DNA from: Methanomassiliicoccales archaeon
GTDB lineage: Archaea; Thermoplasmatota; Thermoplasmata; Methanomassiliicoccales; UBA472
Direction: 5' to 3'
Length of the DNA stretch: 38,720 bases
Assembly (NCBI GenBank): GCA_036504055.1
Contig: DASXVU010000015.1
Location: 1 to 38,720 of the forward strand
Shown here piece after piece: positions 1 to 38,720 of this stretch; position 1 is the stretch's first letter, and each line of letters begins with the position of its first letter. The notes under the pieces were generated by a model. That model saw only the letters and a program-made list of their open reading frames with translations, was not told the DNA's origin and searched no databases. The position numbers were made by a program, and so were the translations under genes.

Positions 1-58
1 CCTGAGAAACAAGGTCATTCCTTCCCAGCCTTCCCATGCCGATGAGCCATATCAGTTA

Positions 59-343
59 ATGAATGATAACTTTGAGAACTTGGATCCCATGATCGCTTCG
101 GTCTTTGAGCGTGTAAATGCAATAATGGCGACAAAGAGGGAAATGAGGACCGACCTTTTTCAGCGAATCATGCTCGGAGTCCAATCGACAATAATCATAA
201 CGGTACCTTCAGCCATCCTCGGGCTCATCTATCCCTCAAATTATCCTCCTTATGCCAAGATTCCGACAATGATTGTACTGGCCATCGTCGTCGCATCATT
301 GCTGATAGTGTATAGGGGATCCATAGTGAAGAAGTATCGATGA
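59..343 (+). CDS. Small two-helix membrane protein, possibly 5'-truncated
   Basis: A 94-residue protein of unknown function. An acidic, soluble N-terminal part (residues 1-35) is followed by two hydrophobic segments (about 38-58 and 68-86) joined by a short Pro/Tyr-rich loop, and a basic tail ending in KKYR. This predicts a hairpin in the membrane with both ends in the cytoplasm. The reading frame stays open upstream of the ATG to the first codon of the window (position 2), so the true start may lie outside. No strong ribosome binding site precedes the ATG. Its TGA overlaps an ATG at 340, which suggests coupling to a very short following ORF. I do not recognise a family. Confidence 0.55.
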   Translation: MNDNFENLDPMIASVFERVNAIMATKREMRTDLFQRIMLGVQSTIIITVPSAILGLIYPSNYPPYAKIPTMIVLAIVVASLLIVYRGSIVKKYR

Positions 344-471
344 AATCGGATCCAAACGGCTCGAATAATGAACAATCCAAATGGGCAACCGCATTGAACA
401 TGTTGATTGCGATCCGGTCCACCTCTGGACTTGGGTCTGCTTTCTTGTTCTCCCTGCTGACCTATTCTTAG
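340..471 (+). CDS. Possible 43-aa ORF coupled by ATGA overlap
   Basis: The ATG at 340 shares bases with the stop of the preceding membrane protein (ATGA). It opens a 43-codon frame with a polar, Asn/Ser-rich start and a moderately hydrophobic second half (about residues 17-42) ending in LLTYS. The overlap is typical of translationally coupled genes. The ORF is short, and no second copy or family is recognised, so it could also be the remnant of a longer gene or chance. Confidence 0.25.
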   Translation: MKSDPNGSNNEQSKWATALNMLIAIRSTSGLGSAFLFSLLTYS

Positions 472-691
472 AGAATCCGTCAGATCGAGCACTCTCCGAC
501 GTTCAAATGGTTGGATGCGAGCGACGGATATCCCGTCATTCAATTCCTGGACTACAGCTTCGATTGACACATAAGGCCAGAATCAGGTCGAGTCTGTGTA
601 TGTGGTGAAAAGACAAGCCAATCACCGTTGCGAAACCTTCAACTCACCATAGCGTGTTGGCCTGACCGGTTATCGGCTAAGGAGGCGGTGA
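472..691. other. Gap before the MMPL gene
   Basis: Apart from the short ORF ending at 471, I see no convincing gene between the first membrane protein and the exporter. The open frames here have no family resemblance and no start signals. The only clear element is the purine-rich ribosome binding site TAAGGAGGCGG at about 677-687, just before the TTG start at 692. No clear TATA box was found. Confidence 0.4.
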
Positions 692-3600
692 TTGGCCAGT
701 ATTTTTGGCAGGATGGGCAGGGCGGTCACCCGTCACCATCGCAAGATCATCGTCATCTGGGTCCTCATCTTCCTGGCCTTGATATGGTTCGCGCCCCTGG
801 CCAGCCAGGCGGTCGTGTATGAGGACAATTCCGGCAGCGGCCGGGAGTCCCTGGAATCGTCCCTGGCGGAGAAATGGATCGAGGAGCGCTTCGGCCAGGT
901 GACCGACCAAGGCTCTGTGGTCGTTGTCCTGGCCGCTCCCACTGTCACCAACGGGAACGTGCGCAATGCCGTCATCGCCATGGAACGGTCGCTGGAAGGA
1001 ATGGCGCTCATATCATCGGACGGTTCGAACGTCAGCGTTCGGGTGACCTCGATATTCTCCTTGGCAGAGATCTATGCGGAGGCCTATCTGACCCAGATAT
1101 ATGACGGCTATCCCTCGGCATACGGTCTGGCAAACGATACCAGGTACACGGTCTTCGGAATTCCGTTGTCCTTCTGGTCGCTCTACAACGACACCGTGGA
1201 CATACAAACGGTCGAATTCGGCATACCTGCGTCATACCTCGTCAATTGGAATATGGCGAATGCAACGTCACCCTCAGCATCCACCGGCTGGAAGGATGGC
1301 AATGCCTACAATGCGACCGTGGTGTCCGTCGACGGCATTCTCGCCAATTCGACCACCATGGACCCGAACGAACGTCAAGCGGCGAGCACTTTCCTCGGCG
1401 CCTTTGCTGCGGCATGGAACGCCACCGCACACGACACTGGCATGGTCTCATCACCCTCGAAGAGAAGCGAGTCCGCAATGGACAACGGCTTTGCCGCATG
1501 GATGCACACGGATGCGTTCCTAAGGCTGCCCTTACAGGAACGTTCCTTGTCTGTCTCCGTCAAAGCCAATTTCACACTGGACAATTTTGGGGAGATGCCT
1601 CTCACCGACCGTTTTGTGGAGGTGCAGTTCGAGAAGGAACTGGAACAGATGATTTCTTCCTGGTCGCAGCCCCAGAAGGAGCTGGCGCGGGGGTACTTCG
1701 CGCTCTTCTACACCGGATGGAGCTCATTCCATTCCGCTCCGGACACCGAACAGTTCCGTTCGCTGGTGACCAGTGACGTGAAGGTCACCGCCAGGCAGCT
1801 TCCAGCCGATCTAGGCGGAATGATGGTCTCCCTATACAACACGCTGGGCTGGGAGGGGTGGCAGGACAGCTCATCCCTGACCGCTTTCACCACCGACCTG
1901 GTGGCGGAAAGGGCCGGCTCCCGGCCGTGGGTGGTCCGCGAGGTCATTTCCTATGGCGATGACCCGGGACCGCGGATCGCTTCGCTCGCTCAAACGATGG
2001 TGAGGAACAGCACCCTGGACGATTTTCCGATCCTTCTCGCCCCGGCGCTGGTCAGAGAGTTCGTGGACGTGCCGGCCAATGATACGATGCTGCTTTCGCT
2101 GACCTTGACGGACGAGAACGGCATTTCGGTCAGCGGAATGCCGTACGTCGCAGCCTTAAGGGATCTGGTCTCGCAGGGAACGAACGGGACCGGCATCACC
2201 GCCTATGTCACCGGCACCGATGCCATAAGCTCAGACATCCGTACTTCTATGGACCAGGACCTGGCCCGGATCGATCCGGTCACGATATTGCTGGTGATAG
2301 TGCTCATCGGCATCTTCTTCCGCTCGTTCGTTTCGTCATCGATACCGCCCATGGTCATCGGGATGGCACTGGGCATATCGTTCTCAGCCGTCTACTTCAT
2401 CGGCACCTACGTTCTGGCGGTGAACTACAACGTCCTGACGTTGCTGATCACCTCGATGCTCGGGGCGGGTTGCGACTACTGCATCTTCATACTGTCCCGT
2501 TACCGGGAGGAAAGATCGAGGGGCGAGGACAAAGTAAAGGCGATCGAAACGTCGGTCACCTGGGCCGGGGAGGCCATAGCCATCAGCGGAGCCACCGTCA
2601 TCATCGGTTTCGGCATGCTATCCGTGGGCCGTCTGGACGTCCTCAGGTCGATGGGTACTCTGGCCATCGGGATCGCGGTGGCCTTGCTGATGTCGCTCAC
2701 TCTTCTGCCGGCCATCATCATGCAGCTGGGGGATTCAGTCTTCTGGCCCTCCAAGATCGGCAGCATAAGGGTCGTGAGATCGTCGCATGGGTACTTCACC
2801 AGGAGCGCCCGGTTCTCCATCCGGCATGCCAGGGCGATCGTCATCGCCGCTCTGCTGATATCGGTCCCGGCCACCTATGTGGTCTTGACATTGAACACCA
2901 GCTACGATTACATCAGCTCCATGCCCGATTCTCAATCGAAGCAGGGCCTGGGCGTTCTGGCCGACGGGTTCGGCGGGGGCAAGGTGATCCCCACCTATCT
3001 GGGGGTCGGGCTAAGCGGTAAGATATTCAATTCCACCGGAGGTTACGACATCGCAGGGTTGGATGCGGTGGAGAACCTCTCCGGCGAACTGGCATCTCTG
3101 CCGAACGTGATGTCCGTGATCGGCCCCACCAGACCGTATGGGGAGACGATCGACTACCGGCACGTTTCCGGCAACGCCTCCCTTGAAGCAATCCTGAACG
3201 ACCAATACATGCGGACGATGGTCGGATCAGATGACCGGAGCGTCCTGCTGACGGTGACGTTCGTGGACGGACCCTTCTCAAGCGCCTCCGTCGACAGTAT
3301 CGGATCGATGAGGCAGATCGGGGAACGGATCGATTCTGCCAGTCCGGAGATCGACGGGATCCATGTCTCAGGCGGGACGGCCTCAACTTTCGACGTATCG
3401 GTCATGACCCAGCAGGACTTCGGCTGGATCGCGGTGCTGGTGATCGCCGGCATATTCCTGGTCCTCATGTTCGTGCTTCGTTCGGTCATCAGTCCGCTGC
3501 GTTCATTGGTCACTATACTGGTGAGCATCGCTTGGACCTTGTCGGTGACCATGCTGCTGTTCCAGTATCTGATGGGGGCGTCGGTCATATGGATCGTTCC

Positions 3601-4015
3601 GATGGTCCTGCTGGTAGTGTGTCTCGGCCTCGGTCTGGATTACGATATTCTTCTGACCACCAGGGTCCGGGAGGAAACGATCCGGGGCCGGTCCAACAAC
3701 GACGCCATCGTCGAATCGGTCGAAAAGACCGGCGGGATCATCACCGCCTGCGGATTCATAATGGCCTCCGCCTTCGGCACGATGATGCTCTCCCAGGGGA
3801 TGCTGCTGAGGGAGTTCGGGTTCGCCCTGATGTTCGCCATCCTGCTGGATTCGTTCATCGTCCGCATTTTCCTGGTCCCGGCGGTCATGTCCCTGTTGGG
3901 AAGGTGGAACTGGTATGCGCCCGCACGGTTGAAGCCCCTGACAAATTTCCGGACCGAGCCTACCGAAGGGAAGGAAACCTCGGACGGCCCAACCGATCAG
4001 GCCCTAAGAAAGTGA
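692..4015 (+). CDS. MMPL/RND-superfamily membrane transporter
   Basis: A 1107-residue export-type membrane protein built as two homologous halves, the pattern of the MMPL branch of the RND superfamily (proton-driven export of lipids or other hydrophobic substrates). A first membrane helix (about residues 18-38) is followed by a large external domain rich in N-x-S/T sites, then a five-helix bundle. The second half repeats this plan. The proton-relay motif is present twice, as GAGCDYC at about 591-597 and GLGLDYD at about 979-985, each followed by an Arg/Glu-rich loop (RYREE, RVREE). The start is TTG, chosen because GGAGG lies about 7 bases upstream; an in-frame ATG at 713 is the alternative. 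The substrate cannot be told from sequence. It stands alone. Confidence 0.92.
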   Translation: MASIFGRMGRAVTRHHRKIIVIWVLIFLALIWFAPLASQAVVYEDNSGSGRESLESSLAEKWIEERFGQVTDQGSVVVVLAAPTVTNGNVRNAVIAMERSLEGMALISSDGSNVSVRVTSIFSLAEIYAEAYLTQIYDGYPSAYGLANDTRYTVFGIPLSFWSLYNDTVDIQTVEFGIPASYLVNWNMANATSPSASTGWKDGNAYNATVVSVDGILANSTTMDPNERQAASTFLGAFAAAWNATAHDTGMVSSPSKRSESAMDNGFAAWMHTDAFLRLPLQERSLSVSVKANFTLDNFGEMPLTDRFVEVQFEKELEQMISSWSQPQKELARGYFALFYTGWSSFHSAPDTEQFRSLVTSDVKVTARQLPADLGGMMVSLYNTLGWEGWQDSSSLTAFTTDLVAERAGSRPWVVREVISYGDDPGPRIASLAQTMVRNSTLDDFPILLAPALVREFVDVPANDTMLLSLTLTDENGISVSGMPYVAALRDLVSQGTNGTGITAYVTGTDAISSDIRTSMDQDLARIDPVTILLVIVLIGIFFRSFVSSSIPPMVIGMALGISFSAVYFIGTYVLAVNYNVLTLLITSMLGAGCDYCIFILSRYREERSRGEDKVKAIETSVTWAGEAIAISGATVIIGFGMLSVGRLDVLRSMGTLAIGIAVALLMSLTLLPAIIMQLGDSVFWPSKIGSIRVVRSSHGYFTRSARFSIRHARAIVIAALLISVPATYVVLTLNTSYDYISSMPDSQSKQGLGVLADGFGGGKVIPTYLGVGLSGKIFNSTGGYDIAGLDAVENLSGELASLPNVMSVIGPTRPYGETIDYRHVSGNASLEAILNDQYMRTMVGSDDRSVLLTVTFVDGPFSSASVDSIGSMRQIGERIDSASPEIDGIHVSGGTASTFDVSVMTQQDFGWIAVLVIAGIFLVLMFVLRSVISPLRSLVTILVSIAWTLSVTMLLFQYLMGASVIWIVPMVLLVVCLGLGLDYDILLTTRVREETIRGRSNNDAIVESVEKTGGIITACGFIMASAFGTMMLSQGMLLREFGFALMFAILLDSFIVRIFLVPAVMSLLGRWNWYAPARLKPLTNFRTEPTEGKETSDGPTDQALRK

Positions 4016-4162
4016 TTTAGAGCATGGTCAACAGAGCTGAGAATTCGGTCTTCACACACAAAGCGTGATACAATGAGATGAAATTCATGTCATCATATTG
4101 CTATGGACGATGTAACAGGCAGGTCACTGGTACCATGAGATCGTGTGCTTCTTGAGAGCTAG

Positions 4163-4720
4163 CTACTGGGGCTTGCCTTCGTTCCAGCGATGGAACAGGG
4201 AATTCTCCTGACCCAGTTGATCCAGTATCTTCCCGACGACGAAGTCGATCATCTCCGCCACCGTAGTCGGCTTGCTGTAGAAACCGGGCGATGCCGGCAG
4301 GATTATCGCTCCCGCTCTCGCCAGTTTAAGTTCGTTCTCGATCATGATCGCGCTGACCGGCGTCTCCCTGGGGACGATTATCAGCCTTCTTCCTTCCTTC
4401 ATGGTGACCGCCGCGGCCCGGGTGATCAGCGTGTCCGCGATCCCGGACGCGATCTTCCCCATGGTCGACTCGGAGCAGGGGCAGATTACCATGCCGTCAT
4501 GCTTGTAGCTGCCCGAGGCGATCGGCGCGAAAAGGTCGTCATCGCTGTAGACCACGGTGGCCTTGCGTTCCACGTCATAGATCTTCTCTTGGGTCTCCTC
4601 GACCAGCACCCGTTTGCCCATCTCCGACAGCACGAGGACCTTCTCTCCCTCGATGCATTCAAGTAGCCTGAGCCCATAGGCGATGCCCGACGCCCCGGTC
4701 ACGGCGATGACATATCTCAC
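4163..4720 (-). CDS. ubiX: Flavin prenyltransferase UbiX/Pad1 family
   Basis: A 185-residue flavoprotein that attaches a dimethylallyl group to FMN, giving the prenyl-FMN cofactor of UbiD-type decarboxylases. The N-terminus has the nucleotide-binding VTGASGIAYGLRLL. The middle contains PCSESTMGKIASGIADTLITR, split here as PCSESTMGKIASG and IADTLITRAA, and the late part has RETPVSAIMIENELKLA and ILPASPGFY, all typical of UbiX. Length is normal. No UbiD partner is in the window. In many archaea prenyl-FMN serves the decarboxylase of the modified mevalonate pathway (trans-anhydromevalonate phosphate decarboxylase), so a role in isoprenoid synthesis is a reasonable inference. The mRNA is probably leaderless, because a TATA element lies about 27 bases before the ATG. 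Confidence 0.93.
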   Translation of the reverse strand: MRYVIAVTGASGIAYGLRLLECIEGEKVLVLSEMGKRVLVEETQEKIYDVERKATVVYSDDDLFAPIASGSYKHDGMVICPCSESTMGKIASGIADTLITRAAAVTMKEGRRLIIVPRETPVSAIMIENELKLARAGAIILPASPGFYSKPTTVAEMIDFVVGKILDQLGQENSLFHRWNEGKPQ

Positions 4721-4743
4721 GGTGCTCCAAAGGGATTCGACCG

Positions 4744-4752
4744 TATTTTATC
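4744..4752 (-). promoter_or_regulatory. TATA box of ubiX
   Basis: On the minus strand this reads GATAAAATA. Its centre is about 27 bases upstream of the ubiX ATG at 4720, so transcription should begin at or next to the start codon (leaderless mRNA). Confidence 0.5.
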
Positions 4753-4801
4753 CTATGCGGTGATGGGATGATGGCCATACATCCAGACCGTGGGAAAGAC
4801 T

Positions 4802-4810
4802 TTTTATATA
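4802..4810 (+). promoter_or_regulatory. TATA box of the ribosomal protein operon
   Basis: TTTTATATA is preceded by a GAAAGAC purine stretch that fits a BRE. Transcription should begin near 4833, leaving a leader of about 48 nt that contains GAAGGTAG as ribosome binding site before the eS19 ATG. Confidence 0.65.
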
Positions 4811-4880
4811 ACCACCTTGTTAGAGGCGAACGGCGCAGTCTAGGCCATCGAGCCAATGCTCGCCAAAGAAGGTAGAAAAA

Positions 4881-5309
4881 ATGGTAACGGTATATGACGT
4901 ACCTTCCGACAAGCTGATCGAGAAGACAGCAACCAAGCTCAAGGAGATCAACACGATCGCGCCTCCTGAGTGGGCTGACTTCGTTAAGACCGGAAGGCAT
5001 ACTGAAAAGGCGCCCTTGCAAGTTGATTGGTGGTACACTAGAGCAGCATCCGTCCTAAGAAAGGTCTACATCAAGGGACCGATCGGGACTTCAAGATTAT
5101 CCGCCGAGTACGGCGGGTTTGCTGACCGTGGCTCCCGACCAAACCATGCAGTGAAGGGCAGCAGGTCTATTGCCAGGAAATGCCTGATGCAGCTGGAAAC
5201 CTCCGGTCTTATCCAGAAGGACAAGAACAACGGAAGGGTCGTGTCTGCTAAGGGACAAGCGCTGCTGGACAGCGTGGCCAAGGAAGTGGCTGACAGTATC
5301 AAGCAGTGA
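4881..5309 (+). CDS. rps19e: Small ribosomal subunit protein eS19
   Basis: A 142-residue component of the archaeal/eukaryotic 30S/40S subunit head, needed for small-subunit assembly. Recognisable family stretches are PPEWADFVKTGRHTE near residue 28, WWYTRAASVLRKVYI near 50, the loop GGFADRGSRPNHAVKGS near 78 and RKCLMQLETSGLI near 100. Length is normal. It is the first gene of a tight operon with the PDCD5-like protein, eL39, eL31 and aIF6, an arrangement common in archaea. GAAGGTAG lies 5-6 bases before the ATG. The only oddity is a strong upstream TATA box with a fairly long leader for this genome. Confidence 0.97.
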   Translation: MVTVYDVPSDKLIEKTATKLKEINTIAPPEWADFVKTGRHTEKAPLQVDWWYTRAASVLRKVYIKGPIGTSRLSAEYGGFADRGSRPNHAVKGSRSIARKCLMQLETSGLIQKDKNNGRVVSAKGQALLDSVAKEVADSIKQ

Positions 5310-5321
5310 GGGGTGACATCG

Positions 5322-5651
5322 ATGGAAGACGCTGAACTCGAGGAGCTACGCCGGCGAAAGATGGCAGAGTTGCAGAGACAGCGTGACCAGCAGGCGGCGG
5401 TACAGGATCAACAGAAGCAGGTCGACGAGCAAAAGGCGGCGATCATGCGGCAGATCCTTACCCCAGAGGCCAGGGACAGGCTCGCAACGGTAAAGATGGC
5501 CTATCCCGACGTCGCTAGAGCTGTGGAAGATCAGCTCATACGTCTGGTCCAGGCGGGACAGATAAACCGCCAGATCGATGAACCGACTCTAAAATCGATA
5601 CTGAGAAAGGTAGCCCCCCAAAAAAGGGATATCACTATTGAGAGGGTTTGA
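5322..5651 (+). CDS. PDCD5/TFAR19-family DNA-binding protein
   Basis: A 109-residue, highly charged, helical protein of the PDCD5 family, small three-helix-bundle proteins conserved in archaea and eukaryotes that bind nucleic acid in vitro. The N-terminus is a long Glu/Arg/Gln-rich helix ([15 protein letters not shown]). The core contains [14 protein letters not shown] and the conserved [16 protein letters not shown]. The C-terminus is basic. I prefer the ATG at 5322 over the in-frame GTG at 5313, because GAGGGGTGA at 5308-5316 is well placed as ribosome binding site for the ATG. It sits 12 bases after eS19 and 1 base before eL39, so co-translation with ribosomal proteins is likely. Its exact cellular job in archaea is not settled. 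Confidence 0.92.
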
Positions 5652-5652
5652 A

Positions 5653-5808
5653 ATGTCACACAGTAAACCGTGCGCAATGAAGATTAGGCTCATGAAGAAG
5701 CTGAACCAGAACAGGAGGGTTCCTGCCTGGGTCATGCTTCGAACGAACAGGACTTTCCTCCGGCACCCGAAGCGCAGGTCTTGGAGATACAGCAAGATAA
5801 AGGAGTAG
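5653..5808 (+). CDS. rpl39e: Large ribosomal subunit protein eL39
   Basis: A very short (51-residue), very basic protein that threads through the large subunit near the exit tunnel. The pattern [20 protein letters not shown], then [13 protein letters not shown], then the tail [14 protein letters not shown] is diagnostic for eL39. The ATG follows the PDCD5 stop by one base, and the eL31 ATG follows 7 bases downstream, so the gene is inside the operon. It is easily missed because of its length. Confidence 0.96.
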
Positions 5809-5815
5809 GGACAAC

Positions 5816-6088
5816 ATGGCAGAAGAGAGCGAGAAAGAAGTTGTCTTCACTATCCCGTTGAGGAAGATGAAGATCGTTCCCTACACACAGAGGGCCAACC
5901 GTGCCATCATTGAGATCAGGACATACATAATGAGGCACATGAAGACCGATGAGAGCAACGTCTGGATCGACACAAAGGTCAACGAAGCGATCTGGAACCG
6001 GAGCATCCAAAAACCACCGTCGAAGATCATGGTCAAGGCGGTCAAGTTCGAGGATGGGCTGGTAGAGGTCTCTCTCCCGGAACAGTGA
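5816..6088 (+). CDS. rpl31e: Large ribosomal subunit protein eL31
   Basis: A 90-residue protein that lies near the tunnel exit of the large subunit, where signal recognition particle and other factors dock. After an acidic N-terminus come the family features FTIPLRKMKIVPYTQRANRA, IIEIRTYIMRHMK, VWIDTKVNEAIWNRSIQKPP and a final strand ending VEVSLPE. Length is normal. A GGGACAAC stretch precedes the ATG. It sits directly after eL39 and before aIF6, the usual archaeal order. Confidence 0.97.
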   Translation: MAEESEKEVVFTIPLRKMKIVPYTQRANRAIIEIRTYIMRHMKTDESNVWIDTKVNEAIWNRSIQKPPSKIMVKAVKFEDGLVEVSLPEQ

Positions 6089-6101
6089 AGCTCGGAAATT
6101 C

Positions 6102-6761
6102 ATGTTAAACCTGTCGAGCTACAACGGAAACCAATACGTTGGCGTATTTTCCTGCGCCAACGAGAACATTTCTTTAATACCGGTCGACTCGTCCGAGACC
6201 CTTGTCAATGACATGGAGACCGCGCTACAGGTCAAGTGCATTAAGACGAACATAGCCAGCACCAACCTGATCGGAGCGCTCGTGGCGATGAACTCCTACG
6301 GAGCCATCGTAGCGTCCATGGCCTCCGACGCGGAGCTCGAAATGCTGTCCAAGCATCTGACCGTCTTTCGGTTGGATGACCGCTACAACGCCGCCGGCAA
6401 CAACATCCTGGTCAACGACAAGGGCGCTTTGATCAACCCGGAGATCGACCCGGCGCTGTACTCGGCGATAGCAGAGACGCTCCAGGTAGAGGTCGTTCCC
6501 GGCACCGTCGCCGGTCAGAACATCGTCGGTTCGATGTGCTGTGCCACGAACAAGGGCATGCTGTGCCACCCTGAATCCACGAAGGCGGAGTTCGAGGTGC
6601 TGCAGTCGGTCCTTAAGGTCAAGCCGGCCATCGGTACGTTGAACTACGGTTCGGGAATGGTGGGCGCCTGCATCGTCGCGAACTCGAAAGGGGGCGCGGT
6701 CGGATTCAGGAGCACGCCGATCGAACTGGGCCGGGTCGAAGACGCGCTGGGCATCTATTGA
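6102..6761 (+). CDS. eif6: Translation initiation factor aIF6
   Basis: A 219-residue anti-association factor that binds the large ribosomal subunit and keeps the subunits apart until maturation is complete. The protein shows the pseudo-fivefold repeat of the pentein fold: stretches resembling GALVAMNSYGAIVAS, DDRYNAAGNNILVNDKG, NIVGSMCCATNKGMLCHP and MVGACIVANSKGGAVGF recur at about 45-residue spacing. The beginning NGNQYVGVFSCANEN is typical of archaeal homologues. It is the last translation gene of the operon. In many archaea the next genes are L18a/LX, prefoldin alpha and FtsY, but here a small membrane protein follows an AT-rich break. Confidence 0.96.
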   Translation: MLNLSSYNGNQYVGVFSCANENISLIPVDSSETLVNDMETALQVKCIKTNIASTNLIGALVAMNSYGAIVASMASDAELEMLSKHLTVFRLDDRYNAAGNNILVNDKGALINPEIDPALYSAIAETLQVEVVPGTVAGQNIVGSMCCATNKGMLCHPESTKAEFEVLQSVLKVKPAIGTLNYGSGMVGACIVANSKGGAVGFRSTPIELGRVEDALGIY

Positions 6762-6846
6762 GATCGTCCCAGGTAATAATTTTTATTTTTCCAATAATAT
6801 TTCGTTCTGGGATGATTTGATATCTCATCAATGGAATCGCTCCATC

Positions 6847-7047
6847 ATGAAGGGACAAAAAGACGGTATCGAAAAGGTTGTGGGGTTGATATTCGTCGGC
6901 GGCCTATCTGCCCTCCTAGGTTATGCGATGGCACCACATGATGTAGGTATGGCGAACACCCTCGCGGTGGATCTGTACCTCTCGGCCTTCTTCATGCTGG
7001 TAGGTGCGGGGCTGATCGTCCTGGGCGTTAAGAAACTGATAGATTAG
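6847..7047 (+). CDS. Small two-helix membrane protein
   Basis: A 66-residue protein of unknown function. A short basic/acidic head is followed by two hydrophobic segments (about residues 10-28 and 42-60, the second with Gly-rich LVGAGLIVLGV), separated by a polar loop. An AT-rich tract around 6776-6786 could be its own TATA region. The start is uncertain: an in-frame TTG at 6817 would add 10 residues, and the ATG at 6847 lacks a strong ribosome binding site. No family is recognised. It occupies the place where L18a is often found. Confidence 0.55.
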   Translation: MKGQKDGIEKVVGLIFVGGLSALLGYAMAPHDVGMANTLAVDLYLSAFFMLVGAGLIVLGVKKLID

Positions 7048-7120
7048 GTCACGACCGAGGCCCAAACGCTCGAACAGCGGATCGGATCGTTTGCATATCC
7101 AGCTTCAACCGGTCTCTGCA

Positions 7121-7756
7121 TCAAGGAGAGAATATCCAGTATGCTGTCTCCGTCGGAAGCTCGTCCGGCATGAACTCGATCTCGTTCCCCACACGTACCA
7201 CCTTTTCCTCCGGCAATCCCTCGAGGAACTCGTCGATGGTATGGATGGACATTGACAGACCGCCGATGCGGAAATGCATCGGAACCGCCACCTTCGGCTT
7301 TAAGATCCCTATGAGCTCCTGCGCCTGTTTCCCGTCGATGGTGAACACTCCGCCAACAGGCAGGAACAGGACGTCGATCGGCTGGAGGGCGGCGATCGTC
7401 TCTTGATCGAGCATATGGCCCAGATCGCCCAGATGACAGAATACGACGCCGTTCAGGGTGAAACGGAAGATATTGATCTTACCCCGTTTGGCACCGTTGC
7501 TATCGTCGTGGAATGCTGGGACTCCCAATATGTCGACTCCTTTCTCGGTCCGGTGTCCCGACTCCCTGACGCATTTGAAATCGCCCCTCACGATGCGTGC
7601 GCAATTGTGATCGAAATGCTCATGGCTGATGAGGACTACATCCGCCTTTACCACCGGCGGTTTGACCCCTAGGGATTTCCCGTCATGGGGATCGGTGACG
7701 ACCGTTACTCCATTTCTCACTTCAAAACATGAATGACCGTGCCAGGTGACCCTCAT
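7121..7756 (-). CDS. Metallo-beta-lactamase-fold hydrolase (UlaG-like)
   Basis: A 211-residue metal-dependent hydrolase of the single-domain beta-lactamase fold that includes UlaG-like lactonases and many archaeal UPF0173-type proteins. It begins MRVTWHGHSCFEV, where WHGHSC is typical of the group. The metal motif is LISHEHFDHN (HxHxDH variant), followed by a His in VPAFHDD and the Asp/His of CHLGDLGHML. PVGGVFTIDGKQA and VPMHFRIGG complete the fold. The start at 7756 is preferred because it has GAAGGCGAG upstream and lies 10 bases after the preceding gene; an earlier in-frame ATG at 7792 would overlap that gene. The natural substrate is unknown. It is co-directional with the zinc-ribbon membrane protein upstream. 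Confidence 0.88.
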   Translation of the reverse strand: MRVTWHGHSCFEVRNGVTVVTDPHDGKSLGVKPPVVKADVVLISHEHFDHNCARIVRGDFKCVRESGHRTEKGVDILGVPAFHDDSNGAKRGKINIFRFTLNGVVFCHLGDLGHMLDQETIAALQPIDVLFLPVGGVFTIDGKQAQELIGILKPKVAVPMHFRIGGLSMSIHTIDEFLEGLPEEKVVRVGNEIEFMPDELPTETAYWIFSP

Positions 7757-7766
7757 TTTCTCGCCT

Positions 7767-8678
7767 TCACTCGCTCCGGAACTCTGCGCCACAATCGGGG
7801 CAGGTCTTGTCCGTCACCTTTACCATCTCATGACATTTTGGACAGATAAGAACTTCTCTGCTGGGTTTGACCTCCGGTGCCGGGGTTTCTGCGAAGGCCA
7901 TCTTGGCCGGAGATTTCGGAACCAAAAGACCTACCGCTCCGATGACCACCATCATCGAGGAGAGCGTGACCATGGCCCAACCTCCTCCCCTGCCCATGGT
8001 GCTATCGCCGAACATGATGGCTACCAGGTACGATATGGCGCCGAGAGCGAGAACGGCAGCGAGCGCTACCCTCCGCATGGGTTTATTCGCCGGAGTGAAC
8101 ACCTTGGGCACCGGTCTCACCACCCGCCTTACGACCTTCCTTTCCTTCACCGGTTTCGGCTCTGGAACCGGTTCGGTCTTTGTCTCAGGCATTGGTTCTG
8201 ATGCAGGTGTGACCGTGATTGGTAGAGGTTCTGGAATGATTATCTTTTCCGGTGCCGGAGCGGCTATGACGGGCTCTGGAACCGGCTCTGGCTGTCGGAT
8301 CTCCAGAGGGGTCTCTTTGACCACTGGCTCGGACACTTCTTCCGGAGACTCAGGCGGTGCGACGACCGGAGCAGGCACGCTTTTGACCGGTTCCGTCATC
8401 CTCACGTAATAATCGTTATCGTTCCTTTCCTGTTCTCTAGCCTTTGCGGGTGTGTTTATCTTGTCCCTTTTCACTATGGTGGACTCAATCCGCTTGGAAA
8501 CGTCCTCGTCTACCAGGACCCGCTCGTCGCTATCTCCCATTTTTTCTAGTGCCTGGATATTGTCGTCCCAATCTTCGCCTGCGATGAACCTGAGTCCACA
8601 GAAATCGCATTGAAGAGCTGACGGTTTGTTTCTAAGACCGCAGCGGGGGCATTCCTTATATCCGGCCTTTCTATCCAT
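7767..8678 (-). CDS. Membrane protein with zinc ribbons at both ends
   Basis: A 303-residue protein of unknown function. The N-terminal zinc ribbon has C10-x2-C13 and C24-x2-C27. A charged region follows, then a Pro/Glu/Val-rich linker (about 95-190) and a basic patch (KERKVVRRVVRPVPK). Two membrane helices lie at about 206-226 and 235-258. A second zinc ribbon at the C-terminus has C279-x2-C282 and C293-x2-C296. With a helical hairpin both ribbons would face the cytoplasm. The pattern fits archaeal zinc-ribbon-domain membrane proteins, whose jobs are unknown. The mRNA is probably leaderless, with a TATA element about 26 bases before the ATG. The MBL-fold hydrolase follows after 10 bases, probably in the same transcript. 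Confidence 0.8.
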   Translation of the reverse strand: MDRKAGYKECPRCGLRNKPSALQCDFCGLRFIAGEDWDDNIQALEKMGDSDERVLVDEDVSKRIESTIVKRDKINTPAKAREQERNDNDYYVRMTEPVKSVPAPVVAPPESPEEVSEPVVKETPLEIRQPEPVPEPVIAAPAPEKIIIPEPLPITVTPASEPMPETKTEPVPEPKPVKERKVVRRVVRPVPKVFTPANKPMRRVALAAVLALGAISYLVAIMFGDSTMGRGGGWAMVTLSSMMVVIGAVGLLVPKSPAKMAFAETPAPEVKPSREVLICPKCHEMVKVTDKTCPDCGAEFRSE

Positions 8679-8699
8679 TTGTCGTTACATTCCCTTCCT

Positions 8700-8707
8700 T
8701 ATTATAT
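8700..8707 (-). promoter_or_regulatory. TATA box of the zinc-ribbon protein
   Basis: The minus strand reads ATATAATA, centred about 26 bases before the ATG at 8678, which predicts a leaderless mRNA. Confidence 0.5.
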
Positions 8708-8822
8708 TTGTTTTGCATCACATTCCGCACAGTGATAATCCAGATGTTCTGACTGGCGTGGAAAGATATAAGGACGCCAGCGTTCTTCGATCCTACCATT
8801 GGTGAACGCTTGACAAAACCTT

Positions 8823-8830
8823 CATATAGC
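8823..8830 (+). promoter_or_regulatory. TATA box of the DUF373 gene
   Basis: CATATAGC is centred about 28 bases before the ATG at 8854, predicting a leader of only a few bases. A second TATA-like element, GATATAAGG, lies at about 8764-8772. Confidence 0.4.
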
Positions 8831-8853
8831 GAACACCTGGATGGAGCGGATAG

Positions 8854-10008
8854 ATGAAGATACTGGTCCTCAGTGTGGACAGAGACGACGATTTTGGGGT
8901 CAAGGCGGGCATGAACAGTCCGTTCGTCGGCCGAGAGGAGAACCTCGAGGCGGCCCTCGCACTGGGTCTGAAGGATCCAGAGGACTGCGACGTAAATACC
9001 GTTCTCGCCGCGCTCAGCATTTACGATGATATGGCAAAGAAGGGCATGGACGTGGAGGTCGCCACCATCTGCGGCGACCCGAAGGTCGGCTTCGAATCCG
9101 ACCTGGCCTTGGCCACCCAGTTAGACAATGTCCTGGGGACGATCAAGCCGGACAGGGTTATTTTGGTCAGTGACGGGGCGGAGGACGAGTTCATCTATCC
9201 AATGGTCTTCTCCCGGGTCAAAGTGGACTCGGTCCGACGCGTCTGGGTGAAACAGGCCCCTACCGTCGAAGGAACCTATTACATCCTGCTCAAGATGATG
9301 CAGGACGACAAGGTGCGCAAACGAGTGCTGACCCCGATAGGATTGGTCCTAACAGTGCTCGGCATCTTCGCCCTGTTACCGAAGTTGGTCGAACTGTACA
9401 TGGACCCTACCATGATCAGCCTCATATCGGACATGGCCTTCGGTTCCATCGCCCTGGTCCTGGGCGTCTACATGATCGTCTACGCCTACAAGGTCGCCGA
9501 TCGAGTGGCATCCTGGTACACGAGCACGGGTCGCGCCATCCGGTCCGGCAGCCAGATGATCCCATTCGCCATACTTACCATAGCCCTGGTGTTCATCGGT
9601 CTGTTCTTCGGCGTCGAGGCGGCCAACGCCAACCCGGACATCGACATCGTGCAGAAGATCCTCCTGTTCGCCAACGCCACGCTATGGATGTGGGCATTCG
9701 CGATATTCTCGTTCGAGACGGGACGGTTCGTCAATTATTATCTGTCATCGGGGAAGGTCTACTGGGCCTATCTGGTCATATCGGTCACGGTGTTCGCCAT
9801 CAGCTTCATCGTGCAGGGCTCGCTGGACGCCTCCCTGTTCTTCCTGGGCTATTCCCACCTTAACCAGAACATCATCTTCCTGGAGATCCTCTCAGGATTC
9901 CTGCTCATGGGTTTCAGCGGTCTGATCAATACCAACCTGAAGACGACCTTGAGCGAGGCCATCAATAAGGACGAAGATCCGGAAAAGAGCCGTTATCCGG
10001 AAGCATGA
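8854..10008 (+). CDS. DUF373 family membrane protein
   Basis: A 384-residue archaeal protein of the DUF373 family, function unknown. The soluble N-terminal half (residues 1-150) starts MKILVLSVDRDDDFGVKAG and contains SPFVGREENLEAALALGLKD, DVNTVLAALSIYDD and VILVSDGAEDEFIYPM, which are signatures of the family and suggest a nucleotide- or phosphate-binding alpha/beta domain. The C-terminal half has about six membrane helices. It is followed after 10 bases by mptE, so the two are probably co-transcribed, but no functional link is known. Length is normal for the family. Confidence 0.88.
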   Translation: MKILVLSVDRDDDFGVKAGMNSPFVGREENLEAALALGLKDPEDCDVNTVLAALSIYDDMAKKGMDVEVATICGDPKVGFESDLALATQLDNVLGTIKPDRVILVSDGAEDEFIYPMVFSRVKVDSVRRVWVKQAPTVEGTYYILLKMMQDDKVRKRVLTPIGLVLTVLGIFALLPKLVELYMDPTMISLISDMAFGSIALVLGVYMIVYAYKVADRVASWYTSTGRAIRSGSQMIPFAILTIALVFIGLFFGVEAANANPDIDIVQKILLFANATLWMWAFAIFSFETGRFVNYYLSSGKVYWAYLVISVTVFAISFIVQGSLDASLFFLGYSHLNQNIIFLEILSGFLLMGFSGLINTNLKTTLSEAINKDEDPEKSRYPEA

Positions 10009-10018
10009 GGTGTCAAGG

Positions 10019-10684
10019 ATGGAGTTCAGGGACTGGGAACCGGTCTATGAACGGATCCTCGAGGATTTCGGTTATTCCAGGCAAGATGATGAGAGGGCGG
10101 CAAGGGAACTGGCCTCTTTAGCCATGGATGCTCCTCAGTGCGACGATGTATGCCTGACCGGGATGTTCGGAAATTGCGCCAGTGTTGTTGCCGGCCCGCC
10201 TCTCTCCGGGGGGAATCTTGCCGACCTTCTAAAGGGAACGGTCCTATCGGTCGGGACAGGGACCGCGCTACTATTGGATGAGGGCAAGGTGCCCGATTTT
10301 GTGGTGACGGACTTGGATGGAGATGTCGTTTCCGACCTCATGGCGAATTCCAGGGGAGCAGTGATGGTGGTCCACGCCCACGGGGATAACATCCCCGCCA
10401 TGAAGAGTTTTGTCCCGAACATCAAGGGTCGAGTGGTGCTTACCACCCAGTCCGAACCGTTCGCCTCGGTGAGGGACTTTGGGGGATTCACGGACGGAGA
10501 CAGAGCGGTGGCCTTGGCCGTGCACTTCGGAACCCGCAACCTGAGGCTCATAGGGTTCGATCTCCACAATCCCAGACCTAAGGCGGGTTCATCGATTGAA
10601 ACCAAGGCCAAGAAACTGAGATGGGCGGAGCGGATCATCGAACAGATGGTCATGAAGAACGGCTTGATCTTGGAATATCTTTGA
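10019..10684 (+). CDS. mptE: 6-hydroxymethylpterin diphosphokinase MptE-like
   Basis: A 221-residue enzyme of the archaeal MptE family (DUF115), which transfers pyrophosphate from ATP to 6-hydroxymethyl-7,8-dihydropterin in folate or methanopterin synthesis. The alternative bacterial FolK is unrelated. Diagnostic blocks are PDFVVTDLDGD, MVVHAHGDNIPAM, GGFTDGDRAVALA and LRLIGFDLHNP, in that order; the Asp and His residues in them are likely metal and substrate ligands. I chose the ATG at 10019, because GAGGTG at 10007-10012 is placed 6 bases before it, over the GTG at 10010. It follows the DUF373 gene closely. Which pterin cofactor the cell makes cannot be told here. Confidence 0.9.
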   Translation: MEFRDWEPVYERILEDFGYSRQDDERAARELASLAMDAPQCDDVCLTGMFGNCASVVAGPPLSGGNLADLLKGTVLSVGTGTALLLDEGKVPDFVVTDLDGDVVSDLMANSRGAVMVVHAHGDNIPAMKSFVPNIKGRVVLTTQSEPFASVRDFGGFTDGDRAVALAVHFGTRNLRLIGFDLHNPRPKAGSSIETKAKKLRWAERIIEQMVMKNGLILEYL

Positions 10685-11150
10685 TCGGTCAATGCCGACG
10701 TAAATGTTTTCCCCTATGGAAAATGTCGGTGCAAATGAGGCATCTTCGCTATTCATGCCGACATGCATCCTTTCCACTCAATGCAATTTCATTAATTTCA
10801 TTCGTCACAAGTGGAGTATATAATGCTTGTTAAGATCGACTGGTCACGCATTTGTCCTAAAATCGATATATTTTCGAAAACCCGCCATCCAAATAAATCT
10901 ATGTCCGGGTCAACAAATCCGACACTTTGTTCATTAATTGAAATTTATTAGTGCAATGTGTCGTTATTTTTTTTGATAATCATAACCATTGTCGTTTAAA
11001 TATGGTTGCAAAATCGTTCGATGCATATTTGAGATACTGGATAACCAAAAATACTATGATTTAAAACAGATAAGCTATTTATAGCTTCAACTCTAATATG
11101 AAAAGTCAATCTCCCGATTTTTTGCTAAAAGGGAGAAAGGAGGAAAGCAT
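10685..11150. other. AT-rich intergenic region with two promoter-like sites
   Basis: This 466-base stretch has no convincing protein gene. It holds a good TATA element (TATATAAT, 10817-10824) far from any start codon. A run of eight T lies at 10967-10974, preceded by a weak GACAC/GTGTC stem (10921-10925 and 10958-10962). Further downstream come the TATA region and ribosome binding site of the ABC binding-protein gene. The first two elements could bound a small non-coding transcript of about 130 nt. Confidence 0.4.
11072..11087 (+). promoter_or_regulatory. Promoter/operator of the ABC binding-protein gene
   Basis: The sequence AAGCTATTTATAGCTT is an inverted repeat (arms AAGCTAT and ATAGCTT around TT) that contains a TATA-like core, CTATTTATAG. 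It lies about 70 bases before the ATG at 11151, giving a leader of roughly 45-50 nt with GAAAGGAGG before the start. A repressor bound to this dyad would directly cover the TATA box. Confidence 0.45.
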
Positions 11151-13661
11151 ATGGAAGGTTCAATGGATAGACCCCTCCCGGAAGACAAGGTGTCAAAACG
11201 CGGAAGCCGCAAGAAATTGTATGCCATAATTGTGGTAGCAGTTCTCGTCGTGGCAGGCATTTTGGCTGCTTTGGCACTTTCGAGTGGGAGTGCGAAGGCC
11301 CCTACGGTAGCGATCGGAGCCAATACCGGATCCGTCGCTCTAGGCGGGGCAGTGACATATAATGCGAATGGAAGCAGCAGTAGCGACGGATCCATCAACA
11401 ATTATACTTGGTATTTTGGTGATGGGGCGGTCGCGTACACAACAGCCCCAACTGTTACTCACACATATCAACTACCTGGTAACTACCTAGCTGTTCTCGT
11501 TGCTAAGACCGACAAAGGTGCATCTGCAGGGACCTGGGCATCACCGGCCTCGGTGAAAGTGACATTACAGCAGCCTGCGACTGGCGGCAACACAACCGCC
11601 CCCAGCCCATTGATCGCCGTGAGCAGCGACGTTATTGCCTCCGGAGGCAAGGAGATCACTGTTGACGGTAACGGATCGGCCGCATGGGACATGTCCTATT
11701 CGGCGACAGGCTGGAACTATACCACGGACCCTCCGCACAGGGGAGTGTGGTCTTCAGGCTTATCTCAGGATGCAATAAAGACACTCACCTGGACTTTCTC
11801 CGATAGGTCTCCCTCCAAGAGCGGCAACGTATCGGTAGCCGGTACGTTCAACAAGACCTTCTCTGGCGCTGGAACTGTCCAGTACATCACCCTTAAGGTG
11901 ACCAGTATCCACGACATCGAGCAGAGCGCCGTGAAGACCATCATCGTACAGGCGGCAAACAGCGGCACTGGAAGCAAGGTCAAGAATCCGGACACGTTCG
12001 TAATGGCCACCGCCGGTGACCCGGAATCGTTCGATCCGGCCTATGACTATGAGACGGCAGGCGGAGAGGTGATCCAGAACGTCTATGAGACGCTGGTTTG
12101 GTTCAACGGATCCAGCCCCAATGATCTGGTCCCGATGCTCGCCAAGGAAGTGCCGACATACGCGAACGGCCTCATATCGGCGGACGGGAAGAACTATACC
12201 TACAATATCCGCCCGAACGTCATGTTCCACGACGGAACGATAATGGACGCGAACGATGTCAAGTACTCTATCTCTAGGGTGCTACTATCGAATAACTACT
12301 ACAGCGCCGCGTGGATGTTGGGCAACAACCTTCTGCCGCTGTATCAGCAATCTCATTATGCCACGTCACCACAGGACATATCCAATGATGGTGTGGTAAT
12401 AACCCAGGCAATGCTCGACAATACGATGACCGTGTCGAACAACTCGATGACGATCACGTTCCATCTGGTCGCCCCATACCCAGCATTCAACAAGGTCATG
12501 GCGTTCACGGTGGCGTCGGTCGTGTCTGATTCGTTCGTCCAAGCCCACGGCGGAAGCCCGACCCTCGGAAGGAACAACTACATGGACGACCACGAGGCCG
12601 GAACCGGAGCGTTCAAACTAGGTTCATGGGAAAAGGGACAGTCTGTCAACCTCGAAAGGTTCGACAACTACTGGCGGACCCCGGCAAAGCTGCAGTTCGT
12701 CCACATCGTGAAGTTCGACATATTCGCCACCAGGCTGATGATGCTCCAGACGGGAGACGCGGACTGCATATATGTCCCGAGGGACAGCCAGCTGGCAGTG
12801 AAAGGCAACCCGGATTACCGGATCGGAAGCGGCAACCTGACGTTCAACATGGACTTCCTCGGTCTGAACGAAAAGATCAATCCGAGCAACACGGTGCCAT
12901 ACGGGAATGTCCCGACCGACTTCTTCAAGGACGTCAATATAAGGCGCGCATTTGCCAACGTGTTCAATTATACGTCATACATTGACAACGTGATGAAGGG
13001 AACTGGATTCACGCCGAACGGACCGATCCCGAAGGGAATGCAGGAATATGACGCCTCGATCCCGGTCTATTCATTCGACCTGAACAAGGCGGCCACGTTC
13101 CTGAAGGCGGCCATCAATCCGGCGACCGGCCATTCATGGGCTGACGACGGATTCGATCTGAAGCTGTACTTCAACCAGGGCAATGACGACCGTGAAAAGG
13201 CATGCCTCAACATGAAGGCAGGTCTGGAAGCCTTGACCTCTCAGCACCTTGTCAACGGCGCAATAACCGTTGAGGTGCAGGGTCTGGACTGGTCGACTGC
13301 TTACCTGCCAGCGCAGAGAGCAGGACAGCTGGCCACGTTCTTCCTGGGATGGGCACCAGACTATTCGGACGCGGATGACTATGTCCTGCCGTTCCTGCAC
13401 AGCACATTGGGAACATATCCGACCACCATCGGGCTGGCGAACACGACCCTCGACGCGATGATCATACAGGCCGGTTCGGAAACGAACACGACACTGAGGG
13501 CCGAGCTGTACCACAATATCTCGATGTCCGCCTACGATAACGCGTACTACATCTGGACTAGCCAGGCGTACAACTTCCACGTAGAACGGAGCTGGGTGCA
13601 CGGATACTACTTCAACGCGTTGTTCTCACAACTGTACTATTATCCGATGTACAAGGCGTGA
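11151..13661 (+). CDS. ABC importer substrate-binding protein with PKD domains
   Basis: An 836-residue extracellular binding protein of the peptide/nickel (SBP family 5) class. A basic stretch (KRGSRKK) and a membrane segment (about residues 23-44) anchor or export it; there is no lipobox Cys. Residues 50-140 form a PKD-type beta domain (YTWYFGDG, then VTHTYQLPGNYLAVLVAKT). A second, more divergent one spans about 155-268. The binding domain begins near residue 279 with DTFVMATAGDPESFDPAYDY and includes YNIRPNVMFHDGTIMDANDV and a typical late SBP5 part (LFFNQ-like LYFNQGND, WAPDYSDADDY). It is much longer than the usual 500-600 residues because of the beta domains. The permease and ATPase genes follow after a T-rich break, so its transcription may be partly independent. 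The ligand is probably a peptide. Confidence 0.93.
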   Translation: MEGSMDRPLPEDKVSKRGSRKKLYAIIVVAVLVVAGILAALALSSGSAKAPTVAIGANTGSVALGGAVTYNANGSSSSDGSINNYTWYFGDGAVAYTTAPTVTHTYQLPGNYLAVLVAKTDKGASAGTWASPASVKVTLQQPATGGNTTAPSPLIAVSSDVIASGGKEITVDGNGSAAWDMSYSATGWNYTTDPPHRGVWSSGLSQDAIKTLTWTFSDRSPSKSGNVSVAGTFNKTFSGAGTVQYITLKVTSIHDIEQSAVKTIIVQAANSGTGSKVKNPDTFVMATAGDPESFDPAYDYETAGGEVIQNVYETLVWFNGSSPNDLVPMLAKEVPTYANGLISADGKNYTYNIRPNVMFHDGTIMDANDVKYSISRVLLSNNYYSAAWMLGNNLLPLYQQSHYATSPQDISNDGVVITQAMLDNTMTVSNNSMTITFHLVAPYPAFNKVMAFTVASVVSDSFVQAHGGSPTLGRNNYMDDHEAGTGAFKLGSWEKGQSVNLERFDNYWRTPAKLQFVHIVKFDIFATRLMMLQTGDADCIYVPRDSQLAVKGNPDYRIGSGNLTFNMDFLGLNEKINPSNTVPYGNVPTDFFKDVNIRRAFANVFNYTSYIDNVMKGTGFTPNGPIPKGMQEYDASIPVYSFDLNKAATFLKAAINPATGHSWADDGFDLKLYFNQGNDDREKACLNMKAGLEALTSQHLVNGAITVEVQGLDWSTAYLPAQRAGQLATFFLGWAPDYSDADDYVLPFLHSTLGTYPTTIGLANTTLDAMIIQAGSETNTTLRAELYHNISMSAYDNAYYIWTSQAYNFHVERSWVHGYYFNALFSQLYYYPMYKA

Positions 13662-13693
13662 GTCCGAGCAGTAAACTATTTAAACCTTTTCAA

Positions 13694-13701
13694 TTTTTTT
13701 T
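13694..13701 (+). terminator. Poly-T terminator after the binding-protein gene
   Basis: A run of eight T, followed by more T-rich sequence, lies about 33 bases after the stop codon at 13661. Archaeal transcription often ends at such T-runs without a strong hairpin. Because dppB has TATA elements of its own downstream, this could raise the level of binding protein over the membrane components. Confidence 0.5.
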
Positions 13702-13831
13702 ATTTTATATATAATGAATATTTTATACAATTATATGTGCTAGACAAATTATAAACTGGCCACCGGTCAATATCAAGGACAATCCTGGTAGAAATTAAAT
13801 CGTTACTTAATATACTCAATCAGCCAAAGTC

Positions 13832-13859
13832 TTTATATTAATTTTACATTCTTTATAGG
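13832..13859 (+). promoter_or_regulatory. TATA elements before the permease genes
   Basis: TTTATATTA (13832-13840) and TTTATAGG (13852-13859) lie 48 and 28 bases before the ATG at 13880. Either could start transcription of the permease/ATPase genes. The first leaves room for the ribosome binding site GGTGA at 13868-13872. Confidence 0.4.
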
Positions 13860-13879
13860 CGTTGCGTGGTGAATGAAGG

Positions 13880-14896
13880 ATGAGGATGAGAACATTTGTT
13901 GCGAGAAGATTGCTTCTTTTGATTCCCGTTCTGATCGGCGTCACGATTCTAGTCTTTACCCTGACACGTTTCGGTGACCCTACTGCGGCATACCAAACGA
14001 ACAGGATGACCCCAGCGGATGTCGAGAAGCTCCGGGATTCATTCCATCTGCATGACGACATAGTCACGCAATATTTCTATTGGCTGGAACCGCTGTTGAA
14101 GGGGGATTGGGGCTATTCAAAATCAGCCGGAGCTCCCGTCAGTAGTGCTATTGTCAATTATTTCCCTGCAACATTCGAGCTGACCATGGTCAGCATGGCC
14201 TTGGCGGTGGTGATAGGCATCGCCTTGGGGACCGTATCGGCGGTGAGGAAGGACAAGCCGGTGGACCACATCTCTCGTATCGTGGCATTATCGGGGGTGT
14301 CGCTGCCAATATTCTGGCTCGGCCTTATACTGCAATTCATATTCTATCTGAATTTAGGGTGGCTGCCTGTTGGCGGCAGATACGATGCTGTCGCTTACTC
14401 CACGTCTTCCCTTTCCTCTCACTCTGGATTTCTCTTCTACGACACACTGGCCAGCGGACAGTTCGATTTCTTCTTGAACGTCTGTATCCATGCGATCCTG
14501 CCGGCGTTGACGCTGGCCTTTGGGACGATCGCCATCCTGTCTAGGATCATGAGATCGAGCATGCTCGAAGTGCTGGGGCAGGATTACATAAAGACCGCTC
14601 GTTCGAAAGGATTACCGGAAAAGGTGGTGATCAAGAAACATGCGAGAAGGAACGCCCTCGTGCCCACCACCACCGTCACCGGACTTGCGTTTGGTGGTTT
14701 GCTCGGAGGCGCCGTGCTTACCGAGACCATCTACGGTTGGCCTGGTATGGGACAGTGGTCGACCAAGGCGATCGCTTCGAACGAAACTTCTTCGATATTG
14801 GCATTCACGATCATAATCGCCTTCATCTACGTTCTCTCAAATCTGGTCGTCGACATACTTTACGCATATCTTGACCCGCGGGTCAGGCTGGAGTGA
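13880..14896 (+). CDS. dppB: Peptide-type ABC transporter permease (DppB-like)
   Basis: A 338-residue inner-membrane permease of the DppB/OppB type. The N-terminus MRTFVARRLLLLIPVLIGVT and the ensuing TRFGDPTA are typical. The external region after the first helix is followed by the transmembrane core. The cytoplasmic EAA loop, which contacts the ATPases, reads EVLGQDYIKTARSKGLPEKV, followed by RNALVPTTTVTG and GGAVLTETIYGWPGMGQW. Six membrane helices are expected. The next permease overlaps or follows within a few bases (its ATG is at 14902). Substrate: probably oligopeptide, by family and by the SBP. Confidence 0.93.
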   Translation: MRMRTFVARRLLLLIPVLIGVTILVFTLTRFGDPTAAYQTNRMTPADVEKLRDSFHLHDDIVTQYFYWLEPLLKGDWGYSKSAGAPVSSAIVNYFPATFELTMVSMALAVVIGIALGTVSAVRKDKPVDHISRIVALSGVSLPIFWLGLILQFIFYLNLGWLPVGGRYDAVAYSTSSLSSHSGFLFYDTLASGQFDFFLNVCIHAILPALTLAFGTIAILSRIMRSSMLEVLGQDYIKTARSKGLPEKVVIKKHARRNALVPTTTVTGLAFGGLLGGAVLTETIYGWPGMGQWSTKAIASNETSSILAFTIIIAFIYVLSNLVVDILYAYLDPRVRLE

Positions 14897-14901
14897 TTCA
14901 G

Positions 14902-15894
14902 ATGGCCGAGAACGATCGGATCGGGCTGAACGACAGGATAGGAAAATCGATCCAAGGACTGAAGAAAGCTATGAGGCCCCGGGTCAGGGAGTTCCGCCAG
15001 TCGATGTTCATGTTCAGGCGGAGCCCGCTGGCCATGGTAGGTCTCGGTATCATACTGGCCATAATACTGATGGCCGTCTTCGCCCCGGTGCTGGCTCCGC
15101 CCTACAATGAGAGGGATCCGCTCACCATGCCGATGACCGGCTTCGATCCGGCACCGCCAGGAATACCAGGGCATCCTTTGGGATTGGGAAAGAACGGGGT
15201 CGACCTCTATTACGGGATCGTATGGGGGGCCAGGACCTCTGTCTATACGGCCTTGTTCGTTGTGGGCGTAGCTGCGATCATCGGAGTGGTCCTCGGTGCC
15301 GTTGCCGGATATTACGGTGGCAGGGTCGACGAAGTGCTGATGAGGATAACCGACGTCTTCCTTTCCATACCCGGTCTGATCCTGACAATGGCCGTGGTGG
15401 CGGTGTTGAGCCATTCGAGTATCACGTATCAAGAAAGTCTGAACAATATCATGCTCTCATTGATCATCACTTGGTGGCCTTCCTACGCCCGGTTGATTCG
15501 TGGCCAGGTCCTCTCGATCAAGGAGAGCACTTACGTGGAGGCGGCGAGGGCGATCGGGGCCAAGAAGAACCGCATCCTGTTCCGGCATGTGGTGCCGAAC
15601 TCGCTTTCTCCGATGTTCGTCGCTGCCACCATGGACATGGGAACGGTGGTCCTGGTGGCCGCCGCATTGAGCTTCATCGGTTTCGGTCCGCCCAGCGGCA
15701 CCGCCGAATGGGGGAAGATGGTCGCCGATGGTCAAAGCTTCTTCATCGGTCAGCCAGTCCTATACAATGGAGAAGTGATCCACCCATGGTGGGTGGCGAC
15801 ATTCCCCGGTATTGCCATCTTCCTGTTCGTTATCGGATTCAATCTGCTGGGTGACGGGCTTCGGGACATCATGGATCCCAGGTTGAGGAGGTGA
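14902..15894 (+). CDS. dppC: Peptide-type ABC transporter permease (DppC-like)
   Basis: A 330-residue partner permease. The cytoplasmic N-terminal region FRRSPLAMVGLGIILAI and the loop ending HPLGLGKNGVDLYYGIVWGARTS are hallmarks of DppC/OppC. The helical core has GAVAGYYGGRVDEVLMRITDVF split across the second and third helices. The EAA loop is STYVEAARAIGAKKNRILFR, followed by HVVPNSLSPMFV. The C-terminus NLLGDGLRDIMDPRLRR is classic. I prefer the ATG at 14902, with GGAGTGA just before it, over the GTG at 14893 that overlaps the DppB stop. It is followed by the ATPase gene 4 bases after its stop. Confidence 0.93.
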   Translation: MAENDRIGLNDRIGKSIQGLKKAMRPRVREFRQSMFMFRRSPLAMVGLGIILAIILMAVFAPVLAPPYNERDPLTMPMTGFDPAPPGIPGHPLGLGKNGVDLYYGIVWGARTSVYTALFVVGVAAIIGVVLGAVAGYYGGRVDEVLMRITDVFLSIPGLILTMAVVAVLSHSSITYQESLNNIMLSLIITWWPSYARLIRGQVLSIKESTYVEAARAIGAKKNRILFRHVVPNSLSPMFVAATMDMGTVVLVAAALSFIGFGPPSGTAEWGKMVADGQSFFIGQPVLYNGEVIHPWWVATFPGIAIFLFVIGFNLLGDGLRDIMDPRLRR

Positions 15895-15898
15895 GCTC

Positions 15899-17431
15899 AT
15901 GCCGAACGACGAGATGCTGTTGCAGATAGAGGACCTACGAGTCCATTTCCATACCAGGTCCGGTGTCGTCCAGGCCTTGGACGGGATCACATTCGGGATA
16001 AAGAAGGGGGAGACCTTCGGGTTGGTGGGCGAGACCGGCTGCGGCAAGAGCGTCACCGCCAACACCGTTCTCCGACTGATCCCGTCGCCTCCAGGAAAGA
16101 TAGAGAGCGGGAAGATATTCTTCCTTCGGCCATCGGCCACTCCGGAAAGGAAGGAGGCCATGGAACAAGAAGTGAAAGATTATGTTTCCGGACATCCGGG
16201 CCTTCCTGAGGACGACCCGCACCTCGCCAGGTTGAAGCAGGACATCATCGAGACCGAGAGAAGGATCGAACTGAACTCGAAGATCAGGGGACTGCGGGAA
16301 TCCGGCAAGACCGATTCCGATCCGGAACTGGGCGTGTTGGTCAAGGAGCTCCAGGAACTGGACTCGCGTTACGATATCCTTCAAAGAAGCATCGGCTTCA
16401 TGCAGAAGATCCGGGGCAAGAACATTTCCATGATCTTCCAGGAGCCGATGAGCGCCCTCAACCCGGTGTTCACGGCCGGCGAGCAGATCTATGAGATCAT
16501 CCTGCAGCACGAGAAGATAAGCCTAAACGAAATAGCGATCGAGAAACTGAACGAGGAGATCGCCCATATCAAGTCGTTCAAGAGGGCCAAAAAGGTCAGG
16601 ACGGAGAAGGGCGAATACGAATGCTCCAATTGCAGGGCCATCGTGACCGATGAGAGCGTCCGTTGCCCTCAATGCGATTCCAGCTTCGTCAGCAGACCAT
16701 TCCGGCACCTGACCAGGATGAAGATGGGATTCCAGGTCAAGACGTTCAAGAGATACATCAAGGATCCCAACGACCTGTCCGTCCGGATCATTTCCCGGAC
16801 GCCGATCCTAAGGAGGATCCAGAAACCGATAAAGGCGGAGGCGGTGGACCGGGCGGAGAGGATGCTGAGGCTGGTCCGCATCCCGGACCCTGACCACGTG
16901 ATAAATTCATTCCCGTTCGAACTGTCCGGGGGAATGCAGCAGAGGGTGATGATCGCAATGGCATTGGCGTGCAAGCCACAACTGCTGATCGCCGATGAGC
17001 CGACGACCGCTCTGGACGTTACGATCCAGGCCCAGATCCTGAGGCTGATGAAAGAGCTCCAGGAGGAGACGGGCACTTCCATCCTTCTGATAACCCACAA
17101 CCTAGGTGTGGTATCGGAGACCTGCGATCGGGTCGGGGTGATGTATGCCGGTACGATGGCAGAGATCGCCGGTAAAATGGACCTTTTCAAGGAACCCCTC
17201 CATCCTTACACCCAAGGGCTGCTGAATTCCATCCCCAAGGTAAATGCGGACATCAAACGCCTGGAGACCATCGAGGGCAGCGTCCCGAACCTGATCACAC
17301 CCCCGGCTGGCTGCCGTTTCAATCCCCGTTGCCCGTACGCCATGGAGAAATGCCGCAGCGTGAAGCCTTACCTGCAAGAGGTTAGGGCAGGCCACTTCGT
17401 GGCGTGCCATCTATATGGAGGCGGGGATTGA
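15899..17431 (+). CDS. dppD: Peptide ABC ATPase (DppD-like) with zinc-ribbon insertion
   Basis: A 510-residue ATPase, about 170 residues longer than usual DppD/OppD proteins. Walker A is GETGCGKS (44-51), Q-loop Q181 in [12 protein letters not shown], signature LSGGMQQR (342-349), Walker B LLIADEP (362-368) and switch His 400. Two insertions separate these. The first, about residues 77-168, is charged and likely coiled coil. The second, about 205-315, is basic and holds a zinc ribbon with C242-x2-C245 and C256-x2-C259. The C-terminal oligopeptide-transporter domain has Cys 472, 478, 485 and 503, a pattern that in some relatives binds an iron-sulfur cluster. It pairs with the next ATPase, whose ATG overlaps its stop. 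Confidence 0.92.
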
Positions 17432-18528
17432 TGGACGACGATATCCTGATAGAGGCCAGGCATCTCAAGAAGTATTTCCCGATCCGCGGCGGTCTGCTGA
17501 ACAAGCAGTTAGCCAGCGTGAAGGCGGTCGATGATGTGAACATCCTGCTGAAGAGGGGTGAGACAGTAGGACTGGTCGGCGAGAGCGGGTGCGGAAAGAC
17601 CACAACCGGAAGGTGCATGCTCCTGTTGACCAAGCCGACCGGCGGCCACGTCTATTACAAGATGCCGGCCAATGACAGGACGCGCCTCCTCGAGCTGGAA
17701 GAGGCCACTTCCGGAATGCCCACCGGTGAAGGGCGGAAGAGGAAGAAGAACCTGTCCGCCGAACAGGTCGAGCTCGAAGCGATAAATGCGAAGTACGCCC
17801 TGGACAAGAAGGATCCCGAGACCCTGAGAAGGATAAGAAAGGAGATGCAGATCGTCTTCCAGGACCCATACTCATCATTGGACCCCAGGATGCTGGTGAA
17901 GGACCTGGTGGCGGAACCTCTGGTCGTACACGGCGTCGCCAAGGGGGATGAGGCCACGGAAATCGCGAAACAGCTGATGGAGGCAGTTGGCCTGAACCCC
18001 GACCACCTGTTCCGGTATCCGCACGAGTTCAGCGGAGGCCAGAGGCAGAGGATCGGCGTCGCCCGGGCCTTGGCCCTGAACCCCGACCTGGTGGTCCTGG
18101 ACGAGCCGACATCGGCCCTGGACGTTTCCGTCCAGGCTCAGATCCTGAACATGCTGAACGATCTCCAGACAAAGTTCAACCTGACCTTCCTGTTCATCTC
18201 ACACGATCTGAGCTCGATACGTTATATGTGCGACCGGGTGAACGTCATGTACCTGGGCAAGGTGGTGGAGTCGGCGAGCAAGGATGCGCTGTTCAACCAT
18301 CCGCTGCATCCGTACACGGAGGCACTGCTCTCGGTCATACCGGTGCCGGACCCGGAGGTCGTAAGGAACAAGATAGTCCTTTCGGGCGATGTCCCAAGCC
18401 CGGCGAACCCTCCATCGGGATGCAGGTTCCATACCCGTTGCCGGTACCGGGAGGGGATATGCGAAGAGATGGAGCCGCAGCTGATCGATAAGGGCGGCGG
18501 GCACTTCGTGGCCTGCCACTTCCGTTGA
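17431..18528 (+). CDS. dppF: Peptide ABC ATPase (DppF-like)
   Basis: The 365-residue second ATPase of the importer. Walker A is GESGCGKT (50-57), Q-loop Q144 in IVFQDPYSSLDPR, signature FSGGQRQR (200-207), Walker B VVLDEP (221-226) and switch His 258. Between Walker A and the Q-loop there is an extra charged segment of about 50 residues (78-130, with GRKRKKN), in the same place as the first insertion of its partner. The C-terminal domain has Cys 331, 337, 344 and 362 in the usual oligopeptide-transporter pattern. The ATG shares its A with the TGA of dppD and is preceded by GGAGGCGGGG, so translation is coupled. Confidence 0.93.
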   Translation: MDDDILIEARHLKKYFPIRGGLLNKQLASVKAVDDVNILLKRGETVGLVGESGCGKTTTGRCMLLLTKPTGGHVYYKMPANDRTRLLELEEATSGMPTGEGRKRKKNLSAEQVELEAINAKYALDKKDPETLRRIRKEMQIVFQDPYSSLDPRMLVKDLVAEPLVVHGVAKGDEATEIAKQLMEAVGLNPDHLFRYPHEFSGGQRQRIGVARALALNPDLVVLDEPTSALDVSVQAQILNMLNDLQTKFNLTFLFISHDLSSIRYMCDRVNVMYLGKVVESASKDALFNHPLHPYTEALLSVIPVPDPEVVRNKIVLSGDVPSPANPPSGCRFHTRCRYREGICEEMEPQLIDKGGGHFVACHFR

Positions 18529-18543
18529 GGCGGTAAAGAGCAT

Positions 18544-18861
18544 ATGGCGGTCAAAAGAAGGATCAAGGTCAGACCGGAGGAGAAAGAAGAGGGGTCATGG
18601 GAAGACGATCTGCCGGACGCTCCCTTCCCCTCCCGGAAGGACAGAGACTGGAAGGATTGGCTGGTAAGTTCCTGGGCCAGGGAATGGTACTTTCTGGGAT
18701 GTCTCTTCGCCGATGTGATGGTCGGACTGGAGATATGGAGGAGGCTTCAGGGGGATCTGTCGGTGGTCCTCCCGATCATCGTCATATTCGGTCTGATCAT
18801 TGGCGAAATATTCCTTTATGTCAAACTATGGGGGGAGGAAGGGCGCCTGGTCCGTAGGTGA
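18544..18861 (+). CDS. Small membrane protein downstream of the ABC operon
   Basis: A 105-residue protein of unknown function. The first 35 residues are highly charged (basic, then acidic), followed by an amphipathic Trp-rich stretch and two hydrophobic segments at about 49-64 and 73-94. The tail is acidic then basic. Its ATG lies 15 bases after the dppF stop (GAGGCGGTAAAGAG between), so it is probably the last gene of the transporter operon. No family is recognised. It may be an accessory of the importer, but only position supports this. Confidence 0.65.
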   Translation: MAVKRRIKVRPEEKEEGSWEDDLPDAPFPSRKDRDWKDWLVSSWAREWYFLGCLFADVMVGLEIWRRLQGDLSVVLPIIVIFGLIIGEIFLYVKLWGEEGRLVRR

Positions 18862-18932
18862 GCGGTCTGCTGGACTCCGAAGAATATCCATAAGTATTAT
18901 TTGCAGAAAAGCCATCAGGCCTGGGGAACGTA

Positions 18933-19313
18933 TTGACGGTCGTGAGCATGAATGAAGTGTGCCTAGCTCTGGGCAACACTCTGGGCAAAAAGGGCATGTC
19001 TGAGAGCGACATAACCAAGCTGGCAGAGTACCTGATGAGCTTTTTCGGATTCACCGATCAGACCATCGATAACCGCCTGACCTCCGAGGACCGGGACGTC
19101 TTCTACATGCTGGAGGAGGAAGGTTTCCTCACCACCTGGCAGGAGGAGGTCCACCTGAAGAAGGGGAAGCTCTGGCGTATCCATTACTGGGTCCTGAAGA
19201 CCGATCAGATCCAGCGGATGGCGATGAAGGAGGACCCGGCTCTGCGAAACAAGGATGACGCCGCTGCCACCTACGACGATGTTCCGGATGATTGCTGGAA
19301 CAGAAGCAAGTGA
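18933..19313 (+). CDS. DUF6015-like small archaeal protein
   Basis: A 126-residue soluble protein, acidic at the end, that resembles the archaeal DUF6015 family (function unknown). The first helix pair, ALGNTLGKKGMSESDITKLA and EYLMSFFGF, is followed by a predicted winged-helix-like part: IDNRLTSEDRDVFYMLEEEG, then FLTTWQEEV and WRIHYWVLKT. This hints at a DNA-binding or protein-interaction fold. The start is unsure: TTG at 18933 keeps a TVVS segment that seems conserved, while ATG at 18948 is the shorter choice. A TATA-like AAGTATTA lies near 18892. Confidence 0.7.
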   Translation: MTVVSMNEVCLALGNTLGKKGMSESDITKLAEYLMSFFGFTDQTIDNRLTSEDRDVFYMLEEEGFLTTWQEEVHLKKGKLWRIHYWVLKTDQIQRMAMKEDPALRNKDDAAATYDDVPDDCWNRSK

Positions 19314-19340
19314 TACGCCGTCCGACTCAAAACCACGATA

Positions 19341-19350
19341 TTTTTTATAG
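19341..19350 (+). promoter_or_regulatory. TATA box of the site-2 protease gene
   Basis: TTTTTTATAG is centred about 37 bases before the ATG at 19383, which allows a leader of about 10 nt. Confidence 0.4.
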
Positions 19351-19382
19351 CACATGGTAGTTAGTGCAGAAAGAGGCTCTGG

Positions 19383-20990
19383 ATGATAGAATACGTCATC
19401 GTACTGCTGGTAGTGATCGTCTATTTCGCGGCCATCTACCTTCTGAACAAGAGGGGCATACTGGCAAAGTACCACTTCACCCAGGGCATGATCTTCCTGA
19501 TGTGGCGCACCGAAGGCGGAAAGAAGGTCATCGAGAAGCTCTCCAAGTTTAGGAGATTCTGGCTCGTCTACGCCGCGGCCGCCAAGTGGATCTGCCTGGC
19601 GGTGGCCATCTTCATGATGTCGCTTCTGATCTGGGAGGCGACACTGGTCTCCAAGATACCGGCGTCCTCGGCACCTGGGCCGGAGATGATCCTGGGAATA
19701 CCCGGGCTCAACCCGATCATACCAATCTGGTATGGCATCATAGGGCTGATCGTGGCCGTGGTGTTCCATGAGTTCGCCCATGGCATACTGACCCGCGTCG
19801 GCAAGATGGATATCAAATCCCTCGGCATCGTGTTCCTGGTCATCCCGCTGGGGGCGTTCGTGGAACCGGACGAGGAGGCCATCACCAAGTCTGACCGCAG
19901 GCGCCGCACCAGCATCTACGCGGTCGGTCCCGGGACCAACATCATCCTGGCGGTCATATGTGCCATACTGTTCTCGTCGGTCATGCTGAGCTCGGTCGAA
20001 CCGGTCCGGGACGGGCCGGTGGTGGTGACCGTCGGTGACAACAGCATCGCCTCCATGAACAGCCTTCAGTTCGGTGCCCAGGTGGTATCGGTGAACGGCT
20101 CGCCTGTGACCGACATCTATTCCTGGCAGAACGCCACCGCTCCCAGCGCCGGTTCCTCGGTCAGTCTGTCCTATTATTTCAAGTCCAGTCAGTACAATTC
20201 CTCGATGTTCTCGGGCGTCCAGGTCACCAGCGTGACCAAGGGATATCCGGCCGATGCTGCCGGCATCCAGTCCGGTATGCTGATCTCCTCGCTGAACGAC
20301 ATGCCCATCCGTAACGAGAACGATCTGTGGGTCGCCTTGCATAACACTCACGGGGGACAGACGGTCAACGTCACCATGATGTCGTACCATGCTGACACCC
20401 GCGCTTACGAGAACGTGAGCAGCATCAACACCGTCACCCTGCTGAGCCGGGCCGAGTACCTGCGTTCGTCCGGCGCGGTTGTGCCGTCCGGCTTCGTGGA
20501 CTATGGATTCATGGGCATCAACAGCGCCTACCTCGGCGCTGGCGTGGCCAATGTCCAGGTCCTTTCACAACGCCTTGCCTCGCCCTATGCGAACATGCAG
20601 AGCCCGGGGGACTTCATCACCGACACGCTGCGTTACATATCGCTCCCGTTCGTCGGACTAGCGCCAGTGCAGTCACCGGTCACCGAGCTGTTCCACCCGA
20701 CCGGACTGGTCGCCCCGTTCGGCGCCGACGCCTTCTGGATCACCGCGAACATCCTCTACTGGGTGTTCTGGATCAACCTGATGGTGGGTATGACGAACGT
20801 GCTGCCGGCGGTCCCGCTGGACGGAGGTTTCCTGTTCAAGGACGGTTTGGACGCCTTTGTGCAGAAGGTCCGGAAGAACGCGACGGAGGAGCAGCGGGCC
20901 AGGTACGTGTCCCGGATAACCATCGCCCTGGCCCTGTTCGTGCTGTTCCTGATCGTCTACCAGTTCATCGGACCAAGGCTGAACGGTTGA
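19383..20990 (+). CDS. Site-2-type intramembrane metalloprotease (M50) with PDZ
   Basis: A 535-residue membrane protease of the S2P/M50 family, which cuts substrate proteins inside the membrane. The zinc motif is HEFAH at residues 129-133, in a membrane helix (VVFHEFAHGIL). The second active-site motif is PLDGG at about 478-482, in VLPAVPLDGGFLFKDG. Between them are extracytoplasmic segments with PDZ-like repeats, one near 220-260 (VVSVNGSPVTD) and a clearer one at about 278-340 (GYPADAAGIQSGMLISSLND). It stands alone with its own TATA box. The substrates are unknown; a membrane-bound regulator is the usual type. Confidence 0.92.
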   Translation: MIEYVIVLLVVIVYFAAIYLLNKRGILAKYHFTQGMIFLMWRTEGGKKVIEKLSKFRRFWLVYAAAAKWICLAVAIFMMSLLIWEATLVSKIPASSAPGPEMILGIPGLNPIIPIWYGIIGLIVAVVFHEFAHGILTRVGKMDIKSLGIVFLVIPLGAFVEPDEEAITKSDRRRRTSIYAVGPGTNIILAVICAILFSSVMLSSVEPVRDGPVVVTVGDNSIASMNSLQFGAQVVSVNGSPVTDIYSWQNATAPSAGSSVSLSYYFKSSQYNSSMFSGVQVTSVTKGYPADAAGIQSGMLISSLNDMPIRNENDLWVALHNTHGGQTVNVTMMSYHADTRAYENVSSINTVTLLSRAEYLRSSGAVVPSGFVDYGFMGINSAYLGAGVANVQVLSQRLASPYANMQSPGDFITDTLRYISLPFVGLAPVQSPVTELFHPTGLVAPFGADAFWITANILYWVFWINLMVGMTNVLPAVPLDGGFLFKDGLDAFVQKVRKNATEEQRARYVSRITIALALFVLFLIVYQFIGPRLNG

Positions 20991-21157
20991 GCAGGATATA
21001 TCGTGCCAGGCCGTGGTCCGTATCGGGATCATGATGCCTGGCCAGGTCGATTGGTCCGACGACAGCTCATCATGAGACGATGCCACGGAGCAGTTCGATG
21101 GACCGCATTATTCCTGTCATTTGTTGCCCTCTTGGAAGCTAATGAATATCGGAGAAT

Positions 21158-23235
21158 ATGGTCAACAGGGGCTTGAATGCACCTCGTACCATTCTGGTAT
21201 TGGTTGTTGACGATGAACCAGCCATCGGTTCCTGACCAAGGATTATCTGGAGTTCAATGAGAACCTAAAGGTGGATGTCGCCACTTCTGCCGCAGAAGCC
21301 AGAGAGGAGATGGCGGGGGGACGATACGACGTGATCGTATCGGACTATCAGATGCCCGTCGAGGACGGGATCCAATTCCTTAAGTCGCTCCGGGCCTCGG
21401 AGAACTCGATCCCTTTCATTCTGTTCACAGGCAAAGGAAGAGAGGACGTCGTCATAGAGGCGATCAACAACGGAGCAGACGCCTATCTACAGAAGGGAGG
21501 GGATTCCAGATCACTCTTCGCGGAGCTTGATCACCGCATTGGCATGGTGGTCAGAAGACATCGGGCGGAGGCGGCCCTTCTCGACAGCGAGTCGGAGTTC
21601 CGTACCCTGTTCGAGGACAATCCTGATGCAATTTCCCTGGTTAGTATGGACGGCAGGATCCTGAACTGCAACCACGCGGCGGCCAAGATGGTGATGATGA
21701 ACAAGGAGGAGATCATCGGTGGAACGGTCGCGGACCTGGGGGTCTTCAGCCCGGACGATCTGGCATTTTTCCAACGGACGATGAGAGATAGGATGAACGG
21801 AATACTGGGGAGTCCCGTCCTGTCACAGATACGCCGAAGGGACGGCAGTCAACGGTGGATGGAGATCCGTTCGTCGATCGTAAGGAAAAGCGGCAAATTC
21901 CACGGTTTCCAGATCATCTGCAGAGATATGACCGAACAGAGAAATGCAGAGGAAGCCCTTAGGAAAAGTGAAAGCAAGTTCAGAGCGATCTTCACCGAAT
22001 CCCCGGTGGGGATAGCGACATTGGATCTGGAAGGCAGGCCTCGCGATTTCAACCAGGTTTTCGATCATTTCGGTTATTCTGAGGAAGAATTCTCCAGGAA
22101 GTCCTTCTCCGAATTCACACATCCCGATGACCGTGAGCGGAACGTTGCCCTTTTCAAGGACCTGGTTGCAGGCAAGATCGACCGCTTCGAGATAGACAAA
22201 AGATACGTTAGGAAAGATGGGTCCACTGTCTGGGCTCGCCTTTACGAGAAACGGGTGGAAGGTATCGAGGATGGATCGCCGGCGATCCTTGCCATCATTG
22301 AGGATCTTACCGAGTTGAAAGAGGCGGAAGAGGCAAAGGATGAGAGCACAACTCGTTTGCAGACCTTGGTCGAGGCCATCCCCGACTTGATCTGGCTAAA
22401 GGATAAGGATGGCGTATATCTCTCATGTAACAAGATGTTGGGGCGTCTGTATGGGGCCAAAGAATCGGAGATTGTGGGAAAGACCGATCACGATTTCGTT
22501 CTTCCTGAGCAGGCCGATTTCTTCCGCGAGAACGATGCCAAGGCGATGGAGACAGGCGGTCCGATCCGCAGTGAAGAATGGGCGACCATGAGCGGCGGTC
22601 ATCGCATCTTGCTTGAGGTGATCAAGACACCGATGTACGATGCAAACGGCAATCTGATCGGCGTGCTCGGCATCGGGAGGGACATCACCGAGCGCAAGAA
22701 GGCCGAGAATGAGCTGCGACGTTATTCGTCCAGGCTTTCCATCCTCAACGGGATCATCTCGGCGGCAAATAAATCGGATGACCTGCCGCAACTGCTCGGT
22801 TTTGTATTGTCGGAGACCTTGAGGCTGTTGGACTTCGACGCCGGAGGTGTCTATCTGGTAGACCATGCCGCACGGACGGCGAATGTCGTCTGCTCGAAGA
22901 ACCTCGACCCGGAGTTCCTGAAAGATGTTCAAACGGTCGAGATCGACCATAAGCCCTATGACACCTTGTTCATCATGGGCGAACCAATCATCGCGGAGAA
23001 TTATGCCCAGATCAACGCCGAACGGTCGGAGAGGTATGGGTTATTGTCGATAGCGAGCATACCTTTGCTCTCCAAGGGGGAGGTTGTCGGGGCAATGAAC
23101 GTCGCCAGCACAGTGCGGAACCTCATCAGTGATGAGGACCGGGAGACGCTGGCATCCATCGGCAGGGAACTGGGCAGTTCGATCCGCCGCATGATGTCGG
23201 AAGAGCGGGCAACGAGTGCTATCCTCCGCCCGTAA
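21158..23235 (+). pseudogene. Frameshifted receiver-PAS-PAS-PAS-GAF signalling protein
   Basis: The start of a response-regulator receiver domain (TILVLVVDDEPAIG) is read from the ATG at 21158 but stops at a TGA at 21233. The rest of the same domain continues one frame over, from about 21229 (FLTKDYLEFNENLKVDVA). A single missing base near 21227-21229 explains this. The downstream frame is then intact for over 650 codons. With the GTG at 21271 as residue 1, it has the phospho-acceptor Asp 25 (VSDYQMP), Lys 75, PAS domains at about 107-225, 232-350 and 358-480, and a GAF domain to about 645. No histidine kinase domain follows. It is either a true pseudogene, a sequencing error, or a truncated gene read from 21271. 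Confidence 0.8.
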
Positions 23236-23327
23236 GATCTGATCCGAATCGTCGATCCGAGGTATCTCACGAATGCCTTATTTTACCCGCTTCCAACAGC
23301 CCTTGATGTCACGATAAAGCTGACGAT

Positions 23328-23618
23328 CTAGCAGTGGCTGCTGCACGGCTGCTCGACGTGAGCGGTCGATACAGTCTTCATCTTCTCATTGCAGACCGGG
23401 CACATGTCGTAGTCCAAGGACTTGAAATTGGAGAACAGCTCGTAGACCTCTCCGCACTGACTGCATCTCTTGAACGCAATGTAGGCGGATCTGAACAGGT
23501 CACACTGTTCGATGTTGTCCTCGGTCCTCTTCAAACAGACATCGGCCACGCAGTTGTCGCAAAGGTTGCGCCGGCTGATGTTGACCCACACATGCTCGCT
23601 GATCTGAACTCTCGTCAA
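23328..23618 (-). CDS. Cys-rich zinc-binding protein
   Basis: A 96-residue soluble protein of unknown function. Two Cys clusters are visible: CDNC followed by VCLKR and QCDLF in the first half, and CSQCGEVYELF with CPVC near residues 54-78, the latter a zinc ribbon. The tail is Cys/His-rich (EQPCSSHC). I chose the TTG at 23618 because the TATA element at 23665-23672 would lie inside a longer reading frame, while AGGGAAGGGA precedes this TTG. It stands between the signalling gene and nrdD, same strand as nrdD but with its own promoter. Confidence 0.7.
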   Translation of the reverse strand: MTRVQISEHVWVNISRRNLCDNCVADVCLKRTEDNIEQCDLFRSAYIAFKRCSQCGEVYELFSNFKSLDYDMCPVCNEKMKTVSTAHVEQPCSSHC

Positions 23619-23664
23619 TTTTGTTATCCCTTCCCTGTGAGATAGTTTTTGACCCGAATATGAG

Positions 23665-23672
23665 TATTTAAT
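23665..23672 (-). promoter_or_regulatory. TATA box of the Cys-rich protein
   Basis: The minus strand reads ATTAAATA. Transcription should begin near 23642, leaving about 24 nt of leader with an A/G-rich ribosome binding site before the TTG at 23618. This decides the choice of the shorter start. Confidence 0.45.
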
Positions 23673-23801
23673 CCTTGTCAAATAATCCTCCCAACAAGAT
23701 AATCATTCATGACTTGACATCATGACTGGCCTTGGCAATTATAGCTGCTTTACAAATAAAAGAGGGAAGTGAAAGGTGTTTAATATCTTCCCGAAGCGGC
23801 C

Positions 23802-25922
23802 TTAGGAGATGTTGTTCCTCAGCCTGTCCTTGAGCTCCCCGAGCTTCCCCTTGTTCCAGCTGGTGGTCTTGGAGAAGAACCCGGTCACGCGGGTGATGCC
23901 CTCGACGTCCGGCGACGCGCAGAAGGGGCAGGTCGACCTCAGTCCGCGGGTGGTCCGGCCGCAGTTCAGGCAGGCGGTGAACTCCGGGCTGAAAGCGATC
24001 TGCGAGTTCTGCGTGTTCTCGAACGTCTTCTTGACGAAGGCGGCGATCGACTCCGCTGGGGGCTTGTGCTCCCCGAGCCACACATGGGTCAGCGAACCGG
24101 CCTCGATCAGGGGATGGAACAGGCCCTCGGCCTTCGTCCTCTCGATGGCGCTGATCGGAGCGCCGACGTTCAGATAGGTCGAGTTGGTGTAGTATATCTC
24201 GCCGGCTGATTTGTTGCCCTTGATTACCGTGGGCGCCTGCAGCGGATAGTACTTCATGTCCAGCTTGGCGAAGCGGTAGGCGGTCGATTCGGCCGGGGTC
24301 TGTTCCAGCGGCATGCGGATACCGTACTTCTCGCCGATCTCCTCGGCGTTCTTCTTCATGGAGGAGATGACCTTGAGCCCGAACTTGGTCGCGTCCTTCG
24401 ATTCATGCATCTGCTGGCCCGTGTGGTACTGCACCAGTTCGTTCAGGCCGACCATCCCGATCAGGAACGACGCCTTGTTGAACCGGTAGTACGGCTCACC
24501 ATCCAGGTTCATGGTCAGCAGTGCCAGCGTCGAGTGCTTGCCCATGTCCAGCAGGCTCTTTATGAAGTCCCGTTTCTGCACGTGGGCGTGGGCCACCAGC
24601 TCGATCTTCTGCCGGAGCAGGTCGAACAGTTTCCCGTCATCCTGATGCGCCTCGTAGGCGACACGCGGCAAGTTGATAGTCACGTTCTGCATCGCCGAGT
24701 ATCTCATCTTCCACGGTGTCTTTGCGTCGTCCAGGTCGCTCTTGTCCAATTTGAACGTGAGGCGGCAGCACTCCGATATCTTGGCGGTGTTGCCCCGGTC
24801 GAAGACGAAGTAGGTGTTGCCCTTCTCGGTCGCGACGTTCGAGATCTTGTTGAGGAACTCCTCGTGACCTTCGGTCTTGAAGAACTTGTCCGTCATGTGC
24901 ACGTTCGGTTTGGGGAAGAAGAACGGTCTTCCGAGCGCGTCCCCCTCGAGGTACACATCGAACAATGCGCTGATGAAGCGCTGTGCCTCCGGTTGGTATT
25001 CCTCGTAGTTCTTGCCGGTGAAGGTGCCGTTCGGTCCGATCGCCGGAACTCCCATGAAATGGTCAGGGCACTCCCAGTACAGGTTGAGGTCGGAGAATAT
25101 CGACTGTCCGCCCCGGGCCACCGCCTGCTGGGCGAACTCATAGATCAATATCTGGGCCAGCTGCTTCATCCTGCGGTCGTCGCAGCCGACGAGATACGGG
25201 GCGAGGAACAGGTTGAACGCGTCCCATCCGATGGCGCCGGCAAAGTTGCCTTGCAGCGCAGCGGAGAACTTGACGACCTGCTCGATCAGCACTTCCGGGT
25301 GCCGTGCCGGCTTGGCGATGGAGATCGCATTGGGTAGGTTCAGGCCGAACTTCTTCACGTACTCGATCGATTGACCGCTGCAGTACGGCCGGTCGATCAT
25401 GCCCAGGTCGTGGAGGTGTATGTCGCCTTTCATATGGGCGTCGGCCAGGTCCTGCGTGAACACTTCGAGCAGGGCGAACTCCTTCTTGATCCTCTCGGCG
25501 AGGGTGAGGTTCGTGGCCTCCGGCCCATGCGGGACGTTGGCGTTCTCCTTGTTCGGGTTCATGATGATCTGACGAGCATCGTACAGCGGGACGCCCAACC
25601 GGGTGTGCTGCCTGCGGATCTTCGCGAGACCATACTCGACTAGCTTGGCGTTCGTCAGCTCGCGGATGAGCGGTGCGGTGATGACGTCGAGCTCGAGCTC
25701 CGATATCATCTTCTCGACTTCGCGCGCAACGATAGCGGCGGCATCCTCGCTGATGGTGGTTTCCCGCATGAGGGCATCGAAGATGCGCTGTTTGTCCCAT
25801 TTCTTGATCTCCTCATCGGAGGTACGCACGAACAGCGATAGCTCAGTCGATTCCTTCTCGTCCGACCAGATGACTCCTGGCTCTGTTCCCCTAAGATCGC
25901 GTGAGTTCTCTATTGATTTCAT
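23802..25922 (-). CDS. nrdD: Anaerobic ribonucleoside-triphosphate reductase (class III)
   Basis: A 706-residue glycyl-radical enzyme that makes deoxyribonucleotides without oxygen. Residues 1-100 hold an ATP-cone (allosteric activity site; KKWDKQRIFDALMRETTIS). The ten-strand barrel follows, with DIHLHDLGM, QGNFAGAIGWDAF and the Cys region ISECCRLTF. The C-terminus has four zinc Cys (about 651, 654, 665, 668) and the glycyl-radical motif RVTGFF with Gly near 681. I prefer the ATG at 25922, with AAAGGTGA just before it, over the TTG at 25952. No NrdG activase is next to it. A divergent regulator-like gene and a repeat array lie upstream. A redoxin and ferredoxin disulfide reductase that may reduce it lie 11 kb away. 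Confidence 0.95.
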   Translation of the reverse strand: MKSIENSRDLRGTEPGVIWSDEKESTELSLFVRTSDEEIKKWDKQRIFDALMRETTISEDAAAIVAREVEKMISELELDVITAPLIRELTNAKLVEYGLAKIRRQHTRLGVPLYDARQIIMNPNKENANVPHGPEATNLTLAERIKKEFALLEVFTQDLADAHMKGDIHLHDLGMIDRPYCSGQSIEYVKKFGLNLPNAISIAKPARHPEVLIEQVVKFSAALQGNFAGAIGWDAFNLFLAPYLVGCDDRRMKQLAQILIYEFAQQAVARGGQSIFSDLNLYWECPDHFMGVPAIGPNGTFTGKNYEEYQPEAQRFISALFDVYLEGDALGRPFFFPKPNVHMTDKFFKTEGHEEFLNKISNVATEKGNTYFVFDRGNTAKISECCRLTFKLDKSDLDDAKTPWKMRYSAMQNVTINLPRVAYEAHQDDGKLFDLLRQKIELVAHAHVQKRDFIKSLLDMGKHSTLALLTMNLDGEPYYRFNKASFLIGMVGLNELVQYHTGQQMHESKDATKFGLKVISSMKKNAEEIGEKYGIRMPLEQTPAESTAYRFAKLDMKYYPLQAPTVIKGNKSAGEIYYTNSTYLNVGAPISAIERTKAEGLFHPLIEAGSLTHVWLGEHKPPAESIAAFVKKTFENTQNSQIAFSPEFTACLNCGRTTRGLRSTCPFCASPDVEGITRVTGFFSKTTSWNKGKLGELKDRLRNNIS

Positions 25923-26015
25923 GAGTTTCACCTTTAAGAAGGGCACACCCAACTCCCCGAGAATGGCGTCCCAAATGCTTTCGCTTTTACAGGCCTATGA
26001 CATTGACCTGTGGGG

Positions 26016-26021
26016 TTTAAA
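26016..26021 (-). promoter_or_regulatory. TATA box of nrdD
   Basis: TTTAAA, in GGCTTTAAACCC on the minus strand. Transcription should begin near 25992, giving a leader of about 70 nt with AAAGGTGA before the ATG at 25922. Confidence 0.4.
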
Positions 26022-26040
26022 GCCGTTTTTGAACATGGTG

Positions 26041-26105
26041 TGGTAAATAAAGCCCCGTTAACAAAGCTTTATTATTTACCAGGTCTGTTACCAGGTCTGT
26101 TACCA
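26041..26105. promoter_or_regulatory. TTACCA repeat array (candidate operator)
   Basis: Three copies of TTACCA lie at 26076, 26088 and 26100, with an exact 12-base period. The first two full units read TTACCAGGTCTG. An inverted copy, TGGTAA, lies at 26041-26046. The longer arms TGGTAAATAAAGC and GCTTTATTATTTACCA are also nearly complementary. The array covers the probable TATA box (26069-26077) and start site of the regulator-like gene and flanks the nrdD promoter, so a protein bound here could control both. Confidence 0.6.
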
Positions 26106-26106
26106 C

Positions 26107-26685
26107 ATGTTCCATCCAGAGCGTGATTTGAAGTTCATAATCCTCGAACTCCTGACAGATGACGGTCGATCCATCAGCTCACTGTCACGGGAACTGGAGA
26201 AGAACGGTTACGATCTTCACAGATTGATACTTACCGGTTATCTGCGTGCTTTGACAGATCAACACGTGCTCAAGGAGAAGGACGTGCCCCCGGCCAAGAT
26301 CTATGTGCCGGTCAAAGGACGTCAAAAGGACATCTATGATGTTATCGATGAGGCATCCCACGATCTCGCAGAAGGTCGCAGGGCTGAGGAACTGAGCCTC
26401 TATGCGATGTGGCGGCTTTTCAAGCGCCCCATCTTCGCCGAGGAATTGGTCAGGGCAGGTATATCCGGCGAACCTCGGGGAAGACAGGCGACCCAGGAGG
26501 AGCGTCAGGAGGCAAAGAAGGTGCTGGTCCGATCGGGGTTCAAGATCCCTGACAGCAGCCGGGCCTATGTGCCGGAAGCCAGCGATCTAGGTGCAGACTA
26601 TCAGACCCTGCTCGAGACCATCGTCGCGAACCAGCTGGACATATCGTATCTGGTGAGGGAGACCAAGCAGACCAAATTGGTTTGA
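26107..26685 (+). CDS. Winged-helix-like protein, candidate nrdD regulator
   Basis: A 192-residue, charged, soluble protein. The N-terminal part reads like a winged helix: ERDLKFIILELLTDDG, then RSISSLSRELEKNGYD as candidate helix-turn-helix, then TGYLRALTDQHVLKEKDVPP and AKIYVPV as the wing. The middle is helical, and the end has RSGFKIPDSSRAYVPEA and a helix up to the C-terminus. I do not recognise a named family. It is divergent from nrdD, and its ATG lies directly after the TTACCA repeats. Together this suggests an autoregulated transcription factor for nrdD, which is an inference. The mRNA would be nearly leaderless. Confidence 0.7.
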   Translation: MFHPERDLKFIILELLTDDGRSISSLSRELEKNGYDLHRLILTGYLRALTDQHVLKEKDVPPAKIYVPVKGRQKDIYDVIDEASHDLAEGRRAEELSLYAMWRLFKRPIFAEELVRAGISGEPRGRQATQEERQEAKKVLVRSGFKIPDSSRAYVPEASDLGADYQTLLETIVANQLDISYLVRETKQTKLV

Positions 26686-26857
26686 AACCTAGGTCAGGAA
26701 GGCTCCAGGTTTTGAGGCTACGTTGTCCATATATCGATCAGGTGGGAACAATGTGAGGCCTATCGCGGACGAATGAACGATGTTAGATTTGTTCGTTGAA
26801 CTTCATCACAGAAGACTATAAAACTGAATAGAAAAATATCAAGATGCTGGAGATTGC

Positions 26858-26950
26858 ATGACTGTTGACACCTATTATTTGAATCCCATAATTATTATTG
26901 TAATTATTATATTTATTGTTGCACTAATCAGAAAATTTAGGAAGAAATGA
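26858..26950 (+). CDS. 30-aa single-helix membrane microprotein (candidate)
   Basis: An ATG-to-TGA frame of 30 residues. Residues 1-9 are polar (MTVDTYYLN). About 15 residues of Ile/Val/Phe form a membrane helix (IIIIVIIIFIVALI), and the tail is strongly basic (RKFRKK). This is the classic layout of a single-pass small membrane protein with positive-inside orientation. Signals support it: TATAAAA at 26817-26823 and GGAGA at 26849-26853, 4 bases before the ATG. The very AT-rich codons differ from the neighbours, which cautions that it could be chance. Function unknown. Confidence 0.45.
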   Translation: MTVDTYYLNPIIIIVIIIFIVALIRKFRKK

Positions 26951-27329
26951 TCTTTCAATAATCTTTATTGATATTGGCTGAAAGGCTGTACTCAATTTAT
27001 TAAGACAATTTCCAACATGTTACTCTGACTCTTAAACGTCAATCTCATCTATATCTCGAACGACCTGCCCGACGGGCTCAGCCCTATGTGTCAGTCCCTT
27101 CCCACGCGCCATTCGAGATTCCTTTCCAGGCTCGGCGTCGGTCGCTTTGGAATATTACGGCCGTTTGAGCGGCGTCACCTTCTAAATCCTTCATCATCCT
27201 CTTTATGACCGCGATCCAACGTTTTGTTCTCGCGGCATCGGCAATTTCTCGATAGGAATCAATCTGTCCTAGCACGTTATTGGAGGCGTGTCCCTTTTTG
27301 TCATGCCAGTCAACCGTCGCGAGATAAAG

Positions 27330-27337
27330 GTTATAAT
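27330..27337 (+). promoter_or_regulatory. TATA box of the marker-2-like gene
   Basis: TTATAATC is centred about 26 bases before the ATG at 27360, which predicts a leaderless mRNA and supports that start over an upstream in-frame TTG. Confidence 0.5.
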
Positions 27338-27359
27338 CGCTTCCACGATACACCATACC

Positions 27360-28367
27360 ATGACTCTTAGCGACCTGGTATCCGATCTTAGGGGGTACCC
27401 AGGCATCACCAGGAAGAAGGCCATTTCGAGCGTTATCAACTTCTTCCCCAAGGTCTCATCGTCTAAAGTGCTTGCATCCTATGGTGAAGATGCGGCGGTC
27501 ATGGAGCATAACGGTGAGGCGATGCTGCTTGCTGCTGATGGCATAATGCCGCCGCTGATGAAAGCCAATCCCTTCTTCGCTGGTTACTATGGCGTTCTTG
27601 TAAATATCAATGATATATCGGCCATGGGCGGGATACCCTTGGCCATGCTGGATGTTCTATCCGTCAAGGACGAGAAGGTGTGTGCGAACGTCATGCGAGG
27701 CATGGAGACGGCGGTCAAGAAGTTCGGGGTGCCGATTGTGGGAGGACACACGCATCCGGATTGCACCTATAACGCCATCGACGTGGCGATCGTCGGGACG
27801 GCCAAACTCGACGAGGTCATCTATTCCCATACGGCACTGGCCGGGGACGACATCATCATGGCGACGGACCTGGACGGATTCTATCCCGAGGGTCTGACCT
27901 ATGCCTGGGACACTACGTCGAAGAAGGATTCGATCATTGCCCGCCGTCAAATGCTGATCATGAACAAGATAGCCAAGAAAAAGCTGCTGCGCTCCGGAAA
28001 GGACATCAGCAACCCTGGGTCGCTGGGCACGTTGGGAATGCTGCTGGAGACGAGCGGTAAGGGTGCATCGGTGGACATCAACATGATTCCACGACCGAAA
28101 GGGGTCGATTTCTCCCAATGGCTAAAGTCCTATCAGGGAGCCGGGTTCGTGGTCACCTGCGATCCAAGGCACTCGGAACAGGTCCTCGAGCAGTTCGGCA
28201 CCGTTGGCATAACCGGCGCCGTGGTGGGCAAGGTGGACGGGACGAACGTTTTCAAGGTGACCGACGGCAACGAAACGTCGACCTTGTTCGACCTGAACAT
28301 CGAGAACATAACTGGATGCAAGCCAGCATCCACGGTCGGCTGGGAAGAGATAGGGTCTGGGAAATAA
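27360..28367 (+). CDS. AIR-synthase-like protein, methanogenesis marker 2 family
   Basis: A 335-residue protein of the PurM/SelD/HypE superfamily, most like the family called methanogenesis marker 2. Matching blocks are TRKKAISSVINFF at the start, YGEDAAVMEHNGEAMLLAAD, GYYGVLVNINDISAMGG, GVPIVGGHTHPD with YNAIDVAIVG, GKDISNPGSLGTLGMLLETS and a late WLKSYQGAGFV. The Asp and His residues fit ATP/metal binding in this fold. The reaction is not known. The family is nearly confined to methanogens and close relatives, so it says something about ancestry. It stands alone, with a probable leaderless transcript. Confidence 0.88.
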   Translation: MTLSDLVSDLRGYPGITRKKAISSVINFFPKVSSSKVLASYGEDAAVMEHNGEAMLLAADGIMPPLMKANPFFAGYYGVLVNINDISAMGGIPLAMLDVLSVKDEKVCANVMRGMETAVKKFGVPIVGGHTHPDCTYNAIDVAIVGTAKLDEVIYSHTALAGDDIIMATDLDGFYPEGLTYAWDTTSKKDSIIARRQMLIMNKIAKKKLLRSGKDISNPGSLGTLGMLLETSGKGASVDINMIPRPKGVDFSQWLKSYQGAGFVVTCDPRHSEQVLEQFGTVGITGAVVGKVDGTNVFKVTDGNETSTLFDLNIENITGCKPASTVGWEEIGSGK

Positions 28368-28471
28368 GATCGGTGCATGAACGATCCAATGACCTCGGGG
28401 CGGACGACTCGTTCACGGGATAATACGGGACTCAATTCTCTTCGATAAATGATAGGCGAGTTTGTTACTGG

Positions 28472-28487
28472 CCATCATTGATGATGG
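28472..28487. repeat. Short inverted repeat between genes
   Basis: CCATCATTGATGATGG has 7-base arms around TG. It lies about 105 bases after the marker-2-like gene and 50 bases before the TATA element of the next unit. It could be a terminator stem or an operator; there is no T-run right after it. Confidence 0.3.
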
Positions 28488-28536
28488 TCTGTTTGCGCTT
28501 ATTTATTGCATGGCCGCTATTTTGACGACAATGTAC

Positions 28537-28545
28537 TAAATATAT
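28537..28545 (+). promoter_or_regulatory. TATA box of the two-gene unknown unit
   Basis: TAAATATAT lies about 90 bases before the ATG at 28632. Transcription should begin near 28567, leaving a leader of about 65 nt. GTCGACAC occurs twice nearby, just downstream of the TATA element and again before the gene. Confidence 0.4.
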
Positions 28546-28631
28546 TGAGGTCGACACAAATTATCCAGCATGAACGGTGGCCAAAATATGGTCAAGACTT
28601 TGTCGACACACCAAAGCCGAGATGATTAAGC

Positions 28632-30443
28632 ATGGTATTCACCCAGAACTCAGACCTCTATGCAGCGGTCCAGGATGCTGGCATCAACAGGGTCCTTCAC
28701 CATGTCATGGTGCAAAGGCCGTCTCTATTCAATTACGGGTCGATCCTGCCGGCAGCAAACCCACAGCCCATCTGCAGAGCGATCCCGGCCGTTCCGGCAG
28801 TGGTCCGGGCGCAGAACCCTCTGATGACGGAGATGGACCCGCTGCCTGTCCTCATGACGCCGGCCATTCCGACGATAACGCTTGATTATATCGTCCAGTT
28901 AACGAATGGGGCGATCGACTTTTTCCCGGGCAATGTCTTCAGCCTTCCTCCTGAACTGAACCCACCCCTTTCCGACCAGCATTTCGCTGTTCACTTCGAG
29001 GTGTGCGCCGGATTGATCTGTCAACCGAGGATACGTCTCTGGCCCACTCCTCTTCGACCGATAAAAGAGAACAGGAGGAAGGATGGAAGAACGGACATAA
29101 CCTGCTTTTGCCTAGACCTGTTCGCCACTGGCTCGCTCGGCATAACAGGCCAGCCGGGGGCTCAATCCATCTCGATGAACGTCTCAGGGATTGAGATTCC
29201 TGAACTAAAGCCGGAAGGTATGGAGGAGGCAATCGAATGCTATGCGCTTCTGGTCATGAACAGAGGCATCCTTCCAAAAGCGGCCGAGGCCTTGTCTGCA
29301 TTGGCCTTCCAGGCGATCCCTCTCCCTCAGGGGCTGGGCAGCCTGACCTTATCCGCATCCACTGCGGTCCCGCACAATCCGGCCGTGGAGGACAACCAGT
29401 TCAAGGCGTTCATTAACCTCGACAATATTGAGCTAAACCTGCCACCGCCCGATAATGGGGGAGGTGGATCTTCCGGTTCGGGCGGCGGCACGATTACCCG
29501 AACAACTCGCCCCAGGACCAGGAGCGGGACCTTCGACCTCACCGCCGCCGTTTCGGCGGAAGCGTTCGGCAAGATATTCACCGCGATCGTCAAAGGGTTC
29601 CATTTCGAAAAGTCTGGCAACGGCAGTTACGGACCCTTCTCTGCAAACTATGATGTTGCGGCCCATCTCGAAGGCGGGTCCCTGGAGATGAGGGACGATG
29701 GCACCATCATCATCAAGGAGCTCGATATCAAGTGGGATAAACTGAAGCTCGATATCGGGATCGACATTCCGGAATGGTGCGTCGGGGGCGGGCAGGTGTG
29801 CGTGTTGCCTCCATACCCTTCCTGCGATGTTCCTATCGTGGGGTGCGGGGATTGCGTGACCCTACCGAGCTATTGCTTCTTCTCAGGCAATCCGGACATC
29901 AACATCCCGATCGATCTGAGCGGGCTGATCACCTCCGAGGTCACGATCAGCGGCAGGGTGAGATCATTCTACGGCGTCGGCTCTGGTACGTATAACCGGT
30001 GGCAGATCGTGGTGGTGCCGACACTGCCGCTGGACCTCGACATAATCGATATCGCGGACACCGTCGGAGACCTGTTCAAGAACCTGGTCCAAGGGGGAAT
30101 CGACAATCTGCTCAATTCGCTCGGGGCACCAGGCTGGGCGATCGCCCTGATAGACGGCATCTTGGGAGGGATCGACAACATAATAAGGGTCATCCTGGAC
30201 ATTCCTGATGACATAGGAGAATGGTTGATAGACATGATAAGTCAGATCGGGATCTTCAGCTCGTTGCTGAATGACCTCTATGACTATATCGCCCTCCAGA
30301 TTCCGGCAGTGTTCGAGATAGAGGACCCAAAAACGGTAATGGATCAGGATGGTGCGCTGATACCGGTCAAGATACCCATAGACTTCATCGGGGTCAGCGT
30401 TGATTCCCATGAGATGGTGATACAAGGAGACGTGGGAAATTGA
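28632..30443 (+). CDS. Large uncharacterised protein, possibly TULIP-like
   Basis: A 603-residue protein of unknown function without signal peptide or membrane helix. The N-terminus (DLYAAVQDAGINRVLHHVM, then QRPSLFNYGS) and the middle (YGPFSANYDVAAHLEGGSLE, then IKELDIKWDKLKLDIGIDIP) match a pattern I recall from uncharacterised bacterial proteins. A Gly/Ser-rich linker lies at about 276-290. A Cys-rich patch (residues 382-416, seven Cys) follows DIPEW. Then come IDLSGLITSEVTISGRV, long amphipathic stretches rich in Ile/Leu/Asp, and an ending IPIDFIGVSVDSHEMVIQGD. Alternating long beta strands with amphipathic helices suggest a lipid-binding TULIP-like fold; this is inference. The next gene overlaps its stop, so the two form a unit. 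Confidence 0.75.
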   Translation: MVFTQNSDLYAAVQDAGINRVLHHVMVQRPSLFNYGSILPAANPQPICRAIPAVPAVVRAQNPLMTEMDPLPVLMTPAIPTITLDYIVQLTNGAIDFFPGNVFSLPPELNPPLSDQHFAVHFEVCAGLICQPRIRLWPTPLRPIKENRRKDGRTDITCFCLDLFATGSLGITGQPGAQSISMNVSGIEIPELKPEGMEEAIECYALLVMNRGILPKAAEALSALAFQAIPLPQGLGSLTLSASTAVPHNPAVEDNQFKAFINLDNIELNLPPPDNGGGGSSGSGGGTITRTTRPRTRSGTFDLTAAVSAEAFGKIFTAIVKGFHFEKSGNGSYGPFSANYDVAAHLEGGSLEMRDDGTIIIKELDIKWDKLKLDIGIDIPEWCVGGGQVCVLPPYPSCDVPIVGCGDCVTLPSYCFFSGNPDINIPIDLSGLITSEVTISGRVRSFYGVGSGTYNRWQIVVVPTLPLDLDIIDIADTVGDLFKNLVQGGIDNLLNSLGAPGWAIALIDGILGGIDNIIRVILDIPDDIGEWLIDMISQIGIFSSLLNDLYDYIALQIPAVFEIEDPKTVMDQDGALIPVKIPIDFIGVSVDSHEMVIQGDVGN

Positions 30444-31225
30444 TCACGAAATCTATACTGGACAGATCGATGATTCTTCGAGAGGATGCGATCGACAGCG
30501 GTTCCCTGGCCTCAATGGGCTCGATCATACACAAGGTCACCGAGAGCGGGGACTACCGTGGCGATGTCTACCGCGGGACGGCCAAGGTGGGAACGTTCTA
30601 CTTGACCGTTTCCGAGAATGGCGAGGCGGCTTCGGATTGCGAAAAATCTCCCAGGCAGTTAGACATAGACCTAGCAGGCCTAGATCGTTCTTTGGGAAAA
30701 GCGACAAAGGATTGCGGCAACAGGTTCACACTTCGGGCCGGAGGGAACATAGTGTTCACGGCTCTGTCCGGTTCGGGCGGATACGCGATAGAGCTGCTGC
30801 GCCGGGAGAAGGGAAAAGAATCGGTGAAGGTGTTCGACAGCAGGAAATTGGGAGAAGGCGACCTCTTCATCGTCCACATCATGAGGCCGGGCCTCTATTC
30901 CATCAAGAACACCAACGGAAAGAGACAGACGGAACTGACCGTAGAATATCCAGATCCGGAGAAGCTTCAACTGAAAACGGATCCGTTTCTGGTGGAGTTC
31001 AAAGACGAAGAGATCGTACCGAACAGGATAGTCATACAGCCGGTCCAGGCATTGATGTTCGATCCTAAGGACGAATCCAGGATAACGATTGAATTGAAGA
31101 AGGCGGACGACCGTCCAGCGCCCGTCCGGGTTCCCATAGTCACCCCTTCAAAGGCCCGAAAGAAAAAGTCGCCCGCGGTGGCCGGACAGAAAACGATCCT
31201 TAGAAAGATCCGGTTCTATGGATGA
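30440..31225 (+). CDS. Uncharacterised beta-rich partner protein
   Basis: A 261-residue soluble protein of unknown function. Its TTG start overlaps the stop of the preceding gene and has AAGGAG 10 bases upstream; an ATG at 30470 is an alternative. Predicted mostly beta: GDYRGDVYRGTAKVGTFYLT, FTLRAGGNIVFTALSG, GYAIELLRR and FIVHIMRPGLYSIKNTNG look like successive strands of a sandwich domain. The C-terminal 60 residues end in a basic, Lys/Arg-rich tail (KARKKKSPA). No signal peptide or membrane helix. The tight overlap with the TULIP-like gene suggests that the two products work together. Confidence 0.7.
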   Translation: MITKSILDRSMILREDAIDSGSLASMGSIIHKVTESGDYRGDVYRGTAKVGTFYLTVSENGEAASDCEKSPRQLDIDLAGLDRSLGKATKDCGNRFTLRAGGNIVFTALSGSGGYAIELLRREKGKESVKVFDSRKLGEGDLFIVHIMRPGLYSIKNTNGKRQTELTVEYPDPEKLQLKTDPFLVEFKDEEIVPNRIVIQPVQALMFDPKDESRITIELKKADDRPAPVRVPIVTPSKARKKKSPAVAGQKTILRKIRFYG

Positions 31226-31387
31226 GCCTCATCGATCCGTCGGCATAAGCTCAACAATGACCGACTGGCGCCCCAGCTTCTCGGGCCAGCAGGTCCATCT
31301 TTATCCTTAACGGAATTTATTACAGTGCCAGGCAATATTCGTCATTCCTTGACGAATTAATGTCCCAGTGTTGATTTCAGAAAGAAT

Positions 31388-31708
31388 GAGGTGCTAGGCC
31401 ACAAGGGTGGCCGCTCAGTTTGGCACAGGTGATCCGACCGCTGACTCAGCCCCGCTCCCCTTCGAGCGTAGGTAGTCCACGGTAAGGCTGTTCCCGTCAG
31501 GGCCTGACCCGTTCTCCGTGATCAGAGCAAGGAGCGCAACCCTCCAGCTGCACCCCAGAGCTGCCACCGACCCCGTAGGACAGAGCCTCAACATCAACGG
31601 TTGGGCCTATGCCTCCCCGGATACGACGCCCCTCGTTGTCACCCCCGCTTATCGACGATTTCGGTGTAAAAGGACACGCCGAGCGTCCCGGTCTAGCCTA
31701 GCGCCCCC
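31388..31708 (-). ncRNA. ffs: Signal recognition particle RNA (7S RNA)
   Basis: The RNA of the archaeal signal recognition particle, about 320 nt. The ends pair: GGGGCGCTAGG at the 5' end with CCTAGCACCTC at the 3' end (one mismatch). Near the 5' end are CTCGGCGTGTCC, TTACACCGAAATCG and TCGATAAGCGGGG, the conserved helix 3/4 loops. GGTCGGTGGCAGCTCTGGGG lies in the middle. The SRP54-binding domain is visible as GGGTCAGGCCC, TGAC, GGGAACAGCC. The tetraloop is TGAC instead of the usual GGAA type, and AACAG replaces AGCAG. A TATA box lies at the right distance upstream, and a T-rich stretch follows the 3' end. The exact ends are uncertain by a few bases. Confidence 0.88.
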
Positions 31709-31724
31709 AATTAAGCATACAAGC

Positions 31725-31732
31725 TATTTAAA
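31725..31732. promoter_or_regulatory. Shared TATA element of SRP RNA and lipA
   Basis: TATTTAAA on the plus strand (TTTAAATA on the minus). It sits about 20-25 bases from the 5' end of the SRP RNA and about 43 bases from the lipA ATG, which fits transcription in both directions (lipA start near 31755). I see no other TATA element for either gene. Confidence 0.5.
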
Positions 31733-31770
31733 CGCAATGTATCCCGCTGGCCTAGCCAACAGATGGGGTA

Positions 31771-32739
31771 ATGAAAAACAAAGCACGGTCGACGCAATAC
31801 CAACCTATCCCGAGAGGAAAATTAGTAAAAGCCCCTGGCAACAATATGATGCCCGTGAGTGAATTTACAGCGCTCCCTTTGGCAAAGCCCGATTGGCTGA
31901 GGACGATCGCGGCGGTCGGCGGGGACTTCGATAGGGTTAGGGAAGTGACAAGGAAACATTCCTTGCACACTGTCTGTGATTCTTCCCACTGTCCAAACAT
32001 TCGAGAGTGCTGGTCAGAAAGAAGCGCGACCTTCATGATCCTAGGAGACATGTGCACCCGGCATTGCAGGTTCTGCGCGGTCAACCATGGCGACCCCAAA
32101 GGAGAAAACGATGATTCGGAACCATCAAGGGTCGCCGAGGCCATAAAAGAGCTTGGGTTGAAGTATGTGGTCATAACCAGTGTCACCCGGGATGACCTTA
32201 AGGATGGTGGTGCATCGGCCTTCGCAGAGACGGTCCGAGCGATACGCGAAGTATCGGATTGCCGCGTCGAGCTCCTTATACCGGACCTGTCCGGCAAGGA
32301 GAACGCGCTCCGGGTGCTAGCCGATTCCGTACCGGATGTGATCGGTCACAACATAGAGACCGTCGAGCGCCTCCAAAGGATGGTAAGAGATCCCAGATCC
32401 TCCTATGCCGGGTCGCTGAATTTGTTAGGCTGGCTGAAGGGTTTGTATCCAGATATGGTAACAAAGAGTTCCATGATGCTCGGCCTGGGAGAGACCCGGG
32501 ATGAGACCGTGCGCACAATGTCGGACCTGCGTGCCGTCGGGGTTGACGCGATCGCGATAGGGCAGTACCTTAAACCCAAGGGAGGCAACCTCCCGATTTC
32601 GGAATATGTGGAACCGGCTGCGTTCAAGAGCCTCGAGGAACAAGCTCGTGCCATGGGGTTCCGGTTCATCACGTGTGGACCCTTGGTCCGTACATCTTAC
32701 AAAGCACAGAGGATCCTAGAATTGATCGGAGGGGCATAA
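31771..32739 (+). CDS. lipA: Lipoyl synthase
   Basis: A 322-residue radical-SAM enzyme that inserts two sulfurs into octanoyl groups bound to E2 or H proteins. The auxiliary-cluster Cys are C69, C74 and C80 (VCDSSHCPNIRECW). The radical-SAM cluster Cys are C95, C99 and C102 (CTRHCRFC). MILGDMCT, TSVTRDDLKDGGA, HNIETVERL, TKSSMMLGLGE and the end GPLVRTSYKA complete the family pattern; the last contains the Ser that ligates the auxiliary cluster. It is the bacterial-type enzyme. Its stop lies one base before pdhA, which has GGAGGGG as ribosome binding site. A later ATG at 31846 is a possible alternative start. Confidence 0.95.
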   Translation: MKNKARSTQYQPIPRGKLVKAPGNNMMPVSEFTALPLAKPDWLRTIAAVGGDFDRVREVTRKHSLHTVCDSSHCPNIRECWSERSATFMILGDMCTRHCRFCAVNHGDPKGENDDSEPSRVAEAIKELGLKYVVITSVTRDDLKDGGASAFAETVRAIREVSDCRVELLIPDLSGKENALRVLADSVPDVIGHNIETVERLQRMVRDPRSSYAGSLNLLGWLKGLYPDMVTKSSMMLGLGETRDETVRTMSDLRAVGVDAIAIGQYLKPKGGNLPISEYVEPAAFKSLEEQARAMGFRFITCGPLVRTSYKAQRILELIGGA

Positions 32740-32740
32740 A

Positions 32741-33823
32741 ATGTTGATCGACGATTTCAACCCGCTCGAGGGTAAGATGCTGCAGATACTGAAGACCGAT
32801 GGGACCGTGGTCGAGGGGTTGGACCCGAAGCTCGACGATTCCGTCCTGCTCCAGGCGTACAGGACGATGGTATTGACCCGTGTGGCCGACGAGAAGGCGG
32901 TCAAGCTTCAGAGGCAGGGCCGTTTGGGCGCATACCCTCCTTGCAAGGGTCAGGAGGCGGCTGTGATCGGACCGGCCATGGCGATGAGGAAGGATGACTG
33001 GTTCGTCTGGTCGTTCCGGGAGATGGGCGGTCTCCTTTATCATCAGATACCCCTGATGAGCCAGTTCCTCTACTGGATGGGGAATGAGATGGGCTCACAC
33101 TACCCCGATGACGTTCGCGCCCTGCCTTCCTCCGTCCCGGTAGGGTCGCAGCTCACCCATGCCGTCGGCATTTCCTACGCCGCGAAGCTCCGGGGCGAGG
33201 ACACCGTGTCGGTGGCATTCTTCGGGGACGGGGGCAGTTCGGAAGGCGATTTCCATGAGGCGGCGAACTTTGCCGGGGTGTATCAATGCCCGGTCGTGTT
33301 CGTTTGTCAGAACAACCAGTATGCCATATCCTACCCGCGTAAGTTCCAGACCCGAAGTCCCACCATCGCCCAGAAGGCCGTCTCCTACGGCTTCCCCGGC
33401 ATCCTGGTCGATGGCAACGATATCCTGGGTATGTACGCCGCCGCCAGGGAGGCGGTGGAAAGGGCGCGCAGCGGCCTCGGCCCGACGCTGATCGAGGCCT
33501 ATACATACAGGTTGGGAGACCATACCACATCAGACGATGCCACCAGGTATCGGTTGGAGTCGGAGCTGGCGGAATGGATGCAGAAGGACCCGCTGGACCG
33601 ATTCAACCGGTATCTCGAGGCCAAAGGCATCTGGAACGACGACCTGGAGAATGCGGCAGTGAAGGAAGCGCAGGACGAGGTGGAGAAAGCCGTTTCCGAG
33701 GCAGAGAACTATCCGAAACCGACAGTTGACGAAGTGTTCCGCCACATGTACGCGGAAATGTCGCCAGATATGGTGGAACAGATGGAGCGGATACGGGCTG
33801 AAACGGGCAAGAAGGGGGCGTGA
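32741..33823 (+). CDS. pdhA: 2-oxoacid (pyruvate) dehydrogenase E1 alpha subunit
   Basis: A 360-residue subunit of the thiamine-diphosphate-dependent E1 component, which decarboxylates the 2-oxoacid and passes the acyl group to lipoyl-E2. The N-terminal part RTMVLTRVADEKAVKLQRQG with RLGAYPPCKGQEA is typical of PdhA. The ThDP motif begins FFGDGGSSEGDFHEA and ends in CQNNQYAIS. The phosphorylation-loop region reads YRLGDHTTSDDATRYR. It is more like pyruvate-type than branched-chain-type E1, but archaeal enzymes of this group (for example in Thermoplasma) can favour branched-chain oxoacids, so the substrate is open. Operon lipA-pdhA-pdhB-pdhC. Confidence 0.94.
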   Translation: MLIDDFNPLEGKMLQILKTDGTVVEGLDPKLDDSVLLQAYRTMVLTRVADEKAVKLQRQGRLGAYPPCKGQEAAVIGPAMAMRKDDWFVWSFREMGGLLYHQIPLMSQFLYWMGNEMGSHYPDDVRALPSSVPVGSQLTHAVGISYAAKLRGEDTVSVAFFGDGGSSEGDFHEAANFAGVYQCPVVFVCQNNQYAISYPRKFQTRSPTIAQKAVSYGFPGILVDGNDILGMYAAAREAVERARSGLGPTLIEAYTYRLGDHTTSDDATRYRLESELAEWMQKDPLDRFNRYLEAKGIWNDDLENAAVKEAQDEVEKAVSEAENYPKPTVDEVFRHMYAEMSPDMVEQMERIRAETGKKGA

Positions 33824-33826
33824 GAC

Positions 33827-34804
33827 ATGGCATCCATGAACATGGTGCAGGCCATCAACTCCGCGTTGGCGTTGGAGATGGAGCGGGACCCGAGCATGGT
33901 GATGCTCGGTGAGGATATCGGCGTGGACGGCGGAGTGTTCCGCGTGACCGAAGGGCTACAGAAGCGGTTCGGTCCAGCCAGGGTCATAGACACGCCGCTC
34001 GCGGAGGGCGGGATAATCGGCATGTCCATCGGCATGGCGATCAATGGGCTGAGGCCGGTGGCAGAGATCCAGTTCATGGGCTTCTCCTATCCGGCGATGA
34101 ACCAGCTGATCTCCCATGCCTCCCGGATGAGGAACCGGACCCGGAGCCGTCTGACCGTTCCCATGGTGATGCGCATGCCCTACGGGGCGGGGGTGAAGGC
34201 CCTGGAGCACCATTCGGAGAGCACGGAAGCGCTCTTTGTTCATATTCCCGGACTTAAGGTGGTCGTGCCGTCCACTCCTTTGGAGGCGAAAGGTCTGCTG
34301 ACCGCCTCGATAAGGGACCCGGACCCGGTGATCTTCCTGGAACCTACGCGAAGCTACCGCATGCTCAAGGAGGAGGTACCGGACGGGGAGTATGTGATCC
34401 CGCTCGGAAAGGCCAGGATGGTCCAGGAGGGAAAGGACCTGACCCTGATCGGATGGGGGGCGATGATGGTGCAGATACAGAAGGCGGTCGACGAGGCGGC
34501 CAAGAAGGGAATATCCTGCGAGGTCATCGACATGCGCACCCTGTCGCCGATGGACTCCGCCACGGTGGTGGAGTCGGTGAAACGCACCGGAAGGGCGATC
34601 GTGGTGCAGGAAGCTCCCAAGACCTGCGGCGTCGGAGCGGAGATCGTCGCCAGGATCAATGAGAAGGCGTTGCTCTCATTGCAGGCGCCGGTGGCCAGGG
34701 TGGCCGGGCCGGACATCATCGTGCCGCTGCCCAAGGGCGAGGACTATTACTACATATCACCGGAGAGGATATTGGCCGAGATCGAAAGGACGGTCTCGTT
34801 CTGA
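33827..34804 (+). CDS. pdhB: 2-oxoacid (pyruvate) dehydrogenase E1 beta subunit
   Basis: A 325-residue partner of E1 alpha; together they form the alpha2-beta2 enzyme. Family blocks are MNMVQAINSALALEMERDPS, MLGEDIGVDGGVFRVTEGLQ, DTPLAEGGIIGMSIGMAING, AEIQFMGFSYPAMNQL, HHSESTEALFVHIPGLKVVV and FLEPTRSYR. The C-terminal transketolase-like domain has SCEVIDMRTLSPMD and VVQEAPKTCGVGAEI. Its ATG follows the pdhA stop by 3 bases. Length is normal. Confidence 0.95.
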   Translation: MASMNMVQAINSALALEMERDPSMVMLGEDIGVDGGVFRVTEGLQKRFGPARVIDTPLAEGGIIGMSIGMAINGLRPVAEIQFMGFSYPAMNQLISHASRMRNRTRSRLTVPMVMRMPYGAGVKALEHHSESTEALFVHIPGLKVVVPSTPLEAKGLLTASIRDPDPVIFLEPTRSYRMLKEEVPDGEYVIPLGKARMVQEGKDLTLIGWGAMMVQIQKAVDEAAKKGISCEVIDMRTLSPMDSATVVESVKRTGRAIVVQEAPKTCGVGAEIVARINEKALLSLQAPVARVAGPDIIVPLPKGEDYYYISPERILAEIERTVSF

Positions 34805-34814
34805 GGTGTTCAAG

Positions 34815-36098
34815 ATGACGACTGACTACAAGTTCCCCGACCTCGGCGAGGGTGTGACCGAGGGCGAGATCAAGAAATGGCTGGTGAAAGAGGGCGACGC
34901 GGTCGCAAAGGACCAGGCGTTGGCCGAGGTGGAGACGGACAAGGCGGTGGTGGAGATGCCATCGCCGGTGGCCGGGATCGTCCTGAAGATGAACCATAAG
35001 GAAGGCGACCTGGTCAAGGTCGGCGAGGTACTGGTGGTGATCGGAGACAAGGGGGAGGCCGTTCCCGCTGCCGCCGTTGCGCCGGAGGCCCCGATCGTAC
35101 CGGAACCGGCCGAAGGCGCCAGGAAACCGTCATATTCGGTGGTCGGCGAGCTTCCGACGGAAGAGGTGAACGTCTCCTCCACCGGAAAGTTGACAGAGGC
35201 GAAACCGTCCGTCGCGGTGCAGGCGACCCCGGCGGTGCGGAAGGCGGCCAAGGACCTGGGCGTCGACATCGCGACGGTCAAGGGGTCCGGTCCCAATGGA
35301 AGGGTCACCGAGGAGGATGTCAAGAAGGCCAAGGAGACGCCCCCTGCCAAGGCGGAGACGCCGCACATGAGAACGGCGCCCAAGTTCGACCTCTATGGCT
35401 GGGTGGACCGGGTCCCCCTGCGGGGCATCCGGAGAACCACGGCCAAGCACATGATCGAGTCCCAGACCAGGGCGGCCCAGGTGACCTCCATGGACCAGGC
35501 GGACGTTACCGCCCTCTTCGCGCTGCGGGAGAAGGTGAAGAAGGAGGTTCTGGAGCAAAGGAAAGTGAACGTGACCTTCATGCCCTTCATCGTGAAGGCG
35601 GTGGTCATGGCGCTGAAATCCAATCCGTCCCTCAATGCCTCGGTTAACGAGGAGGAGACGGAGATCCTGGTCAAGAAGTACTACAACATCGGCATCGCGG
35701 TGGCCATCGACGACGGGCTGATCGTCCCGGTGGTCAAGATGGCTGACCAGAAGGGCATCGTCGACCTGGCCGAGGAGATACACAATCTCGCGGAGCTGGC
35801 GAACTCGCGCAAGATCGACATGGCGGACCTGAGGGGCGGCACCTTCACCATCACCAACTACGGGGCGTTCGGCACGACCTATGGCACACCGATCATCAAC
35901 TATCCCGAGGCGGCGATACTGGGAACTGGGAAGATCGTGGACACGCCGATGGTCATCGACGGCAAGATCGAGGCACGGAAGATGCTCCCGCTGTCTCTGA
36001 CGTTCGACCACCGGGCGCTTGACGGCGCCGGGGCGGCGAAGTTCATGAACGACCTGAAGAAATGGCTGGAGAATCCCGAGGCTTTGCTGCTGCTCTAG
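34815..36098 (+). CDS. pdhC: Dihydrolipoamide acyltransferase E2
   Basis: A 427-residue core component that carries acyl groups on lipoyl-lysine to CoA. The lipoyl domain (residues 1-80) has Lys 43 in VETDKAVVEM. An Ala/Pro/Glu linker follows, then the peripheral-subunit-binding domain (about 133-172: ATPAVRKAAKDLGVDI, GPNGRVTEEDVKKA), a second linker, and the catalytic domain from about 195 (VPLRGIRRTTAKHMIESQTR). The active-site motif is FDHRALDGA, with His 399 and Asp 403. One lipoyl domain only. ATG chosen at 34815 with GAGGTG upstream. The E3 dehydrogenase is not encoded nearby. Its stop overlaps that of the convergent lplA. Confidence 0.95.
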   Translation: MTTDYKFPDLGEGVTEGEIKKWLVKEGDAVAKDQALAEVETDKAVVEMPSPVAGIVLKMNHKEGDLVKVGEVLVVIGDKGEAVPAAAVAPEAPIVPEPAEGARKPSYSVVGELPTEEVNVSSTGKLTEAKPSVAVQATPAVRKAAKDLGVDIATVKGSGPNGRVTEEDVKKAKETPPAKAETPHMRTAPKFDLYGWVDRVPLRGIRRTTAKHMIESQTRAAQVTSMDQADVTALFALREKVKKEVLEQRKVNVTFMPFIVKAVVMALKSNPSLNASVNEEETEILVKKYYNIGIAVAIDDGLIVPVVKMADQKGIVDLAEEIHNLAELANSRKIDMADLRGGTFTITNYGAFGTTYGTPIINYPEAAILGTGKIVDTPMVIDGKIEARKMLPLSLTFDHRALDGAGAAKFMNDLKKWLENPEALLLL

Positions 36099-36850
36099 CG
36101 CGACCGTGTCCAGGTGTCGTTGCCGTAGCGCTCGTTCGCTATGGCCTCGGCGCGGGACAGCTCGTCCTGGGTCAACGGTCCGAGGTACCAGTCCTTACCC
36201 TCCGCGAACGCAGAGGCCAGGGCGGCCAGGATATCGTTCTTGGTGGCCTTCGATTCCCTCGAGACCGACGTTACCAGGTCCATTGGGTCCGACGCGCCCT
36301 TGGAAGCGACCTTTTCCCGGTCGACCTTGAGCACTGAGAACATGACCTCCGGGTCCACGCTGTAAAGGACCGTCCCATGCTGAGTAAAGATCCCGGACCG
36401 CCTGGTCTGGGCGGAACCGGATATCTTCCTGCCGTTGACGGTTATATCGTTTATCGGCCGGAACTCCGCGTCTATGCCAACGGTCTTCAGGCCCTTGACG
36501 ACATAGCCGCAGATCTGGCGGTAGGCGGCGTTGATATCCTTGTCGACCATGGTCTCGGGGCAGATGACGCTGTAGGTGATCTCTCCCTCCTTGTCATGAT
36601 AGACCGCCCCTCCTCCGGTACGCCGACGAACGATGTCGATCCCGAGCTCCTCGCACCGCTTCACGTCGACCTCGTCCTCCAGGTTCTGGAAGCAGCCGAT
36701 GGATACTGAGCTGGGATCCCATCCGTAGAACCTGATTGTCGGACCGGCCTCATTGAACGAGACCATCTCCGCTATCGCCTCGTCGATGGCCATGTTCATC
36801 TTTGCTGGATGTGTTTCATACCGCAGTAATCTCCATCGTTGGTTCAACAT
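36095..36850 (-). CDS. lplA: Lipoate-protein ligase A, catalytic subunit
   Basis: A 251-residue ligase that adenylates lipoate and attaches it to the E2 lysine. RFYGWDPSSVSIGCFQN and the lipoyl-AMP motif RRRTGGGAVYHD (75-86) identify it, followed by EITYSVI, ITVNGRKISGSAQTRRSGIF and QHGTVLYSVDPE. It lacks the C-terminal accessory domain of bacterial LplA; that part is the separate LplB, as in Thermoplasma. Its ATG overlaps the lplB stop by 7 bases. Its target, pdhC, lies directly downstream on the opposite strand, so function and position agree. Confidence 0.94.
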   Translation of the reverse strand: MLNQRWRLLRYETHPAKMNMAIDEAIAEMVSFNEAGPTIRFYGWDPSSVSIGCFQNLEDEVDVKRCEELGIDIVRRRTGGGAVYHDKEGEITYSVICPETMVDKDINAAYRQICGYVVKGLKTVGIDAEFRPINDITVNGRKISGSAQTRRSGIFTQHGTVLYSVDPEVMFSVLKVDREKVASKGASDPMDLVTSVSRESKATKNDILAALASAFAEGKDWYLGPLTQDELSRAEAIANERYGNDTWTRSR

Positions 36851-37131
36851 CGAAGCTCCCTTAATAGATAGACCAGGTCATTGGCGCCAAAACCGATCAG
36901 GACCGCGCCGCTGGCCGAGACGATCGAGCCCACTCTCTGTTCCAGGTCCTCTTCGTCGCCGGTCAGCCTCAGCCCGTCCAGTTCGCTCTCCATGGTGGAC
37001 AGGGCCTCTTCCGGATGGACGAAGAAGTCCCCGGAGATCCTGATATTGGAAATAATGTCCCGCTCGCAGACCGCGTCCATGCGGACGAGTTTTCCGCCTG
37101 GGACCTTTCTCTGCGATCTGCGGGCAGGCAT
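36844..37131 (-). CDS. lplB: Lipoate-protein ligase accessory subunit LplB
   Basis: A 95-residue small subunit corresponding to the C-terminal domain of bacterial LplA, needed for lipoate activation in two-part archaeal ligases. After a basic start come VPGGKLVRMDAVCERDIISN, IRISGDFFVHPEEAL and FGANDLVYLLREL, typical of this domain. The start at 37131 is preceded by GAGGAGTGAAG in the end of the upstream gene; a later ATG at 37080 is possible. It lies between the redoxin and lplA on the same transcript. Confidence 0.9.
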   Translation of the reverse strand: MPARRSQRKVPGGKLVRMDAVCERDIISNIRISGDFFVHPEEALSTMESELDGLRLTGDEEDLEQRVGSIVSASGAVLIGFGANDLVYLLRELRC

Positions 37132-37141
37132 CTTGCGGTCT

Positions 37142-37435
37142 TCACTCCTCGGCCCACTTCTTCAGCTTATCAATCGGGATCTTGGCCCCGCAGATCGCCC
37201 TGCCGGTCTTCTCGTTATAGAACGCCGGAACTCCCAGCTCCCCGCCGCAGGCCTCCGAGATCTTGTCCGCGTGGGACCGCATCAGCTTGGCGTTCTCTTC
37301 GTTGTGCCAGACCTCGAGATGCTCGATCTTGATGCCCGTATCCTGCTGGTATTTCTCCACCATCGGCATCAATGCACGGCAGTGTGGGCATTCCTTTCCA
37401 TAGAACCATATCAATCTCTTATCTTCATTTGCCAC
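37142..37435 (-). CDS. Thioredoxin/glutaredoxin-like redoxin
   Basis: A 97-residue thiol-disulfide carrier. WFYGKECPHCRALMPMVEKY holds the active-site CPHC (C16, C19), and the cis-Pro loop is GVPAFYNEKTG near residue 65. The fold is short, as in glutaredoxin/NrdH-type proteins. I chose the GTG at 37435 because GAGGTGA lies 5 bases before it; a GTG at 37444 overlaps the stop of the upstream gene. It directly follows the rubredoxin-FTR gene, which is its most likely reductant. Its target may be the class III ribonucleotide reductase. Confidence 0.88.
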   Translation of the reverse strand: MANEDKRLIWFYGKECPHCRALMPMVEKYQQDTGIKIEHLEVWHNEENAKLMRSHADKISEACGGELGVPAFYNEKTGRAICGAKIPIDKLKKWAEE

Positions 37436-37440
37436 GCCAT

Positions 37441-37863
37441 TCACCTCTTAAAGTACAGACCGCACCAGCATTCCCCATTCTCTTTCCACACCTTCTGGCG
37501 GTAGAAATTGCATGGGCATACCAGTTCCAGGTCCTTTTCGAAATCTCCGGTGGTCATCCTGCAAGGACAATACTTCATCCCCCGGTTCTTCATGTTCTCG
37601 AGCACTCCTGCGGCCAGTGTGTTCACCTCCTCCATGTTCGGGTTCAGCTTGATCAATGGATTCTTCTCGGCAAATTCTCGCCAGGCGGCGACCACCTCTT
37701 CGACCTTGGCGTAGCTGCCGCCATGGTTGCCGATGGTCTTCAGGGCCTCTTCTCCGTCGATCTTCACAAAGGCCATGCTCGCCCCGCATGTCGGACAGAT
37801 CTGCGGCGCCTTCAATCCATAGTGGAGATCCCCGCAGACGTTACAACGCCAGAGCCACTTCAA
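37441..37863 (-). CDS. Rubredoxin-fused ferredoxin disulfide reductase
   Basis: A 140-residue enzyme that passes electrons from ferredoxin to a redoxin disulfide. The N-terminal rubredoxin-like domain has C7-x2-C10 and C23-x2-C26. The C-terminal part is the catalytic subunit of ferredoxin-thioredoxin reductase: C99-P-C101, C116-P-C118 and C132-W-C134, which bind a 4Fe-4S cluster and form the active disulfide. Methanosarcina has an enzyme of this architecture, and in M. barkeri a ferredoxin disulfide reductase supplies electrons to class III ribonucleotide reductase. The start is TTG, with a perfect GGTGATC ribosome binding site. First gene of the operon. Confidence 0.93.
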   Translation of the reverse strand: MKWLWRCNVCGDLHYGLKAPQICPTCGASMAFVKIDGEEALKTIGNHGGSYAKVEEVVAAWREFAEKNPLIKLNPNMEEVNTLAAGVLENMKNRGMKYCPCRMTTGDFEKDLELVCPCNFYRQKVWKENGECWCGLYFKR

Positions 37864-37871
37864 ATCAGATC

Positions 37872-37905
37872 ACCGGGTCGAAGAAGGCACCCGGTAAGAT
37901 ATAAA
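37872..37905 (-). promoter_or_regulatory. Promoter and inverted repeat before the FDR operon
   Basis: The minus strand has TTTATATCT (37897-37905) as TATA box. Between it and the expected transcription start (about 37875) lies the inverted repeat ACCGGGT...ACCCGGT (37889-37895 and 37872-37878, 10-base spacer). A repressor bound here would block transcription of the disulfide reductase, redoxin and lipoate ligase genes. Confidence 0.5.
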
Positions 37906-37935
37906 GGAATTGACTGGTAGGCAGGATCGGGATGC

Positions 37936-38505
37936 CTACCGGGTCCCACCGAACTTACGTTCGGTCTGGTTCACCGGTACGTTCCAGGCCTTCGACATCC
38001 TCTCCACCATCTCGTCGACGATGTTTGAGAAGCGACGCCCCAACGGCTTCTTCCTGCCGTTCTTTAGCTTCAGGCTGACGTTCTTGTTGTTCTTGAAGAA
38101 CATCACCTGGTCATGGTTCTTGGTAGTTATCTCACCGGTGAAGACGTAGTACTCCACCTCGATGCTTTCGATCCGGGATTTGTCGATGAACCCGTTGATG
38201 CCCCTCAGTTTCAGCAATGGGCTGGAAAAGTTCTCCGCTCCGTTGGCATAAACCTTGACCGATGAGATATCGGCCCAGAATCCGTCGTGCAGAAGGTAGT
38301 AGGAGAATACCGTGGCGACGATGAAACCTAGGGTGATTATCAACGAATACTCGATCGGCAGGCCTGCAATGACCGCCAGGACCACAAAGAGGGCGGCGGT
38401 GATGAGGGACTCGATGATCAGGTTGGATCGTAGCACTTTTTTCTTCTGGTCGATCTTGCCGTCGGTGGAATTGACAGTGATTAGTAGAGGGCCCTTTTCG
38501 TCCAT
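37936..38505 (-). CDS. Two-helix membrane protein with C-terminal domain
   Basis: A 189-residue protein of unknown function. The first 25 residues are polar and Lys-rich. Two membrane helices lie at about 29-47 and 51-70. The cytoplasmic C-terminal part is beta-rich (SSVKVYANGAENFSSP, RIESIEVEYYVFTGEITT, NNKNVSLKLKNGRKKP), resembling the PH-like domains of some prokaryotic membrane proteins, and ends in a helix. I chose the ATG at 38505; a GTG at 38514 would add 3 residues. A TATA-like AAAATATGG lies about 30 bases upstream. It has no clear link to neighbours. Confidence 0.7.
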   Translation of the reverse strand: MDEKGPLLITVNSTDGKIDQKKKVLRSNLIIESLITAALFVVLAVIAGLPIEYSLIITLGFIVATVFSYYLLHDGFWADISSVKVYANGAENFSSPLLKLRGINGFIDKSRIESIEVEYYVFTGEITTKNHDQVMFFKNNKNVSLKLKNGRKKPLGRRFSNIVDEMVERMSKAWNVPVNQTERKFGGTR

Positions 38506-38720
38506 GGCGTTCACATGTCCTAAGAATCGTCTCCATATTTTAATTTCGACCCGGGACTGGTGATAATGTACTCCGCCAAGGCCCGATAGGGCGGATCCCT
38601 TTTCGCAAAAGGACGGGATACCGGAAATCGGCCATGCAATCTCGTTATTTCTGGAATTGATAGCGTCATAGATAGCTAGATAAGTACTCCATATCCTCGA
38701 CCTCCCTATGCCAGAAGGAC
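38506..38720. other. End of window, possible gene start
   Basis: No complete gene. CCTTTTCGCAAAAGG (38609-38623) is a short inverted repeat. An ATG at 38708 (reading MPEG to the window end), preceded by the TATA-like GATAAGTAC near 38679, may begin the next plus-strand gene, but four codons cannot prove it. Confidence 0.25.

What the first reader, a model, noticed from the sequence alone, without database searches (positions are those of the whole stretch)
28632..31225. Two-gene unit of unknown function, possibly TULIP-like plus a beta-sandwich partner
Two overlapping genes encode a 603-residue protein and a 261-residue protein with no recognised domain. The first has amphipathic helical stretches, alternating long strands, a seven-Cys patch (residues 382-416), a Gly/Ser linker and an ending that looks like lipid-binding TULIP/P47-type proteins. 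I recall similar uncharacterised proteins mainly from bacteria, so the unit may be horizontally acquired. Neither has a secretion signal, although its predicted character is that of a lipid or surface binder. This is the best candidate for an undescribed system here.
Basis: partly seen in the sequence, partly recalled or inferred. Interest (0 to 1): 0.72.

Follow-up and report, generated by a model that had tools for sequence, protein, structure and literature searches.

The report
Mobile TULIP-like and cupredoxin-like gene cassette
A methanogen-order archaeon carries a small horizontally inherited gene cassette, shared with scattered bacteria and a prophage, that encodes two probable lipid-tube (TULIP-like) modules and a copper-less double cupredoxin-like partner; it would be an undescribed TULIP family with a fixed partner protein.

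Summary
The two genes are real and belong together. Gene A (28632-30443, 603 aa) and gene B (30440-31225, 261 aa) match no Pfam, NCBIfam, PHROGs or PADLOC model. Relatives turned up in 17 loci: Methanomassiliicoccales, Hydrogenophaga, a gammaproteobacterium, Anaerolineae, a distant relative in the Hydrogenophaga family group, and a lambda-like prophage contig. The AlphaFold model of A is weak (pLDDT 53), but its top 13 Foldseek hits in the PDB are all TULIP proteins (best LBP, E 5e-4). B resembles plastocyanin/cupredoxin by profile (E 7e-4; hhalign 1e-7). It holds one full unit and one unit split between its two ends, without copper ligands. In the window the cassette is an insertion between the methanogenesis-marker-2 gene and the SRP RNA, which are about 25 bp apart in relatives. 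No gene outside the trio is conserved. Best reading: a mobile three-module complex that binds a hydrophobic ligand. Ligand, location and benefit remain unknown. The TULIP guess is supported but not proven; the Cys patch has six Cys, not seven.

The parts
28632..30443 (+). Gene A: fused A1-A2 protein, 603 aa, TULIP-like
   Evidence: ORF; relatives; Foldseek top 13 hits TULIP
28632..29429 (+). A1 module (aa ~1-266); a separate gene in most bacterial relatives, with the conserved motif QRPSLFNY
29430..29531 (+). Gly/Ser-rich linker (aa ~267-300), the fusion joint; in bacteria this place holds a stop, an SD and a new ATG (MAHLT...)
   Evidence: (junction sequences); independent poly-Gly fusion in L044
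29532..30440 (+). A2 module (aa ~301-603): helix, long strands, then amphipathic helices
29778..29876 (+). Six-Cys patch (aa 383-415); four Cys columns conserved in at least 90% of relatives, including the most distant; missing only in L014
30440..31225 (+). Gene B: 261 aa all-beta, cupredoxin-like double unit without copper ligands
30424..30430 (+). Shine-Dalgarno-like AAGGAGA for gene B, inside the end of gene A
   Evidence: sequence
30482..30604 (+). B residues 15-55: matches the C-terminal half of a cupredoxin
   Evidence: hhalign prob 87, E 3.9e-6
30728..30946 (+). B residues 97-169: matches a nearly full cupredoxin, copper ligands absent
   Evidence: hhalign prob 94, E 1.4e-7; plastocyanin E 7e-4
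30980..31069 (+). B residues 181-210: weakly matches the N-terminal half of a cupredoxin, complementary to residues 15-55
   Evidence: third hit, weak, prob 1.6; internal repeat
28368..31391 (.). Inserted segment: in relatives the marker-2 gene ends about 25 bp from the SRP RNA
31392..31703 (-). Archaeal SRP RNA (RF01857), the conserved right-hand neighbour of the insertion
27288..28367 (+). Methanogenesis marker 2 protein gene (AIRS family), the conserved left-hand neighbour

Best explanation
A and B are a small, horizontally mobile cassette encoding one protein complex. Shown: A1, A2 and B are conserved together and in order; A is a fusion of A1 and A2; B is a copper-less cupredoxin-type beta-sandwich; the cassette is an insertion in this genome. 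Strongly suggested, not proven: A1 and A2 are TULIP-type domains. Inferred: A1 and A2 pair into a tube, as the two halves of BPI/LBP do, and hold a hydrophobic ligand (a lipid, isoprenoid or similar); the amphipathic helices that end A2 dock on membranes; B is a fixed partner that stabilises the pair or recognises the target. With no secretion signal in any member, the complex works in the cytosol or leaves the cell by lysis or another non-Sec route. It is an accessory function gained and lost readily, not part of methanogen housekeeping.
For: Three profile HMMs find A1-A2-B in the same order and strand in every locus with the genes largely intact, including the two most diverged, L047 and L048. 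In 199 Anaerolineae genomes all seven strong B hits fall in genomes that also have A1. A1 and A2 are separate genes with their own SD in most bacteria and fused in archaea and, separately, in L044. Foldseek of A against the PDB: LBP E 5.3e-4, then BPI, SPLUNC1, JHBP, Der f 7 and CETP, 13 of 13 TULIP; B's search and the viral library give none. B: plastocyanin E 7.3e-4; its sub-threshold hits in Anaerolineae are Pfam-confirmed Copper-bind proteins; hhalign E 1.4e-7. Mobility: insertion between marker-2 gene and SRP RNA; ISCR-type transposase remnants in direct repeat on both sides of the L048 cassette; copy inside a prophage; 65% identity between the window and Methanosarcina; decayed copies in L013 and L020.
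Against: The model of A is poor (mean pLDDT 52.8, pTM 0.39; TM-scores 0.1-0.25), so the TULIP call rests on agreement of the hits, not on a good superposition. hhalign finds no link between A1 and A2 or to one DUF4403 TULIP sequence, a weak test. No complex was predicted. GC content of A and B equals the surroundings, so composition does not support a recent arrival. No conserved neighbour hints at a pathway.
Confidence: 0.5

Rival explanations
1. A prophage or mobile-element cargo ('moron') whose product acts on the envelope of the host or of competitors, for example exclusion of other phages or a bacteriocin-like complex released on lysis.
For: One copy lies inside a lambda-like prophage contig between terminase and portal genes, on the opposite strand; patchy distribution, IS remnants and decayed copies; no secretion signal.
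Against: Only one of 17 intact loci is phage-linked; no relatives in 50,697 phage records or in plasmids; no PADLOC match.
Confidence: 0.2
2. A distant functional parallel of the OrfX/P47 sets: TULIP proteins without a signal peptide that accompany a secreted partner protein.
For: Same fold class by Foldseek (OrfX1-OrfX3 structure at rank 30); several small TULIP-type genes in a row; OrfX2 and P47 are TULIP and bind lipid in vitro (PMC7020563, PMC6791001).
Against: No Pfam hit to P47 or OrfX at E<=1 or, for distant members, E<=10; no toxin-like or other conserved gene next to the cassette in any locus; different gene content.
Confidence: 0.12
3. A1 and A2 are not TULIP domains but another long-stranded alpha/beta fold; the Foldseek ranking reflects generic long strands plus a helix.
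For: Low-confidence model; top TM-scores at most 0.25; hhalign sees no link to a DUF4403 sequence.
Against: All of the first 13 hits are TULIP, from six different TULIP proteins, and the best alignment (611 columns against LBP, 448 residues) is long enough to take in both halves of A.
Confidence: 0.2
4. A metal- or redox-related factor: the conserved Cys of A1 and A2 bind a metal and B is a former copper protein acting as metallochaperone or assembly factor.
For: Four Cys columns of A2 and three of A1 are conserved in nearly all relatives; B derives from a copper-binding fold.
Against: B lacks all copper ligands; the A2 Cys patch is absent in L014, whose A and B are otherwise intact.
Confidence: 0.08

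Closest known systems
TULIP superfamily (BPI/LBP/CETP, SPLUNC1, JHBP/Takeout, Der p 7, SMP)
   Same: Predicted helix, long strands, long helix layout in both halves of A; the 13 best Foldseek hits; two modules in tandem as in BPI/LBP
   Different: No detectable sequence similarity; the two modules are separate genes in most bacteria; no signal peptide; conserved Cys clusters; fixed cupredoxin-like partner
Known bacterial TULIP families: YceB/DUF1439, DUF4403, DUF2140, DUF2993, P47/OrfX2 (PMC6791001)
   Same: Prokaryotic, TULIP-like
   Different: None of their HMMs matches A1 or A2; YceB, DUF4403 and DUF2993 carry export signals or lipid anchors, this family has none; archaeal members exist here
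Cupredoxins (plastocyanin/azurin, PF00127, PF13473)
   Same: B's residues 97-169 align over nearly the whole cupredoxin, including the FDSxxLxxGDxFxxxxxxPGxYxY stretch
   Different: No copper ligands; a second unit split between the two ends of the protein; no signal peptide
OrfX1/OrfX3 and P47 (accessory proteins of some toxin clusters)
   Same: Small TULIP-type proteins in a row, no signal peptide
   Different: No sequence match, no associated toxin gene, other organisms

Membership tests
TULIP superfamily | Elongated curled beta-sheet around a long helix | tested here: inconclusive
   Foldseek: 13 of 13 best PDB hits TULIP, best E 5.3e-4, prob 0.87, but model pLDDT 52.8 and TM at most 0.25
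TULIP superfamily | Internal hydrophobic pocket that binds lipid | not testable with these tools
   Needs a confident structure and a ligand assay
Named TULIP families in Pfam (BPI/LBP, SMP, JHBP, DUF1439, DUF4403, DUF2140, DUF2993, P47) | HMM match above the curated cut-off | tested here: not met
   0 Pfam families at E<=1 for A; none at E<=10 for distant A1 and A2; one DUF4403 sequence by hhalign, no match
OrfX/P47 cluster | orfX1-3 and p47 gene set beside a toxin gene | tested here: not met
   Neighbours read in the fetched loci; no such genes seen
Cupredoxin | Cupredoxin beta-sandwich sequence signature | tested here: met
   Profile A11 vs PDB: plastocyanin E 7.3e-4; hhalign vs Pfam-confirmed cupredoxins E 1.4e-7; model all-beta
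Cupredoxin | Type-1 copper site (His, Cys, His, Met) | tested here: not met
   Ligand positions are not conserved and hold other residues in the window and across A11
Anti-phage defence system | Match to a known defence protein model | tested here: not met
   PADLOC, no hit at E<=1

The most novel reading that the evidence does not exclude
An undescribed, horizontally mobile three-component system in archaea and bacteria: two TULIP-type subunits plus an interdigitated, copper-less double cupredoxin form one complex that binds and moves a hydrophobic molecule in the cytosol or after release from the cell. It would be the first archaeal TULIP family and a new way of using the cupredoxin fold.
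Probability: 0.4. Interest if true: 0.72.

Novelty: new variant of a known kind. Interest (0 to 1): 0.55.

Why it matters
[quoted passage not shown] A TULIP family shared by archaea and bacteria, cytosolic by sequence, with A1 and A2 as separate genes and as fusions, would be a natural test of how the two-barrel BPI-type architecture arises. The invariant partner B gives a concrete hypothesis (one complex) that can be tested by co-expression.

Tried and rejected
L012 (viral contig) is a chance match to an ILDIPDD pattern; L008 in G075 (E 1.7e-4) was not confirmed by the larger profiles. The phmmer hits of B to designed 'Pizza' propeller proteins vanished with a family profile. A1 against A2 by hhalign: no detectable repeat. 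Shared neighbouring genes were looked for in the fetched loci: none outside the trio. Target-site duplication at the window insertion: none found. Composition as a sign of transfer: no difference. Searches of phage and plasmid records: nothing. Whole-genome codon analysis was not possible. Foldseek of A against viral structures: nothing below E 1e-3.

Full report
What is there. The window is contig C15 of a genome of the order Methanomassiliicoccales (kinship of G029; the same contig is named Methanomassiliicoccus QR_Bin.16). An AAGGAGA motif lies before B's start. Neither has a family assignment in Pfam, NCBIfam, PHROGs or PADLOC, and no PDB sequence relative is convincing for the single proteins. 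The Cys patch has six, not seven, cysteines.

Relatives. A protein search of 101 related genomes found one other carrier, G029. A viral-contig scan found a lambda-like prophage contig, L006/L011, with terminase, head-tail joining and portal genes. The genome scan found Methanosarcina sp. DH2, three Hydrogenophaga, a gammaproteobacterial MAG and two Anaerolineae. Profile searches added further Anaerolineae (11 of 249 genomes, some of the hits mere fragments) and a distant relative, G689, in the family of Hydrogenophaga. Frequencies elsewhere are low: 3 of 400 genomes in the window's class, one of these unconfirmed, 1 of 185 in the gammaproteobacterial group and 1 of 200 in the order of G689, each being the query's own genome.

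Three modules, not two. In most bacterial loci A is split at the place of the window's Gly/Ser linker. A1 ends with a stop; A2 begins a few bases later with its own ribosome-binding site and the start MAHLT. The archaeal proteins are fusions of the two, and L044 (Anaerolineae) has another fusion with a poly-glycine linker. B follows A2 in all 17 loci where the genes are largely intact: window, L014, L011, L015-L019, L038-L044, L047, L048; L039 and L043 carry a frameshift or stop. L047 and L048 are so diverged that only profiles recognise them, yet keep the same three-gene order. Among 199 Anaerolineae genomes the seven strong B hits (E<=1e-51) all lie in genomes with A1. This co-conservation over archaea, Pseudomonadota and Chloroflexota, with no other shared neighbour, is the best evidence that A1, A2 and B act together.

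Fold of A. The AlphaFold model from 15 sequences is poor overall (pLDDT 52.8), with a better core in A2, and shows helix, long strands, long helix in both halves. Foldseek against the PDB returns LBP at E 5.3e-4, then BPI, SPLUNC1, JHBP, LBP again, Der f 7 and CETP: the first 13 hits are all TULIP proteins. The B model gave no TULIP hit, and the viral library nothing below E 1e-3. I take TULIP as likely, not shown. A is in no known TULIP family by HMM, including the bacterial ones listed in PMC6791001 (YceB, DUF4403, DUF2140, DUF2993, P47/OrfX2); a profile comparison with one DUF4403 protein fetched for this purpose also failed. The two TULIP papers I could read do not mention archaeal members; PMC5507252 only says that archaeal sequences remain to be mined.

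Fold of B. The model is all-beta (pLDDT 78); Foldseek gives only generic FN3/Ig hits. A profile including the distant relatives finds plastocyanin (E 7.3e-4), and its sub-threshold matches in Anaerolineae are copper proteins; two of the three were confirmed by Pfam Copper-bind. hhalign against these maps residues 97-169 to nearly the whole cupredoxin (prob 94, E 1.4e-7), residues 15-55 to its C-terminal half (prob 87) and, weakly, residues 181-210 to its N-terminal half. A self-comparison shows the same internal repeat. The simplest reading is two cupredoxin units, one nested inside the other, whose two halves sit at the ends of the protein. The copper ligands are absent.

Mobility. In six same-family genomes without the cassette, the methanogenesis-marker-2 gene and lipoyl synthase lie about 450-520 bp apart by match ends, with the SRP RNA between them and its end close behind the marker-2 gene. 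In the window the same gap is 3.0 kb longer and holds only A, B and their flanks, so it is an insertion of about 28368-31391. No integrase, repeat or duplication was found. In L048 the cassette stands between two direct copies of an ISCR-type transposase remnant. In Methanosarcina the gene is broken by an IS5 element and B is missing; the copy in H. pseudoflava has decayed. Trees group the three archaeal sequences with full support, and the window's A is 65% identical to that of Methanosarcina over 545 residues, although the two belong to different phyla. Transfer is thus likely, but base composition gives no sign of it.

How it probably works. Inferred: A1 and A2 form a BPI-like two-barrel tube for a hydrophobic ligand, with A2's terminal amphipathic helices touching membranes, and B as partner. 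No member has an N-terminal hydrophobic signal. Which molecule is bound, and whether the complex leaves the cell, cannot be told here. Rivals (prophage cargo acting on envelopes, OrfX-like accessory set, a different fold, a metal factor) are listed with tests.

Verdict. A real, undescribed and conserved unit; new family within a known fold class, with a new partner arrangement. Interest 0.55, mainly because the function is open and the TULIP call needs a better model.

Noticed in passing
window 31392-31703 (-): Archaeal SRP RNA gene (RF01857, 162 bits), read by the ORF list as a spurious conserved frame (31518-31862).
   Followed up: yes
window 31771-36850: Lipoyl synthase, pyruvate dehydrogenase E1 alpha and beta, lipoyl-domain acyltransferase E2 and a lipoate ligase together in a Methanomassiliicoccales genome; a PDH-type complex is unexpected in a methanogen order. 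Lipoyl synthase has a match in 20 of 31 relatives (one of these only at E 5e-4).
   Followed up: partly
L011:5319-6308: Next gene after the cassette in the prophage: 329 aa, weak Big_1 match, ending that looks like a metallopeptidase of the MepA/M15 kind (from memory); possible fourth member or phage lysis/tail gene.
   Followed up: partly
L011:7070-8775: The terminase large subunit of this prophage contig is split over two frames, so the prophage may be decaying or the assembly faulty.
   Followed up: no
L045, L046, L091: Isolated fragments of A1 (L045, L046) and B (L091) in Anaerolineae genomes, probably remnants of lost cassettes.
   Followed up: partly
window 31136-31222, last ~30 aa of B: B ends in a basic, Pro-rich tail in most relatives; absent in L014, L047 and L048.
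   Followed up: no
window 26107-26685: 192-aa ORF upstream of the marker-2 gene with no family above cut-off (weak ubiquitin-like match, E 0.006).
   Followed up: no
L082 (G015), L083 (G029): The same marker-2/lipoyl-synthase gap holds other cargo in relatives: an ABC-transporter-type gene set in G015 and other genes in G029, so the gap looks like a recurrent insertion place.
   Followed up: partly
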